NCBI GenBank assembly: GCA_030154025.1
Contig: JASKKT010000010.1
Location: forward strand, 1 to 56,084
Origin: Methanolobus sp.
GTDB taxonomy: Archaea > Halobacteriota > Methanosarcinia > Methanosarcinales > Methanosarcinaceae
DNA length: 56,084 nucleotides
Reading direction: 5' to 3'
The position numbers and the translations under genes were made by a program. Below, one piece after another: positions 1 through 56,084 of this stretch. The notes under the pieces were generated by a model. It had not been told where the DNA came from, did no database searches, and worked only from the letters and a program-made list of their open reading frames with translations. Numbering within the stretch: position 1 is the first letter of the stretch; the number at the start of each line of letters is the position of its first letter.

Positions 1-239
1 TACCAAGAGTCCTGAAATGCTAAAATACTCTGTTCTTCTGTTGATGAAGTATAGAAATAATGAACTAACTATATTTGATTAACAATGCTATTGTACGCTA
101 TAGCTCAACTCATTCTGATATAATAAACGGACTAAGTACAACAGAATGCCCAGGACAATCTCAAAGCAGGTTTGAGTTCAAGGATGATTATAAAACCTTT
201 ACCTGAGAAAAACCAATTTGAAAAATGTTTGACAGACAC
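1..239. other. Left-edge intergenic DNA, no gene seen
   Basis: This AT-rich stretch contains no open frame with a convincing start and no RNA-like fold that I can support. It lies downstream of the leftward zinc-ribbon gene that ends at 309 and probably holds only its 3' untranslated region. Confidence 0.5.
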
Positions 240-258
240 GGACCAGCCGGAGCGGTCC
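225..258 (-). terminator. Candidate terminator of the first RGG zinc-ribbon gene
   Basis: GGACC (240-244) pairs with GGTCC (254-258), and GC/GC inside extends the stem past a one-base bulge. Read on the minus strand the hairpin is followed by a T-rich stretch (complement of the A-run near 225-235). It lies about 50 nt beyond the stop of the leftward gene. The stem is short, so this is a weak call. Confidence 0.35.
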
Positions 259-308
259 TGCATGCCTGCCTTTTGTAAATACTTTAGAATAGAGGTATTA
301 CATCAATT

Positions 309-536
309 CTAATATCTGGCTGGTCTGTGCTTCTGGTAGCATTCCCTGCAGTATACAGGCCTGTCACCGGATGGCACGAAAGGTACTTCAGTTTCCTGTT
401 TGCAGTCGGAGCAGGTTGCCTTGTGCATCTCCCTCGGACCGCTTGGCCTGAAGCCACCACTGCCGCCGCCTCTAAAGCCGCCGCTGCCGCCCCTGTTTCC
501 GCCTCTGCTGTTTCCGCCTCTGTCATTGAATCCCAT
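309..536 (-). CDS. Small RGG-repeat, CxxC-x17-CxxC zinc-ribbon protein (copy 1)
   Basis: A 75-residue protein in two parts. Residues 1-35 are a glycine/arginine-rich tail with several RGG boxes, typical of disordered RNA-binding regions. The C-terminal half carries CSDC and CREC separated by 17 residues, the CxxC-x17-CxxC zinc-ribbon signature. The open frame extends upstream, but the ATG at 536 is chosen because AAGGAG lies 8 nt before it (545-551). A near-identical paralogue lies at 5616-5807, and the two match closely in DNA over the zinc-ribbon half, which points to recent duplication or gene conversion. An RNA-binding or RNA-chaperone role is inferred from composition only. The gene sits behind a long conserved leader (see 537-730). 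Confidence 0.8.
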   Translation of the reverse strand: MGFNDRGGNSRGGNRGGSGGFRGGGSGGFRPSGPREMHKATCSDCKQETEVPFVPSGDRPVYCRECYQKHRPARY

Positions 537-730
537 ATTTTTTGTCTCCTTACATATTATATTTAGTTCGCTCAGCAGAGCCGAGATCGAGAATATTCGC
601 ATGATGGGGTTTACCCGGAATTAACCAGATATCTCATTATGATACGACTAACTCTAATTGTCCGAGTAATTTTTAAAAGAAGCATACACAAATATACTAA
701 CCCTTTATTGAATTCCTGAGCAATCGAACT
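537..730 (-). promoter_or_regulatory. Conserved structured 5' leader, copy 1
   Basis: On the minus strand the presumed transcript begins at AGTTCG (730-725), 22 nt after a TATA box, and runs about 194 nt to the ATG. Near its 3' end CTCGGC-TCT-GCTGAG forms a hairpin (585-571), followed directly by CGAACTA (570-564), whose CGAACT is complementary to the 5'-terminal AGTTCG. A CTTCTTTT box inside the conserved TAAAAGAAGC complement (674-683) can pair with the ribosome binding site AAGGAG. The second copy at 5808-5996 keeps the same boxes with the same 166-nt spacing and a hairpin with different bases but the same pairing. The architecture is seen in the sequence; riboregulation is inferred. Confidence 0.65.
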
Positions 731-752
731 ATGATGTGCAAACTACTTCATA

Positions 753-762
753 CAATATAAAG
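753..762 (-). promoter_or_regulatory. TATA box of the copy 1 leader
   Basis: CTTTATATTG on the minus strand is a good archaeal TATA element. Its downstream edge is 22 nt from the AGTTCG that opens the conserved leader, so transcription should start at or next to that box. Confidence 0.55.
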
Positions 763-861
763 CCGATGCTGCCAATCCTCCTCCGGACAAAAAAATGAAT
801 AGCAGTAAAAAAACGGCTCTGTATAATAAATGCTCATAAAACAATACATGGCAATGAGATT

Positions 862-940
862 AAACACAGAGAACACCGAGATCACAGAGGATCAATGAGG
901 TCACTTTTCATTCCCTGTGTTCTCTGTGGACTCTTGTGGT
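862..940. repeat. CTCTGTG-type inverted intergenic repeat
   Basis: CACAGAGAACAC (865-876) is repeated in perfect inversion as GTGTTCTCTGTG (917-928), with further degenerate CACAGAGG and CTCTTGTGG units around it. Low-complexity repeats of this 'ctctgtgttctctgtg' style are scattered between genes in many bacteria and archaea. Short open frames across it (for example from 895) are composed of repeat sequence and are not taken as genes. Confidence 0.6.
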
Positions 941-1089
941 CAAAGAGGATGCAGGTTTTCTGCAGAGCCTATTTTTGCATCATTTTTATCAAGCTGTTCT
1001 CAGCAGCTTCTTCAAAAAACGCATTTCAGGCTTTATTTGCCAAATATGGAAAGTTACACAATCCCCGATGGGGTGTAATTATGCATTAA

Positions 1090-1099
1090 CTATTTATTG
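1090..1099 (+). promoter_or_regulatory. TATA box of the RND exporter operon
   Basis: ACTATTTATT lies about 27-35 nt before the ATG at 1126, and no ribosome binding site precedes that ATG. The spacing suggests a leaderless or nearly leaderless transcript. Confidence 0.4.
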
Positions 1100-1125
1100 T
1101 GTTAGTAATCTAGTACTGACTAATT

Positions 1126-3426
1126 ATGTCTGCAAAAACAATCTATAGGAAAATAGGGGAGCTCATCGAGAAAAGCCCCAAGCTGATTGTTCTGTTAGCT
1201 ATCGTCTTGATGTTCGTGTCTCTTTATGGTGCAGGCATGATCGAGCACAAGAGCGGTACCGATACGTTTGTGAAGAAGGATTCTGAGACCTACCAGAATT
1301 ATGATCACCTTTACAAGCAGAACTTCGGCAGCGAAGTGATAGTCGTTCTGGTGGAATCTGACAAGGTTCTGGATGCAGAGGTACTCAGGGCCATTGATAA
1401 CTTCGAACTGATCATTCAAAGGGACAAGGACGTTGAAAGCACAATGAGCATAGCGGCGCTTATCAAAAGCGCAAGCTACTCTGCAACGGGACGTTCCGGG
1501 ATACCCGGCGATGACATCATAGATTCCCTCAGGGGTTATCTACCGGAGGCATATGTTGAGCAGCTGATGCCTGATGAACAGCATGCCATAATCATGATCC
1601 AGATGCCGGGAAACATCGACGAGGCCAACAAGAAGAGGCTTCTGGCAGAGGTCGAGAGGACCCTGGAAGTGGTGGACTTCCCTGCAGGGACAACTGCCAC
1701 TGCAACAGGTGAGCCTGCGTTCGTCATAGCAATGTCCGAGGAAATGAGCTCAAGCCTAACCAGCATGCTTGCCCTTGCCTTCATCCTGATGATATTCGCA
1801 CTGCTCATGGTATTCCGCCATGTCAGGTGGTGCCTGCTTCCGATACCTGTAGTCGTTATCGGACTCATCTGGACCTTTGGGGCCATGGGATTCCTGAGCA
1901 TCCCGATGACCATGGCATCCATGGCAGTATTCCCCATACTCATAGGACTTGGTGCTGACTACGCCATCCAGTTCCACAACCGTGTGGAGGAGGAACTTGC
2001 GAAGGGGGAGTGTGTCGAAGAGGCCATCATCGACACGATCAAGCACACCGGTCCTGCAGTGGGAATTGCAGTGGCGGCAACCTCATTGGGCTTTATTGCC
2101 CTTTTCATCTCGCCAGTCCCGATGATACAGGATTTCGGAAAGATGAGCCTTGTGGGAGCCATACTGTGCTATCTTGTCTCTATGTTCGTACTCGTCCCTC
2201 TGCTATACATCCTTGACAGGAGGGTTGTGAAGAAGAAATGCAATGGAGGCAGCGATCCGGAAAAGCAGAAAAAGGAGGCAGGCTCATCCTTTGGGAAGCT
2301 CCTTTCCAGGACATCCCTCCTGACTGCAAGACATCCTGCGGTCGTGATTGCACTTGCGGCCATCCTTGCAGTTGCAGGACTGTACTTTGACGAGCATGTA
2401 GGAGTGCAGACCGATACCAAGGATTTCGTTCCGCAGGATATGGAGGCGCTGCAGGATCTGAATAAACTGAACAGGATAATGGGAGGTTCCGACCAGATCA
2501 ATATTATAATAAGAGCTGATGACACCATGGACCCGGACCTGATACAATGGATGGTCGATTTCGGGGAACTGGAAGAAGAACGGCACGCCCATATCACAGG
2601 ATCGAGCAGCATCGGTTCACTGATCCACTCGGCTTATGGTTCGGTGCCTACGGCCAGGGACACCATTGTCTCAATTACCGAGGGCATGTCCCCAATAGTC
2701 ACTGACCGGTATATCGAAGGTAGTAACCTTGGTGTCCTTAACCTCAATCTGGAGAGCGAGCTCACATCAGCCCAGGTCGCAAGTACCATCGACAAGATTG
2801 AGAGCGACCTGCAGTGGTACGCGCCACCACCGGGGGTCACGGTGACCGTAACGGGGTCAAAGGTGACATCAACTTCTATCATAGGCGCCCTGACATCAGG
2901 AAGGACCGCCATGGGCTACCTGGGTATGGCTATAATCTTCATCGGTATGCTTGTCATCTACAGGGACTGGATGAAATCCCTGGCAACAATACTGCCTATA
3001 GTGATGGTTACCGGATGGCTTGGAGGTGTGATGTATCTTCTGGACATGAAATATAATCCTCTGACAGCCACTCTGGGCGCCCTTGCCATAGGAATAGGCG
3101 CCGAATTCACGATACTTATGCTGGAGCGCTATTTCGAGGAGCGTGAGAAAGGACTCGAACCTTTTGATGCAATGGAGACGGCTGCCTCTAAGGTAGGACC
3201 TGCGATCCTTGCATCAGGCTTCACCGTGATCTTCGGATTTTCAGCCCTGATCATATCATCGTTCCCGATGATACGCGATTTTGGAATAGTTACAGTAATA
3301 GCCGTGGCTTTTTCCCTGTTCAGCACGATCGTTGTCCTGCCACCTATAATGGTCAACCTGGACAGCTGGAGATCAGCCCGCAAGACATCAGAAAAACATC
3401 TAGAGAACAATAAGGTGAGTATATGA
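1126..3426 (+). CDS. RND-superfamily exporter, archaeal HAE3/MMPL type
   Basis: A 766-residue membrane protein built as an internal duplication: one N-terminal helix (about 18-38), a large extracytoplasmic loop, a bundle of about five helices (about 205-365), then the same pattern again (helix near 405-425, loop, final bundle about 600-750). Both bundles contain the 'GLGADYAIQ' / 'GIGAEFTIL' type motif of the MMPL/RND family with an acidic residue in the membrane. Such proteins use the proton or ion gradient to move hydrophobic compounds or lipids; the substrate here is unknown. The stop overlaps the start of the next gene (ATGA), and a TrmB-type regulator follows, so the three form one operon. 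Confidence 0.85.
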   Translation: MSAKTIYRKIGELIEKSPKLIVLLAIVLMFVSLYGAGMIEHKSGTDTFVKKDSETYQNYDHLYKQNFGSEVIVVLVESDKVLDAEVLRAIDNFELIIQRDKDVESTMSIAALIKSASYSATGRSGIPGDDIIDSLRGYLPEAYVEQLMPDEQHAIIMIQMPGNIDEANKKRLLAEVERTLEVVDFPAGTTATATGEPAFVIAMSEEMSSSLTSMLALAFILMIFALLMVFRHVRWCLLPIPVVVIGLIWTFGAMGFLSIPMTMASMAVFPILIGLGADYAIQFHNRVEEELAKGECVEEAIIDTIKHTGPAVGIAVAATSLGFIALFISPVPMIQDFGKMSLVGAILCYLVSMFVLVPLLYILDRRVVKKKCNGGSDPEKQKKEAGSSFGKLLSRTSLLTARHPAVVIALAAILAVAGLYFDEHVGVQTDTKDFVPQDMEALQDLNKLNRIMGGSDQINIIIRADDTMDPDLIQWMVDFGELEEERHAHITGSSSIGSLIHSAYGSVPTARDTIVSITEGMSPIVTDRYIEGSNLGVLNLNLESELTSAQVASTIDKIESDLQWYAPPPGVTVTVTGSKVTSTSIIGALTSGRTAMGYLGMAIIFIGMLVIYRDWMKSLATILPIVMVTGWLGGVMYLLDMKYNPLTATLGALAIGIGAEFTILMLERYFEEREKGLEPFDAMETAASKVGPAILASGFTVIFGFSALIISSFPMIRDFGIVTVIAVAFSLFSTIVVLPPIMVNLDSWRSARKTSEKHLENNKVSI

Positions 3427-4505
3427 TACCAGTTAAAAATGTAAAGCTGCTTATGATCACAATCCTCCTGCTAAGTTGTATGCAGGTATCATCTGCAGGG
3501 ATAAACGAGGAGGTTGTCTCTGAAATTGCAAGTGATTACTACGACGTGTACGGAGCTCCCAACCTGAAGGCAAACCTTGCATGTGACAAGGTGTTCCAGA
3601 GAGGAGAGAATGCCATCCTTTACGTTAATGTGATGAACAACGGCCAGATCACAGGCTATGAGGCGAACCAGAAAGAGATAGATGATGACATCGCCCAGTA
3701 CGGCGAGAGTCTCACCCGCAATTTTATGTCCAGCGAGCTTCTCTCGGACAGGGCCATCACGACAGCAGATTCCATGACCGCCACACTTTCACTGGTTGAC
3801 CCGGACGCCCCTATAAAGATAAAGCTTGATACCCTGTTGCTGGGCTCACTGAGCACAGGCAAGTCCCTTGCATCACCTGCAGCCTTCCCCATCGAGATCT
3901 ATGACAATGCAAAAGCAGGCACGTATACACTCCGGCTGGATATAGCCTACAGGCACCAGAGGGATTCTGCTGTCACCCCTCCCTACGGTGATACCTACTA
4001 CTGGTATGAGGACCTCAACCAGACCATGTACCTGCCCATTGTTATCGAGGAGGAACCATACTTCAAGGTACTGCACACTGAATCGGACCTGCAGGCGGGT
4101 GACAGGGAAACGATCACTGTCACATATATGAACACAGGGGACCAGGTAGCCAGGGAGTGCATTGCAAGGATAAGTGTAGTTGACCCCTTCACCACAACAG
4201 ATGACCAGGCTTATCTCGGCGACATGCAGCCAGGCGAGTCCATGAATGCGACATTCGTGGTAAATGTTGCAGCTGATGCAACTCCAAAGGAATACTCGAT
4301 CAGCAGCGAGGTCAAATACAAGGACGTACACGACAAGAGCCGGTACTCTGATGCCCTCAAGGTGACGGTGGATGTCGGTCCGGCCACTCCCCTCACGGAG
4401 AAGGTGAAGGACAACGCAACCACAATAGTCGGACTTATGTTAATGGTGGGCATTATAGGCACACCCGCTTACGTGGTCTCAGAAAGGAAGAGAAACAATA
4501 AATAA
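3423..4505 (+). CDS. Membrane-anchored S-layer-like protein with NEW3/CARDB-type beta domains
   Basis: A 360-residue protein with an N-terminal signal peptide (hydrophobic residues about 8-25), an extracytoplasmic region of beta-sandwich type with repeated 'vtYmNtGdqvArec' like strands typical of COG1361 S-layer-like domains, and a C-terminal membrane helix (about 333-352) followed by a basic KRNNK tail. It overlaps the exporter stop by 4 bp, so the two are translationally coupled. Proteins of this type often accompany archaeal HAE3 exporters and may act as a periplasmic partner or cell-envelope connector; that role is inferred from context. Confidence 0.75.
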   Translation: MIPVKNVKLLMITILLLSCMQVSSAGINEEVVSEIASDYYDVYGAPNLKANLACDKVFQRGENAILYVNVMNNGQITGYEANQKEIDDDIAQYGESLTRNFMSSELLSDRAITTADSMTATLSLVDPDAPIKIKLDTLLLGSLSTGKSLASPAAFPIEIYDNAKAGTYTLRLDIAYRHQRDSAVTPPYGDTYYWYEDLNQTMYLPIVIEEEPYFKVLHTESDLQAGDRETITVTYMNTGDQVARECIARISVVDPFTTTDDQAYLGDMQPGESMNATFVVNVAADATPKEYSISSEVKYKDVHDKSRYSDALKVTVDVGPATPLTEKVKDNATTIVGLMLMVGIIGTPAYVVSERKRNNK

Positions 4506-4522
4506 ATTGACGACAGCTAAAC

Positions 4523-5314
4523 ATGGTAATGAATGAACTGATAGAATCACTTCAACAACTCGGCCTTACTTCCTACGAGGCGAAAGTGCTTATAGCACTC
4601 ACACAGTACGGGAGCGGGACTGCAGCGGATATTCATGCGCTCTCTGGCATCCCGCGCTCTGCCGTGTACGGTGTGATCACCAAGCTGAAGGACAAGGGGA
4701 TAATCGAGACACAGAATACAAAACCCATGCGTTACAAATCGATACCTCCCGAGAGAGTTATCAATATCCTGAAGGAGGACTATGAGAAAGCTGTACTGTA
4801 TTCCCGTGAGCAGCTTGAAGTGATCTATCATGCAATGTCAGAACAGACGGAAGATGACGCGGTCTGGAATATCAGCGGTGTGAAGAACGTCAATGATAAG
4901 ATCGTGCAGATGCTGGAATCGGCCAGAGAGGAGATCATATTTGCTTCCTCTTACCAGCCCCTTGACAGGGTGATCGGCGTATATCCCATAATGGAAGGCA
5001 TAAAAGAGACAGCCCTCAAAAAGATCAGTGAGGGAGTGAGGATGAGGATGACAGGGCGACGCAAGGACATGGTAGCGGACATCGCAAAGCAGTTCCCGGG
5101 CGTTGAAGTCAGGTCCTATGATGCAGAAAGCTCCCCTCCTCTGAAAGGAGGAATACTTGTCATCGATGACAGGGAGATACTTGTCGTCACTATAAAGGAC
5201 GATAGCGTCCCCCCGAATCTGACGGCTACCTGGTATAACGGGAAGGAACAGGTGGACATCTTCAAGCATTTCATAGATGCGGAATGGGAAGGCTCAAAAC
5301 CCATAGGGCATTGA
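4523..5314 (+). CDS. TrmB-family transcriptional regulator
   Basis: A 263-residue protein. Residues 5-75 form a winged helix that begins 'LQQLGLTSYEAKVLIAL', the standard opening of TrmB regulators, with 'SGIPRSAVYGVITKL' as recognition helix. The C-terminal part (about 115-260) has the PLD-like effector domain seen in TrmB relatives. An alternative ATG lies two codons downstream. It follows the exporter and S-layer-like genes by 17 bp and probably controls them in response to a small ligand, which cannot be named from sequence. Confidence 0.85.
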   Translation: MVMNELIESLQQLGLTSYEAKVLIALTQYGSGTAADIHALSGIPRSAVYGVITKLKDKGIIETQNTKPMRYKSIPPERVINILKEDYEKAVLYSREQLEVIYHAMSEQTEDDAVWNISGVKNVNDKIVQMLESAREEIIFASSYQPLDRVIGVYPIMEGIKETALKKISEGVRMRMTGRRKDMVADIAKQFPGVEVRSYDAESSPPLKGGILVIDDREILVVTIKDDSVPPNLTATWYNGKEQVDIFKHFIDAEWEGSKPIGH

Positions 5315-5324
5315 CAGGCTTATC

Positions 5325-5519
5325 ATGAACAGCGGTACTTCAAGAAATAACATCAGGATAGGGTCAAGCGTTGGAATTGTCCTGAAGCAGGACCAGGGAA
5401 GCGGAAAGATCACCCGGGGCATCGTAAAGAGGATCCTGACGAACTCATCCACCCACCCGCATGGGATAAAGGTGGAACTGCAGGACGGAAGCGTCGGCAG
5501 GGTGAAGGAAATATACTGA
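5325..5519 (+). CDS. YwbE-like protein (DUF2196)
   Basis: A 64-residue basic protein. It opens with 'RNNIRIGSSVGIVLKQDQ' and ends with 'HPHGIKVELQDGSVGRVKEI', the small KOW-like beta-barrel pattern of the YwbE family. The function of the family is unknown; the fold suggests nucleic-acid or ribosome contact. It starts 10 bp after the TrmB stop and may share its transcript. Confidence 0.75.
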   Translation: MNSGTSRNNIRIGSSVGIVLKQDQGSGKITRGIVKRILTNSSTHPHGIKVELQDGSVGRVKEIY

Positions 5520-5590
5520 CTTAAAAAAAATGGAATCTGGCAGACGGGATACAGCGGGGCTGCAATCCTGACATCAGCCAGCATATTGAT

Positions 5591-5605
5591 CGATCGATGC
5601 GATCG
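5591..5605. terminator. Hairpin between convergent genes
   Basis: CGATCG (5591-5596) and CGATCG (5600-5605) form a 6-bp stem with a 3-nt loop between the convergent YwbE-like and zinc-ribbon genes. There is no clear T-run, so a terminator role is only suggested by position. Confidence 0.3.
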
Positions 5606-5615
5606 AAGGAAAAAC

Positions 5616-5807
5616 TTAATATCTCTGTGGCTTGTGCTTCTGGTAGCATTCCCTGCAGTATACAGGTCTGTCAGGGGCAGGCACGAAAGGTACTTCGGTT
5701 TCCTGTTTGCAGTCGGAGCAAGTTGCCTTGTGCATCTCTCTCGGACCTGTTGATCTGAAACCACCGCTGCCGCCTCTGCTGTTACCGCTTCTGTTATCGA
5801 ATCTCAT
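5616..5807 (-). CDS. Small RGG, CxxC-x17-CxxC zinc-ribbon protein (copy 2)
   Basis: A 63-residue paralogue of the protein at 309-536. It keeps the zinc ribbon (CSDC, 17 residues, CREC) almost unchanged but has a shorter RGG tail (one clear RGG box and one SGGF). Over the zinc-ribbon half the two genes differ by only a few bases, while the Gly/Arg tails differ in length, as expected for repeat slippage. AAAGGAAA precedes the ATG as ribosome binding site. The leader at 5808-5996 is conserved with copy 1. No partner gene is co-transcribed with either copy. Confidence 0.8.
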   Translation of the reverse strand: MRFDNRSGNSRGGSGGFRSTGPREMHKATCSDCKQETEVPFVPAPDRPVYCRECYQKHKPQRY

Positions 5808-5996
5808 ATTTGATTTCCTTTGTTGTCTCTAGTTCGTCCCGCCGGAGACGGGATTGAGAATTGCGCATGAAGAATCCGATCTGATCTTGATCAAACCTGG
5901 TTTTCGATACGGCTTACCCTTTACTGTCCAAGCAATTCACTAAAAGAAGCACATAAATAATGATAATTCTTTATTAAATCGTTGAGCAATCGAACT
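5808..5996 (-). promoter_or_regulatory. Conserved structured 5' leader, copy 2
   Basis: This is the second example of the leader described at 537-730. The 5' AGTTCG (5996-5991) and the 3' CGAACT (5836-5831) span 166 nt, exactly as in copy 1. The hairpin is CCCGTC-TCC-GGCGGG (5852-5838): its bases differ from copy 1 at several positions, but all six pairs are kept. The box TAAAAGAAGC (5941-5950) is identical, and its CTTCTTTT complement can pair with the ribosome binding site. Between these islands the two leaders have diverged. Confidence 0.65.
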
Positions 5997-6020
5997 GATA
6001 GATAAATAGAGAACACCATC

Positions 6021-6030
6021 ATATATAAGA
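6021..6030. promoter_or_regulatory. TATA element shared by two divergent genes
   Basis: ATATATAAGA reads as TCTTATATAT on the minus strand and lies 24 nt before the leader start at 5996. Read rightward it lies about 47-56 nt before the acetyltransferase ATG at 6077. It may serve both directions. Confidence 0.45.
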
Positions 6031-6076
6031 GTATGTTCCGGCTTATCTTATCACCATTAAGTGCAAGTTCCGTACC

Positions 6077-6604
6077 ATGAAAAAAATAACCATCCGGAGT
6101 GCCGAATCCGCAGACATCGACCAGATAATGCTCCTAGAAGATGAATCCTTTCATGAGAACATCCGTGAAAGCAGGGCTGCTTTCCTGGAGAGGATAGCAC
6201 ACTTTCCGGAAGGCTTCTTGCTTCTGGAAATTAACGGTGAGGTGTGCGGATACATCTCATCCGAGATATGGGATGGCCCGGAGAATATCACTGGCGACAG
6301 GTTCACCCTGGGTCACAGGATCAGCGAGGTGCACACCATTGCAGGAAAAGAACTATACGTTTCCTCCTTAGGGATACTTAAAAAGCACCGTGGGAAAGGT
6401 TATGGGGATCTGCTGTTCACAGAACTGTCCGGAAGAATGAGCAAAAGATATCCGATATCGAGTATTATATTGCTGGTCTCCGAGAACTGGCTTGCTGCAA
6501 GAAAGATCTATGAGAGGAACGGCTTTAGGGAATTGCACAGGATACCAGGCTTTTTCAATGAAGGGAATATCTCTGAGGGGATAGTGATGCGCAGGGATCT
6601 CTAG
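6077..6604 (+). CDS. GNAT-family N-acetyltransferase
   Basis: A 175-residue single-domain acetyltransferase. The acetyl-CoA site is visible as 'LGILKKHRGKGYGDLL' (about 96-111), the R/Q-x-x-G-x-G/A motif A of the GNAT fold, followed by 'AARKIYERNGF' (motif B). 'IRSAESADIDQIMLLE' at the N-terminus is typical of RimI-like members. It acetylates an amine of an unidentified substrate, possibly a protein N-terminus or small molecule. No ribosome binding site precedes the ATG. It stands alone between the leader of copy 2 and the kinase. Confidence 0.8.
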   Translation: MKKITIRSAESADIDQIMLLEDESFHENIRESRAAFLERIAHFPEGFLLLEINGEVCGYISSEIWDGPENITGDRFTLGHRISEVHTIAGKELYVSSLGILKKHRGKGYGDLLFTELSGRMSKRYPISSIILLVSENWLAARKIYERNGFRELHRIPGFFNEGNISEGIVMRRDL

Positions 6605-6832
6605 CCAGGATGGGTGCACATATTTCCTTTACGCCCGTGATACCATTCTAATGATGAGTATACCTGCCTCCCCGGAGTTATAATATTTTATTGCATTATC
6701 CATTATTCTGCTCCCTGTTTAGCAAAGGAGCATAGGATGTGAAATTATAAATATATAGCAATATAATATTCTCTATGTGTTGAGATTAATTCTTACTTAA
6801 TTAATGGTACTGGACAAAATACTTCGTTATTC

Positions 6833-9256
6833 ATGGTCATGACAGATAAACAGCAGGAGAAAAAGTTATTGCAGCAGCAAGTGGGAGAAGAAGACTACCG
6901 GAAGGTTGTGGAAGAACTGCCCGTAGGGATACTTTCCTGTGACAGAGAGGGAAATGTATTAGATATAAATAAGTTCCTTCTTGAGCTGCTGGGTTCTCCT
7001 TCAGCGGAAGCTTCAATAAAGAAGATAAACATGCTGACATTCCCGTCTGTTGTCGAATCCGGCATGTCGGCAACCGTCAGAAAGACTTTGGAAAACGGGA
7101 CGATCAACTCGATACAGATCCCGTACTACTCAATATGGGGAAAATCCCTTTTCCTGCGGTTCAAGACATTGCCTCATTACGGTACTGCAGGAGACATCAT
7201 AGGCTGCTATTGTATCGTCGAGGATGCAACAAAAACAATAGAAACAGAAGAGGCGCTTGAAAGAAAGCTACGTAAGGAAAAGCTGATAGCACAGGTTTCC
7301 AGCCGGTTGATAAACAGTACTTTAATTGATATAGATACTGATATCAGAATTGCTCTTAAGAATATGGCTAATTTTCTTAATGCAGAGCATACTGCGATAT
7401 ATTCAGGTAACAGCGACCAAGAATATTTGACAAGGATGTATGAGTGGCATGCAGAAGATGTCAGTTCTTACGTGAGAAACAATGAGAAAGTTAGAAAGAA
7501 CGTCTGGCTCACTGATCACTTCGATCAGTATCTGACTATCAATATTCCGGATACTGAGCATTTTGAGGGTGACAGAGACATGAAGGACCAGTTCGCCAAA
7601 CTGCATATTGTATCAGCGGCCATCGTACCTTTGTACTACAGAGGTACATTCAAGGGCTCCATTTCCATAGGCTCCTCAACTAAGAAAATCAGATGGAGTG
7701 AATCTGACATATATTTGTCGAGACTTATCGGAGAAATGATCACCAGTCTTGTGGAGCGTAAGCACACTGAAAACCATCTGCTCAGTAAAGAAATGGATTA
7801 CAGACAGGTTATCAATTCCATTGATACTGTCATCTGGAAAACAGATATCGATAAAAACAAAAACGTTACTTATTTCAGTGTTTCTGCATCCATGGACAAA
7901 ATACTCGGTCTGCCCGAAGGCTCAGTTGGAACAGACTGGAAAAAGTACATGTCACTCATACATCCTGAAGACATAAAAAAAGTCTCAGACTTCGTATTCC
8001 TAAAGGGCACAGGAGATAAAAAAAGCATCGAGTACAGACTGATTTCCGAGAACGGAGAAGTTTCCTGGCTCAGTAGCAACGCAACTGTCCACCTTCGGGA
8101 AGATGGATCTGTGCAGTTAGTTGGCACCACCCGCAACATTACAAAACAAAAGCTTGCCGAAGAGGAGCTTGCCAGGAGTGAGAAGAAATACAGGTCGCTC
8201 GTAGAACAGTCAAGCGACGGGATTTTTATAAACAGGACAGATGGACAGATCCTTGACGCCAATGGTAAAGCCTGCGAGATCATGGGATATACAAAAGAGC
8301 AGCTCAAACAAATGTCCGTTGTGGATCTGCTGATACCGGAACTGAGACCGGAAGGAGAGAAGGTAATGGAATTGCTCAAGGTGCAGCGCTTCATTCACGG
8401 GGAAACAAAGTACCTTACCAGAAAAGGCGATATCATCGATGTCGAGATCAATGCATCACTCCTTGATGGATATAAGGACATTACCCAGGCTGTTGTGAGG
8501 GACATTACAGAAAGGAAGAGAGCAGAAGAGGCCATGCTACGGGCAAAGGTGGAGGCTGAATCGGCAAACCGTATCAAGAGCGAGTTCCTTGCCAGCATGA
8601 GCCATGAACTGCGGACGCCGCTTAATTCCATAATAGGCTTCTCGGACATGCTTGCAGAAGGTTACACGGGCTCCCTGAGCGAAACACAGCAGAAATATTC
8701 CCAGTATATATCGACAAGCGGAAAGTACCTGCTGACACTTATCAACAATATACTCGACATTGCAAAGATAGAGAGCGGAAAGATGGAACTGGAGCTGGAG
8801 CATTTCAACCTGGGTGAAGTGTTCGAGGATGCCGGGAAGCTTGTGGGTCACCTGGCAAAGAAGAAGAACATCAAACTGCACGTTATCGAGCCTGAGAACA
8901 TCGAACTGCTTGCAGACAAGATCAAGGTCAAGCAGATAATATACAATCTTCTGAGCAACGCCATCAAGTTCACCCCGGATAATGGAAGGGTGACCATCAT
9001 TGCAACTGCAAGCGGGGATAAAGTCCGGGTGTCCGTGACCGACACCGGAATAGGTATAGCTGAGAGTGACTTTGACAAACTGTTCATGCCTTTCAAACAA
9101 ATAGACAGCCAGCTCTCGAGCCAGTACAGCGGCAGCGGGCTTGGACTATCCATTGTGAAGGAACTTGTGGAGCTGCATGGCGGCAACGTAACTATTGAGA
9201 GCGAGCCGGGGAAAGGCAGTACTTTTACCTTTACAGTACCCTTCAGCCCACCATGA
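6833..9256 (+). CDS. PAS/GAF sensor histidine kinase
   Basis: An 807-residue cytoplasmic kinase without membrane helices. Domains in order: PAS (about 20-130), GAF (about 145-310), PAS (about 323-440), PAS (about 450-565), HisKA (about 575-645) with the phospho-accepting His at residue 591 in 'SMSHELRTPLNS', and HATPase_c (about 690-803) with the N box 'NLLSNAIKF' and the G boxes 'DTGIGI' and 'GSGLGLSI'. It should sense a redox, light or small-molecule signal through its PAS/GAF modules. No response regulator is adjacent, which is common for methanogen kinases. An alternative ATG lies two codons downstream. An AT-rich TATA-like stretch lies at about 6745-6757. Confidence 0.9.
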   Translation: MVMTDKQQEKKLLQQQVGEEDYRKVVEELPVGILSCDREGNVLDINKFLLELLGSPSAEASIKKINMLTFPSVVESGMSATVRKTLENGTINSIQIPYYSIWGKSLFLRFKTLPHYGTAGDIIGCYCIVEDATKTIETEEALERKLRKEKLIAQVSSRLINSTLIDIDTDIRIALKNMANFLNAEHTAIYSGNSDQEYLTRMYEWHAEDVSSYVRNNEKVRKNVWLTDHFDQYLTINIPDTEHFEGDRDMKDQFAKLHIVSAAIVPLYYRGTFKGSISIGSSTKKIRWSESDIYLSRLIGEMITSLVERKHTENHLLSKEMDYRQVINSIDTVIWKTDIDKNKNVTYFSVSASMDKILGLPEGSVGTDWKKYMSLIHPEDIKKVSDFVFLKGTGDKKSIEYRLISENGEVSWLSSNATVHLREDGSVQLVGTTRNITKQKLAEEELARSEKKYRSLVEQSSDGIFINRTDGQILDANGKACEIMGYTKEQLKQMSVVDLLIPELRPEGEKVMELLKVQRFIHGETKYLTRKGDIIDVEINASLLDGYKDITQAVVRDITERKRAEEAMLRAKVEAESANRIKSEFLASMSHELRTPLNSIIGFSDMLAEGYTGSLSETQQKYSQYISTSGKYLLTLINNILDIAKIESGKMELELEHFNLGEVFEDAGKLVGHLAKKKNIKLHVIEPENIELLADKIKVKQIIYNLLSNAIKFTPDNGRVTIIATASGDKVRVSVTDTGIGIAESDFDKLFMPFKQIDSQLSSQYSGSGLGLSIVKELVELHGGNVTIESEPGKGSTFTFTVPFSPP

Positions 9257-9419
9257 AAAAAGAGTGATGCACCGATGACTTATCCAAATAGTGTCTACCT
9301 GCGACTGAACAGGTGGTCTTTTCCTTACATTCCTGCAAAGATTTATCAGCATTGGTATGGTTAATCTGGAAAAAAAGCCATCCCTAAAAGTTAACCTTAA
9401 TTTAAGTGCGTGACTGAAG

Positions 9420-10232
9420 ATGCCCTCTGCTGAAGAAAAGACAGGACAGAAAGTGACTCTCATTGAAATGAGGAACCTGACAGTATCCAGGAAAGAAAGG
9501 AAAATACTGGACTCCATGAGCCTGCAGATCCGCCAGGGAGAGAACATTGCAATCATAGGTCCCAACGGCTCAGGAAAATCATCCCTCATAAAAGTGATCA
9601 CAGGCGATTATCGTCCCCGTGCGGACAGCAGGGATATGGTTTTCAGGATAATGGGCAAAGAAAGCTGGAATATCTTTGACCTCCGCAGCCTTCTTGGCAT
9701 AGTATCCGGTGACCTCCAGTTAGATTACATGAGGGATATCAGTGGTTTGGAGGTAGTGCTGTCAGGATTTTTCAGCAGTATCGGGATATATGCCAACCAC
9801 AGGATCAGACCTGAAATGATCGCGACGGCCTATGAGGTAATGAAGTTCCTTGAGATATCCCCTCTTTCCGGGAAACTAATCTCGGAAATGTCCACAGGAG
9901 AAGCAAGGAGAATACTCATTGGAAGGGCCCTGGTCCACGATCCGCAGATCCTCGTGCTGGATGAGCCTGCCAACAGCCTCGATATGAAAAGCCATCACCA
10001 GTTCCGTGAACTGACAAGGAAGGTAGCAGCAGCCGGCAAGAACATAGTCCTCGTGACACATGACCTTGGAGACATCATACCAGAGATAGAGCGAGTGATA
10101 CTGCTGAAGGACGGGAAGATATTCAAGGACGGGGAGAAAGAAGACATCCTGAGCGAAGAGAACCTTTCACACCTGTTCGGCCTTCCTGTTAAAATAAGCA
10201 GTAATAACGGTTATTATCATGCAATATACTGA
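9420..10232 (+). CDS. ABC ATPase, ModF/COG1119-like
   Basis: A 270-residue single ABC domain with Walker A 'GPNGSGKSS' (about 47-55), the ABC signature as a degenerate 'MSTGEARR', Walker B 'ILVLDEPAN' and the switch His in 'VLVTHDLGDI'. Length and the signature variant resemble the ATPases annotated as molybdenum transport ModF. No permease or binding protein lies next to it, so it may not serve classical import. The start at 9420 is the first ATG of the frame; a shorter start at 'MRNLTVS' is possible. Confidence 0.75.
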   Translation: MPSAEEKTGQKVTLIEMRNLTVSRKERKILDSMSLQIRQGENIAIIGPNGSGKSSLIKVITGDYRPRADSRDMVFRIMGKESWNIFDLRSLLGIVSGDLQLDYMRDISGLEVVLSGFFSSIGIYANHRIRPEMIATAYEVMKFLEISPLSGKLISEMSTGEARRILIGRALVHDPQILVLDEPANSLDMKSHHQFRELTRKVAAAGKNIVLVTHDLGDIIPEIERVILLKDGKIFKDGEKEDILSEENLSHLFGLPVKISSNNGYYHAIY

Positions 10233-10341
10233 TTTTCAAGTGCTGAGGAAGGGATGGCTCCATTTTCATCTGTGGCATTAAAGATAATGATTTAAGGCAC
10301 AATTCCCTTTATCTATCCAGAATTGTAATACGGATGATAGT

Positions 10342-11604
10342 ATGAGGGAATTTATCGAAAAACTCAAAAAGGCCGGTAAACTGGTCGAGATCTCACGTCC
10401 TGTCTCAAAGGTGTTCGAAGCTCCCAGGATAGCAAAACAGACACCTGCTCCTGTGCTTTTCCATAATGTCGACGGGAAACGTGCTATTATGAATGTCCTT
10501 GGGTCCAGGGATGAACTTGCAGCGATGTTCGGTGTCGATAAGGACAGGATCATACAGAAGCTTTCCGAGGTCGACCCTGATGGAGAGGTCGTGCCGGTAA
10601 AGGACTCTCCCACAAAAGAAGTGGTAGAGGCGGAAGTGGATCTCACGAAGCTTCCCATCATGACACATTTCGAGAGGGATGCAGGGCCCTACATTACTGC
10701 CGGTGTGGTTGTGACCGAGTACGGCGGAGTGATGAATGCGGCTATCCACAGGCTCCTGGTCGTGGACAGGACCAGGCTTGCTGCAAGATTGGTAGCTCCC
10801 AGGCATACCTATGTGATGCACAAGAAGGCCGCTGAGAAGGGAGAGAAACTGCCTGTGGCAATAGTCATAGGCGCTGACCCGGCAGTCACATACGCTTCCA
10901 CCACAAGGGTGCCTGCAGGAAAGGAGTTCAACTATGCAGCGGCGCTCATGGGTAAGCCACTGGAGGTATTTGAGTGTAGCAATGGAATAAAGGTCCCGCA
11001 TGCCGAGATAGTGCTCGAAGGGTACATTGACCCGAAAGAGCGGGTTGACGAGGGCCCCTTTGTCGATATCACCGGCACTTACGATGTTGTGAGGAAAGAA
11101 CCGGTCATTCATATTACCAGGATACTTCACCGTAAGGACCCAATATATCACGGCATCCTCCCGGCAGGGCCCGAGCACCTGCTCATGATGGGAGTGCCCT
11201 ACGAACCCAGGATATTCAAGGCCGTGAGCGAAGTGACCACTGTGAAGAATGTAGTGCTCACCGAGGGTGGATGCTGCTACCTGCATGCTGTGGTCCAGAT
11301 AGAGAAGCAGACCGAAGGTGACGGGAAGAATGCCATCATGGCCGCGTTTGCAAGCCACACCAGCCTCAAGCATGTGGTCGTGGTTGATGATGATATCGAT
11401 ATATTTGATATGAAGGATGTGGAATTTGCCATTGCTACCAGGGTGAAGGGTGATATGGACATCATGATAATACCCCATGTCAGGGGCAGTTCCCTTGACC
11501 CGAGGGGTGCGCCTGACGGCACGACAACGAAGGTCGGCATCGATGCAACAAAAGTGCTGGCAGAGGCAGAGAGCTTTGATAGGGCAAGAATGCCCCCTGA
11601 GTGA
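10342..11604 (+). CDS. UbiD-family decarboxylase, probable anhydromevalonate phosphate decarboxylase
   Basis: A 420-residue UbiD-family protein ('MREFIEKLKKAGKLVEI' N-terminus, central 'VPHAEIVLEGYID' and 'EGPFVDITGTY', as in all UbiD enzymes). UbiD enzymes use prenylated FMN. The two genes directly downstream encode aconitase X large and small subunits. In archaea this trio is the modified mevalonate pathway: phosphomevalonate is dehydrated to trans-anhydromevalonate 5-phosphate, which the UbiD enzyme decarboxylates to isopentenyl phosphate. The assignment therefore rests on family plus operon context. Methanogens of this group make methanophenazine rather than ubiquinone, so a role in ubiquinone synthesis is unlikely. 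The prenyl-FMN synthase UbiX is not in the window. Confidence 0.85.
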   Translation: MREFIEKLKKAGKLVEISRPVSKVFEAPRIAKQTPAPVLFHNVDGKRAIMNVLGSRDELAAMFGVDKDRIIQKLSEVDPDGEVVPVKDSPTKEVVEAEVDLTKLPIMTHFERDAGPYITAGVVVTEYGGVMNAAIHRLLVVDRTRLAARLVAPRHTYVMHKKAAEKGEKLPVAIVIGADPAVTYASTTRVPAGKEFNYAAALMGKPLEVFECSNGIKVPHAEIVLEGYIDPKERVDEGPFVDITGTYDVVRKEPVIHITRILHRKDPIYHGILPAGPEHLLMMGVPYEPRIFKAVSEVTTVKNVVLTEGGCCYLHAVVQIEKQTEGDGKNAIMAAFASHTSLKHVVVVDDDIDIFDMKDVEFAIATRVKGDMDIMIIPHVRGSSLDPRGAPDGTTTKVGIDATKVLAEAESFDRARMPPE

Positions 11605-11618
11605 GAGGACAGGTTCCC

Positions 11619-12809
11619 ATGTATCTTACAAAGGAAGAAGAGAAGACCCTGGAAGGCGAGTACGGCGAAACCCTGCGCAAGGCCATAGAGATCCTTGTGG
11701 CCCTGGGGGACATCTACGGTGCAGACAGCCTGATACCTGTCAAGAGCGCACAGATCGCAGGCGTGTCCTACAAGACCATAGGAGATGCAGGACTGGAATG
11801 GATATCCGACCTCAAGGGCAAGGCCAGAATACCCGCCATACTAAATCCTGCAGGCATGGACATGATGCGCTGGCAGGAGATGGGCATTGAGCCGGAGTTT
11901 GCCAGAAAGCAGCAGGAGATCGTGAATGCCTACGAGAATCTGGGCATCCGAACAAAGTGTACCTGCACTCCTTACTATCTGGAAGGATTCGATGCAGGCT
12001 GTGGCGATCACCTGGCATGGAGTGAGTCATCAGCCGTATGCTATGCCAATTCGGTGATAGGTGCGCGTACCAACAGGGAAGGCGGACCTTCAGCGCTCTC
12101 AGCCGCGCTTGTGGGCAAGACCGCAAACTATGGATATCACCTTGATGAGATGCGCGAGCCGGTCATGGCAGTGACAGTGGATCTTGAGCTTTCCGGGGCT
12201 GACTACGGGGCACTGGGATATGTGGCAGGCAAGGTCATCGGGAACAGGGTGCCGATATTCTACCTGAAGGGGAAACCTTCGGGTGACGAGTTAAAGTCCC
12301 TCGGCGCCGCGCTGGCTGCTTCCGGGGCGGTTGCACTGTATCATGTAGAAGGCATTACGCCCGAGGCAATCAGATCGAAGTTTGAAAGACCGGATGAGAA
12401 TCTGACCATTGAGAGAGAACAGATACTGGAAGTCTACAAATCAGAGACTGAATGCAAAGAAGAACAAGAAACGGACATAATCACTGTGGGATGTCCTCAC
12501 TGCTCACCCGGGGAACTGAAGGATATTGCAAACTTGCTTGCCGGCAAGAGTGTCCGCAAGGAAACATGGATATGTACTTCAAGGGAGATCGCTGGAAGAT
12601 ATCCTGACCTTGTAAGGAGCATTGAAAAGAGCGGGGCCAAAGTCGTGTGCGATACGTGCATGGTGGTGTCCCCGGCCACGAACAACTATCGCTGCATGAT
12701 GGTCAATTCCGGCAAGGCCCTTGCCTATGTGCCCAGCATGTGCGGTGTCGCCTCAAGATACGGCAGCATTGAACAGTGCATCAGGGAGGCTGTACAGGAT
12801 GAGAGTTAA
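11619..12809 (+). CDS. Aconitase X large subunit, probable phosphomevalonate dehydratase
   Basis: A 396-residue AcnX catalytic-domain protein ('MYLTKEEEKTLEGEYGE' start; 'GGPSALSAALVGKTANYG' in the middle). Cysteines at 'CTCTPYY', 'CPHCSPGE' and 'CDTCMVV' could supply ligands for the 4Fe-4S cluster used by this family. With the small subunit it would dehydrate (R)-5-phosphomevalonate. The ATG at 11619 is preferred over a GTG at 11601 that overlaps the UbiD stop, because homologues begin near 'LTKEEE'; GAGG at 11604-11607 is a possible binding site. AcnX relatives in bacteria dehydrate hydroxyproline, but the UbiD neighbour argues for the mevalonate role. Confidence 0.85.
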   Translation: MYLTKEEEKTLEGEYGETLRKAIEILVALGDIYGADSLIPVKSAQIAGVSYKTIGDAGLEWISDLKGKARIPAILNPAGMDMMRWQEMGIEPEFARKQQEIVNAYENLGIRTKCTCTPYYLEGFDAGCGDHLAWSESSAVCYANSVIGARTNREGGPSALSAALVGKTANYGYHLDEMREPVMAVTVDLELSGADYGALGYVAGKVIGNRVPIFYLKGKPSGDELKSLGAALAASGAVALYHVEGITPEAIRSKFERPDENLTIEREQILEVYKSETECKEEQETDIITVGCPHCSPGELKDIANLLAGKSVRKETWICTSREIAGRYPDLVRSIEKSGAKVVCDTCMVVSPATNNYRCMMVNSGKALAYVPSMCGVASRYGSIEQCIREAVQDES

Positions 12810-13200
12810 TTGCAGGAAGATCTCCAGGGGAGTAGCGGAGGGACAGGTGCTCCTTACCCGCGAGGCCATATCCTTCCTTGGCAACGTGGACCCGAAGACG
12901 GGTGTGATCGTCGAGCCAAAGCACGAACTCTTCGGACAGTGCATCAAGGACAGGGTGTTGGTGTTCCCTCACGGCAAAGGGTCCACTGTGGGTTCGTATG
13001 TGCTGTACCAGCTGATAAAGAACAATGTTGCACCTGCAGCCATGATAAACTCCGAGTCCGAACCCATAGTAGCTGTCGGAGCCATTATATCCGGCATTCC
13101 CCTGGTTGACAGGATGGAGCAGGACCCCTTTAAGTTCCTTAAGGACGGGGATACTGTCAGGGTTGACGGCACTAGCGGTGTCGTAGAAACATTCGAATGA
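12799..13200 (+). CDS. Aconitase X small (swivel) subunit, probable phosphomevalonate dehydratase
   Basis: A 133-residue DUF126/AcnX swivel-domain protein. 'GQVLLTREAISFLGNVDP' and 'VFPHGKGSTVGSYVLYQL' are the family's conserved segments; the Gly/Ser-rich loop binds substrate phosphate or carboxylate in relatives. The ATG at 12799 overlaps the large-subunit gene by 11 bp and has GGGAGG upstream inside that gene. This is better than the longer frame opening at 12721. The overlap implies coupled translation of the two subunits. Confidence 0.85.
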   Translation: MRVNCRKISRGVAEGQVLLTREAISFLGNVDPKTGVIVEPKHELFGQCIKDRVLVFPHGKGSTVGSYVLYQLIKNNVAPAAMINSESEPIVAVGAIISGIPLVDRMEQDPFKFLKDGDTVRVDGTSGVVETFE

Positions 13201-13216
13201 GCATTATCAGTGACAC

Positions 13217-14323
13217 ATGGATATCAATCTTCGCTGGAACATTAAGAACTCATATAGTTTAGCCGCACTTGCACCCCTTCTTCCCGGGGCTCACATAAGC
13301 AAATGCCCCAGGGACGGGATAATGGTCTACAGCTTTGCAAGCAGGCAGAAGCAGTCTGTTTTTGAGGAAGTCACCGGTGCCGGCACGGATTCGGTGTTCA
13401 TTGCAGGCGGGCCTCACCCTTCAGGCGCACCTGAGGAGACACTCCGTTTTTTTGATTATGTGGTTATAGGAGAGGGAGAGGAAACCCTCCCGGAACTCAT
13501 AAAGACAATTATCTCAGACAGGAACGTCGCCGGAGTAAGGGGAATCGCATATAAGGATGAGAGTGGGAAGGTTATTCTCACTCCCCGCCGGGAGCCTGTT
13601 GACCTGAACCAGTATCCCTGCTTCGACCCGGATATCGCCATGGCACCGCTGGAGATCAGCAGAGGGTGTCCTTTCAGGTGCAAATACTGCCAGACGCCGC
13701 GTATCTTCGGAGGCAGGCTCAGGCACAGGAGCATTGACTCGATCCTGAAGTGGGCAAAGTACTACAAGGACCTCAGGTTCACTTCGTCCAACGCGCTTGC
13801 CTATGGGAGTGACGGTATCCATCCCCGGTTTGACAAGGTGGAGAAACTGCTCTGCGAACTGCGAAGGATAGGGGACAGGAACATCTATTTTGGCACTTTC
13901 CCCTCTGAGGTCAGGCCGGAGTTCATTACCGAAGAATCCATCGGGCTTATCACCAGGTATTGCAGCAATACAAAACTGAACCTGGGCGCACAGTCCGGCA
14001 GTGACGAAGTGCTGCGGGACATACAGAGGGGTCACAGCGTAGAGGATACCTACCGTGGCATCGAGCTCTGCTTTGAGAGTGGCATCACCCCTGTGGTCGA
14101 CTTCATTGTAGGTTTTCCCGGCGAGACCGAAGATGACCAAGACAAAAGCCTGGACATGATAGAATGGATATGCAGAAAAGGAGGAAATATCCATGCTCAT
14201 TATCTCACCCCCTTACCGGGAACACCCTATGAGCATGCCGTACCGTCTCCGGTGAGCGAGCGTTTCAAGCGTGTGCTAGGCAAACTGGCACTGGGAGGGA
14301 AGGCTACGGGCTCGTGGGGATGA
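13217..14323 (+). CDS. B12-binding/radical SAM protein, MJ1487-like
   Basis: A 368-residue protein. The first 120 residues form a cobalamin-binding-like Rossmann domain ('IAGGPHPSGAPEE', 'DYVVIGEGEETLPEL'). The radical SAM cluster motif CxxxCxxC is 'CPFRCKYC' at about residue 151, followed by 'NLGAQSGSDEVLRDIQRGH', as in methylthiotransferase- and HemN-like enzymes. It resembles the archaeal family typified by MJ1487, whose reaction is unknown. It follows the aconitase X small subunit by 16 bp and may be co-transcribed, but nothing links it directly to isoprenoid synthesis. Confidence 0.8.
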   Translation: MDINLRWNIKNSYSLAALAPLLPGAHISKCPRDGIMVYSFASRQKQSVFEEVTGAGTDSVFIAGGPHPSGAPEETLRFFDYVVIGEGEETLPELIKTIISDRNVAGVRGIAYKDESGKVILTPRREPVDLNQYPCFDPDIAMAPLEISRGCPFRCKYCQTPRIFGGRLRHRSIDSILKWAKYYKDLRFTSSNALAYGSDGIHPRFDKVEKLLCELRRIGDRNIYFGTFPSEVRPEFITEESIGLITRYCSNTKLNLGAQSGSDEVLRDIQRGHSVEDTYRGIELCFESGITPVVDFIVGFPGETEDDQDKSLDMIEWICRKGGNIHAHYLTPLPGTPYEHAVPSPVSERFKRVLGKLALGGKATGSWG

Positions 14324-14341
14324 GATAAGTATAATGCGGTT

Positions 14342-15010
14342 TCATTCCCTGACCGTACATTCCTCGAAGCCGCCGTTGCAGAAAACGAAAACCTTTGCCT
14401 GCCCGCCTTTGTTGATCTTTCTCATCTCCCGGTCATAGACACTCTGGACATGCCTGAGACCGCGTTTCTGGAAATAATGCCTGACAGTCTTGAAGAATTC
14501 CATTTTCTGGTGCAGGAAAGCTTCCTCATATGACCTGACCTCCCTTGCGATCATCTTACACTCCTCGTCGCTTATCTCGTTGTGATAGCATCCGTGAAGG
14601 TCAAGACCGCTTATCTGCCTCCATCCGACATTACCTTCCTCGTCGGCTTCCAGATGCAGCATGTAGGGATAAAGCCTGCATATGAATGGGCGTTGTTCGT
14701 ATATCCTGCAGCGTTTCTCGTTAAGGAAGATGCACGAGCCGTCTTCCTGTGTCTTCAACGCATAGCCAGAGACGTAGAAGTTCCCGTGCTGGTCACACAA
14801 CTCATAATAGGGCGCAGGTTCGATGACTTCAGGGTCTGTTTCCCTGATCAACTTCAGATCCTGTTCAAGCAGGAACACGTGATCATTGAACTCCCGGGTG
14901 CAGCAGCGTGCGCAAAGGTCACACTGGAAGCCGACCTCCCTGATGATCGAAATGAGCTCCTCGTTGGGATACGCCTGCAGAGACCTAAGTTCCTCTGCTG
15001 CTGATTCCAT
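14342..15010 (-). CDS. YkgJ-family cysteine-cluster protein
   Basis: A 222-residue protein with the CxxCxxCC cluster 'CDLCARCC' near the N-terminus and later Cys residues at 'CIFLNEKRC' and 'PFICRLYPYM'. This is the YkgJ/FliB-like metal-cluster family, thought to bind iron-sulfur or zinc; function is unknown. The start is uncertain: the frame opens at a TTG (15043) that directly abuts AGGAG, which is too close to work well, so the ATG at 15010 is preferred. It converges on the radical SAM gene with an 18-bp gap. Confidence 0.7.
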   Translation of the reverse strand: MESAAEELRSLQAYPNEELISIIREVGFQCDLCARCCTREFNDHVFLLEQDLKLIRETDPEVIEPAPYYELCDQHGNFYVSGYALKTQEDGSCIFLNEKRCRIYEQRPFICRLYPYMLHLEADEEGNVGWRQISGLDLHGCYHNEISDEECKMIAREVRSYEEAFLHQKMEFFKTVRHYFQKRGLRHVQSVYDREMRKINKGGQAKVFVFCNGGFEECTVRE

Positions 15011-15181
15011 CTGTACGTCTATTGATTTGCTTACGGTGACCAACTCCTGCAGGATATGCGGAATACATAGATGCTTCGGCTTAAAAGCAATTGTGGTCTT
15101 TCGAAAACATCAGATATGGGCCCTGATCTGAAACACTGTTCTCTTTTCACTCAGACTGATGCTTTTTCGCAATCTCTCCTG

Positions 15182-15277
15182 AGACACGGATTTGCACGGA
15201 TGAACACGGATTACAGAAATATTATCTAGAAACCCCTGCCACGTCAAATCCGTGCAAATCTGTGTTAATCCGTGTCT
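15182..15277. repeat. CCGTG-type inverted intergenic repeat
   Basis: AGACACGGATT (15182-15192) is inverted as AATCCGTGTCT (15267-15277), and both arms contain further 'cacggat' / 'atccgtg' units (TTTGCACGGAT; AAATCCGTGCAAATC). The whole forms a long imperfect hairpin. 'AATCCGTG' repeat islands are known between genes in many microbial genomes. Open frames crossing it are rejected as repeat-derived. Confidence 0.65.
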
Positions 15278-15558
15278 GAAAAATAAATATGGAGATGTAG
15301 TCCGGTTTAATCCAGGGAAACAAATCTGCACGGGTTTTAGTTATGGAGCCGGTCATAAAATTTGAAGTTGGTGTCAGGAGCCGGTTTAATATTCTTTTCT
15401 CACCGATTATATATTCCCGTAAGGTTTAATAACAAGCATCACATCTAAAGGTAAACTTAGAACGAGAATAGCCAGCCCTTATATTGATATGGCTGGTCCT
15501 ATTGGGCATCATTGCTTATCTTGTTTATCTCATAATCAAATTTCATAGAGGACTTATA
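15278..15558 (+). other. Intergenic region before the small basic protein gene
   Basis: No gene is supported here. A TATA-like ATTATATA lies at 15406-15413 and a weaker TTATATTG near 15479. A frame opening with TTG at 15484 runs in phase into the gene at 15559 and would add a hydrophobic segment of about 25 residues. That extension is treated as a less likely alternative start. Confidence 0.4.
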
Positions 15559-15732
15559 ATGGGTAAGACTGGCAGTATTGAATGGGTCAAGGTAAAAGGC
15601 CGCAAGGGTAGAACGATAAAAGTGCAGAAATCAAAAGAGATCAAGGCTCATCCGGGTCCGGCACAGAGGTACGCCTCAAACGGCACCAAGAGGAGATTCA
15701 TGCAGAGATCTCCGAAAGCACTTGTCAAGTGA
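15559..15732 (+). CDS. Small basic archaeal protein (possibly DUF5350-like)
   Basis: A 57-residue, strongly basic protein opening '[18 protein letters not shown]' and ending '[13 protein letters not shown]'. AGAGG at 15547-15551, 7 nt before the ATG, supports this start over the TTG at 15484, which would create an N-terminal membrane helix. I believe it matches a small family of methanogen proteins of unknown function. Charge and size would suit a ribosome- or nucleic-acid-associated protein, but that is inference. It stands alone upstream of the thermosome gene. Confidence 0.65.
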
Positions 15733-15849
15733 GTTCAACTCACTCTTTTTTCCTACTTTTTTCAATTGACCCGATCATTCCCTGAGTGGATTTGCTGTTC
15801 ATTTTAGCTCAAGCAGTTGTTCCGGTGCATTATCCGGGAGCACCGATAC

Positions 15850-15859
15850 GATTATATAG
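15850..15859 (+). promoter_or_regulatory. TATA box of the thermosome gene
   Basis: GATTATATAG is a strong archaeal TATA box. It would place transcription start near 15884 and leave an untranslated leader of about 50 nt with the strong ribosome binding site AGGAGG at 15917-15922. Confidence 0.55.
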
Positions 15860-15932
15860 AACAACATTCATTAGAAAACGTCAGGAATTAATAATCATTC
15901 CATAATTTCCAATAACAGGAGGATAGAAATAA

Positions 15933-17579
15933 ATGGCAGGACAGATGGCTGGACAGCCGATTTTCATATTAAGAGAAGGAAGCCAGAGAACAAGAGGCAG
16001 AGAAGCTCAGAGCAACAACATCATGGCTGCAAAGGCAGTCGCTGAAGCTGTAAGGACAACACTTGGTCCCAAGGGTATGGACAAGATGCTTGTCGACAGC
16101 CTCGGAGATGTCGTCATCACCAACGACGGTGCAACCATTCTCAAAGAGATGGACATCGAGCACCCTGCAGCAAAGATGATCGTAGAGGTTGCAAAGACCC
16201 AGGATGCAGAGGTCGGCGACGGAACAACCACTGCCGCAGTCATTGCAGGAGAGCTCCTCAAGAAAGCTGAAGAGCTTATCGACCAGGACATCCACCCCAC
16301 CATCATCGCATCCGGATACAGGCTTGCATCCGAGAAGGCCGGCGGGATCGTCAAGACACTGGCAAGGTCGGTCACAAAAGCAGACAGGAACGTTCTGATG
16401 AGCATTTCCGGCACTGCAATGACCGGCAAAGGTGCAGAGGCAAACAAAGACGTGCTTTCAAACATCGTCGTCTCAGCCATTACAAGCATTGTTGACGAGG
16501 ACAACAAGGTCGACATGGACAACATCAAGATCGAGAAGAAGGTCGGTGCCCGCATAGAAGAGTCACAGCTCATCGAGGGTATGATCATCGACAAGGAACG
16601 TGTCCACACCAACATGCCAAAGAAAGTTGAGAACGCAAAGATCGCCCTCATCAACACTGCAATCGAACTCAAGGATACAGAGGTCGACGCAGAGATATCC
16701 ATTACATCCCCTGAACAGCTCCAGTCCTTCCTTGACCAGGAAGAGAAGATGATCAAGGACATGGTTGACAAGGTATCAAAGAGCGGTGCCAATGTGGTCT
16801 TCTGCCAGAAAGGTATCGATGACATGGCACAGCACTACCTTGCAAAGGCAGGCGTATTTGCAGTAAGGCGCGTCAAGAAGAGCGACATGCAGAAACTCTC
16901 CAAGGCAACCGGCGGCAAGCTCGTTACAAACCTTGATGAGATCACACAGGCAGATCTCGGTAACGCTGAACTCGTAGAGGAGAAGAAGATCGGCGGCGAC
17001 GAGATGACCTTTGTCACTGGCTGCAAGAACCCCAAGGCAGTATCCATCCTCCTGCGCGGCGGCACAGAGCATGTGATCGACAACATCGAAAGGGCACTGA
17101 ACGACGCCCTCAGAGTGGTCGGCGTTGCCATCGAGGACGAGAAACTCGTAGCCGGCGGCGGCTCCCCTGAAGTAGAGGTCGCACTCAGGCTCCAGGAATT
17201 CGCATCAACCCTCAGCGGCAGAGAGCAGCTTGCTGTAAAGGCATTCGCAGAAGCCCTTGAGATAATCCCGAGGACCCTTGCAGAGAACGCCGGTCTTGAC
17301 CCCATAGACATGCTCATGGAACTCCGTGCACACCACGAGAAGGGCCAGAAGACAGCAGGACTTAACGTTTACGAGGGCAAGGTCATCGACATGTGGGAAG
17401 CAGGCGTAGTTGAGCCACTCAGGGTAAAGACCCAGGCGATCAACGCTGCTGCAGAATCCGCAGTGATGATTCTCAGGATCGATGATATCATCGCATCCAG
17501 ACAGGGACCTGAAGGTCCATCCGGTGCTGACATGGTGCCAAACATGCCACCAGGCGGAATGCCCGGCATGGACATGTAA
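15933..17579 (+). CDS. ths: Thermosome (group II chaperonin) subunit
   Basis: A 548-residue chaperonin subunit of normal family length. It folds proteins inside a double-ring complex with a built-in lid. Visible landmarks are '[12 protein letters not shown]' and '[10 protein letters not shown]' near the N-terminus, the ATP-binding and catalytic '[15 protein letters not shown]' (about 93-107), '[15 protein letters not shown]' in the C-terminal equatorial domain, and a GGM-rich tail ending 'GGMPGMDM'. The codon use is highly biased toward preferred codons, consistent with high expression, and it has one of the best ribosome binding sites in the window. It is monocistronic with a clear terminator. 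Confidence 0.97.
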
Positions 17580-17605
17580 GTGTAAGGTAAGTGAAAACAA
17601 TCCTA

Positions 17606-17637
17606 AGCGCAGATTTTTCTGCGCTGCATCTTCTTTT
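17606..17637 (+). terminator. Terminator of the thermosome gene
   Basis: AGCGCAGA (17606-17613) pairs perfectly with TCTGCGCT (17618-17625) around a TTTT loop and is followed by a T-rich stretch. It begins 26 nt after the thermosome stop. Confidence 0.7.
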
Positions 17638-17719
17638 TTAAGCGCTCCCAAAGAGCGGCATTAAAATACTCACTAATTGCAGCTTCATTGTTCTGCAGAC
17701 AAAGACCCGCAGACAAGGA

Positions 17720-18832
17720 TTACTCAAGACACTTCAGTATATCCTGCGGAGCGTATCTTGCCTTTATGACCCGCGTTCTGCCACGCATGCCCTTCCCTGA
17801 AAAATCGGCATCCAGGAACTGGGAAGAGTTCATCTTTTCGATGATCTCGTAAAAGCGCGTATATCCAAGCCCGGTAAGTTCGTGGAAGGACTTGTAAAGG
17901 TCACCGGTCTGCAGATCGCCACCCTTTGCTATCAGGCCAAGCAGGGTTCTCTCATGCTCTGACAGGGAACGGATGCTGCGGCAGAGATATATGAGGCGGG
18001 ATGCATCATAGGCCTTTTCGACATCCTCGATGGAAATGGTACGGCTTGCCCTGCGCTCGGCGTTCAGGCCTGAGCGCCTGAGAAGATCAATACCTACCCT
18101 GAGATCGCCTGTGGTACTTACATACTCCACTATACGCTCGCATACCTCATCAGGCACTACGTTCTGGAAGAAAGCGTGCTGTATCCTGTTCCTGATGATA
18201 TCCCTTATCTCATCCGGCCCGTATCTGGGGAAGTTTATTTCCTCCGGCAGGAACACGGAACCTACCCGGGGATCGAAGTTGTAGGAGGTTCCCACGTCAC
18301 TGATAATGGCAATGACAGAGACCTTTACCCCAGGATACTGTTCATGAGCCCTCAGCAGGGAATACATGACCTCATCAGCATGCCCTTCGTGGAAAAGATA
18401 GTTAATATCATCAAGTGCAACCACCAGTATCTTATTGCTGTCCACAAGCTGCTTGAGCACCTTCTCAAAGAGCTTCCTGAAAGCAACACCGGATGTAGGC
18501 GGCTTGATATTGACAAGCTTCTCATATATCCGGGACACTACTGCAAAGCGGGTGGAATCTATCTGGCAGTTTATCTTGGCAAAGACCACGTTCTCTGTGT
18601 GCTCTTTCATCTCGTTGAACACTTTCTGGACAGCGGTGGTCTTTCCGGTTCCGGGGGGACCCTTGACAAGGCAGTTCACGGGCCTCATCCCCCGCATCGC
18701 AGGCCTGAGGCTGAACTTGAGGGCCTGCACCTGGGAGTCCCTGTGAGCAAAATACTCAGGAAGGTAGTCCAGTTCAAGAACCTCACCATTCCTGAATATG
18801 GTCTCATCCCATAGCAGCATGTCCTTGGTCAC
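17720..18832 (-). CDS. Orc1/Cdc6-family replication initiator
   Basis: A 370-residue AAA+ protein with Walker A 'GPPGTGKTT' (about 59-67), Walker B 'VVALDDINY', a sensor-2 type Arg in 'GDLRVGIDLLRRSG' and a C-terminal winged helix (about 285-365). Archaeal Orc1/Cdc6 proteins bind origin repeats and load the MCM helicase; some paralogues act as regulators. The GTG start at 18832 is supported by GAGGGG 7 nt upstream; an ATG lies four codons in. I see no convincing origin-recognition-box array beside it, so this is not evidence that an origin lies here. Its promoter region carries nested inverted repeats. Confidence 0.88.
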   Translation of the reverse strand: MTKDMLLWDETIFRNGEVLELDYLPEYFAHRDSQVQALKFSLRPAMRGMRPVNCLVKGPPGTGKTTAVQKVFNEMKEHTENVVFAKINCQIDSTRFAVVSRIYEKLVNIKPPTSGVAFRKLFEKVLKQLVDSNKILVVALDDINYLFHEGHADEVMYSLLRAHEQYPGVKVSVIAIISDVGTSYNFDPRVGSVFLPEEINFPRYGPDEIRDIIRNRIQHAFFQNVVPDEVCERIVEYVSTTGDLRVGIDLLRRSGLNAERRASRTISIEDVEKAYDASRLIYLCRSIRSLSEHERTLLGLIAKGGDLQTGDLYKSFHELTGLGYTRFYEIIEKMNSSQFLDADFSGKGMRGRTRVIKARYAPQDILKCLE

Positions 18833-18865
18833 TTGTAAGCCCCTCTTTTGATGAAATAGGATATA

Positions 18866-18917
18866 GCAGGTTTACTGGTATGTAAGCCAGCTTTGTAATT
18901 ATATAAATATAACCTGC
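18866..18917 (-). promoter_or_regulatory. Promoter of the Orc1/Cdc6 gene with nested inverted repeats
   Basis: GCAGGTT (18866-18872) and AACCTGC (18911-18917) are perfect inverted copies that flank a TATA-like element (about 18897-18910 on the minus strand). Inside lie CTGG (18875-18878) and CCAG (18887-18890) around the expected start of transcription. The arrangement suggests an operator, possibly autoregulatory. The repeats are seen; their function is inferred. Confidence 0.4.
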
Positions 18918-18965
18918 CCATAATAACTTTTTGCTTTCTCGCAGCCAGCCACATGCCGGGAGTCC

Positions 18966-20147
18966 TTATGCAACGAATGCGGCTATGTTCAGGACGGTCT
19001 CAACGAGCTTATTGACCTCCTCCCGGGTGTTGTACAATGCGAACGAAGCCCTGACGGTACCGTCCACCCCCAGGAAATCGATCCCGGGAATAGCGCAATG
19101 ATAACCGCTGCGCACGCATATCTTCTTTGTCTGGTCAAGTATCATGGCAACATCATGTGCATTCATGCCCGTGACATTGAAGGGCACAACGGAGGACCTA
19201 TCCGTGGGACCGTAGACCTCCACCCCGTCTATTGCCGCAAGCCTGCGGGCGGCATCCCTTGCAAGCGCAAGTTCATGCTTCTCTATGTTCTTCACACCGA
19301 TATCCTTCACATATTCCACTGCCTTTCCAAGACCGATGACGCCGGGCATGTTAGGTGTCCCTGCTTCGAACTTTGCAGGGCTTGCCTCTATCTCATAGCC
19401 GGAGTCAGACACCGCGCGTACCATTCCCCCACCCAGGAACATCGGTTCTACCATATCCGGCTCCCGGATATAGAGGATACCGGTACCTTGCGGTCCCAGA
19501 AGACCCTTATGTCCCGGAGCCACAAAGAAATCAGGATTCATTGAACCAATATCCACAGGCATGTGGCCTGTGGACTGGGAACCATCCACCAGCACCCTGA
19601 CATCTTCCCTGTGAGCGCCTTTGACAACCCTGCAGACATCCTGTACGGAACCAAACACATTGGAGACCTGTGTGACAGCTATAAGGCGTGTCCTGTCGGT
19701 AATTGCTGAGCTGATAGCCTCCGGATCCACAACACCCGTTGTGTCAGGTTTCACGATGGTCAGGTTCACTCCTTCTTGTTTAAGCCGCATCCATGGGAGG
19801 AGATTTGAGTGGTGCTCCACAAGAGTGACAATGATGTGGTCACCCTCTGCCCAGGGGAAACCCCTTGCGACTATATTTACGCTCTCTGTTGCATTCCTGG
19901 TAAAGATGGTCTTTTTCACATCTGCGTTCAGGAAGTTTGCTACAGTCTCCCTGGCATCTTCATAATGACTGGTAGTCTCGCGGGCAAGCCTGTGAGCCCC
20001 TCTGCCGTGATTGGCTGCATACCTGAAAAAGTACTCTTCCATTTCCCTGACCACAGGCACAGGTGTCTGAGTGGTGGCTGCATTATCCAGATAGATAACC
20101 TCTTTAAGTACCGGAAAGTCTTCCCTGACGGAATGAACATCGTACAT
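18966..20147 (-). CDS. Cysteine desulfurase (class V aminotransferase)
   Basis: A 393-residue PLP enzyme that takes sulfur from cysteine to give alanine and an enzyme persulfide. The PLP-binding Lys is in 'APGHKGLLGPQGTG' (about residue 215), the PLP-pocket His in 'LVEHHSNLLPW', and the catalytic Cys in 'VRSGYHCAIPG' near the C-terminus. The motif set is closer to the SufS/CsdA group than to IscS. No Suf or Isc scaffold gene is beside it. A 51-residue protein lies 41 bp upstream on the same strand, and the McrA thioamidation genes are divergent to it, so it might supply sulfur locally. Methanogens often use sulfide directly, so this remains a hypothesis. Confidence 0.9.
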   Translation of the reverse strand: MYDVHSVREDFPVLKEVIYLDNAATTQTPVPVVREMEEYFFRYAANHGRGAHRLARETTSHYEDARETVANFLNADVKKTIFTRNATESVNIVARGFPWAEGDHIIVTLVEHHSNLLPWMRLKQEGVNLTIVKPDTTGVVDPEAISSAITDRTRLIAVTQVSNVFGSVQDVCRVVKGAHREDVRVLVDGSQSTGHMPVDIGSMNPDFFVAPGHKGLLGPQGTGILYIREPDMVEPMFLGGGMVRAVSDSGYEIEASPAKFEAGTPNMPGVIGLGKAVEYVKDIGVKNIEKHELALARDAARRLAAIDGVEVYGPTDRSSVVPFNVTGMNAHDVAMILDQTKKICVRSGYHCAIPGIDFLGVDGTVRASFALYNTREEVNKLVETVLNIAAFVA

Positions 20148-20188
20148 AGGGGTTCTTACGTCAAGAAAATAAAAATAGTTTTGCAGGC

Positions 20189-20344
20189 TTACTTCGCCTG
20201 CAGGCCGCCTATCATGAAGCGGCAGAGATCCATATCCTCATCGCTGAGATCATCCGGTGAAACACCATCCACAACGGTATGGAACCTTTCCAGGAAGCAT
20301 TCGACATTATTAGATCTGGTCTTAGCTTTACTTTGGTCTCTCAT
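20189..20344 (-). CDS. Unrecognised 51-residue acidic protein
   Basis: This small gene is supported by a near-ideal ribosome binding site (AGGAGG, 20349-20354, 4 nt before the ATG at 20344) and a TATA element about 50 nt upstream. The product has a basic N-terminus ('MRDQSKAKTRSNN'), then 'VECFLERFHTVVDG' and an acidic helix-like 'SPDDLSDEDMDLCRFMI' with two cysteines (Cys16, Cys41). I do not recognise a family. It is the first gene of a probable operon with the cysteine desulfurase 41 bp downstream, so it may assist or regulate sulfur transfer. Confidence 0.65.
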   Translation of the reverse strand: MRDQSKAKTRSNNVECFLERFHTVVDGVSPDDLSDEDMDLCRFMIGGLQAK

Positions 20345-20391
20345 AATTCCTCCTGTCTCTCATTCTACTTATTTGACCAGATAAGCACTTT

Positions 20392-20460
20392 GAATATATA
20401 AATGATATCTTATATTGCCTATCCGATTGAACTTTCAAATTGGTCAGGCTTGTATATAAA
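20392..20460. promoter_or_regulatory. Divergent promoters between the desulfurase and ycaO genes
   Basis: GAATATATAAATG (20392-20404) suits leftward transcription toward the 51-residue gene, and TGTATATAAA (20451-20460) suits rightward transcription toward ycaO with a leader of about 75 nt. Co-regulation of the two directions is possible. Confidence 0.5.
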
Positions 20461-20559
20461 AATATCCCTTAATAGACTGACAGAACGAGAGGGTTTCCTG
20501 AAGCATGAACGCACATATTGTCGCAAGAAATTAATACCTGCAGGAAACTCTGCCTAAAC

Positions 20560-21837
20560 ATGCCAGAGATAACAATAGACAGATCGCTCCGATACATCAA
20601 GGGCACACAGCAGGTGCTCAGCGAGGAGGCCACCCTTGAAAATGCAAAGAGCAACCTTGAGAGGACAGGAGTTACCAGGGTTGCCGGCATAACGGACCTT
20701 GACAGGATAGGCATACCTGTGATCACAACTGTCAGGCCGAGTGCTGCAGAGGGAGCTATTTCCATATACTCGGGAAAAGGCAGTACCGAGAACCAGGCAC
20801 GTATCTCCGCAATGATGGAGAGTTATGAAAGATGCCTTGCTGAGAGAAGCGGCCTGAACAAGAACATAGAGGAAGATATCTCTTCCCCTTACTTCATTGA
20901 TACATTCGAGGGAGCTTCAGCCAGGGGCGCTGCAGTCGATCCTGCATCCCTGCTCCTGTCCGAAGCCTGCTCCCCGGAGCACCTGGTGGAATGGACGACC
21001 GGATGGGACCTCCTCAGGAACGAAGAGATAGCTGTCCCTGCAAATGCTGTCTTCCACCCCTACAACGCACCCGGAAGAGCTGCAAAACTGTTCAGGTCCA
21101 ACACCAATGGTCTTGCTGCGGGCAACACATCTGAAGAAGCGATACTCCATGGCCTGCTGGAAGTGATCGAGAGGGACGCCCTGAGTATTGCCGAGTATAA
21201 CAGGTCCCCCGGCAAAGAGATCATGCTTACACCGGAAGACGGGGAAAACTATGAACTGCTGCGCAGATTCCGGGACAACGAGGTTGATGTCAAACTCTGG
21301 TTACTACCTCACGACACCCGGGTCACCACTGTTGTTGCAGCCACCGATGACATAAGGCTCAGGGATGCTGCACTGCTTGTTATGGGAGCGGGGTCCCACC
21401 TCAAGCCGGAAATTGCAGTGAAAAGAGCACTGACGGAAGCTGCCCAGTCAAGGGTAGTACAGATACACGGAGCACGAGAGGATACTGACCGCGAGAGTTT
21501 TGTCAGGCAGATAGGCTATGACAGGATCAGGCGCATGAACAGGTATTGGTACGACGAGGGAGAAAAGGTCGCTATGAGAGACATTGAGGACCTCTCGGGA
21601 AGCAGTCCTGCAGAAAATATCGGAACGATCCTTGAACAGCTCCGCAGCATTGCTGACAGAGCTATCATAGTGGACCTCTCAAGGGAAAGCGTCCCCATCC
21701 CGGTGATCAGGGCAGTAATACCCGCTTTCGAGGTGTACACCCTTGACAGGGAAAGGATGGGAAGCCGGTTAAAGGCAGGAAAGAAAAGGAAACTATCTCC
21801 CGAGGAAAGACCCTGGAGACAGAGGGCCAGGAAATGA
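20560..21837 (+). CDS. ycaO: YcaO-domain protein for McrA-glycine thioamidation
   Basis: A 425-residue YcaO protein. YcaO enzymes activate a backbone amide by ATP-dependent phosphorylation. In methanogens the YcaO-TfuA pair installs thioglycine in the active-site region of methyl-coenzyme M reductase (McrA). Landmarks are 'GKGSTENQARISAMMESYERC' split over the ATP/Mg site, 'NTNGLAAGNTSEEAILHGLLEVIERDA' type sequence, and 'LTEAAQSRVVQIHGARED'. The ATG at 20560 is chosen because homologues start near 'MPEITIDRSL'; the frame opens earlier at TTG 20518. The stop overlaps the tfuA start (ATGA). The presence of this pair marks the organism as a methanogen or relative carrying Mcr. Confidence 0.92.
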   Translation: MPEITIDRSLRYIKGTQQVLSEEATLENAKSNLERTGVTRVAGITDLDRIGIPVITTVRPSAAEGAISIYSGKGSTENQARISAMMESYERCLAERSGLNKNIEEDISSPYFIDTFEGASARGAAVDPASLLLSEACSPEHLVEWTTGWDLLRNEEIAVPANAVFHPYNAPGRAAKLFRSNTNGLAAGNTSEEAILHGLLEVIERDALSIAEYNRSPGKEIMLTPEDGENYELLRRFRDNEVDVKLWLLPHDTRVTTVVAATDDIRLRDAALLVMGAGSHLKPEIAVKRALTEAAQSRVVQIHGAREDTDRESFVRQIGYDRIRRMNRYWYDEGEKVAMRDIEDLSGSSPAENIGTILEQLRSIADRAIIVDLSRESVPIPVIRAVIPAFEVYTLDRERMGSRLKAGKKRKLSPEERPWRQRARK

Positions 21838-22505
21838 GCAGGCCCATGAAAGCACTGGCGTTCACAGGCACGAGCATCAGCCACGAGGAAGCAAGAAAGA
21901 TACTCGACATTGATTACCGTCCTCCGGTGTTCCGGGGGAACATGGAAGACGCAGTCAGGGCAGGATACACGCTGATCGGCATCATTGACGGGGTCTTCTT
22001 CAGCCGCGCAGCCGTTGCCCACAAGGAGATAATCAGGGCCATAGATGCAGGGGTGACCGTGGTGGGCGGGTGTAGCATGGGCGCTCTGCGGGCTTCGGAG
22101 CTTGATGTTCACGGCATGATAGGGGTGGGAAGGATATATGAGTGGTACAGGAACGGAGTAATCGAGGATGATGACGAGGTTGCAGTGGCAACCAATCCGG
22201 ACACCTTTGAGCCTGTCTCAAGCCCCATGGTCAACATAAGAGAGACACTGCTGGCTGCTTCCGCAAAGGGCATAATTGACCATGAAAGCTGCACCGGGCT
22301 GATAGATCTTGCCAAGAGGACGCACTACTCAGATAGAAACTATTTCTGGTTGACAAAAGAGGCCTCCAGGAATGGGATCATATCCGAACTGAAAGCAGCA
22401 GAAATTCTTACTTACTGCAGGGAGCATGAGGCGGACATCAAGAAACAGGATGCAGTAATGGTCCTTGAGAAAATGAAAGAGCTGCTGGGTGAGAGCAGCA
22501 AATAG
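21834..22505 (+). CDS. tfuA: TfuA-like protein for McrA-glycine thioamidation
   Basis: A 223-residue TfuA-domain protein. The conserved core is 'GGCSMGALRASELDVHGMIG' followed by 'GRIYEWYRNGVIEDDDEVAV'. TfuA proteins partner YcaO and are thought to deliver or hydrolytically release sulfur for thioamide formation. It overlaps ycaO by 4 bp, so the two proteins are translationally coupled. It ends 7 bp from the convergent metal-transporter gene. Confidence 0.92.
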   Translation: MSRPMKALAFTGTSISHEEARKILDIDYRPPVFRGNMEDAVRAGYTLIGIIDGVFFSRAAVAHKEIIRAIDAGVTVVGGCSMGALRASELDVHGMIGVGRIYEWYRNGVIEDDDEVAVATNPDTFEPVSSPMVNIRETLLAASAKGIIDHESCTGLIDLAKRTHYSDRNYFWLTKEASRNGIISELKAAEILTYCREHEADIKKQDAVMVLEKMKELLGESSK

Positions 22506-22512
22506 ACCAGCA

Positions 22513-23331
22513 TCAGGCACGTACGATCCTTGGCCTGACAGCATGGTACACAAAATGCAACAGGTACACTGCTGACATCACAAGGATGATAGTGGCCCCG
22601 GAAGGCACGTCGTAGGTATATGAGAGTGCCAGGCCGGTGATACTGAAGAGCGCACCAAGGAACATGGATATATACATCATCTTTCTCAGGTTCTTCGTAT
22701 AATGGCTGCTCAAAGACGCGGGCATGGTAAGCAATGCTATTATGAGGATTATTCCCACCACCTTGATGAGCAGGACTATTGTCAGTGCTATCAGGCAGAG
22801 CAATAACAGATAAAGGCGCTCCACATTGATACCTGCCACCGTGGCGAATTCCTCATCAAAGCACAGGGACATGAATTCCTTATAATAGGCATAGACCACG
22901 AAAACAATAACTGCATCAAGCGCCAGCATCAGGTAGATGTCAGAGAGCGGTACCGTAAGTATGTTCCCGAAAAGGTAGGTCATCAGGTCCGGCGCATATC
23001 CTGGAGTCAGATATATAAGGATGATGCCTATGGCCATGCCCAGCGACCACAGGATGCCAATTGCAGTATCCTCCGCAACCTTGGTCCTTTTACTTGTGAT
23101 CCCCATTGCAATGGCAGACAGGAGGCTGAAAGGCACAAGTCCGTACATGGGATTCACACCAAGATAGTATCCCAGGCCTATCCCGCCAAAGGAGGCATGA
23201 GAGATGCCACCACTCAGGGAGGTAACCTTTTTGACAACAACATACACACCTATGATGCCACAGGCAATGCTTGCAAGGACCGCTGCCATGATGGCATTCC
23301 TCATGAAGCCGTATTGTAGTATTTCGAACAT
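22513..23331 (-). CDS. znuB: Metal ABC transporter permease, ZnuB/MntB type
   Basis: A 272-residue ABC-3 family permease with about eight membrane helices. 'GGISHASFGGIGLGYYLG' is the family's conserved cytoplasmic/membrane motif, and 'IKVVGIILIIALLTMPASLS' the second signature. It imports zinc, manganese or iron with the ATPase and the binding protein encoded just upstream. It is the last gene of a four-gene leftward cluster (regulator, binding protein, ATPase, permease). Confidence 0.9.
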   Translation of the reverse strand: MFEILQYGFMRNAIMAAVLASIACGIIGVYVVVKKVTSLSGGISHASFGGIGLGYYLGVNPMYGLVPFSLLSAIAMGITSKRTKVAEDTAIGILWSLGMAIGIILIYLTPGYAPDLMTYLFGNILTVPLSDIYLMLALDAVIVFVVYAYYKEFMSLCFDEEFATVAGINVERLYLLLLCLIALTIVLLIKVVGIILIIALLTMPASLSSHYTKNLRKMMYISMFLGALFSITGLALSYTYDVPSGATIILVMSAVYLLHFVYHAVRPRIVRA

Positions 23332-23346
23332 GGGAAGCCTCGCGTT

Positions 23347-24096
23347 TCAATGGACCTTCAGGACCCTGTGCGGGACACCGTGTGCTATCAATTCCACAGG
23401 GCACTGGTAAGCCGCTTCAAGGTCCTTCGGGCTGAGCTCCTTGGAGTTGTGATAATGCAGCCTCCTGTTAAGGCAGGCAACCTTGTCCACATAGACCGAC
23501 AGAGCGCTCATGTCGTGGGTGACAAGCAAAATAGCAATTTCAGACTTGAGCCGGTTAAGAAGCTCATAGAACTCCCTCTGCCGTTTTGAATCAATACCTG
23601 TGGAAGGCTCGTCCAGGATCAGAAGCCTGGGGCGCGTAACAAGTGACCTGGCAATAAAGACCCTTTGCTTCTGTCCGCCGGAAAGTTCACCTATCTGGCG
23701 GTCCCTGTAATCCAGCATATCCACGACCTTGAGGGCCTCATAGGCAGCTTTCCTGTCATCTTCGTTGTATCCCCTGAAAGGACCCTTGTGACCAAGGCAT
23801 CCCATGAGGACGACTTCCCACACGCTTATGGGAAAATCAAGGTTAGAAGAGATATACTGGGGAACATAACCCGCGTACTTGCGGGTCTTTTTAGGGTCGT
23901 CCCCCAGGAGCCTGACCGATCCGCGGTCAGGTTTGATCAATCCAAGGATAACCTTCAGGAGAGTGCTCTTGCCGCCCCCGTTGGGACCTATTATTGCAAG
24001 GAAATCCCTGTCCTCTACCACAAGATCCACTGCTTCGAGCACGGGAGTATTGCCATAACTTACCCAGACATCCTTGAGATCGATCACTTCAGCCAT
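23347..24096 (-). CDS. znuC: Metal ABC transporter ATPase, ZnuC/MntA type
   Basis: A 249-residue ATPase with Walker A 'GPNGGGKSTLLK' (about 36-47), the signature 'LSGGQKQRV', Walker B 'LLILDEPSTGID' and switch His 'LLVTHDMSAL'. Its start codon abuts the stop of the binding-protein gene. It energises import through the permease 15 bp downstream. The tail ends with a short His-containing segment. Confidence 0.9.
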   Translation of the reverse strand: MAEVIDLKDVWVSYGNTPVLEAVDLVVEDRDFLAIIGPNGGGKSTLLKVILGLIKPDRGSVRLLGDDPKKTRKYAGYVPQYISSNLDFPISVWEVVLMGCLGHKGPFRGYNEDDRKAAYEALKVVDMLDYRDRQIGELSGGQKQRVFIARSLVTRPRLLILDEPSTGIDSKRQREFYELLNRLKSEIAILLVTHDMSALSVYVDKVACLNRRLHYHNSKELSPKDLEAAYQCPVELIAHGVPHRVLKVH

Positions 24097-25053
24097 TTAA
24101 GCCAGTCCTTTTTCAAATGCTGCGGTTACCTTTGCAAGGTTATCTATATAATCTTTTGCAAGGGGATCAATCGATACTACTTCAGCATTAATTTCAGCAG
24201 CTATAGCTTTGGTGCTTGTGGTACTGAAACCGGGCTGTACGAATATCACCCTGACATCCTTTTCCTTTGCAGTGTCTATCAAGCTCTGCATGTCCTTCGC
24301 ACTTGGCTCCTTGCCCTCTATTTCCACAGCTATCTCATTCAGGCCGTATGTTTCCGCAAAGTAACCCCAGGAAGGGTGATACACTATGAAGCTGCTGCCT
24401 TCCTTACCGGCAAGGGTTTCCCTGATAGTAGCATCGACAGCATCCAGTTCTGCAAGATAGGCATCCCTGTTCTGCATATACAGTTCCTGATTGTCCGGAT
24501 CGATCTCCACAAGTCCCGCATAGGTATTATTAACCATTATCTTTGCCTGCTTAGGGGATGTCCAGATGTGGGGATCCTTTGTAAGGCTTTCATTGTGCTC
24601 TTCAGCTCCATGTTCCTCATAGGATCCTTCGGAATCATGTTCTTCTGCATACTCTTCATCGTCATGAGAATGAGCCTCCATTGTCCTGAACGTTACACCG
24701 TTTGATGAATCCACTATAAGCATATCCGGATTCTGGGCAATGAGCCGGTCCATCCACACCCTCTCAAAGTCCAGCCCGGAGCCCACCTTTACATACATCT
24801 GGGCCCTGCTCAGGTCCCTAAGCTGCCCGGATGTTATTTCATAAGTATGCGGATCCGCGCCTGCGGGAACCATGACAAGCACCTTCACATTATCCCCTGC
24901 GATCTTTTCAACGAACTCCGCCTGCGGAAGGATGCTCACTGCAACAATAGGCTTATCCAGAGAAGCAGATGCTTCCGGTCCTTCAGTACAGCCACTGGTA
25001 AGTATAAGAGCCAGGGATAATAACAGAACGAACACCATACACAATTTTCTCAT
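24097..25053 (-). CDS. znuA: Metal-binding lipoprotein of ABC importer, ZnuA type
   Basis: A 318-residue cluster A-I binding protein. The N-terminus is a lipoprotein signal with the lipobox 'LTSGC' (Cys about 22). Metal ligands are expected at 'GADPHTYE', 'DPHIWTSPK' and the His in 'IVYHPSWGYFA'. Between lobe elements lies a charged His/Glu/Asp-rich loop (about 131-155), which is typical of zinc-specific members and absent from most manganese proteins. I therefore favour zinc, with manganese or iron as alternatives. A candidate operator and promoter lie just upstream. Confidence 0.9.
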   Translation of the reverse strand: MRKLCMVFVLLLSLALILTSGCTEGPEASASLDKPIVAVSILPQAEFVEKIAGDNVKVLVMVPAGADPHTYEITSGQLRDLSRAQMYVKVGSGLDFERVWMDRLIAQNPDMLIVDSSNGVTFRTMEAHSHDDEEYAEEHDSEGSYEEHGAEEHNESLTKDPHIWTSPKQAKIMVNNTYAGLVEIDPDNQELYMQNRDAYLAELDAVDATIRETLAGKEGSSFIVYHPSWGYFAETYGLNEIAVEIEGKEPSAKDMQSLIDTAKEKDVRVIFVQPGFSTTSTKAIAAEINAEVVSIDPLAKDYIDNLAKVTAAFEKGLA

Positions 25054-25109
25054 CTAATACTACCTCCATTTTTATGTAATACTTCAAATTTGGATCGGTA
25101 CCATTAATT

Positions 25110-25124
25110 TTGGCCATATACCAA
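25110..25124 (-). promoter_or_regulatory. Candidate metal-repressor operator and promoter of the importer operon
   Basis: TTGG-CCATATA-CCAA is a small inverted repeat whose centre, read leftward, is a TATA-like TATATGG. It lies 57 nt before the binding-protein start and between that gene and the DtxR-type regulator. Another 'AAATTTGG' half-site lies at about 25086-25093. Binding by the neighbouring regulator is inferred. Confidence 0.35.
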
Positions 25125-25139
25125 TTTTATGGACGTCAG

Positions 25140-25562
25140 TCAGGGAATGCCACAGGAGATATGCCGGATCTTGCCGCAAACCCCGGTCTGCGGGTGACCC
25201 ATGGAACTACATATTTTGTCTACAGCAGCCTTGGAAACGAAAGATTCGAATCTTGCGGTCTCAGCACATGCTTCCTCGGACGACAGACCGTAGTGGCTCA
25301 GCATAAGGCTCAGGATGTTGTGCCTGTTGACAAGGAATTCGGCGTAAAGCTGGCCTTTCTCCGTCAGCCTCACACCCCTGTAGGGAATATGTTCGACAAG
25401 CCCGGTCCCGGCAAGGTCTGCAATTGTCTTAGTGGATGTGGAAGGATCCACCTGCAACTGGGAAGAGATGTCCGTGGTCCTTACAAGACCTCCTTTCTTA
25501 AAAAGGAATTTCAAGTATTCTACTTTCTTTGGAGAAAGCTCAAGTCCTGTGATCTCCTGCAT
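25140..25562 (-). CDS. DtxR/MntR-family metal-dependent repressor
   Basis: A 140-residue regulator. Residues 8-65 form a winged helix ('TTDISSQLQVDPSTSTKTIADLA' with 'GTGLVEHIPYRGVRLTEKG' as the wing), followed by the dimerisation and metal-binding helix region with 'RHNILSLMLSHYGLSSEEA', as in DtxR/MntR proteins. A possible metal-binding tail contains 'SSMGHPQTGVCGKIRHISCG'. It is shorter than SH3-containing DtxR. It lies first in the metal-importer cluster and probably represses it. A TATA-like AATAAATATG about 27 nt upstream with no binding site suggests leaderless translation. Confidence 0.85.
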   Translation of the reverse strand: MQEITGLELSPKKVEYLKFLFKKGGLVRTTDISSQLQVDPSTSTKTIADLAGTGLVEHIPYRGVRLTEKGQLYAEFLVNRHNILSLMLSHYGLSSEEACAETARFESFVSKAAVDKICSSMGHPQTGVCGKIRHISCGIP

Positions 25563-25698
25563 AGAGCAAGGATTACAAACTGGACATATTTATTCTTTTG
25601 GATTTAAGGCAGATAGAGAAGCTGAAATTTGCCCTGTCACCAATAATTGACCAATTCTGCAGCCAGTTATATCTTGAATAAAAGAGATATTGTGAGAC

Positions 25699-26052
25699 TT
25701 ATTCAAGAAAAGAATACTCCTCTACTTCTTTACTGAGGAAATAACCCATGACGGTTCGGATCAGGACAATGGCCCCCAGTGTCAGAACCTCCTGCAGGGT
25801 CGGGTCCCGGATCGTCCGGATCACATCTGCAGCTATGAGGAACTCCAGGCCGAACAGGATCTTATCTGTGAACTGATGCCTTATATGGGCATAGGTGTAG
25901 TTTTTCTTCCGGGCTTCATGGAAGATCGTTTCTATGGTCGCAACTATGCCTCCATATACGATCATGGCAATGCCGACCATTATAAAGAACAGCTGGAACA
26001 GACCAAGGATGAGGGAACCCCATTCAAACAAAGTTACCGAATGAACAGACAT
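25699..26052 (-). CDS. DUF1622 membrane protein
   Basis: A 117-residue protein with three membrane helices (about 10-38, 60-80, 85-105) and the central 'RHQFTDKILFGLEFLIAADVIRTI' type loop of the DUF1622 family, split across the second helix. The ATG at 26052 with GGAG 8 nt upstream is preferred over a TTG at 26088. The family has no known function. A second small hydrophobic gene lies upstream on the same strand. Confidence 0.8.
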   Translation of the reverse strand: MSVHSVTLFEWGSLILGLFQLFFIMVGIAMIVYGGIVATIETIFHEARKKNYTYAHIRHQFTDKILFGLEFLIAADVIRTIRDPTLQEVLTLGAIVLIRTVMGYFLSKEVEEYSFLE

Positions 26053-26141
26053 ACCAAACACTCCATTAACCAGGTTTTCTGTGAACAATGATATGGATGA
26101 CCCTTAACCCATCCAGCTTCCGGACTATCACTCTCTCCCAG

Positions 26142-26321
26142 TCAAGGAGATACAGAATAAGTGAATACCTCACGTACTATATCGAAGAAATCCACGATCT
26201 CATCAGAGGACATCGCCAGCAAAGCCATTATCAGAAGCAGGACAAGAACCTCAGAGAAATCAGGAACAGACTGCAGGGCATGCACAAACCTTCCTGAGCT
26301 CTTATTCACTGATTGAGCCAT
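26142..26321 (-). CDS. Possible small single-helix membrane protein
   Basis: A 59-residue frame with 'EVLVLLLIMALLAM' as one membrane helix and an acidic 'SSDEIVDFFDIV' after it. The ATG at 26321 has GGGA 6 nt upstream; a GTG at 26333 is also in frame. AT-rich TATA-like sequence lies near 26375-26390. It precedes the DUF1622 gene on the same strand by about 90 bp. I recognise no family, and the gene could be spurious. Confidence 0.4.
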   Translation of the reverse strand: MAQSVNKSSGRFVHALQSVPDFSEVLVLLLIMALLAMSSDEIVDFFDIVREVFTYSVSP

Positions 26322-26447
26322 AGCTGATCCCACTTAGTTTTCTGTCCTGCTCAAATAAAAAGGTTTCGAATATCTATAATTATTTATAATTAGCAATCAA
26401 TCCGGAAAGATTCTTGCAGATAAGCGACAATGAAGATTAAAAAGTGC

Positions 26448-26469
26448 AAAAAATCACCTGCAGCTGCAG
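26448..26469 (-). terminator. Candidate terminator after the NifX-like gene
   Basis: The palindrome CTGCAGCTGCAG (26458-26469) followed on the minus strand by GTGATTTTTT lies about 30 nt past the stop. The stem is short, so this is a weak call. Confidence 0.3.
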
Positions 26470-26499
26470 TAATTCTTTTTCCTTGGAAGGACTGTTGAT

Positions 26500-26916
26500 T
26501 CAATTTATAGTGACATGACCATGGCAGCCGCCCTGACAGTGACTGCTGTGACTGTGGCTGTGACCATGACTGCCACAGTTGCCATCCTGTGCTGCTTTTG
26601 AGAGAGTGCCGGACTTCCATGCGTTGATGGCATCCCTGACAGTTCCCGATGCACCGATGAATACATCTATCCCTGAACGCTGGCACATAACCGCAGCACC
26701 TTTGCCGATACCCCTGCAAAGCATTACATTGACACCGGCCTTAGCCAGAAGCTCAACAGGAAGACCAGCACCGCCATTGTGATCGCTTGTGTTCGGGACA
26801 ACTGAATACTTCTCATCCTCAGTATCGAAGACAGTATAGGCAGGAGCTCTTCCAAAGTGCTGGCTTACTGTGTCATCCATTCCGCCTTTTCCGATTGATG
26901 GTACGCTTACTTTCAT
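26500..26916 (-). CDS. NifX/NifB-C-terminal-like cofactor-binding protein
   Basis: A 138-residue protein of the dinitrogenase iron-molybdenum-cofactor family ('HFGRAPAYTVFD' and 'CRGIGKGAAVMCQRSGIDVF' are its landmarks). A His-rich tail ('CGSHGHSHSHSSHCQGGC') suggests binding of a metal or metal cluster. The start at 26916 has GGTGA upstream. Family members carry metal-sulfur clusters; no nitrogenase genes are in the window, so a general cluster-carrier role is more likely. An NBP35/Mrp gene lies 1.4 kb away. Confidence 0.85.
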   Translation of the reverse strand: MKVSVPSIGKGGMDDTVSQHFGRAPAYTVFDTEDEKYSVVPNTSDHNGGAGLPVELLAKAGVNVMLCRGIGKGAAVMCQRSGIDVFIGASGTVRDAINAWKSGTLSKAAQDGNCGSHGHSHSHSSHCQGGCHGHVTIN

Positions 26917-27073
26917 AGTTATCACCTGAATGGTCTCGACCTAACTTAAGGGATATAGCACACATATGAGATATAATATATAAGCTTTTTTGAAAACATT
27001 CATATAGATGATTGCAGGAACCATTTAAAAAAGACCGTCCACTATATATACAAAAAAATCCCATATTGGGACA

Positions 27074-27874
27074 ATGTTAACATTTTATGAGGCCGCAGTG
27101 ATAGGAGCAGTCCAGGGTATAGCTGAATGGCTCCCGATAAGCAGCGAAGGGATGACCACTCTCGTAATGATCAATGTTTTTGATAAAACACTTGCGGAGG
27201 CCCTGCCAATGTCCATATGGCTGCATACTGGCACTCTTCTCTCAGCAGTCATCTATTTCCGGGAAGACATAAAGGAGATCCTGGACAATATACCCCAATA
27301 CATCCGCAATCTCCTGTCCCGCAGGGAAAGCAACCATGCTGTGATAAGCTTCCTTACAGTCTCCACCCTGATCACCGGCATCATTGGCCTTCCACTCATA
27401 CTGTTTGCTGCCAGTCTCACGGAGTTCTCAGGCAGGGTAGCGACAGCCCTTATCGGAGTGCTTCTCATATTCACCGGACTGCTCCAGAAAGCAGCTTCAG
27501 GGAGAGAGATCAGGAAGAGTGTACCCTCATTCACAGATTCACTCGTGACAGGCATAGCCCAGGGTTTTGCTGCACTGCCGGGAGTCAGCAGATCCGGCAT
27601 CACGGTCTCATCACTGCTCCTGAGGAACTTCAATGCACCAGAGGCCATAAAACTGAGTTTCCTCATGAGCATACCTGCCGTCCTGGCTGCAGACATAGGT
27701 ATCGCTGCAATGGGAATGCTGACCCTGGACATGAATGCGATTTTAGCGACATTCTTTGCCTTCACCTTCGGCCTGTTAACCATTGATACATTCATCCGCA
27801 TAGCCCATAGATTCAACTTTGCAAAGTTCTGCATAGGGATGGGTGTCCTAAGCCTGGCAGCTTACTTCATATGA
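27074..27874 (+). CDS. uppP: UppP/BacA-family polyprenyl-diphosphate phosphatase
   Basis: A 266-residue membrane protein with about eight helices. The two catalytic motifs are present: 'AVQGIAEWLPISSEG' near residue 12, containing the conserved Glu and Ser residues, and 'GFAALPGVSRSGIT' (about 170-183), the PGxSRSG motif. Bacterial UppP recycles undecaprenyl diphosphate; the archaeal enzyme probably dephosphorylates a dolichyl or other polyprenyl diphosphate used in glycan assembly. A TATA box at about 27042-27051 lies 25-30 nt before the ATG with no ribosome binding site, suggesting a leaderless mRNA. Confidence 0.9.
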   Translation: MLTFYEAAVIGAVQGIAEWLPISSEGMTTLVMINVFDKTLAEALPMSIWLHTGTLLSAVIYFREDIKEILDNIPQYIRNLLSRRESNHAVISFLTVSTLITGIIGLPLILFAASLTEFSGRVATALIGVLLIFTGLLQKAASGREIRKSVPSFTDSLVTGIAQGFAALPGVSRSGITVSSLLLRNFNAPEAIKLSFLMSIPAVLAADIGIAAMGMLTLDMNAILATFFAFTFGLLTIDTFIRIAHRFNFAKFCIGMGVLSLAAYFI

Positions 27875-27960
27875 CACTCCCAGAATGAGGTACATTGGGG
27901 AAGAAATATATGAACTTTACCGGCAAGCAATAAATATTGGCACCTCCATCAATATGCTTA

Positions 27961-28272
27961 ATGAAATGCAGAGGGAGGCCCAAGTCCCCAAGAAGAGTGG
28001 AGTGCTCCCCGGAAGTGCTCTATTTCAAACCAAGGGGAGTGCCGTTAAGTGAACTTGAGACCGTAGCTCTTGCAATCGAGGAGCTGGAAGCTCTGAGACT
28101 TGTGGATCTGGAAGGCATGTTGCAGGAAGATGCCGCCTTCAGAATGGGTGTTTCAAGGCGCGCGTTCTGGGAAGACCTGCAAAGTGCAAGAAGGAAAGTT
28201 GCACTGGCACTGACTACCGGCAAGGCAATAGAGATATCAGGTGGCAGCTACGTCAAGCTCGAAGAAGAGTAG
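27961..28272 (+). CDS. DUF134-family DNA-binding-like protein
   Basis: A 103-residue protein with the DUF134 pattern: '[13 protein letters not shown]' start, '[32 protein letters not shown]' type core and a sigma-4-like HTH '[19 protein letters not shown]'. The ATG at 27961 is chosen over an upstream TTG at 27937 because of the family start and because a TATA-like AATAAATATT lies about 27 nt upstream, pointing to leaderless translation. Members often neighbour iron-sulfur or NifX-like genes, as here; a regulatory role is inferred. Confidence 0.8.
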
Positions 28273-28358
28273 CACTGCTTCCCGAGAATATATTGCATCT
28301 CAGAAGAATCCGTACTTAGTATTCGATCCCAATAGCATGATCAGGAAGAGGTAATCAA

Positions 28359-29192
28359 ATGGCACAAACTATACAGAGCCCTCAGGACCTGTTGCAGAAA
28401 CCCCAAGAATCCAGGCTTATCAAGCAGATGAGATCCATCAGGAAGAAGATTATGGTAATGAGTGGAAAAGGAGGCGTGGGCAAAAGCACTGTTGCTGCCA
28501 ACCTTGCCGCACGCCTCGCTGACCGCGGGTATAAGGTAGGCCTTCTTGATGCGGATATCCACGGACCCAGCATCCCCAAGATGTTCGGTATCGAAGACCA
28601 GAGACCTGGGGTCGATGAGAATGGCATCGTTCCCATACAGGTAACCGATAACCTGAAAGTGATGTCAATAGCACTCCTGATCGAGGACAAGGATTCCCCA
28701 ATAATATGGAGAGGGCCTGCTAAGATGGGAGCTATCAAGCAGTTCCTGCAGGAAGTGTCATGGGGTAAGCTTGACTATCTTTTCATAGACCTGCCACCCG
28801 GAACCGGTGACGAGCCCCTCAGTATCGCGCAGCTGATCGAAAAACTGGACGGTGCTGTGGTTGTGACCACGCCGCAGGACGTCGCCCTGCTCAGTGTAAG
28901 GAAATCCCTCACCTTCGCCAGCATGCTCAAGGTGCCTGTAATTGGTATCGTGGAGAACATGAGCGGCATGAAATGCCCTCACTGCAATGAGAAGATAGAC
29001 ATTTACGGAACCGGAGGAGTTGAAAGGGCTGCAGCCGATTTCAACGTGCCGGTATTGGGTGAGCTGCCCATAGATCCTGCACTTGCGGAAATAGAGGATA
29101 AGGGCAGGGTACATCTCGAGGGTAATGCAGACCTCGAATGGTTCCGGGAATTCAGCCGCATCACAGATGCTGTGGAGAACTTCAAGGAATAA
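28359..29192 (+). CDS. NBP35/Mrp-family iron-sulfur cluster carrier ATPase
   Basis: A 277-residue MinD-like P-loop protein with the deviant Walker A 'GKGGVGKSTVAANLA' (about 34-48), 'LLDADIHGPSIPKMFG' switch segment and the C-terminal CxxC 'MKCPHCNEK' that holds a bridging 4Fe-4S cluster between two subunits. It delivers clusters to target proteins. GAGGT lies 8 nt before the ATG. The N-terminal DUF59 domain of bacterial Mrp is absent, as usual in archaea. It follows the DUF134 gene, with the NifX-like gene nearby, forming a metal-cofactor group. Confidence 0.9.
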   Translation: MAQTIQSPQDLLQKPQESRLIKQMRSIRKKIMVMSGKGGVGKSTVAANLAARLADRGYKVGLLDADIHGPSIPKMFGIEDQRPGVDENGIVPIQVTDNLKVMSIALLIEDKDSPIIWRGPAKMGAIKQFLQEVSWGKLDYLFIDLPPGTGDEPLSIAQLIEKLDGAVVVTTPQDVALLSVRKSLTFASMLKVPVIGIVENMSGMKCPHCNEKIDIYGTGGVERAAADFNVPVLGELPIDPALAEIEDKGRVHLEGNADLEWFREFSRITDAVENFKE

Positions 29193-29347
29193 AATCATCG
29201 GAGAACAGGCATCGTCCCTGTTCCCCTTTCCAAATATCCGGCTTTTTTTTAGCGTGACTCTGTCACTGACGTCAAAAGAGAACGTCCGAGCATTCTCTCA
29301 TGTCCTGCCTGCAAAAAGATAAATAACTCGCTGGCATCTATGCCGGC

Positions 29348-30055
29348 ATGCATTTCAATAGTGAACTATCTTTTGACTGGCTCCTCTCCAGGAACATCAC
29401 CGAGGTAAAAGAACTCTCGCGTGCCATACTTGCATGCCATGTATGGGATGTGGAAAATGACCTGGCACCCAAACTGATAAGGCTCAAGAAAGAAGGCAGC
29501 TGGAACCACTCCCTGAGAGACACTGCCAGGGCAGCTTCATCCCTTGCAGTCATAGGCATGGTTTTTCCCGATGTGGGTGAATGGATGCTTTCAGAACAGG
29601 AAAGGGCTTCCTGGAACGAAGACGTATATGATACGACCTATGCACTCATTGCCCTTGCAGATATGGGCATCAGGAACGTGGAGGGCTGCTCGTGGCTTGT
29701 TGATAATTACGGCCCTTCCTGGGAATACCCCGGTACAACGTCACTTGTACTCCAGGCCCTTCTCCTGCAGGGAAAGCTTGGAGGTTTACCGGATGAGAAA
29801 GAGTTTGTCCTTGACAGGGTAAAATGGCTGCTTTCCCGGCGTAGCCCGGAGGGGGACTGGGAGACTATTGCCACAAGCAACCTCGTTATGCAGGCTTTGA
29901 TACTTGCCGGATATGGCCGGGAGCTGGGTGCTTCAAAGCAGCGTCTATTCTCCCTGATGAACAATAACGGTTCCTGGGGCAAAGACGCAGGAGATGTCAC
30001 TGCGACCTCACTGTCCCTGGTAACGCTTGGATATCTTATTCACAGGGGCATATAG
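29348..30055 (+). CDS. Alpha/alpha-toroid protein, prenyltransferase/squalene-oxidase repeat-like
   Basis: A 235-residue protein made of repeating helical units with 'GSWNHSLRDTARAASSLAVIG', 'DVYDTTYALIALADMG' and 'GSWGKDAGDVTATSLSLVTLG' type segments, the repeat pattern of the terpene-cyclase/prenyltransferase toroid. It is about one third the length of true squalene-hopene cyclases, and no DxDD motif is evident, so cyclase activity is doubtful. A TATA-like AGATAAATAAC about 26 nt before the ATG suggests leaderless translation. It converges on the kinase gene with a 20-bp overlap of their ends. Confidence 0.7.
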   Translation: MHFNSELSFDWLLSRNITEVKELSRAILACHVWDVENDLAPKLIRLKKEGSWNHSLRDTARAASSLAVIGMVFPDVGEWMLSEQERASWNEDVYDTTYALIALADMGIRNVEGCSWLVDNYGPSWEYPGTTSLVLQALLLQGKLGGLPDEKEFVLDRVKWLLSRRSPEGDWETIATSNLVMQALILAGYGRELGASKQRLFSLMNNNGSWGKDAGDVTATSLSLVTLGYLIHRGI

Positions 30056-32045
30056 GAACGGTCAGTCCGGGAAGATATAGGTGGACAGTGGTACCCTTGT
30101 TCTCGATACTTTCCAGCCTGATGCTGCCCTTATGGGCTTCGACTATCTTCTTACATATATAGAGCCCAAGCCCGTTGCCACCATACTTGCGGGTTGATGA
30201 GCCGTCGGCCTGATAGAACCGGGTGAAGATCTTAGTCATGTTCTCCTCCGAGATGCCAATGCCATTATCCGATATCTGAACATGGACATAGTCATCCTCG
30301 AAAGCTGCAGAAATGCGGATATGACCTTTTGCACGCGTGAATTTTATCGCATTGTCGATGATGTTCACGAACACATCTGTCAGATACTCCAGGTCGCCTT
30401 CTATAAGAGGTATGTTGGGAGAGAACTCTTTCTCTATTGTATGACCCTTACTTACCAGTTCAGGTGAACGATCGCATATTGCAGACTCGATGACCTCTGT
30501 CACACGAAGGGGGACAAAGGTATAATCAACATTACCGCCTTCCGTGATGCTGACATAGAGAAGGGAATCTATCAGTCTTTTCAATCTTTCAGAGCTGAGC
30601 ATGACCTTTTCCATGGCATCCTTCTGCCTCTCGTTAAGCTCACCAAGGGCACCTTCAAACATCAGTTCACTGTAGCCGCGTATGGGGATGAGCGGTGTCT
30701 TGAGTTCGTGCCTGAGATTGGAGAGGAACTCGTCTTTCATGCGGTCGAGGGATTTCAGCTCCGTGTTAGCCTTTGCAAGATCCTCTGCATACTTGTTAAG
30801 GGCTTTTTCTGCGGCCTTGCGTTCCGTGAAGTCCTCGACAACGCACACGCCACCCATGAGCTTGCCCTCGTCAGAGATCACAGGACTGAACTCAGCCTTG
30901 ATAGGCACAACCTTGTCCGAGAAGGGAGATACAAAATCATCCTCATACCTGGCCGGTATACCTGAGAGTACCTGCTTTATGCACCTGACCATCGATTCAT
31001 CCCTGAATGAGTCAAGCATATTGAAATTGATAATTGTGCTGATTACGTTTTCGTGAGCAGCTCCCACAATTTTCACAAACTTCTCATTGCACTGGGTGAT
31101 AACTCCCTTCTCGTTGAAATGGAAGATACCAAGCGGGGATTTCTGGAAAATCATGCGATACTTGTTCTTGGAAATCGTTGTGAGCCGCTCTTTCATCTTA
31201 CGCTTGGAGATATCGTTCAGGAAGGCTGTGTGAAAAACCTCCCCGTTGAGCCTTGTGGTGGTGACTGCAATTTCAAGAGGGAACTCACTGCCATCCTTTC
31301 TCAGGCCTGAGGCCTCAAAGAGCCTGCCCATCACAGGGGAATTGCCAATGGATATGATCTGGTCCCAGCCCTCATGCGCTTTTCTGTATCGCCTCGGCAT
31401 GATAAGAGTGAGAGGTTCGCCAAGTATCTCATTTTCCTCGTAGCCAAAAAGGGCGGTTGCCATTTTGTTCCAGAAAGTGATCCTGCCTGAGTTATCCGAG
31501 AAGATCACTGCATAGGTGACTGACCGAAGGAAAGCCAGCAGTTTTTCCTTTTCACGTATTGCCCCCAATTCTGCTGATTTATGGCTGGTGATATCGGTGC
31601 CTGCCAGTATGAAACCTGCAGGGGAACCATCATCTCCTTTCATGGAGGTAATGTTCCAGGAGATTATCATCTCATAATTTCCATTAACTATCATTTTCGA
31701 ACATGGGGGCTCGGAAATGACAATATCTCCTGACAGGAGATTGAGAAAAGTATCTTTTAAGAGCTCCCTGGAGCTTTCATGGACCAGTGTGTCCAGCCAG
31801 TTCCTGCCTGCAAGCTCATCATCCTTAAGGCCAAACAGGTGTTCAGCCGTGCGGTTGATAGACAGGACCGCATGCTCGTTATTTACCACAAGGATCGGCA
31901 CATTCAGGGAATCAAAAAAGGTCTTTGCCTTATCCAGATCTCCAGAGATAGAGTTACATTGTAATATGGGAAGAGAAGCATGTCCAGGGGATCGATCAGT
32001 GCCAATATGCTCTGTTAACTGATGCTCGTTACTAGTATTGACCAT
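30036..32045 (-). CDS. Multi-PAS sensor histidine kinase
   Basis: A 669-residue cytoplasmic kinase. PAS domains lie at about 37-155, 165-290 and 295-415, then a short coiled coil, HisKA (about 430-500) with the phospho-accepting His446 in 'SNLRHELKTPLIPIRG', and HATPase_c (about 545-660) with 'DNAIKF', 'DNGIGI' and 'GNGLGLYICKK'. There is no response regulator next to it. The ends of this gene and the convergent toroid gene overlap. Its ligand is unknown. Confidence 0.9.
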   Translation of the reverse strand: MVNTSNEHQLTEHIGTDRSPGHASLPILQCNSISGDLDKAKTFFDSLNVPILVVNNEHAVLSINRTAEHLFGLKDDELAGRNWLDTLVHESSRELLKDTFLNLLSGDIVISEPPCSKMIVNGNYEMIISWNITSMKGDDGSPAGFILAGTDITSHKSAELGAIREKEKLLAFLRSVTYAVIFSDNSGRITFWNKMATALFGYEENEILGEPLTLIMPRRYRKAHEGWDQIISIGNSPVMGRLFEASGLRKDGSEFPLEIAVTTTRLNGEVFHTAFLNDISKRKMKERLTTISKNKYRMIFQKSPLGIFHFNEKGVITQCNEKFVKIVGAAHENVISTIINFNMLDSFRDESMVRCIKQVLSGIPARYEDDFVSPFSDKVVPIKAEFSPVISDEGKLMGGVCVVEDFTERKAAEKALNKYAEDLAKANTELKSLDRMKDEFLSNLRHELKTPLIPIRGYSELMFEGALGELNERQKDAMEKVMLSSERLKRLIDSLLYVSITEGGNVDYTFVPLRVTEVIESAICDRSPELVSKGHTIEKEFSPNIPLIEGDLEYLTDVFVNIIDNAIKFTRAKGHIRISAAFEDDYVHVQISDNGIGISEENMTKIFTRFYQADGSSTRKYGGNGLGLYICKKIVEAHKGSIRLESIENKGTTVHLYLPGLTVPICPCE

Positions 32046-32171
32046 TCATACACCCCGGCCCATGAAACTAACAAGCTCTCTAAATTCTTATTCAAAGGCC
32101 CAGAAATATATAATTGTATATATGTTGTTATATATAATGGTTGTTATCCGGAACTGCCTGAAAACGCCTGT

Positions 32172-32270
32172 ATGCGGACAAAGGAAAGAGCATCCAGGGC
32201 CCGGCTTGCAGGAACATCAGAAGAGACTATCAGATACAATGAATTTATAATCAACGAAAGTATAGAGTAG
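32172..32270 (+). CDS. Possible 32-residue leader-type protein before the bactofilin-like gene
   Basis: An ATG at 32172 opens a 33-codon frame ('MRTKERASRARLAGTS', acidic end) that stops 14 bp before the next ATG. A strong TATA stretch (TTATATATAA, about 32133-32142) lies 30-40 nt upstream. No ribosome binding site is evident. The composition is protein-like, but the length makes this uncertain. Confidence 0.35.
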   Translation: MRTKERASRARLAGTSEETIRYNEFIINESIE

Positions 32271-32284
32271 GTCAGGTGAATGAG

Positions 32285-32713
32285 ATGAGTGCAGATCTTA
32301 GATACCATAAGGCATCAAACACATACATTGCCAAGAGAAGATCATACTTCGAAAGCGATGTAACAATAGACGGGAATTTCATCGCAGGTGCAGCATCCTC
32401 TTTCTGGAAAGATCTCACTGTGAAAGGCACCCTGAAACTAGGGAAGAACTCTTCGGTAAGAGGAAGTGTCAAAGCAGATGATATTGTAATAGGACCCGGA
32501 TGCGAGATCAAGGGCAATGTCGAGGCATACAACGACATTAAGATCTTTGACCGTGTGAACGTGGAGGGTTCAGCCATAGCAGGAGGAACGATCTCGATAC
32601 GCCCCGGATGCTCTATAGATTTTGCTAAGGCCAGCACAACACTCGAACTGATAGGCCAGGTCCATATAAAGGAAATAGAATCCGGTACAAAGGTGATCGT
32701 CCGCGGGGAATGA
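32285..32713 (+). CDS. Bactofilin-like polymer-forming protein
   Basis: A 142-residue protein with a run of short right-handed beta-helix turns ('GTLKLGKNSSVRGSVKADDIVIGPGCEIKGN' style, hydrophobic residue every five to six positions) from about residue 25 to 120. This is the bactofilin (DUF583) pattern; bacterial bactofilins form membrane-associated filaments. The ATG at 32285 with GGTGA 5 nt upstream is preferred to a GTG at 32276. A hexapeptide-acyltransferase-like fragment is an alternative but lacks catalytic residues I can see. Confidence 0.7.
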   Translation: MSADLRYHKASNTYIAKRRSYFESDVTIDGNFIAGAASSFWKDLTVKGTLKLGKNSSVRGSVKADDIVIGPGCEIKGNVEAYNDIKIFDRVNVEGSAIAGGTISIRPGCSIDFAKASTTLELIGQVHIKEIESGTKVIVRGE

Positions 32714-32719
32714 AACCAG

Positions 32720-32745
32720 GAAAAAGTGCAGAAAATCACTTTTTC
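32720..32745. terminator. Bidirectional terminator hairpin
   Basis: GAAAAAGTG (32720-32728) pairs perfectly with CACTTTTTC (32737-32745), giving U-runs in both directions. It lies between the convergent bactofilin-like and ABC ATPase genes and overlaps the last codons of the latter. Confidence 0.6.
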
Positions 32746-33494
32746 TGCTCTTCTGCAAGTAATTTCAGGACACGGTTGCGCAGCTGGTTTACTTCCAGGC
32801 TCGTCCTGTCACGCAGCCGAGGGATATCGACCTTTATTATTTCCTTTATCTTACCCGGCCTTGCTGTCATTATTACTATCCGGTCTGCAAGGAAGACTGC
32901 CTCATCCACGCTGTGCGTGACAAAGAGGATCGTGATGTTCTTCTTCTGCCATATGCTGAGAAGTTCATGCTGCAGTGTGTTCCTCGTCTGGGCATCAAGG
33001 GCGCCGAAGGGTTCGTCCATGAGGAGCACCTCAGGTTCATTTGCAAGGGCGCGGGCGATGGCTACCCTTTGCTTCATACCTCCTGAGAGCTCATGGGGAT
33101 AGCTGTCCCTGAACTGTTCAAGACCCACAAGCTCCAGATACTTTTGCGCTTCCTCAATGGCATCCTTCTTCCTGGTCCCCCTCATCTGCGGACCGAATAT
33201 GATATTGTCAATGACCGACTTCCAGGGGAAGAGGGAATACTCCTGGAATACCATGCCCCTCTTAGGTCCCGGAGAGAGGATCCTTTCATTATCCACAAAG
33301 ACCTCGCCGGCATCGGGAAGATCAAGACCCGATACTATCCTGAGCAAAGTTGTCTTCCCACACCCTGAAGGACCTATGAAGCAGACAAACTCCTTGTCCT
33401 CGATGTCCAGGCTTACGTTGTCAAGAGCGAGGGTCCCTGATACTTCATCTTTCACGAATTTCCTGGACACTCCCCTGATTTTCACCCTGCCCAT
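32736..33494 (-). CDS. ABC importer ATPase, nitrate/sulfonate/taurine type
   Basis: A 252-residue ATPase with Walker A 'GPSGCGKTTLLRI' (about 39-51), signature 'LSGGMKQRVAIARAL', Walker B 'VLLMDEPFGALDA' and switch His 'LFVTHSVDEAV'. This is the SsuB/TauB/NrtD subfamily. It is the third gene of a leftward operon (binding protein, permease, ATPase), and its start abuts the permease stop. Confidence 0.9.
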   Translation of the reverse strand: MGRVKIRGVSRKFVKDEVSGTLALDNVSLDIEDKEFVCFIGPSGCGKTTLLRIVSGLDLPDAGEVFVDNERILSPGPKRGMVFQEYSLFPWKSVIDNIIFGPQMRGTRKKDAIEEAQKYLELVGLEQFRDSYPHELSGGMKQRVAIARALANEPEVLLMDEPFGALDAQTRNTLQHELLSIWQKKNITILFVTHSVDEAVFLADRIVIMTARPGKIKEIIKVDIPRLRDRTSLEVNQLRNRVLKLLAEEQKK

Positions 33495-34322
33495 CTACAT
33501 CACCACCCCTGTGCGCCACTTGAAGAACTTTTCCTCAAGATAGGACCTGAATGCCCTGTCGATCAAGAGTCCCAGGAATCCCAGGACAAGCATATAGACA
33601 AGCACAAAATCCATGCGGTGGAGATAATAATTGTGCCAGATCTTGAAACCTAGGCCGTTCCTGCTAACACCGAACATCTCAGCCGCAACAAGGCACATCC
33701 AGCCTACGCCCATGGCTATCCTGATGCCTGCCGCAATGGACGGAAGGGCTGACGGTATTGCTATGCGCCTTATGAGATCATGGTCAGCGGTACACCCCAG
33801 TACCTTTGCAGCTTCAACATATATCCGCGGAACACTTTTGAATCCTGTGAAGGTGTTTATTATTATCGGGAAGAGAGCGCCTACAAATATAACAAAGCCT
33901 GCCCCGAATGGGTTGAGGCCTATCCATATTATTGCAAAGGGAATCCATGCCAGGGGAGGTATAGGACGTATTATCTCTATAATAGGGTCAAAGACCCTTT
34001 CAAGGGACCTGAACCATCCCATGATCATACCTACCGGTATGCCTATGACAAGAGCAGCCACAAGACCGATTGAGAAGTGCATGAGGCTGTAAAGGGTATC
34101 AACCAGCAGAACCGGAAGTTCCAGATCCATTCCCATGAAAGGGAATATGCCCTGTCTTGAAACAGTGATAAGGAATGCCTCAGCAACATCAGTGAAACTG
34201 GGAAGGAAAAACCTGTTCCGGACGATGTAATCAGCTACAAGTTGCCATATTATAACTGCAGAGATTACTGATAATATCTCCACACCCTTATTCTTTAATT
34301 TTTGAAAGCGTCCTCTGGCCAT
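33495..34322 (-). CDS. ABC importer permease, nitrate/sulfonate/taurine type
   Basis: A 275-residue BPD-transport permease with about six helices. The EAA loop reads 'VEAAKVLGCTADHDLIRRIAIPSALPSI', split here for length; it contacts the ATPase. 'RPIPPLAWIPFAIIWIGLNPFG' style sequence is typical of SsuC/TauC. It lies between the binding-protein and ATPase genes. Confidence 0.9.
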   Translation of the reverse strand: MARGRFQKLKNKGVEILSVISAVIIWQLVADYIVRNRFFLPSFTDVAEAFLITVSRQGIFPFMGMDLELPVLLVDTLYSLMHFSIGLVAALVIGIPVGMIMGWFRSLERVFDPIIEIIRPIPPLAWIPFAIIWIGLNPFGAGFVIFVGALFPIIINTFTGFKSVPRIYVEAAKVLGCTADHDLIRRIAIPSALPSIAAGIRIAMGVGWMCLVAAEMFGVSRNGLGFKIWHNYYLHRMDFVLVYMLVLGFLGLLIDRAFRSYLEEKFFKWRTGVVM

Positions 34323-34403
34323 GATCTCTCCGCATATAGAACGAAGGTTCTGTAAGCAGTTTATTTAACGTTTTTGTGCTTATTCAACTTGCTGTTCAAA
34401 AAA

Positions 34404-35417
34404 TTATTGATCAAGAGCTTCATAGAAGCTCAGATCGAACAGGTCGTCCTGTGTGAGTTGCCTGTTTATGGTGCCCTGGTCATACTGGACCTGCGCATAC
34501 TCGACAGTGGAGTTTATGATAACATTCGGATCAGCTATCCAGGTACCGTCCCAGTCCTGAAGGGACTTCTCCACAACCGCTACATCCATGTCCTGATCAG
34601 CGGCAAAAGTTGCTGCTGCTTCACTGACATGCCCGGTATCATACTCTGTTGCACGTACATGAGTTGCAACTATCTGCTGTACTACGTCAGGATGTTCTCT
34701 GATGAGTCTTCCACTTACTAAGACTACGCAGCATGCGTGGTCTTCCATCATTTCCCCGGATTGGACGACTGACCGGCCAATACCCTGTACTTCTATCTCA
34801 GTAGGTGAGGGATGAGGAAGGAACACTGCATCTACCTGTCTTGCAGAAAGCGCTGTTACGGCATCGCCCGGCCCCATTGGCAAAATGGTCACATCGGTTT
34901 CGGGATTGATACCATTAACTGTGAGCCATTCTCTCAAAAGTGTATCCTGTATGGTTCCCGGAGGGAAGGTTGCTATCCTTAAGCCTCTTAGGTCTTCAGG
35001 ACCCTCATAAGGCAATCCGTTACGCAGCACAATATCAGAACCCTGGATCTGTGCAGTTGCAACGATCTTGGCGTCAAGCCCGTTCGCAACAGCTGCTACA
35101 ACCGGCGCAGCCCCCACATAAGCCACATCTATCTCACCTGCGAGCATTGCAGACATTTCAGGAGCTCCTGTAGGGAAAAGCCTGTCATTGACCCTCTGCA
35201 CACCCAGGGGAGAAAGGCTTTCATTCCACCAGCCCTGGTCCTTTGCGGTCAGGTAGGCTATCTGATGGGTGCTGGGCTGGTATCCGAATGTCAGGGAGGA
35301 CAACTGCTGTTCAGTTCCTGTATCCTTTTCGGTACAGCCGGATATAAGCACGGCTGAAATAACAACAATAACTAAAAGCAAAAGTGCATATGTATTTCGA
35401 TGTCCTTTAGAATGCAT
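34404..35417 (-). CDS. ABC importer substrate-binding lipoprotein, NMT1/SsuA type
   Basis: A 337-residue lipoprotein. The ATG at 35417 with GGTGA 4 nt upstream gives a good lipoprotein signal (basic start, hydrophobic core, lipobox 'LISGC'); the frame runs open further upstream. The mature part has the SsuA/TauA pattern: 'GYQPSTHQIAYLTAKDQGWW', 'GEIDVAYVGAAPVVAAVANG', 'LRGLRIATFPPGTIQD'. The ligand could be a sulfonate, nitrate-like anion or thiamine precursor; sequence alone does not decide. A divergent HTH gene lies 160 bp upstream and may regulate the operon. Confidence 0.85.
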   Translation of the reverse strand: MHSKGHRNTYALLLLVIVVISAVLISGCTEKDTGTEQQLSSLTFGYQPSTHQIAYLTAKDQGWWNESLSPLGVQRVNDRLFPTGAPEMSAMLAGEIDVAYVGAAPVVAAVANGLDAKIVATAQIQGSDIVLRNGLPYEGPEDLRGLRIATFPPGTIQDTLLREWLTVNGINPETDVTILPMGPGDAVTALSARQVDAVFLPHPSPTEIEVQGIGRSVVQSGEMMEDHACCVVLVSGRLIREHPDVVQQIVATHVRATEYDTGHVSEAAATFAADQDMDVAVVEKSLQDWDGTWIADPNVIINSTVEYAQVQYDQGTINRQLTQDDLFDLSFYEALDQ

Positions 35418-35577
35418 GTTCTCACCAATTGTTCCTCTTTTTTGTTCTTTTTTTGAAAGCATGACAATATAGATTATATAAATTACCGTTAAGTCCATAT
35501 TGATGGCCCAAAGGTATTAATATACAGCATCACATTGCCTTTAGAGGATAGTACTTGAGGAGTGAAGAGTGGAATAA

Positions 35578-36099
35578 ATGAACGCAGCTGACAAAATAAT
35601 CGATGCAGTGCTGGAATCCGATGACAGGTTCAGAGAGACTCTCTCAAAGGTGATCAAGGACGAACTTGGGCTTACTGCGCTGGAGTTCGCAGAAAAGGCC
35701 GACATACCGCAGAGCACATTGTACAAGGTAATGTCAGGTAAAAGAGAACCAAATATGAAGACCCTCCGCCAGATAATAAAGACGATCAAAAGAATTGAAG
35801 GGTCTGAAAAAGGAAACTTCATAGCTGTGATTGCCGCCCGGCCGGTATTGGATAATATCAGTGAAACAAAGAGAAAGATATGCGGGAACCTCTGCACAAT
35901 CAGGGAGTATTCGGCAACCTCCATGGAGGAAGCTATCATTGCGGCCGTGCGGGCTGAAAGGGATGGAGCCAAGGCCCTTGTGTGCGCACCTATTGTGAGC
36001 CCCACCGTGGAGAAGATACTGAGGATACCTGTCGCCACTATCATGCCAAAGGACAGTCTCATAGAAGCTATAGAGCTTGTGGCCAAGAAGATAGGGTAA
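35578..36099 (+). CDS. HTH transcriptional regulator with a PrpR-N-like sensor domain
   Basis: A 173-residue protein. Residues about 25-70 form a Cro/XRE-type HTH ('LTALEFAEKADIPQSTLYKVMSGKREPN'), and residues about 80-170 look like a ligand-binding Rossmann-type domain with 'REYSATSMEEAIIAAVRAER' and 'GAKALVCAPIVSPTVEKIL', similar to the PrpR N-terminal sensor fold. It is divergent from the ABC importer operon and the natural candidate for its regulator. A shared S-layer terminator follows. Confidence 0.75.
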   Translation: MNAADKIIDAVLESDDRFRETLSKVIKDELGLTALEFAEKADIPQSTLYKVMSGKREPNMKTLRQIIKTIKRIEGSEKGNFIAVIAARPVLDNISETKRKICGNLCTIREYSATSMEEAIIAAVRAERDGAKALVCAPIVSPTVEKILRIPVATIMPKDSLIEAIELVAKKIG

Positions 36100-36103
36100 A
36101 AAG

Positions 36104-36130
36104 AAAAGCGGAAAAGCAGTATCCGCTTTT
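36104..36130. terminator. Bidirectional terminator between regulator and S-layer gene
   Basis: AAAAGCGGA (36104-36112) pairs with TCCGCTTTT (36122-36130) to give a 9-bp stem with T-runs in both reading directions, 5 nt past the regulator stop and 20 nt past the S-layer stop. Confidence 0.65.
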
Positions 36131-36150
36131 AAAAATAGGGTCTGGAGCTA

Positions 36151-39100
36151 TCAGCGCTTGCTGACAAGCTCCTTTATTGTCTGTATTGCTTCGTCTACTT
36201 TTGCCTGGGCCATATCAACGGTCCAGCCTCCTGCCGTGAACAGGTATCCAAGTCCTCCTACAATCACTACTGCGATAGCTCCGAGGGCATACCAGATGAC
36301 ACCTGATCTCTCGAACACTTCATAGGTGGTGGTAAGGTCAGCGACCTTTACAGTATAAGTGCCCGGTTCCTTTTCAGCATGCTTGAACTCGAGGGTTTCG
36401 GATTCACCTATGCCAAGGCTTACGGTCTTGGTACCAACGACAGTATCGTTGACCTTGAGGTCGACAGTATAATTGCCTGCTGCCGTACCCACGTTCTTTA
36501 CATCGACACTGAAAGTCGCTTCCTTGCCCTGCCTGACATCAAGCGGAGTTATGACCAGGTTGGTGAATTCGAACTTGGCCGCAAGTTCCTTGACCTCGAG
36601 GTTCATTGAAGCATCGAGGAAACCGCTCTTCACTGCCGTGAGCTTGTGCATGCCCGGATTGGTTACCGTATATGTGACCGTTCCCTGGGAAGAAGTGGAA
36701 CCGATGGACTTGCCATCATAGCTCACTGTGGCGCCTTCCACCGCATCTCCTCCTATTGCCTTTAGGACAAAGAATGTCACGGAAGAACCTTCATAGACCT
36801 CCTGCGGGGAGACCTCGAGGATTATCTTCCTTGAGTCGTCATCAGGAGAGATTATCTCCAGTTCACTGCTGCCTGAAGCATAGCCATCCTTGGATGCAGT
36901 GATCTTTATGGTTCCGATGGTTGAGGCCGTGTAGGTTATCCTGCCTTCGTCGTCTGTCGTCCCGACTGTCGAACTGCCTGCTTTCACGGTGGCCTCACTT
37001 ACTGCAGCACCACGGGATGTCACAGTGACCGTGACCTTGCTTCCCTTTGTGGTTATGGAGTTGTCGAGACTTACGCTCAGTGACTGGGAAGGCGTGGTGG
37101 TCACCTCGACGTATGGGTAGTACCTCACAGTACTGGAATCAGCCACATTGATGCTGACATCACCCATGATTGCTATGGATTTGCCCTTTGACAGGGATAT
37201 GGAATCCTTGTTGGACATTGTGATGCTTCCACCTATGCCTGTGACCTCCATCTTGCCGAAGGTGTCACCGTCCTCTATCTCAAGGTAATCCTCTGATATC
37301 TGGAAGATACCCTTCACGAATACAGCGTTTGACTCGGTACCACTGAAGATTGAGTCAAAGTGGATCGCTATCAGCGGTACATCGTCGGAATCGCCAAGGT
37401 CCTTCTCATAGATGTAAGTGCCACTGCCGCTGATGATTGAAGTGTCTACCTCATCCCCATCCTTTGTAAGTGTCACCATTACCTTGTCGCCGTTCTTGTC
37501 AACCTGGACGATGTTGAGAGCATATCCTTCCTCAAGGACGAGTGAGGAGCCGGAATAGACGGATTTCTTATCATCCTCATCGATAAGGACCTTTGAGAGC
37601 AGGCCGTCAGAAAGGATATCCACACTGCTGCTACTGCCGAAAGCTCCTGAAGGATATCCTGCGAAGTACTTCTCGGCCATGAAACCGATCACATTGAAAC
37701 TTCCCCAGGAAGAGTGCTCGAATGAAACTGCCTTCGGAGTGCTGGTATAGACAAGCTTGTTCTTCGGTATGCTTCGATCGTTAATTTCTTTCAGTTCCAG
37801 CTTTTCGGTCTGAATGCCCTCGTCTATATCATAATAGAAGCCTTCGAAGTTGAGGGGAGTCCATGTTAGTTTTTCATCGTCCTCTGCCACTGTGCCACGA
37901 AGCTCGTATGTACCCGGTGAGGACATGTCCACGAAAGGTGCAAAGCGCAGTGTATCGGAATCAGCCACTATGAACTTGATCTTGCCCATGACAGGGATGA
38001 TCTTTCCTTTGGATAGGGAGATCGAACCGTCGTTCTCCATCTCGATGTAATTGTCACTGAACCCCGATATCTCCATCTTGCCATAGCTTGCACCATCCTC
38101 CAGCTCTATGTAGTCCTCGGATATCTGGAAGATACCCTGGATTGTGACAGCATTGGATTCGGTACTACTGAAGATCGATGTGAAGCGAACAGCTACGATA
38201 ATAACGTCATCACTGTCTCCGAGGTCGGTCTTGTAGATGTAGTCCCCGCTTCCGCTGATCACTGCACTGTCAAGCTCGTCGCCGTCCTTTGTGAGGGTCA
38301 CGAATACCTTGTCACCGTTCTTGTCAACCTGGACGATGTTGAGCTTGTACCCGTCCTCAAGGGTGAGTGAGGAGCCGGAATACACCGATTTCTTGTCATC
38401 ATTATCAATAAGGACCTTGGAGAGCTGACCGGAAGATATCAGGCTGACTCTGTCAACTCCAGTGATGGTAGTATTGGAAGTGTATCCTGCAAAGTACTTC
38501 TCGGCCATGAAACCGATGACCTGATACTTACCCCATCCAGAGTGCTCGAAGTTACTGTCGACAGGTTCGGTACGATAGACAAGTTTTCCGTCACCTATCG
38601 TTCTTGAGATGTCAGTGATCGTCATTGTCTCCGAACTGAAACCGGTCTCCAGATCATAGAAGAAACCTGAGAAACTCTTTGCATCCCAGGTGTAGGTAGT
38701 GGACTGGTTTGCGTCCTCGTCCCAGATGCGGTCACCTGTGAGATAAGATTTATGATATGTACTTGTCGTATTGGTAACATCTGCATTGTTTATGTTACCT
38801 GCATCATCAACCGTGTGAAGTTTTATTGTGTAGCTGGTACTTGCACTCAGGTTATTGGCAGTATAAGAATTTGCCGATACATTCGTTACAAATACGTTGT
38901 TTATGTAAACCATTACATGGTCGAAATCAGAATCTGTAGGATTTGTCCATTTCCACTTTATCCAGTCAGAACCTTTAGAGTCCACGCTTAAAGACGTTAC
39001 GCTTCCAGGTTCACCTGTGTCAGCTGTCGTAGTAGCTGAGGCGTTTGCCCAGTTCCCAAGGTTTCCACTCAGATCTTTGGTTCTTACCCCAATACTATGA

Positions 39101-39903
39101 GATGCACTAGATGACAGTCCGGTGGCAGTATAAGAACTGGTCGTATTTCCGAGAGTGGTAACTTGTGAGCCATCTATGTAAATGACAGTCCCAGCGAAGT
39201 CAGCATCACTTGGATTTGTCCAGCCCCATGTGATACTGCTTCCAGTAATGGATGATGCAGTAAGGCCAGTTACAGGATCCGGAGGGGTAGTATCGGTATC
39301 AGAAGTGGTTGATGCGGAATCAGAGACTGAGCTTCCCATATTACCGGCAAGATCTTTAGTGGCAACACCAATTACATAGGAAGTGCTTGCATTGAGACCC
39401 GTTGCGTTATAAGTTGAAACTGAGCTACCCAGAGTTGCTACCTGGGAACCACCTATGTAAATAACAGTCCCATTAAAATCAGAGTCGCTAGGGTTGGTCC
39501 AGCTCCACGTGATCCAAGTAGGGCCTTTGGCGGATTCAGCTAGACCGGTTACCGGGCCAGGAGCAATAGTGTCACTAGAGGTTATTGCGGAATCTGTAAG
39601 GGAGCCCCCCACAACACCAGTAGTATTTACAGTCTCAACGCGTATCTCATAAGAGGTGCTGGGAGAAAGACCGGTTGCGTTATAAGTTGAAACTGAGCTG
39701 CCCAGAGTTGCTACCTGGGAACCACCTATGTAAATGTTAGTTCCGTTAAAGTCAGCGTCTGTGGGGTTGGTCCAGCTCCATGTGATCCATGTCGGACCAG
39801 TAGCAGTTTCAGAAAGACCGCTCGGGCCTGATAAACCCATAGCGGCCCCCGTGAACATGAGCAGTATAAATCCAAATAAAAGCAGTCGAATGTTTTTATT
39901 CAT
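36151..39903 (-). CDS. Large S-layer-type surface protein with FN3 and tandem S-layer domains
   Basis: A 1250-residue surface protein. A signal peptide (about 1-24) is followed by four fibronectin type III-like modules (about 25-385), each with 'WSWTNPxDxDFxGTxIYI' type strands. Two tandem Methanosarcina-type S-layer domains (about 386-665 and 666-950) share 'EHSxWGxxxVIGFMAEKYFAGY' and 'VLIDxDDKKSVYSGSSL' type motifs. Then come two Ig/PEGA-like modules (about 960-1135), a CARDB-type domain (about 1140-1205), a membrane helix (about 1203-1224) and a short cytoplasmic tail. The paired S-layer domains form the lattice tile in relatives; the FN3 modules would project from the cell and could mediate adhesion. 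GGATG precedes the ATG. It lies 49 bp after ThiL on the same strand, with its own TATA-like AATTATAC. Confidence 0.88.
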   Translation of the reverse strand: MNKNIRLLLFGFILLMFTGAAMGLSGPSGLSETATGPTWITWSWTNPTDADFNGTNIYIGGSQVATLGSSVSTYNATGLSPSTSYEIRVETVNTTGVVGGSLTDSAITSSDTIAPGPVTGLAESAKGPTWITWSWTNPSDSDFNGTVIYIGGSQVATLGSSVSTYNATGLNASTSYVIGVATKDLAGNMGSSVSDSASTTSDTDTTPPDPVTGLTASSITGSSITWGWTNPSDADFAGTVIYIDGSQVTTLGNTTSSYTATGLSSSASHSIGVRTKDLSGNLGNWANASATTTADTGEPGSVTSLSVDSKGSDWIKWKWTNPTDSDFDHVMVYINNVFVTNVSANSYTANNLSASTSYTIKLHTVDDAGNINNADVTNTTSTYHKSYLTGDRIWDEDANQSTTYTWDAKSFSGFFYDLETGFSSETMTITDISRTIGDGKLVYRTEPVDSNFEHSGWGKYQVIGFMAEKYFAGYTSNTTITGVDRVSLISSGQLSKVLIDNDDKKSVYSGSSLTLEDGYKLNIVQVDKNGDKVFVTLTKDGDELDSAVISGSGDYIYKTDLGDSDDVIIVAVRFTSIFSSTESNAVTIQGIFQISEDYIELEDGASYGKMEISGFSDNYIEMENDGSISLSKGKIIPVMGKIKFIVADSDTLRFAPFVDMSSPGTYELRGTVAEDDEKLTWTPLNFEGFYYDIDEGIQTEKLELKEINDRSIPKNKLVYTSTPKAVSFEHSSWGSFNVIGFMAEKYFAGYPSGAFGSSSSVDILSDGLLSKVLIDEDDKKSVYSGSSLVLEEGYALNIVQVDKNGDKVMVTLTKDGDEVDTSIISGSGTYIYEKDLGDSDDVPLIAIHFDSIFSGTESNAVFVKGIFQISEDYLEIEDGDTFGKMEVTGIGGSITMSNKDSISLSKGKSIAIMGDVSINVADSSTVRYYPYVEVTTTPSQSLSVSLDNSITTKGSKVTVTVTSRGAAVSEATVKAGSSTVGTTDDEGRITYTASTIGTIKITASKDGYASGSSELEIISPDDDSRKIILEVSPQEVYEGSSVTFFVLKAIGGDAVEGATVSYDGKSIGSTSSQGTVTYTVTNPGMHKLTAVKSGFLDASMNLEVKELAAKFEFTNLVITPLDVRQGKEATFSVDVKNVGTAAGNYTVDLKVNDTVVGTKTVSLGIGESETLEFKHAEKEPGTYTVKVADLTTTYEVFERSGVIWYALGAIAVVIVGGLGYLFTAGGWTVDMAQAKVDEAIQTIKELVSKR
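39401..39462. repeat. 62-bp direct repeat inside the FN3 modules, copy A
   Basis: This block matches 39674-39735 with one base difference. It encodes the same strands of two neighbouring FN3 modules. Identity this high at DNA level within an otherwise diverged module array indicates recent duplication or gene conversion. Confidence 0.75.
39674..39735. repeat. 62-bp direct repeat inside the FN3 modules, copy B
   Basis: Second copy of the repeat at 39401-39462, 273 bp away, which is one FN3 module length (91 codons) and keeps the reading frame. Confidence 0.75.
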
Positions 39904-39952
39904 TTTTGTTCCATCCTTTTTCCTGAAGAGTGTAAACTAATCGTGTATAATT

Positions 39953-40942
39953 CTAATTTCCTAATTGTAGATAACCTTTTCTATTAATCGACAGGTTTGA
40001 CCCGTCCTTGCGTTCAATGAGCATACCAACTGATTGTTCAACTACTTCACCTATTATACTTAAATTAAATCCTTTAAATACTTCATTAAGTATATCGGGG
40101 GCAGCCGTGAACACTAATTCAAAATCACCGCCTGTGTAGAGAGCAAGATCCGTCAGCTTGTCCGGATCTGATGTTACATACTTCCTGACGTCATCGTGCA
40201 CTGGAAGTGCCGACTCATGGATGCGGAATCCCACCTTGTTGAGGTCGGCAAGGTCGTGAAGGGACAATGCAAGACCATCGCTGGTATCCATCATCGACGT
40301 CACAAGGCCGGAGAGTGCAAGCTCCCTTCCTTCGGCTATCCGGGGATACGGTTCAAGAAGAGCGTTTATCAACCTGTCAGGGACCTGGATCTCATGCTCG
40401 ATGGCGTGCAGTGCAGCACCGGCTGAGCCGGTAAAACCTGTAACGCAGACCTTGTCCCCCACCCTGGCACCTCTCCTGGTCAGCAGTTCTTCCTTCCTGA
40501 CTATCCCGAGAGCGGTTCCGGTAATGGTCAGCTCATCATGGGTATCGATATCGCCGCCTATCACTGAAGTACCACAGGCTTTTGCGCAGTCTGCCATCCC
40601 GCGGGCTATGTCTTCGACAAAACCCACATCCGTATCTCTGGGAAGACCGATAGCTGAAAGGAAGCCTGCAGGAGCTGCACCCATGGATGCAATGTCGCTC
40701 AGGTTAACCGCCGCTGACATCCATCCGATCTGCCACCCGGTCATCTGCTGAGGAAAATCCGTTTTCCTGTGGAGCATATCAGTGGTCACCACAAGATATT
40801 CATCCTCCGATATCTCAAGCACGGCACAGTCATCGTGACCTGGGGCGACAATAAGATGAGGGGCCCTGGTCTTGTTAAATATGCCAGTCAAAAGGCCGAT
40901 AAGAGGGCGCTCTCCAATCTCTGATACAGGTCCGGATCTCAT
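39953..40942 (-). CDS. thiL: Thiamine-monophosphate kinase
   Basis: A 329-residue ThiL protein that phosphorylates thiamine monophosphate to thiamine diphosphate. Family marks are 'GHDDCAVLEI' and 'VTTDMLH' near the N-terminus, 'AAVNLSDIASMGAAPAGFL', 'IGGDIDTHDELTIT' with Mg-binding Asp residues, and 'MDTSDGLALSL'. It belongs to the PurM/HypE-like fold. It is not clustered with other thiamine genes here; the S-layer gene is downstream. Confidence 0.92.
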   Translation of the reverse strand: MRSGPVSEIGERPLIGLLTGIFNKTRAPHLIVAPGHDDCAVLEISEDEYLVVTTDMLHRKTDFPQQMTGWQIGWMSAAVNLSDIASMGAAPAGFLSAIGLPRDTDVGFVEDIARGMADCAKACGTSVIGGDIDTHDELTITGTALGIVRKEELLTRRGARVGDKVCVTGFTGSAGAALHAIEHEIQVPDRLINALLEPYPRIAEGRELALSGLVTSMMDTSDGLALSLHDLADLNKVGFRIHESALPVHDDVRKYVTSDPDKLTDLALYTGGDFELVFTAAPDILNEVFKGFNLSIIGEVVEQSVGMLIERKDGSNLSINRKGYLQLGN

Positions 40943-41076
40943 GATATCACATTGAAGGGTCAGCTTATAACATTATGTACTTATGCAGTAACAATATTTT
41001 TTTATTTAAAATGACCGGTTTATAGGACTGTATGAATGAAGGCATCTTGCCCTCATTCAGATCCCAGGCATCTGTA

Positions 41077-41925
41077 TCACCGGCGTGCCATCCTCCTCAA
41101 CGCCACGAAGAGGCCACCTAACAGGGTCAGAAGAATAACTATAGGAAGCATGTAACCTACAAGTATGATCAGTGCATTGACCATTGATATGAAGCCCCTG
41201 ACCGACTCGGACAACGCATCCCCAAGTCCCCACGAGTAAATCACGCGGTCGGATTCCGTAAGGCGGATGCTGATGGTTGAGTATTCTACCCTGTCATTGA
41301 GATAGTTCAGGCGGCCGGTCAGGCTGTCGATCTCACCCCTGACACGCTCGATCTCCTTCTCCACGCTCAGCACTTCCTCCACGGTCCTGCTCATGTTCAG
41401 AACCTCGTGGAGACGCTGTTCCTGCCTCTTCAGGTTCTCCAGGCGGGCATTGACATCGATATATTCCTCTGTGACATCCTGGGAGGATACGCTTCTGGAA
41501 GTGACCTCTCCCAGTTGGCTTACCTCGTCCAGGAATTCAGGGTGTCCTGCCTCAGGGATCCTTACAGTGATATATCCGTCCCTCCAGGTGTTCTGGTCAT
41601 AGGTGTGCACATACACTGAGGAACCGGAGACATAACCTCCCGAAGCTCTTGCTGTTGCAGCTATCTGTTCTATGGCTCCAGGGACGTCTTCAACCTCAAG
41701 GGACATATCCACGCTAGTGATGGTCTTCCGATCCACGGAAACCAAGCTTCCCGTGCCGGAGACCTGTCTCACGGATTCTTCTGCGACAGTATCATAGTCA
41801 TATATGGCCTGTTCATTGGAAGTATAAGATGAAGAGCCTGCATCTTTGTCCAGGCTTGCGCAGCCACTTACGAGAATAGCAATGGACACAAGCAATAATG
41901 CTGATAAAAGGTATGTTCTTTTCAC
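41077..41925 (-). CDS. DUF4349 lipoprotein with coiled coil and membrane anchor
   Basis: A 282-residue envelope protein: lipobox 'LVSGC' (Cys about 22), a beta-rich domain with 'VDMSLEVEDVPGAIEQIAATA' and 'SGGYVSGSS', a long coiled coil (about 155-205, 'ARLENLKRQEQRLHEVL', 'VEKEIERVRGEID'), and a C-terminal membrane helix (about 248-275) with a basic end. The GTG start is supported by GGAG 8 nt upstream. This is the DUF4349 pattern; function is unknown. It is monocistronic. Confidence 0.82.
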   Translation of the reverse strand: MKRTYLLSALLLVSIAILVSGCASLDKDAGSSSYTSNEQAIYDYDTVAEESVRQVSGTGSLVSVDRKTITSVDMSLEVEDVPGAIEQIAATARASGGYVSGSSVYVHTYDQNTWRDGYITVRIPEAGHPEFLDEVSQLGEVTSRSVSSQDVTEEYIDVNARLENLKRQEQRLHEVLNMSRTVEEVLSVEKEIERVRGEIDSLTGRLNYLNDRVEYSTISIRLTESDRVIYSWGLGDALSESVRGFISMVNALIILVGYMLPIVILLTLLGGLFVALRRMARR

Positions 41926-41995
41926 TCATATCGCTCCATTTGGCGTTTATTATACTGAGTGATTGTATCAGGACTATATAATAATTCTTTAAACT

Positions 41996-42781
41996 TCAAA
42001 CCGGTTCGAAGTTAAGCTTCTCGTTCCCGTGCTCCCGGGTCCTTATCCATACATTGTCCAGAGACCCGTGGGCAGACCCGGCCAGCTCAAGCATCTCATC
42101 CCTGCTGAAGGGCTTTATGCAACGCATACTCTCAAGTGCTGCATTCTCCGCAAGTCCCTGCTGAAGCACATAAGGAACCTTCCTGTCACCGGTGAGGGAG
42201 AGAATGGAAGCAGCTATCCTACGGATGTCAGCAGCATCGCCCATGAAACCCCTGAAAACCGTTGTTCTCAGTTCCAGTTCCACACCACTCCGAATGACAA
42301 GCAATACAGAATCCGATATGTTCCTGACAGCATCGGCGGGTTCTGTCCGTGACTGCAAAGTGTCGAAGCCAGTTACCCTGCCGTATGCCTCAATATCGTC
42401 CAGAGGCGCCTTGATGTCAATGAAGACCTTGTCAAGCAGCTTTTCCTTTATCATCTCATCAAGAACCTGCGGATAGAAACCGTTGGTATGTACTCCCACA
42501 AGCAGCCCGTTCTCTTTTGCAAAACGTGCCAGATGCATTACAGCCTGCTTCTGCATGAGAGGCTCACCTCCCAGCAGGATAAGGCTGCTGACAAAGGGTC
42601 TTGAATTCTTTATTGCAGCTTCAGGCACGGATATATCCGTCAGCCCGGAATCGTTCAGAAGCTCGTGGTTCTGGCAATAGGGACAGCGAAAGGGGCAGTT
42701 CCTTAAAAAGAGGACGACTGACACGTGACCGTGCCAGTCCACAGTAGAGATAGGAACACAACTACCATAATTCACTTTCAT
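41996..42781 (-). CDS. nrdG: Anaerobic ribonucleotide reductase activating protein
   Basis: A 261-residue radical SAM activase with the CxxxCxxC motif 'CPFRCPYC' (about 30-37) and 'LLGGEPLMQ' (the GGE SAM-binding motif). It cleaves S-adenosylmethionine to install the glycyl radical on NrdD, whose gene ends 5 bp upstream. It is longer than bacterial NrdG and resembles the pyruvate-formate-lyase-activase-like NrdG of methanogens. Confidence 0.88.
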   Translation of the reverse strand: MKVNYGSCVPISTVDWHGHVSVVLFLRNCPFRCPYCQNHELLNDSGLTDISVPEAAIKNSRPFVSSLILLGGEPLMQKQAVMHLARFAKENGLLVGVHTNGFYPQVLDEMIKEKLLDKVFIDIKAPLDDIEAYGRVTGFDTLQSRTEPADAVRNISDSVLLVIRSGVELELRTTVFRGFMGDAADIRRIAASILSLTGDRKVPYVLQQGLAENAALESMRCIKPFSRDEMLELAGSAHGSLDNVWIRTREHGNEKLNFEPV

Positions 42782-42786
42782 TTATA

Positions 42787-45195
42787 TCAGATCATGTCGC
42801 TTGAACTGTAGCGCATCCTGTCGGCCAGCTCCTGCCTCTTGGCAGCATTCCAGCCATGCACTGCCTGCACGTATCCTGTCACCCTTGAGAGCTGTTCCAC
42901 ATCAGTGGAGCCGCAGTTCTCGCAGCATTCCTTCAGGCCGGACATGATATGGAAATCGTTGAGGCATACGGTCATATCCTTAGTAAAGGCGAAGTAACCT
43001 ATCTGTGTATTCTTTGCGATCTTCATCGCGAACTCCTTCAGACCCTTTGCATCAGGAGAGCCTTCACCCATCCATATATGACAGATATTGCCTCCGTCAA
43101 CTATTGGGAAGAACACATGCTCTATATTTATCCTGTCTATCAGGGATATGTTGGCACCCGGAGGAACATGGGTACCATTGGTATAGTAGACAGGCAGGTC
43201 ATGGGTCCTCTTGATATTTGCCAGGGCTGCTTCCTTGTCACCCTTGACTACCTGCAGGACTGCATCCTTATACTCCTCGTGCAGCATGTCCGACACTGCA
43301 AACCTCTGGCATGTGGTTTCCGCAGGGGTACGGGCGAGTGCTATCTCCATGCCATACTTCTGGCTTAGCTCCTTGCCGTACATCTCCATCTCGGTCATTG
43401 CCCTGATGGCAAACTTGAAGGCCTCCTTAGACTCGTGTATCTGGGAGCCTACATGATACTGCACCATCTCATTGATACCGATCACGCCTATGGTGTAGAC
43501 CAGTGCATCGATGTCAACAGCGATTGCGCCTTTCTCGCCTGTTACAGGGTCCTTTGGTCTCTGGGTCGCGAAGGGCATCCTGTTGTTCTCAATGATGCTT
43601 TCCATCCAGCTGCGCTTTGTCTTGAACAGCTTGATGCTCTGGTCCATAAGGCTCTTCAGGTCGGCGAACAGTGCCTCATCATCTCCTTTGGCCCTGTAGG
43701 CAGCCCTGGGGCAGTTAAGGGATACGACCTGCCAGGAACCCATTGAGAAGTGCTTCCCGTCCTTGAACATGAGCTTGTCCTCAAAGCTGGCATCAGCGTC
43801 AGCATTTGCCGAGAACTGGTAAGCACAGCACTGGTAGCATGATATTCCCTCGCCGGCACCCCTGTATTCAGGCAGCTGGTTGTCGAAGTAAGGCGTACCG
43901 AACTTGGCGGCCAGCTCGAAAGTCATATCGTAAAGCTGCTCGTAGGTCGGAAGCTCGGGGTGGGCCCTGTTGAAGAAACCGTCCTCTTCCATGAAATCAG
44001 GTTCGATGGATATCTCGGGTTTTGGGAAATTGAAGGGCTTGCCCCAGTTGTCACCCTCGATCATGACATCCATGAGTGCCTTGAACGCCAGGCGCACTTC
44101 GCGCTCGAACTCGCCGTATGTGCGCTTCTCAGTGCCCTGGGTGCCATCGTGCACCCTGCCCTTGTAGACCGCAGGCTTATCCTTCCAGAGCTTTGGTACT
44201 CCCGGGGAGAGCTGCACAGAGGAAAAGACGACCTGCCCTCCGCGGGCGACCATCATCTGGGTCATCTCGTACACGAACATCTGCATGAGCTGCTTGATCT
44301 CAAGGTAGCTCTTGCCTTCGAAGTACGGAGCAATGAAAGTGAGGAAATTGTAGAATCCCTGGCCGCCTGCAAAGTTGGTCTGGGCGCTTCCCAGGGCCTT
44401 CACTGCATGCAGCATGGCTACTTCCGCTTTCATGGCCGGGCCAGCGACACTTGCCTTGGCACCGGAGCCGTCAGGCATGAGCCCGTAGTAGAAGAAATAC
44501 CTGAGATCCCAGTCCTGACAGAACGCACGGGTACCGAGGTACTCGAGGTCGTGGATATGGATGTCACCGTTAAGATGCAGGTCCGCCGTCTTTGGCGGGA
44601 GGAGGAGAAGGTACTGTTCCTTGGAGATCTTGTCTGCCTTTTTCTTGTGGGAGGTCTCGGCATTCTCCTGCAGGTTGGCGTTGTCCTTTGCCTCGAAACC
44701 GCTGCCAAGGTCTATTTCGCAGGCATCGTACACAGGGGTACCTACCCTGGTGGAGATGTTCCTCCATTCGGTGTGCCCTCTCTCAAGGAGCACTATATTG
44801 ACAACTTCTCTGATAAGGGGGCCTGAAAGGAACTTGAGCTCAAGGCTCCTGATACGGCGCTCCACCTCTTTTGCAATGTCCTGGGCTTCTTCCTTCTGCA
44901 TGCCAGGCATCCCGTGGAAGCGTTCAGAGAGCTTTGTCTCTTTTATCAACTGGTTAATTATGATATTGCGGTCCCACTCGACCATGTGCCCTGCTGTGGT
45001 GCGGACCCTGGGCATGATGGATATGGTGTGACCATCAAGCGTTTTCTGAATAGCAAGTGGCTTGCTTGTCTGTGTCATGTTTATCGGCGTCCCTTTCTTT
45101 TCCCCGGACTGAACCTGAGCATCACAGGCCAGATCGGCCTGTTCGTGATCATCTTCCCTGGCATCAGCCTTAGTTACAGTAGTGCATCCTTCCAT
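42787..45195 (-). CDS. nrdD: Anaerobic (class III) ribonucleoside-triphosphate reductase
   Basis: An 802-residue glycyl-radical enzyme that makes deoxynucleotides without oxygen. After a variable N-terminus (about 1-60), an ATP-cone-like region (about 60-150) controls specificity; the catalytic barrel contains 'DLHLNGDIHIHDLEYL' and 'CYQCCAYQF'. The C-terminus has a zinc site with 'CCENCGS' and the radical loop 'RVTGYVQ', in which Gly is the likely radical site. GAGGTG lies just before the ATG. It is in an operon with nrdH (25 bp upstream) and nrdG. Confidence 0.93.
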   Translation of the reverse strand: MEGCTTVTKADAREDDHEQADLACDAQVQSGEKKGTPINMTQTSKPLAIQKTLDGHTISIMPRVRTTAGHMVEWDRNIIINQLIKETKLSERFHGMPGMQKEEAQDIAKEVERRIRSLELKFLSGPLIREVVNIVLLERGHTEWRNISTRVGTPVYDACEIDLGSGFEAKDNANLQENAETSHKKKADKISKEQYLLLLPPKTADLHLNGDIHIHDLEYLGTRAFCQDWDLRYFFYYGLMPDGSGAKASVAGPAMKAEVAMLHAVKALGSAQTNFAGGQGFYNFLTFIAPYFEGKSYLEIKQLMQMFVYEMTQMMVARGGQVVFSSVQLSPGVPKLWKDKPAVYKGRVHDGTQGTEKRTYGEFEREVRLAFKALMDVMIEGDNWGKPFNFPKPEISIEPDFMEEDGFFNRAHPELPTYEQLYDMTFELAAKFGTPYFDNQLPEYRGAGEGISCYQCCAYQFSANADADASFEDKLMFKDGKHFSMGSWQVVSLNCPRAAYRAKGDDEALFADLKSLMDQSIKLFKTKRSWMESIIENNRMPFATQRPKDPVTGEKGAIAVDIDALVYTIGVIGINEMVQYHVGSQIHESKEAFKFAIRAMTEMEMYGKELSQKYGMEIALARTPAETTCQRFAVSDMLHEEYKDAVLQVVKGDKEAALANIKRTHDLPVYYTNGTHVPPGANISLIDRINIEHVFFPIVDGGNICHIWMGEGSPDAKGLKEFAMKIAKNTQIGYFAFTKDMTVCLNDFHIMSGLKECCENCGSTDVEQLSRVTGYVQAVHGWNAAKRQELADRMRYSSSDMI

Positions 45196-45220
45196 CTTCC
45201 CACCTCAGTACCCATAACCT

Positions 45221-45472
45221 TCAGAGCAGGCTGCTCAGAGCTTCCAGGTTCACATCAGGACCCTTGAAGAGGTCTTTATGGGTTAAAAATTCATCGTTGA
45301 TCTGGAGTACCGGTGCAGTCATTGTGAATACACCATTGAACTTCAGTTCAGTGAGTGCTTCGGGGGTTGACATGTCTGCAGTCCTGAAAGGAATACCTTT
45401 CGATTGCAGTACCTTTTTCAACTGTTCACATTTTGGGCATGTTTTCGTTGTATAGATAGTTACATCAGCCAT
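45221..45472 (-). CDS. nrdH: Glutaredoxin-like protein, NrdH type
   Basis: An 83-residue thioredoxin-fold protein with the redox motif 'CPKC' (about 12-15) in 'YTTKTCPKCEQLKKVL' and the cis-Pro region 'MTAPVLQIND'. It probably supplies electrons to the NrdD encoded 25 bp downstream, or keeps its active-site cysteines reduced. It is the first gene of the nrdH-nrdD-nrdG operon, with a TATA-like stretch near 45500-45515 on the minus strand. Confidence 0.85.
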   Translation of the reverse strand: MADVTIYTTKTCPKCEQLKKVLQSKGIPFRTADMSTPEALTELKFNGVFTMTAPVLQINDEFLTHKDLFKGPDVNLEALSSLL

Positions 45473-45739
45473 TCTCTCGCGTCCCTTCGAGCATATAATC
45501 GAATTATTATATTAATCTGCAGTGGAGAGGAACTACAATGCCATCTGAAAAAAATGACATTCAGCTGGCATCGTATTTTGACTTGTCCTTTTCACCGTGA
45601 GGTAAATTATAAAATGACTTCCAGCTTAATAATGCTTTTTCAGACTCTCTCTGGTAACAAAAATGACGGTTATAATGCTTGAATAGATAATATATAGCCG
45701 ACAATATATATCAGTATTGGTAATAATAATTAATCCGAG
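45473..45739. other. AT-rich divergent region between nrdH and radB
   Basis: It holds the leftward nrdH promoter and, at about 45699-45709, a TATA-like AATATATATC for the radB transcript. Two tiny ATG frames of 20-22 codons (45538-45600 with AGAGG upstream; from 45614) are visible, but nothing supports them beyond that. No tRNA or other RNA was recognised. Confidence 0.4.
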
Positions 45740-45823
45740 ATGAATACATACCTGGATACAAACACTTTGCCAAAAGATGTATATCAGGAGTTCTATTATA
45801 GGTATCTCAGGCAAGAGGTGTAA
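45740..45823 (+). CDS. 27-codon leader ORF in frame with radB
   Basis: ATG at 45740 opens a 27-residue frame ('MNTYLDTNTLPKDV', then Tyr/Arg-rich) ending in TAA at 45821-45823. It is in the same frame as radB and stops 3 nt before the proposed radB start. Its last two codons (GAG GTG) are the radB ribosome binding site. A TATA-like element about 30-40 nt upstream would make this the first frame on the mRNA. It may be a regulatory leader peptide or the remnant of a longer N-terminus. Confidence 0.45.
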   Translation: MNTYLDTNTLPKDVYQEFYYRYLRQEV

Positions 45824-45826
45824 AAG

Positions 45827-46495
45827 ATAACCAGACATCTATCAACCGGAAGCCAGTCCATCGATGAGCTCCTGGAAGGAGGCTTTGAGACCGGCATTGT
45901 CACCCAGGTATTCGGAGAGGCCGGCTGTGGCAAGACAAATCTGTGCATGCAGCTTGCTGTTGAATGCGTGAAGAGCGGCAAGAAAGTAATATATATAGAT
46001 ACCGAAGCCATCTCACCCCAGAGGTTCAGGCAGATCGCCGGAGAGAATGCAAAGGAGATAGCCCGGGAGATAATAATCTTTGAACCCACCAGTTTTGAGG
46101 AGCAGTATGCTGCAGTAAAGGAAATAGAGAAGCTAATCTCGGACAGGATAGGACTTATCATTGTGGACTCTGCCACGGCATTCTACCGTTTCGAGCTTGA
46201 CCAGGATGAATCGAGCATCAGGTCAAGGAGGGAACTCTCGAACCAGATAGGCTTCCTGCACGGCATAGCCCGCAAGTATAAACTTGCCGTCGTGATAACC
46301 AACCAGGTCTATAGCGATGTTGCCACAGGTAACCTGAAGCCCATAGGAGGCAGCGGGATAGAGCACATATCCAAGACCATCATCCAGCTGGAAAAGACGG
46401 GCGAGGGAACAAGGCGGGCCAAGCTGTGGAAGCACCGCTCGCTCCCAGAAGGCAGGTCACGTGATTTCAGGATAACGAATGAAGGCCTCAGGTGA
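45827..46495 (+). CDS. radB: DNA repair and recombination protein RadB, with an unusual start codon
   Basis: A RecA/Rad51-family paralogue of about 222 residues, the usual RadB length. It begins close to 'LSTGSQSIDELLEGGFE', which in other RadB proteins lies at the very N-terminus, then Walker A 'GEAGCGKTN' and Walker B 'LIIVDSAT'. No ATG, GTG or TTG is in frame between the upstream TAA (45821-45823) and the Walker A region. The best start is ATA at 45827, 6 nt after GAGGTG; the next in-frame ATG (45947) is after the Walker A motif and would destroy function. RadB modulates RadA-mediated strand exchange. Confidence 0.8.
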   Translation: MTRHLSTGSQSIDELLEGGFETGIVTQVFGEAGCGKTNLCMQLAVECVKSGKKVIYIDTEAISPQRFRQIAGENAKEIAREIIIFEPTSFEEQYAAVKEIEKLISDRIGLIIVDSATAFYRFELDQDESSIRSRRELSNQIGFLHGIARKYKLAVVITNQVYSDVATGNLKPIGGSGIEHISKTIIQLEKTGEGTRRAKLWKHRSLPEGRSRDFRITNEGLR

Positions 46496-46503
46496 ATCTC
46501 ATA

Positions 46504-47256
46504 TTATTTTCGCGCTATTGTTATGAAACCGGTATGCCCCACCCTTGCTGTTGCCGGGCGTGTGCCCCTCTCAGAGAATGATATCTCGCGTTCCGAGAAC
46601 TCCATGGTCCTTACGTCATAGAAATCTGCGGCATCTATTGCCTCACGGATATCCTTTGTCTGTTCGAAGAATGGAGAATATGTCACAAGGAACCCACCGG
46701 GATTCAATACTTTCCTGACATGGGGAATCACGTTCTTTGAATCCTGGGTGTCCAGGGTGACCAGGTCGAAGCGCTCATCAAGAGTCACTATCTCGTCGAC
46801 AACGTTCCCGCAGCGGACCTCTACATTATCGAGTCCTGCACTGAGGATGTTCTGCCGGGCCAGTTGCGCGAAATCCTCACGGACCTCATAGCTGAGCACT
46901 CTTTTTGCAATAGACCCAAGGTACATGGCAAGCACGCCTGAACCCGTGCCCGCATCCAGCACAGTGTCATGCTTATTGAGGCCTGTATATGCTATTATGG
47001 GGCCTATGTCCTTGGGCATCATGGGCGCTCCCGAGCGCTTTGCATGGTTGAAGAAATCTGACATGCGCGGGCGTTGTATTGTGAACTCCTGGCCCATGTG
47101 CGAGACCACGGTATCACCGGCCCCTTTATCCAGGAGCACGGACAGGTCGATTATCCCGAAATCCGTATGGAACCCGTCTTCAGATACATTCACAATGAAC
47201 TCCCGGACCTTCCCCCGGTGGGAGGTTTTCAGCATAACCAGTTCGCCTGATAACAT
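46504..47256 (-). CDS. trmI: tRNA (adenine-N1)-methyltransferase, TrmI type
   Basis: A 250-residue SAM-dependent methyltransferase. The SAM site is 'VLDAGTGSGVLAMYLG' (about 99-114), with 'YEVREDFAQLARQNI' and 'FDLVTLDTQDS' as later motifs. The N-terminal 'QRPRMSDFFNHAKRSGAPMMPKDIG' style segment is typical of TrmI, which makes m1A at positions 57/58 of archaeal tRNA. GGAG lies 7 nt before the ATG. It follows the HD gene by 14 bp on the same strand. Confidence 0.9.
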   Translation of the reverse strand: MLSGELVMLKTSHRGKVREFIVNVSEDGFHTDFGIIDLSVLLDKGAGDTVVSHMGQEFTIQRPRMSDFFNHAKRSGAPMMPKDIGPIIAYTGLNKHDTVLDAGTGSGVLAMYLGSIAKRVLSYEVREDFAQLARQNILSAGLDNVEVRCGNVVDEIVTLDERFDLVTLDTQDSKNVIPHVRKVLNPGGFLVTYSPFFEQTKDIREAIDAADFYDVRTMEFSEREISFSERGTRPATARVGHTGFITIARK

Positions 47257-47270
47257 TTTTAAACTCCTGC

Positions 47271-49097
47271 TCAGCGTTTTTTAGTAACGTACCTGTTAGC
47301 CGGGATAGTGACAATGTCCCGCGGGATAGAGTGCTTGTTCATTGCAAGGTAATCCCTTATCTCCTCGAATTCCGGCCTGTAGGCATCCGCAAGCATCCTT
47401 GCGTACTCGACACCATCCCATGTCAGCACATATTCATAACTCTGCCGGAACCTGCCGCCTTTCTCATAGTACCTCAGGTCCTCATCCACTATGCCCATGG
47501 CAACAAGTATCTGTATGTCCTCAAAGAGCCTGTCGCTGTAAGGGAAGCCGTACTTCTCATGGAAGGAATAGTCAAAGAGGTTCCTCATTCTTGAAGACCC
47601 GCGCAGTTGCCTGATGGTACGATAAAGCCAGGTGATATGCCTCAGCCTGGGAATAGATAAAAAGCCATCCCCCTCATTCTCAAAAAGACTGTGCACGCCA
47701 TAAAAGAGCAGCATCACACCCTCTATCGGAAGATATTGCTCCGTGCGTATGAAGTGAAGGAGCTTTGGGGAAAGCTCGTCGACCGCCTCCCGCAGCCTCA
47801 GGGAGACTGCCTCGTTGTCCATCTCCGTGACAACAGATGGATGGGCAAATGCCGTGAGGGAAAGCTGCCTTGATATCGCACGCACAAGGCCGTTGGCAAG
47901 AGCCGACTCGTCATAGAAGAAGGCATCCTCTTCCCCCAGGGAAATACGCATGCTCTTGGGAATGCCGGAGGCGACGCTCAGGTCCACAAGTACGTCCCCG
48001 AGCTTCCGGGAAAGCAGGCTCTCCAGTCTCTTCGTAGCCACCCCATGCCGTGCAATAGTTGCCAGTGCCATCCTGACGGAGGGCGGAATGGTCTTCTGGC
48101 TGAGCCTTGCGACAGGATCATAGATGTTGCCGTCGCGGATATCAGCAAGCAGTTGGAGGGACCTTTCTGATGCATGCGACCTTATGAAGTCCAGAAGGTC
48201 AGTGTCATTATAGGTCTTGAAAAAGAGCACGACCTCCTCCCTGGCTTTTTCCAGACCTGCTTTTTTCTCATAGCTCCCGAGGGCGTCCTCAAGCGCATAC
48301 AGGAGCATGACCCGGGATGCCTGGGTCTTTGGATTATGGATAATAGCAGTGTAGTGGTGGGCCCTGGATATCAGCAGGGACTCTGCCGCCGTGAGGGCCA
48401 TGTCCTCGCCATAACCCGAGCCGTCAGAACTGCCCAGAACGATGTTCCCGTTCCTTATGACGAGACTGCGCACTATCTGGTCCACGTCGATCATCCCGAA
48501 GGAAACGCCTGTATGGTAGGAGTCGCGCAGCATGAAGTCTATACGGTCGGCATCCACATCGTCCGCTATAACCTGTGCAAGATATGGCTTCTTCAGGGTG
48601 GTATCACCTGTGGCTATCTTCGCTATCTCCCCGAAGAACTCATGCGGGTCTGAACCGAATTCCTTTTCCACATATCTTGCAATGAAAGTGTCTTCCGGCA
48701 GGCTGCGGGAGATGATATCCCTCGTGAATGCCTCGTGCTTGACAAGCCTGTTGCCATTGATGGAAGGCTGCAGGGAGGGATTCCTTTTCAAGACACCTTC
48801 CACTGCATGAGAAAAGGCTGAGTGGCCTACGTCATGCAGGAGTCCTGCCGCCCTGACCATGCGGATCTCATCGGGCTCCAGGCCCAGGGAGGTACCGATG
48901 ACAGAAGCCATATGCATAGTGCCGATACTGTGCTCGAAACGGGTGTGATTGGCACCCGGATAGACAGTGTCCACAAGCCCCAGCTGCTGTATGTTCCTTA
49001 GCCTCTGCACATGTTTTGTATTGACAAGCATCTGCTCGAACTCGTCAAGGATAATGGTCTTGTGTACAGGGTCGTGGATAAGCAAGGGTTTCTGCAT
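47271..49097 (-). CDS. HD-domain phosphohydrolase (dNTPase-like)
   Basis: A 608-residue protein. The HD metal site is visible as 'RFEHSIGTMHMA' (first His), 'LLHDVGHSAFSHAVEG' (HD pair) and 'VIADDVDADRIDFMLRDSYHTG' type sequence with the last Asp. It resembles COG1078 proteins related to dNTP triphosphohydrolases and SAMHD1. The C-terminal 300 residues are helical and unassigned. The ATG at 49097 is preferred to a TTG at 49106; a TATA box at 49120-49130 lies about 25-30 nt upstream, implying leaderless translation. Confidence 0.85.
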   Translation of the reverse strand: MQKPLLIHDPVHKTIILDEFEQMLVNTKHVQRLRNIQQLGLVDTVYPGANHTRFEHSIGTMHMASVIGTSLGLEPDEIRMVRAAGLLHDVGHSAFSHAVEGVLKRNPSLQPSINGNRLVKHEAFTRDIISRSLPEDTFIARYVEKEFGSDPHEFFGEIAKIATGDTTLKKPYLAQVIADDVDADRIDFMLRDSYHTGVSFGMIDVDQIVRSLVIRNGNIVLGSSDGSGYGEDMALTAAESLLISRAHHYTAIIHNPKTQASRVMLLYALEDALGSYEKKAGLEKAREEVVLFFKTYNDTDLLDFIRSHASERSLQLLADIRDGNIYDPVARLSQKTIPPSVRMALATIARHGVATKRLESLLSRKLGDVLVDLSVASGIPKSMRISLGEEDAFFYDESALANGLVRAISRQLSLTAFAHPSVVTEMDNEAVSLRLREAVDELSPKLLHFIRTEQYLPIEGVMLLFYGVHSLFENEGDGFLSIPRLRHITWLYRTIRQLRGSSRMRNLFDYSFHEKYGFPYSDRLFEDIQILVAMGIVDEDLRYYEKGGRFRQSYEYVLTWDGVEYARMLADAYRPEFEEIRDYLAMNKHSIPRDIVTIPANRYVTKKR

Positions 49098-49119
49098 ATC
49101 AGACAATATTGAATGTTGG

Positions 49120-49130
49120 AATATATAAAC
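49120..49130. promoter_or_regulatory. Shared TATA box between divergent HD and HdeD-like genes
   Basis: AATATATAAAC is well placed for leftward leaderless transcription of the HD gene and for rightward transcription starting near 49155. The second placement argues against a TTG start at 49109 for the rightward gene. Confidence 0.5.
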
Positions 49131-49183
49131 ATAGGAAAAGGGCTTTTAATGACAATTGGTATTGGGAGTACAAGCTGCCACTG

Positions 49184-49549
49184 GTGGGAGAGAGCCATGA
49201 CCAGGCCCTGCTTTTGGGAGGCATAAGCTCCCTTATTTTCGGGGTACTTGCGGGCATCCTGGTGCTGCAGCATCCATTACAGAGTGCCCTGATACTGCCC
49301 GGGACCCTTATGTTCGTACTTGGTATTATGGGAATAGCCATAGGCATCACATCACTGCTGGCCGGGGTCAGCGGCGAAGGATGGGGGATTGGGGCTTTCG
49401 GCATTATCAGTATTATCATAGGCGCGGCCCTGGCCACGAATATAATTGCAGGTGTCTGGATGCTGTTGTGGGTCATAGCCGGCCTGCTTATCGTGGAAGG
49501 CATAATTGCAATATATATGGTCTTAAGTAAAAGGTCCACAGGTCATTAA
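49184..49549 (+). CDS. HdeD/DUF308-like small membrane protein
   Basis: A 121-residue membrane protein with about four helices, two repeats of 'GGISSLIFGVLAGILVL' / 'GAFGIISIIIGAALAT' type, as in DUF308/HdeD proteins. Starts are poor: the frame opens at TTG 49109, upstream of the likely transcription start, so the GTG at 49184 is preferred. Function is unknown; bacterial HdeD is linked to acid stress. The next gene starts 3 bp after its stop. Confidence 0.65.
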   Translation: MGESHDQALLLGGISSLIFGVLAGILVLQHPLQSALILPGTLMFVLGIMGIAIGITSLLAGVSGEGWGIGAFGIISIIIGAALATNIIAGVWMLLWVIAGLLIVEGIIAIYMVLSKRSTGH

Positions 49550-49551
49550 TC

Positions 49552-50586
49552 ATGAGAGATATAAGCACAGGCACATTCACAATGCCGGTAAGGCTCCTGT
49601 TCATCGTTACAGCTGCAGTGATCCTGACAATAGGAATCAGCCAACTTGCATCAATTCTGATACCAATACTGTTCTCACTGTTCGCAACACTCATACTTGC
49701 CCCTTTGATACACAAACTCCAGAAAAAGGGGATACATCCAGTGGTCAGTGTCGCGCTGGTGATCCTCCTTTTCCTGCTCATAGTCATGGCTATCGGCCTG
49801 CTTGTCGCCAGCGCGATACTGCAGTTCAATCAGCTTATCCCTACCTACCAGAGCCGGCTGATAGAGACCCTCAACAGCCTCAGCATATACCTGCCCTCTG
49901 TGGAGAATATCTCCCTTGGGACCATCGCCCTTGATATCGCACTGTTCCTGCTGGGCTCGCTGGCATCGATATTCACAGGAGCTGTGAATGCGGCCACAAC
50001 CGTGGGCCTTATAATCATCACAACAGCATTCCTGCTGATCGATGCCGTGGGAATCTCAAAGAAGGTACAGAGGGAAGTGGAGGAACACTTCGCCCTTGCA
50101 GCCAATATCAAGAACCTGGGGCAGCAGGTTGTGGATTACATGGTGATACGCACCGAAACGAACCTTATGATGGGGATTTGGACAGCGATCATCCTGCTGA
50201 TAGCAGGTATTGATTTTGCCATCCTGTGGGGCTTTCTGGCATTCGTGCTGGGCTATATACCGTACATCGGGCTCCTGCTTTCAGTCATCCCTCCCGCCAT
50301 CCTTGCGCTGCTGCAGTATGGCCCGCTGGGAGCACTGGCTATCATTGCAGCCATATTGATAATCAATGCCCTCTCGGAAAATGTGCTGTTTCCCTCACTT
50401 GCCGGCAGGGGTCTGGAACTGTCGCCATCTGTTGTGTTCCTGTCCCTGGTCTACTGGGGATACGTGCTGGGACCCGCAGGGGCACTCCTGAGCACTCCGC
50501 TTACAATGGTCGTGAGGACAATCCTGGCAAGCTTTGAGGAAACCCACTGGCTGGCAGAACTGATGGGAGAAACAAAGCTCAGGTAA
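49552..50586 (+). CDS. AI-2E family transporter
   Basis: A 344-residue membrane protein with about eight helices in the AI-2 exporter (TqsA/YdiK) pattern: paired N-terminal helices, a long amphipathic segment (about 80-115), then 'ILWGFLAFVLGYIPYIGLLLSVIPPAI' style helices and 'GRGLELSPSVVFLSL'. Some members export autoinducer-2, others exchange sodium and protons, so the substrate is undecided. It is in a likely operon with the HdeD-like gene (2-bp gap). Confidence 0.85.
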   Translation: MRDISTGTFTMPVRLLFIVTAAVILTIGISQLASILIPILFSLFATLILAPLIHKLQKKGIHPVVSVALVILLFLLIVMAIGLLVASAILQFNQLIPTYQSRLIETLNSLSIYLPSVENISLGTIALDIALFLLGSLASIFTGAVNAATTVGLIIITTAFLLIDAVGISKKVQREVEEHFALAANIKNLGQQVVDYMVIRTETNLMMGIWTAIILLIAGIDFAILWGFLAFVLGYIPYIGLLLSVIPPAILALLQYGPLGALAIIAAILIINALSENVLFPSLAGRGLELSPSVVFLSLVYWGYVLGPAGALLSTPLTMVVRTILASFEETHWLAELMGETKLR

Positions 50587-50676
50587 GATATCTGACGAGG
50601 CAGTAGCGATCAGGAGACACACAGATGCTAACCTTTACATTTTTATCCCAGATAGGTCCTTTATCCGGTAGATATC

Positions 50677-51696
50677 ATGAGGACAATAGACTGGAACGAT
50701 GCATCAGATTCTATCGTAATGATAGACCAGACCCTCCTTCCTGCTGAATACAAGCTTATCGAATGCAATACCCTTGGCTCTCTCTGCGAAGCCATCAGGT
50801 CCCTGCGTGTAAGAGGGGCGCCGGCGCTTGGTGCAGCAGGAGCTTTCGGGATAGCGCTTGCAGCAAGCCTGAGCAGTGCGGACACTATGGATGAACTGAT
50901 GAGGGACCTTAATGTGGCGGCAAGCACCATCAAAGCCACGCGCCCGACAGCTGTGAACCTTGCCTGGGGAGTTGACAGGGTGATCGACGCAACAGCGGAT
51001 GCATATGATGTGGAAGGCATCAGGGATATCGTCCTGTCCGAGGCCAGGAGAATAGCAGACGAGGACGTGGCCACAAATAAGATGATAGGCAAACATGGAG
51101 CAAAACTGCTGAAGGACGGCGATACGGTCATGACCTACTGCAATGCCGGGAGAATGGCCTGCGTGGACTGGGGAACTGCCCTTGGGGTAGTGCGCTCGGC
51201 AGTCGAGTCAGGGAAAAGGATCAACGTCATAGCATGCGAGACCCGCCCCCTGAACCAGGGAAGCCGGATAACGGCATGGGAACTTATGCAGGACAAGATA
51301 CCTGTGACCCTTATCACTGACTCCATGGCCGGTCATGTGATGAGAAAAGGAATGGTGGACAAGATAATAGTAGGAGCTGACAGGATCACAGGAGATGCAG
51401 TCTTCAACAAGATAGGGACATACACATTGTCTGTGCTTGCAAAGGAGCACGAGATACCTTTCTACATTGCAGCACCGGTCTCTACATTTGACTTTGAGGG
51501 CTGGGAAGATACAGTGACCATCGAGCTGCGGGATGAGGACGAGCTCAGGTTCTGCAGGGGGGTGCAGACCGCACCGCTGGATGTGAAGGTGTACAATCCT
51601 GCATTTGACGCGACGCCCATGGAGAATATCAGCGGCATCATTACGGAGAAGGGTGTGTTCTATCCTCCTTTCCTGCTGGATGAGGTGCTTATGTAG
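50677..51696 (+). CDS. mtnA: S-methyl-5-thioribose-1-phosphate isomerase or close aIF2B-family relative
   Basis: A 339-residue isomerase with the family marks 'RVRGAPALGAAGAFG', 'MTYCNAGRMAC' (catalytic Cys), 'CETRPLNQGSRITAWEL', and 'IVGADRITGDAVFNKIGTYTLSVLA' type sequence with the catalytic Asp. It interconverts 5-methylthioribose-1-phosphate and 5-methylthioribulose-1-phosphate in methionine salvage. Archaeal relatives act on ribose-1,5-bisphosphate, but those are shorter and lack the N-terminal domain seen here. Confidence 0.88.
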   Translation: MRTIDWNDASDSIVMIDQTLLPAEYKLIECNTLGSLCEAIRSLRVRGAPALGAAGAFGIALAASLSSADTMDELMRDLNVAASTIKATRPTAVNLAWGVDRVIDATADAYDVEGIRDIVLSEARRIADEDVATNKMIGKHGAKLLKDGDTVMTYCNAGRMACVDWGTALGVVRSAVESGKRINVIACETRPLNQGSRITAWELMQDKIPVTLITDSMAGHVMRKGMVDKIIVGADRITGDAVFNKIGTYTLSVLAKEHEIPFYIAAPVSTFDFEGWEDTVTIELRDEDELRFCRGVQTAPLDVKVYNPAFDATPMENISGIITEKGVFYPPFLLDEVLM

Positions 51697-51802
51697 GGCA
51701 CAATCTTTTAAATCATTAAGTGCATCACTAACAGCAAATAACTAATAGCAGATATAATATAATGACCGGTATATCACTTAACAAAGGCAGACGGAGATAA
51801 TA

Positions 51803-51982
51803 ATGACTAAAAAGAAATCAAGCGGCAGCGGGCTGATGTCATCGGCCGGCCTCATGCGCTATTACGAGGCTGACAAGAGAGCAATACACATCAATCCAAA
51901 AACAGTTGTTGCCACAGGCGTGGTAATAGGCCTGGCAATACTCATACTGGATGCCAGCTTTGGGATATGGCCGCTTCCCTGA
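51803..51982 (+). CDS. secG: Preprotein translocase subunit Sec61-beta (archaeal SecG)
   Basis: A 59-residue tail-anchored protein of normal archaeal Sec61-beta length. It has a basic Ser/Gly-rich start ('[19 protein letters not shown]'), the conserved '[18 protein letters not shown]' segment and one C-terminal membrane helix ('[15 protein letters not shown]'). It is the third subunit of the SecYEbeta channel. GGAG lies 7-8 nt before the ATG, and a TATA-like GATATAATATAATG lies about 45 nt upstream. The SRP19 gene is nearby on the other strand. Confidence 0.93.
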
Positions 51983-52092
51983 TCCCCCAGGGAACAATTC
52001 CTTTTCTTGCCACATCCGATCCTTTCAGTTGTTCGTGTTCTGAGTCTGTATTTTCATTCTTCTGCTGAAAGGAAAAAGCCTGTAAAAAAGAC

Positions 52093-52389
52093 CTATTTTA
52101 CCTGACCGGATCGCATGTCCTTGATCATGGCAGCTATCTTTCTGGACAGTGTGGTCTTGGGTGCAGTATCATCAATCAGTATCCTGCCCTTTGATTCCCA
52201 CCATGACTTCGGATAGGCCTTATCTTCTTCGATCTCCGGGTTCATCCCAAGCTTCTGGGCTGCAAGACCAATCTCCTGCAGAGTAGGTTCATTCACGGAA
52301 GACTTCCTTGATATGATGCGCCCCTTACTCCGGGACTTGTTCTTATCTATATAAGCAGGCCAGATGACCAGTTTTCCCTTATCCTTCAT
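52093..52389 (-). CDS. srp19: Signal recognition particle 19 kDa protein
   Basis: A 98-residue SRP19 protein that binds SRP RNA and prepares it for SRP54. Landmarks are 'KLVIWPAYIDKNKSRSKGR' at the N-terminus and 'YPKSWWESKGRILID' in the middle. Three in-frame ATGs occur (52416, 52395, 52389). The last is chosen for match to the family start, and a TATA element (52416-52429) lies about 27-40 nt upstream, implying a leaderless or very short leader. Confidence 0.92.
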   Translation of the reverse strand: MKDKGKLVIWPAYIDKNKSRSKGRIISRKSSVNEPTLQEIGLAAQKLGMNPEIEEDKAYPKSWWESKGRILIDDTAPKTTLSRKIAAMIKDMRSGQVK

Positions 52390-52415
52390 CAACATGGGAC
52401 ATACATTGGAACTCA

Positions 52416-52465
52416 TTAAATTTAAATTTGCCCTGACCTATTCCAGGGGAACGATAAAGTTTAAG
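52416..52465. promoter_or_regulatory. Back-to-back promoters of srp19 and the unknown gene at 52490
   Basis: TTAAATTTAAATTT (52416-52429) suits leftward srp19; AAAGTTTAAG (52456-52465) lies 25 nt before the rightward ATG at 52490. Neither start codon has a ribosome binding site. Confidence 0.45.
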
Positions 52466-52489
52466 TATTGTAAAAGCGGCTTTAGGCCG

Positions 52490-52744
52490 ATGACAGACAA
52501 TCCTGCACATATCACGATCGAGAAAGAAGTAGAGGATTTCATAAAAAAATCTGGCAGGGATTTCAGGCTGTGTACGACATGCGGTGGTCCTGCCATATAT
52601 CCTGTGGAGTATACATCTCCGAAGGAGTCGGATATCGTGATGAGAATGGGGAACAGTACCCTTTATGTATCCGGGGTGCAGGCAAGGTACCTGCGACAGA
52701 TAGAAATGAGGATGATAGAGAGATATCTCCGATCACTTAAGTGA
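52490..52744 (+). CDS. Unrecognised small protein with one CxxC
   Basis: An 84-residue protein with 'CTTCGG' near residue 29, a possible half zinc or redox site, and a basic helical C-terminus ('RYLRQIEMRMIERYLRSLK'). The frame extends upstream to 52364 through the promoter, so the ATG at 52490 is preferred. I do not recognise the family with confidence. It is divergent from srp19. Confidence 0.7.
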   Translation: MTDNPAHITIEKEVEDFIKKSGRDFRLCTTCGGPAIYPVEYTSPKESDIVMRMGNSTLYVSGVQARYLRQIEMRMIERYLRSLK

Positions 52745-52810
52745 GTCAGCACTCCTGCATATCATTCCTGCATATGTTACCGGCAGCATCCACATGCTGC
52801 TACCTCCCCC

Positions 52811-53275
52811 TCAGTCCTCGTCAAGGGACTCGTTTATCCTGCGAAGCACCTCAGCTATCAGCAACTGTACTTCTGTTGCGTGCTCTTCGGGAACATCACT
52901 TCCTTCCGTCACCATGAGGTTTTTGATATCCCTGACTATCTGATGGATCAGTTCGAGCATCTCTTCCTGGCTTATCAGACCTGCGTAATATGCGTAGAAG
53001 AAAGTGGTTCCGCTTCTCTGGACCTTTTTCTTGAATGTGGCGCGGGCATTGGATACCTCCTGGCGGGTATATGTTTCCTCCATGAAAGGAACCAGCTCAG
53101 GGAGCTTCTCACCGATCCATGTCATTTCGGATTGGTTGGACAGGTTCTTGAAATCTGCACACAGGCGGGCGGTAACCCACTCTCTTGCGGTGAGATGTGT
53201 AGTCTTTTTGAGGAAGCGGGTCACATCTGAATAACTCTTGCTATCCATTTTCTTGAATTTCTGGTATTTGTTCAC
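52811..53275 (-). CDS. Unrecognised archaeal helical protein
   Basis: A 154-residue, mostly helical protein. The GTG start at 53275 is chosen because AAGGAG lies 7 nt upstream (53283-53288); the frame runs further up and has a later ATG without a binding site. Segments such as 'YSDVTRFLKKTTHLTAREWVTARLCADF' and 'RATFKKKVQRSGTTFFYAYY' look conserved and non-repetitive, consistent with a real archaeal family of unknown function. I see no catalytic motif. It stands alone. Confidence 0.65.
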   Translation of the reverse strand: MNKYQKFKKMDSKSYSDVTRFLKKTTHLTAREWVTARLCADFKNLSNQSEMTWIGEKLPELVPFMEETYTRQEVSNARATFKKKVQRSGTTFFYAYYAGLISQEEMLELIHQIVRDIKNLMVTEGSDVPEEHATEVQLLIAEVLRRINESLDED

Positions 53276-53410
53276 CTTCAGACTCCTTGAACAGGCCATA
53301 TCTGGATATCTTATGAATTGGACTGATCACCAGTTAATAGTATTGCAGCCAGTGTACTACATGAATTACAAACCTAAATATTTAATATTTGCGCGACATA
53401 TCCCCTGGTA

Positions 53411-53833
53411 ATGAGAATCTTGATCCCCACAGACGGCTCAGCATATGCGGAGAACGCTGCAAAGGTCGCAGCCAGGATCGCGATAAAACACGAATATCAG
53501 TTCATAGTGCTCCACGTGGTACCGGATAAAGGAGTTTCAAGGAAGACATGGCGCAAGCAGGGAGCTGAGAATGCGCTTCAGTCCATCAAGGACACGCTTG
53601 TAAGGATGGGGTGCCAGGAGGAGTTCATCGAGACCCTCATCATGGATGGCAGTGCTCCCGAAAAGATAGTAGAGGTGGCGAAGGAGCGCAACGTTGACAG
53701 GATTGTGATGGGAACCCAGGGAAAGAGCGGTATCAAGAAATTCGTGGGTACTGTGACCGAAAAGGTATTGCAGTTATCTGACGTGCTGGTGCTTGTGGTC
53801 CCACCCAATTATAGTGTAGTAACAGAGCCCTAG
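53411..53833 (+). CDS. Universal stress protein, UspA family
   Basis: A 140-residue UspA protein with 'ILIPTDGSAYAENAAKVAA' at the N-terminus and the ATP-binding motif 'MGTQGKSGIKKFVGTVTEKVL' near the C-terminus (G-2x-G-9x-G-S/T type). It probably binds ATP and is induced under stress. A strong TATA element (about 53371-53386) lies 25-40 nt before the ATG. Its last 4 bp overlap the convergent isomerase gene. Confidence 0.9.
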   Translation: MRILIPTDGSAYAENAAKVAARIAIKHEYQFIVLHVVPDKGVSRKTWRKQGAENALQSIKDTLVRMGCQEEFIETLIMDGSAPEKIVEVAKERNVDRIVMGTQGKSGIKKFVGTVTEKVLQLSDVLVLVVPPNYSVVTEP

Positions 53834-54642
53834 GGTATGCGGACTGCATTAAGGATCGTCCCTTTACCTTTAACGATGTCTTCCATGGAGAATACCTCCA
53901 TATTAAAGATGCCTCTGTAAGCTGTCAGTTCGCTGAGGACACTGTAGTCTATTATCCCGTCCCCGGGTGCCAGGTGCTCATCGCCGTCGTACTGCTCAAG
54001 CCAGATACCCCTGTTGTCATGTACATGCACATGCACCACATGACGGGCTATCTTTCCTGCAAACTCACGCAGCTTCAGCATGTTACCACCACAGGTCAGA
54101 TTGGCGTGCCCTATATCGAAGGTGATTCCCAGATTGTCGGAGTTGACTTCCTCTACTGCCCTGATAAGCTCTTCAGCCTCAATGCACAGGTTACCCTGGT
54201 CGGTACCCTCCTTGTTCTCAAGACCCAGCATCACGTTGTGCTCCTCTGCATCCTGTGCAAGTATCCCGAGATTGCGGACCATGGCCCCGAAAGCCTTTTC
54301 CCGATCACCATTCACCCTGCCCGGATGCAGTACCACTGCACGTGAACCAAGCCTTCCGGCTATCTCTATGGATTCCCGGATAAGTCTGAAGGCTGAGGCA
54401 TCCATATTGGCAGTATCCACCAGCACATCCTGTGGATATGTGGGAGAGGCAGCGAAGTAGGGAGCGTGCAGGGAGGTGTACAGGTCTACTGTGGACAGGT
54501 CATCAATTATCCCGGCAAGAAGATCCTGCCTGAGCAGCGAACCGGTATAGAGTCCCATTTTAGGAATATAGAGCTCAACAGATTCCACTTCTGAAGCGAT
54601 CTGCGAAAAACTGCCTGCAAAGGAAGAGGCTCCGAGTATCAT
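53830..54642 (-). CDS. Xylose isomerase-like TIM-barrel protein (sugar phosphate isomerase/epimerase)
   Basis: A 270-residue AP-endonuclease-2-like TIM barrel. Metal-ligand motifs are visible: 'VVLHPGRVNGD', 'LGLENKEGTD' (Glu), 'ITFDIGHANL' (Asp, His), 'VHVHDNRG' and 'HLAPGDGIIDY'. It could be a sugar isomerase or epimerase or an endonuclease IV relative; lack of the full endonuclease IV ligand set that I can see favours the first. It shares its promoter region with the divergent U32 gene. Confidence 0.82.
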   Translation of the reverse strand: MILGASSFAGSFSQIASEVESVELYIPKMGLYTGSLLRQDLLAGIIDDLSTVDLYTSLHAPYFAASPTYPQDVLVDTANMDASAFRLIRESIEIAGRLGSRAVVLHPGRVNGDREKAFGAMVRNLGILAQDAEEHNVMLGLENKEGTDQGNLCIEAEELIRAVEEVNSDNLGITFDIGHANLTCGGNMLKLREFAGKIARHVVHVHVHDNRGIWLEQYDGDEHLAPGDGIIDYSVLSELTAYRGIFNMEVFSMEDIVKGKGTILNAVRIP

Positions 54643-54660
54643 ACCCTAAAGACATGATTG

Positions 54661-54675
54661 AAGTATGATATACTT
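54661..54675. promoter_or_regulatory. Palindromic promoter element between isomerase and U32 genes
   Basis: AAGTAT-GAT-ATACTT is a perfect 6-bp inverted repeat with a TATA-like centre. It lies 18 nt before the leftward ATG (54642) and about 50 nt before the rightward ATG (54727), so it could act as a shared promoter or operator. Confidence 0.4.
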
Positions 54676-54726
54676 TTGGCCTCTCAAACCAAAATACTTA
54701 TCTCAAATCAGGCTTACCAGCAAGCA

Positions 54727-55758
54727 ATGAAACTTTACGTACCGCACGTAGGACATATGCAGGGACTGCAGGATCTTCTTGAAGGTCCTGAGGACATCTA
54801 CGCAGTCTATATGGCCGGAACATCCGATTATGTAGGGACCGGAAGGACGAACCTCAGCGCGCCGGGCCTTGGGGATATACGCGAGCAGACAGAGTACGCG
54901 CATGATAATGGCGTGAAGATGGAGATCGTTCTCAACAGCTCATGCATGGGCGGGCAGCACCTTACACCGCAGGGTTTCAATAAGATCAGCTGGTATTTTG
55001 ATCAGCTCAACAAAGTCGGCATTGATTCTATCACTGTAGCAGAACCGTACTTCGTAGAAATGCTCTCAAGGGAATACGATATGGAGGTTGTCGTCTCAGT
55101 GCTTTCCTTCGTGGACTCGCCCCAGAAGGCTGTGTTCTATGAGGAGCTGGGCGCAGATACTATTGTCATAGATCCCGCCATCAACAGGGATTTCAGTAAA
55201 CTTGAAGCTATGAAAGAGTCTGTATCCTGCGGACTGAAACTGCTCGTGAACGAGGGATGCCTCTACCAGTGTCCTTTCAGGTATGCTCATTTCAATTTCT
55301 TCTCCCACGCCAACGGACCCGGACCGAAACTGAACGTGCTTGATGATTATTATTACTACAAATGCCTCTCCCTCAGGATCAACGATCCCCAGCAGCTTAT
55401 CAAGTCTCCATGGATAAGGCCGGAGGACCTGAGAGAATACGAGCACATCACAGACACCTTTAAGATAGGGGGCAGGACACATTTCCCCAACTGGATACTC
55501 AACAACGTCAGGGCATATACAGGGAGGCACTATGATGGTAACCTGATGGACCTTCTTGATTGTCCCAAGGACATAAGGGACCTGTTCTACATACCGAACA
55601 CAGAGCTGGAAGGTGCCATCTCCCAGTGGAAGCGTTGTGACAAAGTGTGCATCAGGTGCGGATACTGCAGGAAACTTGCAGAGAAGGTAGTAAAGGTGTA
55701 TTCCGCGGATAACGCGATAGAGGAATTGCAGCCATTGCATAAGGAAGGAAACATATGA
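54727..55758 (+). CDS. Peptidase U32-family protein with a cysteine cluster
   Basis: A 343-residue U32 protein starting 'MKLYVPHVGHMQGLQDLLEG', where the family begins, rather than at the upstream frame opening 54658. 'EGCLYQCPFRYAHFNFFSHA' (about 200-219) and 'CDKVCIRCGYCRKL' near the C-terminus supply at least five cysteines for an Fe-S cluster, as in UbiU/RlhA-type U32 proteins, which act in hydroxylation rather than proteolysis. The peptide-cleaving role is therefore doubtful. It overlaps the next gene by 4 bp. Confidence 0.82.
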   Translation: MKLYVPHVGHMQGLQDLLEGPEDIYAVYMAGTSDYVGTGRTNLSAPGLGDIREQTEYAHDNGVKMEIVLNSSCMGGQHLTPQGFNKISWYFDQLNKVGIDSITVAEPYFVEMLSREYDMEVVVSVLSFVDSPQKAVFYEELGADTIVIDPAINRDFSKLEAMKESVSCGLKLLVNEGCLYQCPFRYAHFNFFSHANGPGPKLNVLDDYYYYKCLSLRINDPQQLIKSPWIRPEDLREYEHITDTFKIGGRTHFPNWILNNVRAYTGRHYDGNLMDLLDCPKDIRDLFYIPNTELEGAISQWKRCDKVCIRCGYCRKLAEKVVKVYSADNAIEELQPLHKEGNI

Positions 55759-56084
55759 CAATAACGGACAGATTATCAAAGAGTCGCGGGCAACTTGAGA
55801 ACAAACTGCGCAACATTCTTGCTAAACCCGTATTCCTTATAGAAGCGGATATCTTTTCACTTCCTTGCGGATGCTGCGGCGTTACTCTGAACACAAGAGG
55901 ACTGCAGGTTGATGACCTTGAGATATTCGAGGAGCATATCACAGGCTATTTCAAAACAGCATCCAAGGAGCTTGAAGTTGAGCCATCGTTCCTTTTTGCA
56001 AGGCTTGTGCCGGGCACTGCCGAGATAGCATCCCTCAATTCCCGTCTGCTCTGCAGCAGGTGCTATATGGACTTTGCCCGAAGC
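55755..56084 (+). CDS. Cys-rich protein of unknown function, cut by the window end
   Basis: The first 110 codons are present and open to the edge. The start (ATG 55755) overlaps the U32 stop as ATGA, so the two are translationally coupled. 'SLPCGCCGVTLNTRG' and 'RLLCSRCYMDF' carry five cysteines, enough for a metal or Fe-S site. I do not recognise the family. The coupling with a cluster-bearing U32 protein suggests that the two act together. Confidence 0.7.
   Translation, partial: MTITDRLSKSRGQLENKLRNILAKPVFLIEADIFSLPCGCCGVTLNTRGLQVDDLEIFEEHITGYFKTASKELEVEPSFLFARLVPGTAEIASLNSRLLCSRCYMDFARS

Follow-up and report, generated by a model that had tools for sequence, protein, structure and literature searches.

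Two related leaders upstream of zinc-ribbon genes

The analysed stretch of Methanolobus sp. DNA (56,084 nt of contig JASKKT010000010.1, henceforth the window) carries on its minus strand two genes whose RGG-rich products contain a CxxC-x17-CxxC zinc ribbon and match TIGR04272 (cutoff 36) with 72.8 bits for copy 1 (309-536, start codon 536-534, 75 aa) and 69.5 bits for copy 2 (5616-5807, start codon 5807-5805, 63 aa). Each gene is preceded by a leader of ~190 nt (537-730 and 5808-5996, minus strand), matched by a covariance model (CM) at 535-730 with 196.4 bits and at 5804-5996 with 157.5 bits. Leaders of this kind are termed type A; 30 of them, all from one genus, were aligned (alignment A1), and the CM was built on type A leaders alone.

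As the preliminary description had noted, both leaders begin with an AGTTCG box (725-730 and 5991-5996, minus strand) below a TATA element, which was read directly on the minus strand (TTTATAT at 755-761 in copy 1, 31 nt above the box; 6021-6028 in copy 2), and the spacing of copy 1 is repeated in the aligned relatives. The box is (nearly) invariant in the 30 leaders. Since the TATA elements sit 31-32 nt upstream of it, transcription most likely starts at this box, and the leader is very probably the transcribed 5' UTR of the RGG zinc-ribbon mRNA. The hexamer AGTTCG alone is common, with 29 occurrences over both strands of the window; the 14-mer AGTTCGATTGCTCA is found there in the two leaders only.

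Towards the gene, each leader has a 3' box, CGAACT (565-570 and 5831-5836, minus strand), complementary to the 5' box. The two boxes span 166 nt in both copies, just as described earlier; this exact figure does not hold generally, since leaders of other species differ in length. The boxes form the strands of a putative closing helix P0, which in copy 1 pairs 725-730 with 565-570 (98.8% of cells paired in the CM alignment). Inside it lie a 5' arm (P1, 653-724 in copy 1) with a near-invariant GCTTCTTTT element and conserved helix columns, and two predicted hairpins: H2 (TATCTGG/CCGGGTA at 612-631 in copy 1; GGTTTGATCAAGATCAGATC at 5878-5897 in copy 2) and, immediately 5' of the 3' box where the preliminary description had placed a covarying hairpin in both copies, H3 (CTCGGC-TCT-GCTGAG at 571-585; CCCGTC-TCC-GGCGGG at 5838-5852). 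All of these elements are on the minus strand, and H2 and H3 of copy 2 were seen in local folds and in the CM alignment. The Shine-Dalgarno (SD) sequences outside the domain, AGGAGA (545-550, minus strand) and AGGAAA (5814-5819, minus strand), were read directly; the former is mostly unpaired and the latter unpaired in predicted folds. Behind the first leader, at window positions 865-928, the intergenic DNA also contains an inverted repeat, CACAGAGAACAC / GTGTTCTCTGTG, which resembles a dispersed intergenic repeat.

Distribution and conservation

The zinc-ribbon gene is present in 44 of 60 related genomes, and the window's own genome (2.26 Mb) has four such genes. Type A leaders were identified in 24 of 27 Methanolobus genomes, several of them with two copies (CM scores 157-213 bits), and the order-level CM search extended the family to two Methanococcoides (g3) and three Methanomethylovorans (g25) genomes (117-198 bits), where all the type A loci that were read precede a zinc-ribbon gene. 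The search of 186 genomes of the order with the CM and of 112 genomes of the family with a pattern of the 5' module led to a zinc-ribbon gene at every locus that was inspected, one near-threshold match (G008:C1:1371608, E 0.59) being left unassigned; a regulon in which the leader would be shared with other genes was rejected on this ground. No Rfam 15 family matched the whole window at the gathering threshold, or positions 500-800 with E up to 1. The literature search in an open library yielded nothing published about these leaders, or about the zinc-ribbon family in connection with TRAM, an absence which is not proof that they are unpublished.

The similarity of the leaders is far beyond chance. 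The mean column identity of the 30 sequences in A1 is 78%, and the DNA above the TATA box is not alignable beyond background (pairwise 0.80 vs 0.64). The leaders are more conserved than the 4-fold degenerate sites of the gene that follows (0.77 vs 0.63, and 0.74 vs 0.49 in divergent pairs). This conservation is uneven, with an identity of 0.86 in the 5' part, 0.64 in the middle and 0.77 in the 3' part.

The gene family also has other kinds of 5' region. A further zinc-ribbon paralogue (L003, L075, L079-L081) has no such leader, is located behind a conserved gene and shows a differently conserved 5' region. In other genera of Methanosarcinaceae (L115, L118-L120, L122-L124) the gene is preceded by an unrelated and strongly conserved leader, AGACGTATAA...GTTAAAAACCAATTTTTGTTTTTAATC...TCTATACAATCTT(A/T)TTTTT, which we regard as a second candidate for a structured leader.

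Relationship to the TRAM gene

In Methanoperedenaceae the promoter is followed first by an intact small gene for a TRAM-domain protein and then by the zinc-ribbon gene, and these operons carry the same 5' module, CAGTTAGCTTA...CTTYTTTTAGGTTRATTG, with the same promoter spacing. In Methanosarcinaceae the TRAM gene at the zinc-ribbon locus is a relic. This is most evident in the 300-nt leader of the second Methanolobus zinc-ribbon paralogue (type B; alignment A2), which aligns with the TRAM operon from end to end and is recognisably the TRAM gene with stop codons and frameshifts. The profile of intact TRAM operons scored up to 42 bits against the type B leaders of Methanolobus and ANME-2 (at most 8.9 bits in 2400 shuffles) and 154 bits against L106, a fresh relic from another family. 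The reverse search of TRAM operons with type B, in which the training set comprised 22 rows and one of these was the fresh relic L106, returned 40 to about 94 bits.

Each of the 30 type A leaders was in turn matched by the type B profile in two separate, collinear segments (A 11-92 = B 12-91; A 97-195 = B 215-309), between which ~120 nt are missing from type A. The scores range from 7.6 to 36.7 bits (shuffle maximum 7.1 in 3000), with three of the 30 lying within ~1.5 bits of that maximum; in the window, copy 2 scored 25.9 bits in the TRAM-derived half and copy 1 11.9-12.0 bits. The type A leaders of Methanomethylovorans-type genomes (g25), which the window-type CM recognised with 117-137 bits, also matched the TRAM coding sequence directly (23.4-24.4 bits over positions 137-215 of 216, against a maximum of 5.5 bits in 5000 shuffles). 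As this match reaches position 215 of 216, CGAACTA very probably represents the former TRAM terminus (AAC TAA) and GCTGAG the Ala-Glu codons of the gene. The 3' box of copy 1 would thus be the former Asn-stop, as also suggested by the alignment with the coding-sequence profile in close relatives, H3 of copy 1 would derive from the codons ...A-x-A-E, and H2 of copy 1 falls into the TRAM-derived half. The 5' arm is collinear with the 5' UTR of the TRAM operon and with the type B leaders. Copy 1 itself scored only 3.7 bits against TRAM, so its descent rests on the intermediates: type B and the Methanomethylovorans type A leaders resemble TRAM directly, and the window copies resemble it via these. 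A further check, independent because the CM had been built on type A alone, came from nine weak CM matches in Methanolobus, eight of which fell on type B leaders of zinc-ribbon genes; a weaker g25 match (42 bits) was also a type B leader.

The TRAM reading frame has been lost, as three-frame translations contain stops and no conserved open reading frame. Judged from sequence comparison, the leader is almost certainly a decayed TRAM gene of the same operon, with the 3' half of type A corresponding to the C-terminal TRAM codons. The preliminary description had overlooked this origin, and with it the likely identity of the 3' box and H3 as the last codons of TRAM. Shorter TRAM remnants, mainly C-terminal codons adjoining the zinc-ribbon gene, were found in Methanoperedenaceae and ANME-2 (L031, L100, L104, L099, L158), which suggests that TRAM was lost repeatedly at this position. 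Stand-alone intact TRAM genes of Methanolobus (L053-L068) have a long conserved leader of their own, GCTTTAAAATAAGACTGTT...CTAAACGTATTGACATT...TTATGTTTTCAGCTTA, unlike the zinc-ribbon leaders, and other genera of the family have three to four TRAM genes in tandem (L050, L051, L056).

Predicted RNA structure

The structure was drawn by hand on a MAFFT alignment, in which 93% of the cells are paired and two-sided changes number 38 versus 13.7 in shuffled controls, and the sequences were then realigned with the CM after addition of five sequences from other genera. The CM alignment, likewise with 93% of the cells paired, contains 52 two-sided cells against 16.3 +/- 3.7 in shuffles (none of 500 reached it) and 6-18 in controls with the structure slid along, figures to be read with the caveat that the structure itself guided the alignment and that the sequences are related, so that cells are not independent events. 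The compensatory changes are located in H2 (4 of 7 pairs), H3 (3 of 6 pairs) and a few pairs of the 5' arm. The closing helix is nearly fixed in this alignment, in agreement with the earlier remark that its boxes are complementary and identical and show no covariation; since it and the 5' arm barely vary, covariation does not bear on either. An H3-like hairpin of different sequence (CTTCC/GGAAG, GTCTC/GAGAC) is found at the same place in several type B leaders. An extra helix (AGAGU/AUUCU with UCGUA/UGCGA) could plausibly form in Methanomethylovorans and in part of Methanolobus and adds little covariation.

Thermodynamic predictions are less uniform. The mean z-score of the whole-leader folding energy versus shuffles is -0.84 over all leaders, and in one Methanolobus subclade and in Methanococcoides, where H2 and H3 are weak or broken, z is ~0. 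The unconstrained fold of copy 1 keeps the closing helix and H3, with the 5' arm and H2 preferring other pairs. RNAalifold run on the MAFFT alignment missed both H2 and H3, because their arms are not aligned across clades. Given these limits of alignment, kinship and subclade, we regard the structure as supported in g25 and in the clades to which the two window copies belong; other clades may have lost or changed it. A conserved RNA structure under selection is, on the pattern of substitutions, probable. The homologues with compensatory changes that the CM search retrieved, together with the lack of an Rfam match, support the initial proposal of an undescribed structured leader RNA.

It could be argued that the leader is a passive relic, in which promoter, 5' arm and ribosome binding site alone are under selection and the dead TRAM sequence between them is slowly deleted and has no function. 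The decay of TRAM in several lineages and to differing extents, the middle of the leader evolving at about the silent-site rate, and the loss of the hairpins in one subclade would all be expected on such grounds. However, the TRAM-derived 3' block exceeds silent sites in conservation (0.77 vs 0.63), its two-sided compensatory changes are well above the shuffled and slid controls, and its length is near-constant across the genus, which makes a functionless remnant unlikely. That a conserved and foldable leader very probably goes back to a decayed gene suggests instead that a dead gene has been kept as a regulatory RNA.

Possible mechanism and function

The best explanation of the observations as a whole, and one which we consider reasonably probable, is that the leader is a structured 5' UTR derived from a cold-shock operon, which tunes the expression of the zinc-ribbon gene, plausibly via TRAM paralogues. 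The ancestral operon would have had the order promoter-leader-TRAM-zinc-ribbon. The old TRAM 5' UTR would have been retained as the 5' arm. A deletion would have removed ~120 nt from the TRAM coding region, whose final third, up to the stop codon, would have become noncoding and would now form hairpins downstream of the 5' arm and ahead of the ribosome binding site. Pairing of AGUUC with GAACU would close the whole domain in vivo and leave the SD exposed just outside it. Such a cis-acting leader could inherit the cold or RNA-chaperone control of the lost TRAM gene, and the remaining TRAM proteins could bind and remodel it, thereby adjusting whether the zinc-ribbon transcript is completed, how stable it is or how well it is translated. 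Against this explanation count the weak or broken H2 and H3 of one Methanolobus subclade and of Methanococcoides, with folding energies like those of shuffles, the near-invariance of the closing helix and 5' arm, the low direct TRAM score of copy 1, and the middle of the leader, which is barely above silent sites (0.64 vs 0.63).

TRAM proteins of Methanolobus (M. psychrophilus) are cold-induced RNA chaperones and equivalents of Csp proteins (PMC5572242), and TRAM0076 of Methanococcus unfolds hairpins in 5' UTRs, raises the expression of fused reporters and binds its own transcript (PMC6705878). The proposed mechanism is the simplest one that makes use of these facts. The authors of the Methanolobus study favour transcriptional over 5' UTR control of the TRAM genes (PMC5572242), which weakens the idea of an inherited TRAM control. 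By analogy with these systems, a response of the leader to TRAM proteins or cold is conceivable, if tentative. A protein-responsive role, one of the two suggested in the preliminary description, is thus possible, with TRAM proteins as the specific candidate ligand. Since TRAM proteins bind TRAM mRNA, one may even speculate that the dead TRAM sequence was kept as a binding site for the remaining TRAM chaperones, so that a coding sequence would have turned into a control site acted on by the protein family that it used to encode; we regard this variant as somewhat doubtful.

Or perhaps the RGG zinc-ribbon protein binds its own leader and thereby limits its own synthesis? The leader was found only before this gene family, and proteins of the RGG and zinc-ribbon types frequently bind RNA. 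Yet some zinc-ribbon paralogues lack the leader, including L003 in the window's own genome, and we consider this autoregulation unlikely. The other role suggested initially, that of a temperature sensor, finds no support in the classical form in which an RNA thermometer masks the SD at one temperature. The long leader, the cold-adapted members of the genus and an invariant CUUCUUUU, which could base-pair with AAGGAG(A), as it is predicted to do in one leader (L011), would fit this reading, but the folds of the 30 leaders at four temperatures revealed no switch: the mean unpaired probability of the SD rises from 0.66 at 5 C to 0.80 at 37 C and 0.84 at 55 C, and in both window copies it is at least 0.84 throughout. 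Masking of the SD was therefore rejected in silico as very improbable. As the SD lies directly beyond the closed domain and is largely unpaired from 5 to 55 C, the domain appears to present the SD rather than to hide it. A short translated peptide starting at the old Met codon of VMRKF and controlling the gene is hardly tenable, as the ATG found at this place in 22 of the 30 leaders is absent from the other 8, has no SD before it and opens frames of 2 to >20 residues that are not conserved; no conserved peptide was found among the 30 leaders, and a conserved upstream open reading frame was rejected.

Relationship to known systems

The structured 5' UTR that we favour shares features with several known systems. 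Like the cspA-type cold-shock leaders of bacteria, it is long and structured (~160 nt in cspA, ~190 nt here) and belongs to a gene for a small nucleic-acid-binding protein, and it appears to go back to a TRAM gene, which encodes a protein functionally equivalent to Csp (PMC5572242). In contrast to these, it shows no sequence relationship, Rfam match or predicted temperature switch and probably has its origin in a coding sequence; at most, by analogy, it may work like a cspA-type leader. The leaders of the Methanoperedenaceae TRAM-zinc-ribbon operons, with the same 5' module and promoter spacing, represent its likely ancestor, from which it differs in that the TRAM frame is destroyed and shortened and only the zinc-ribbon gene follows. 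Protein-binding autogenous leaders of the ribosomal-protein type are likewise gene-specific structured 5' UTRs, as here before a putative RNA-binding protein gene, but the ligand of the present leader is putative and its structure is unevenly conserved. Structured RNAs derived from pseudogenes exist, for instance among eukaryotic lncRNAs with coding ancestors, and they too re-use a former coding exon as RNA; the present leader differs in being archaeal and cis-acting and in having a neighbour gene of the same operon as its apparent ancestor. In terms of class it is a structured 5' UTR, and its unusual point is its descent from a neighbouring gene of its own operon.

The sequences form a traceable series from the intact TRAM operon of Methanoperedenaceae through the full-length relic of type B to the shortened and apparently refolded relic of type A, which would illustrate a route from coding sequence to regulatory RNA in archaea. 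The uncharacterised and widespread RGG zinc-ribbon protein becomes tied by the shared operons and the leader to the archaeal cold-shock (TRAM) system, and both its role and the function of the leader become testable through this connection.

Follow-up and report, generated by a model that had tools for sequence, protein, structure and literature searches.

Where the radB frame of Methanolobus can begin

Where does translation of radB begin in a genome whose radB frame has no canonical start codon ahead of its nucleotide-binding motif? We addressed this question in a 56,084-nt stretch of Methanolobus sp. DNA (contig JASKKT010000010.1), which we call the window. A profile search identified the encoded protein as RadB (TIGR02237, 257.7 bits against a cut-off of 172.4, residues 13–222), by family match a RecA-family ATPase. 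The Walker A motif GEAGCGKT is present in the 223-residue radB frame and a RadA-type N-terminal domain is absent, the alignment with the solved RadB 2cvf beginning at residue 6 of the frame. In protein family, length and N terminus the window protein is like the archaeal RadB family (TIGR02237; Haloferax and Thermococcus RadB). We know of no role of RadB in translation; the Haloferax protein is described as a recombination mediator (PMC5480776).

An earlier note on this DNA, made from the letters alone, had proposed that radB starts at an ATA codon, with no ATG, GTG or TTG between an upstream in-frame TAA and Walker A and with GAGGTG 6 nt before the ATA; the sequence is as it described. None of the three codons stands in frame between the TAA and the Walker A lysine in the window, and the first in-frame Met of radB lies 41 codons on, behind Walker A. 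A single AAG codon (45824–45826) separates the TAA from the ATA. Because L6 of the radB frame aligns with residue 2 of 2cvf, the ATA stands at the expected RadB N terminus, as the note had also held. The Shine–Dalgarno (SD) call is supported by the 16S 3′-end motif GGATCACCTCC, which was found in rRNA regions of two genomes (G024 and G002). Two small upstream frames reported in the same note were confirmed in position: one of 27 codons, in frame with radB, whose last two codons are the GAGGTG, and a second that runs from an ATG to a TAA at 45828–45830 and shares bases with the ATA as ATAA (Table 1).

Table 1. Features around the radB start in the window
Feature	Position	Strand	Remark
radB coding sequence from ATA	45827..46495	+	222 residues plus stop at 46493–46495; TIGR02237 257.7 bits
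ATA, inferred start codon	45827..45829	+	ATN at the homologous site in 149/149 scored loci
Shine–Dalgarno GAGGTG	45815..45820	+	6 nt before ATA
In-frame TAA ending the upstream frame, two codons before ATA	45821..45823	+	
BRE/TATA-like promoter element CCAAAAGATGTATATC, conserved	45770..45785	+	Alignment of genus genomes
27-codon ATG frame MNTYLDTNTLPKDVYQEFYYRYLRQEV	45740..45823	+	Not conserved; upstream of the predicted transcription start; probably not translated
Second tiny frame; ATG falls in the conserved promoter element	45777..45830	+	Probably not translated

The start codon of radB in related genomes

The search located RadB in 174 of the 185 order genomes and in 220 of the 237 class genomes. 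Start regions were compared at one locus per genome in 177 of them (157 of the 174 order genomes, 19 of family f7 and one of f6), the start column being set per family by the register of the SD motif, with five genomes moved one codon by eye. Scored were 149 loci from f1 (the window's family, 14 genera), f3, genus g17 of f4 and f5 (another family of the same order, which includes Candidatus Methanoperedens nitroreducens Mnv1); f2 (six loci), genus g14 of f4 (two loci) and the single f6 locus were left out. An AUA, AUU or AUC codon (AUH) occupied the start site in 136 of the 149 loci and was present in f1, in f5 and in one genus each of f3 and f4. The site codon was ATA in 98 and ATC in six of the 104 f1 loci; ATA in 18, ATT in six, ATC in one and ATG in four of the 29 f5 loci; ATG in nine and ATC in five of the 14 f3 loci; and ATT in both loci of f4 genus g17. 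Not one of the f1 loci had changed to AUG, though it is one transition away. In f7, ATG lies at the site or within one codon of it in 19 of 19 loci; among the genomes examined, the AUH start is seen in the window's order alone.

Exchange between AUH and AUG can be followed in the same column. The near-identical f5 pair G050 and G106 has ATA in one and ATG in the other exactly at the start, and a tree of RadB from which the start codon was left out (short alignment, f7 set to ATG) requires at least 11 codon changes, and at least six changes between AUG and AUH. At the site, family f5 keeps ATA or ATT despite lacking the f1 promoter and having a different sequence context upstream. Judged from these alignments, the start position is an AUN codon with a free third base. 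ATA is also found in Methanolobus halotolerans SY-01, M. bombayensis DSM 7082, M. profundi Mob M and Methanococcoides vulcani SLH 33. A sequencing error hiding an ATG, which the earlier note had considered, is ruled out by ATA in many independent genomes, these named isolates included.

The ATA behaves as a start rather than as an isoleucine codon. Across 31 full-length f1 radB genes the site was ATA in every one, whereas all 17 other conserved Ile columns mixed ATA, ATC and ATT or had the residue changed. The TAA before the ATA becomes TGA, TAG, TAC, TAT or TGC, or gives way to a frame shift, in relatives in which the ATA is unchanged. In-frame stops lie no more than two codons upstream in 26 of the 136 non-AUG loci and no more than ten in 76. 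From the upstream stop to nine codons beyond the site, 55 of these loci have no ATG, GTG or TTG; in 34 more the GTG inside the SD motif is the sole canonical codon nearby, which brings the total to 89 if that codon is discounted, and the other 47 have another canonical codon nearby or run without a stop through the stretch read; in genus g7 (Methanosarcina), for instance, a TTG or ATG stands about 15 codons upstream in some loci. The same method applied to two neighbouring genes (94 loci searched, duplicates of some genomes included) returned ATG in every scorable locus, 47 of 47 for one gene and 78 of 78 for the other. As a separate observation, radB follows CAGGTGAT... in L180, L177 and L179 (genomes G034, G043 and G047) and has an ATA or ATT start; the SD region itself holds an in-frame ATT or ATC there, and the choice of start is less certain.

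Since the site is conserved at the nucleotide level, the upstream frame is closed and ATG exchanges with the codon in the same column, we infer that ATA is the start codon. The original proposal of an ATA start is thus borne out, with 98 of 104 f1 loci agreeing; in the alignment of close relatives, which the earlier note had named as a check, ATA is fixed at the site. Taken together, the comparisons put at roughly 0.87 the probability that radB is translated from an AUA set by the strong SD GAGGUG, that this arrangement is old in the order and that it keeps RadB low or sensitive to initiation stringency. As far as the genomes compared reach, the AUA/AUU/AUC start of radB is kept across two families and parts of others in the order, and is an old arrangement.

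Selection for low output or inertia

An SD-like motif lies at a suitable distance in 132 of 136 AUH loci as against 3 of 13 AUG loci, which is to be read as a pattern and not as a test, the motif list having been drawn up after the sequences were viewed and the genomes being related. The pattern fits a strong SD that would compensate for a weak start codon. In the mechanism that we propose, the transcript would have a 5′ leader of about 20 nt, on which the GAGGUG, 6 nt before the AUA, would set this codon in place. Initiator Met-tRNA would pair with AUA through a third-position mismatch, and the strong SD would hold the mRNA in place; initiation would nonetheless be inefficient and output low. 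Selection would then keep RadB, a mediator of the RadA recombinase, low or sensitive to the stringency of initiation, a step suggested by the absence of AUG from f1. A factor that could impose such stringency is aIF1, which destabilises initiation complexes on non-AUG mRNA (PMC6237735) and is likely to be the brake on AUA. Of the 38 tRNA matches in the window genome, the loci of the 30 strongest were scanned with ARAGORN; no tRNA with the TAT anticodon, which would read AUA, was found among them, and at one of these loci (L365) ARAGORN predicted no gene.

The main rival to selection for low output accepts the AUA start as real and supposes that phylogenetic inertia could also have preserved it, AUA with a strong SD being equal in output to AUG with a weak SD and regulating nothing. 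AUG starts in f3 and f5 are mostly without an SD (10 of 13), AUH starts have one (132 of 136), as if the two compensated for each other, and AUH and AUG have interchanged several times in f5. Against this stand the 104 f1 loci in 14 genera, none with AUG, and the conserved Ile columns of radB, which change their third base freely. We regard inertia as a serious but less probable account. Selection for a low or adjustable RadB output is, by analogy, plausible.

Could another codon or another signal explain the ATA?

The GTG within GAGGTG, three codons upstream, might itself be the start, with the ATA an internal Ile codon. In some genomes this GTG leads into radB in an open frame, among them the 34 loci in which it is the sole canonical codon nearby. 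It has no SD of its own, and in the window and many relatives it is followed directly by TAA, TAG or TGA or lies out of frame: in the 92 f1 loci with the exact motif, GAGGTG stands 5, 6 or 7 nt from the start (16, 44 and 32 loci), the intervening bases and the frame varying. As a sense codon, moreover, the ATA would not keep its third base fixed. A GTG start is already contradicted in the window, and in general we consider it improbable.

Strict conservation within one family might also have causes other than initiation. The ATA could be kept as a regulatory site in DNA or RNA, RadB being made by stop read-through, by frameshifting or from a downstream codon. Between f1 and f5, however, the surroundings, the promoter and the reading frame differ and only the SD and ATN are constant; ATG occurs in the same column; and the leader RNA folds no better than shuffled sequence (z −0.48, −0.01 and −1.08), with nothing unusual in RNA structure at the radB start in the three sequences folded. 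A regulatory site of this kind is quite implausible.

Upstream frames and the radB promoter

Of the 26 genus genomes compared, two have the 27-codon frame: the window genome (G000) and G006. They differ at 5 of its 27 residues and at about 1% of RadB residues; three other genomes of the genus have shorter ATG frames of 13–16 codons, and the 27-codon frame has no Pfam match. A BRE/TATA-like element, TTGCCAAAAGATGTATAT in most genomes of the genus, is conserved about 45 nt before the ATA. The TATA element (GATGTATAT, 45776–45784) comes about 40 nt after the ATG of the longer frame (45740) and contains the ATG of the second frame. Because TATA-type elements of Methanolobus psychrophilus are reported 19–22 nt from the transcription start (PMC5378194), the radB transcript is predicted to begin near 45803–45806. 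Both small-frame ATGs, being upstream of or within the promoter element, should therefore be absent from it.

The earlier note had suggested that the rare start keeps RadB at a low level or links it to translation of the leader, and had likened the ATAA overlap to a coupling device. The first suggestion survives, in that a weak start fits low-level synthesis. The link to the leader does not, given the presence of that frame in two of 26 genomes and the position of the promoter; nor does the overlap, whose frame has its ATG inside the promoter element. No upstream frame both conserved and, by the predicted transcript start, co-transcribed was found, as a leader peptide or coupling would entail. 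Although both frames do exist in the window, coupling of radB to either of them is, with the transcript start placed by prediction, very unlikely indeed. In a side observation, an imperfect inverted repeat of the type ATTATAGCANATAAT lies between TATA and SD in many relatives and, in degenerate form, in the window (45786–45814), near the predicted transcript start; it is a possible operator.

Other genes with AUH starts

A hexamer gene finder was used to screen 456 kb for AUH starts, made up of the window and 20 stretches from one complete genome of the genus; it gave 294 ORFs and recovered radB. Behind SD matches of at least 6 nt in these 456 kb, ATG (29 against 9.1 expected) and TTG (8 against 2.3) were enriched; ATA, ATT and ATC showed no excess (7, 5 and 9 against 8.8, 4.8 and 8.5), and AUH starts are therefore rare and exceptional. 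Two genes flagged by the screen were traced in 24 genomes, and both support AUH. In the first, a TrkA_N–DHH phosphoesterase by Pfam matches, the start column held ATT 11, ATA five, ATC one, TTG three and ATG two times (22 scored of 23 genomes with a match, rows read by eye), with GGAGG before most starts. In the second, a CheR-like gene, it held ATA in three and ATG in six of nine close loci. When starts were compared pairwise between G024 and G002, the 87 ORF pairs, which included some shadow or rRNA frames, yielded these two genes again, together with one unclear case. In the genomes sampled, a small set of genes in the order is thus seen to use AUH starts, and among these genes the start of radB varies least.

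Several further observations came from the screen. The phosphoesterase gene (L266:6795–8261, − strand; loci L282–L303) has AUH behind GGAGGT in most Methanosarcinaceae examined. The CheR-like gene lies at L271:7171–7767 (+ strand), with other loci in L306, L307 and L318; the copy of the window genome (L313, contig C39:27178–27615) has one in-frame TAG, which may reflect decay or pyrrolysine read-through. Other flagged ORFs, named by eye, are a PAS-type kinase in L280, a surface protein in L269 and an AsnC-like gene in L264. The PAS-kinase-like frame (L280:1148–3079, − strand) reads GGGGTGATTTCTC-ATT with no canonical start for 39 codons and is an AUH candidate.

A probable conserved AUH start in archaea

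Natural AUA, AUU and AUC starts are textbook rarities, known mainly from bacterial infC and pcnB. These are given as the only two E. coli genes with an AUU start, and IF3, the infC product, discriminates against its own start (PMC9410913). In both the AUH start has long been kept in evolution, as in radB, where it is found in orthologues of several genera and where the window offers no canonical start before Walker A. Unlike infC, radB is archaeal, encodes a recombination mediator rather than an initiation factor and mostly has AUA, not AUU; IF3-type autoregulation is not implied. What is known of start selection controlled by aIF1 comes from Pyrococcus and Sulfolobus systems studied in vitro, and the portion of that account consulted describes no natural conserved AUH gene (PMC6237735). 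A review of archaeal initiation gives AUG, GUG and UUG as start codons, and neither AUA nor AUU turned up when its text was searched (PMC7531240). In the literature searched, which covered few of the subscription papers, we found no report of an AUA, AUU or AUC start in archaeal radB. By the genomic comparison, the unusual start of radB is real, old and widespread, and it is of a kind known before, the conserved AUH start.

In these genomes, gene callers that accept ATG, GTG and TTG alone will make RadB and some other proteins too short or too long, or miss them. A gene with an AUH start across many archaeal genera lends itself to genetic tests of how archaea select start codons, and the order includes the genetically tractable Methanosarcina. 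We tentatively suggest, as a possibility more doubtful than not, that radB, the TrkA_N–DHH gene and some CheR-like genes of Methanosarcinales are held on AUH starts by selection and form a translational regulon whose output tracks the stringency of start selection (aIF1, initiator tRNA supply); if so, the fidelity of initiation would be linked to recombination and signalling. If AUA limits RadB, the dose of a recombination mediator would be set by translation.
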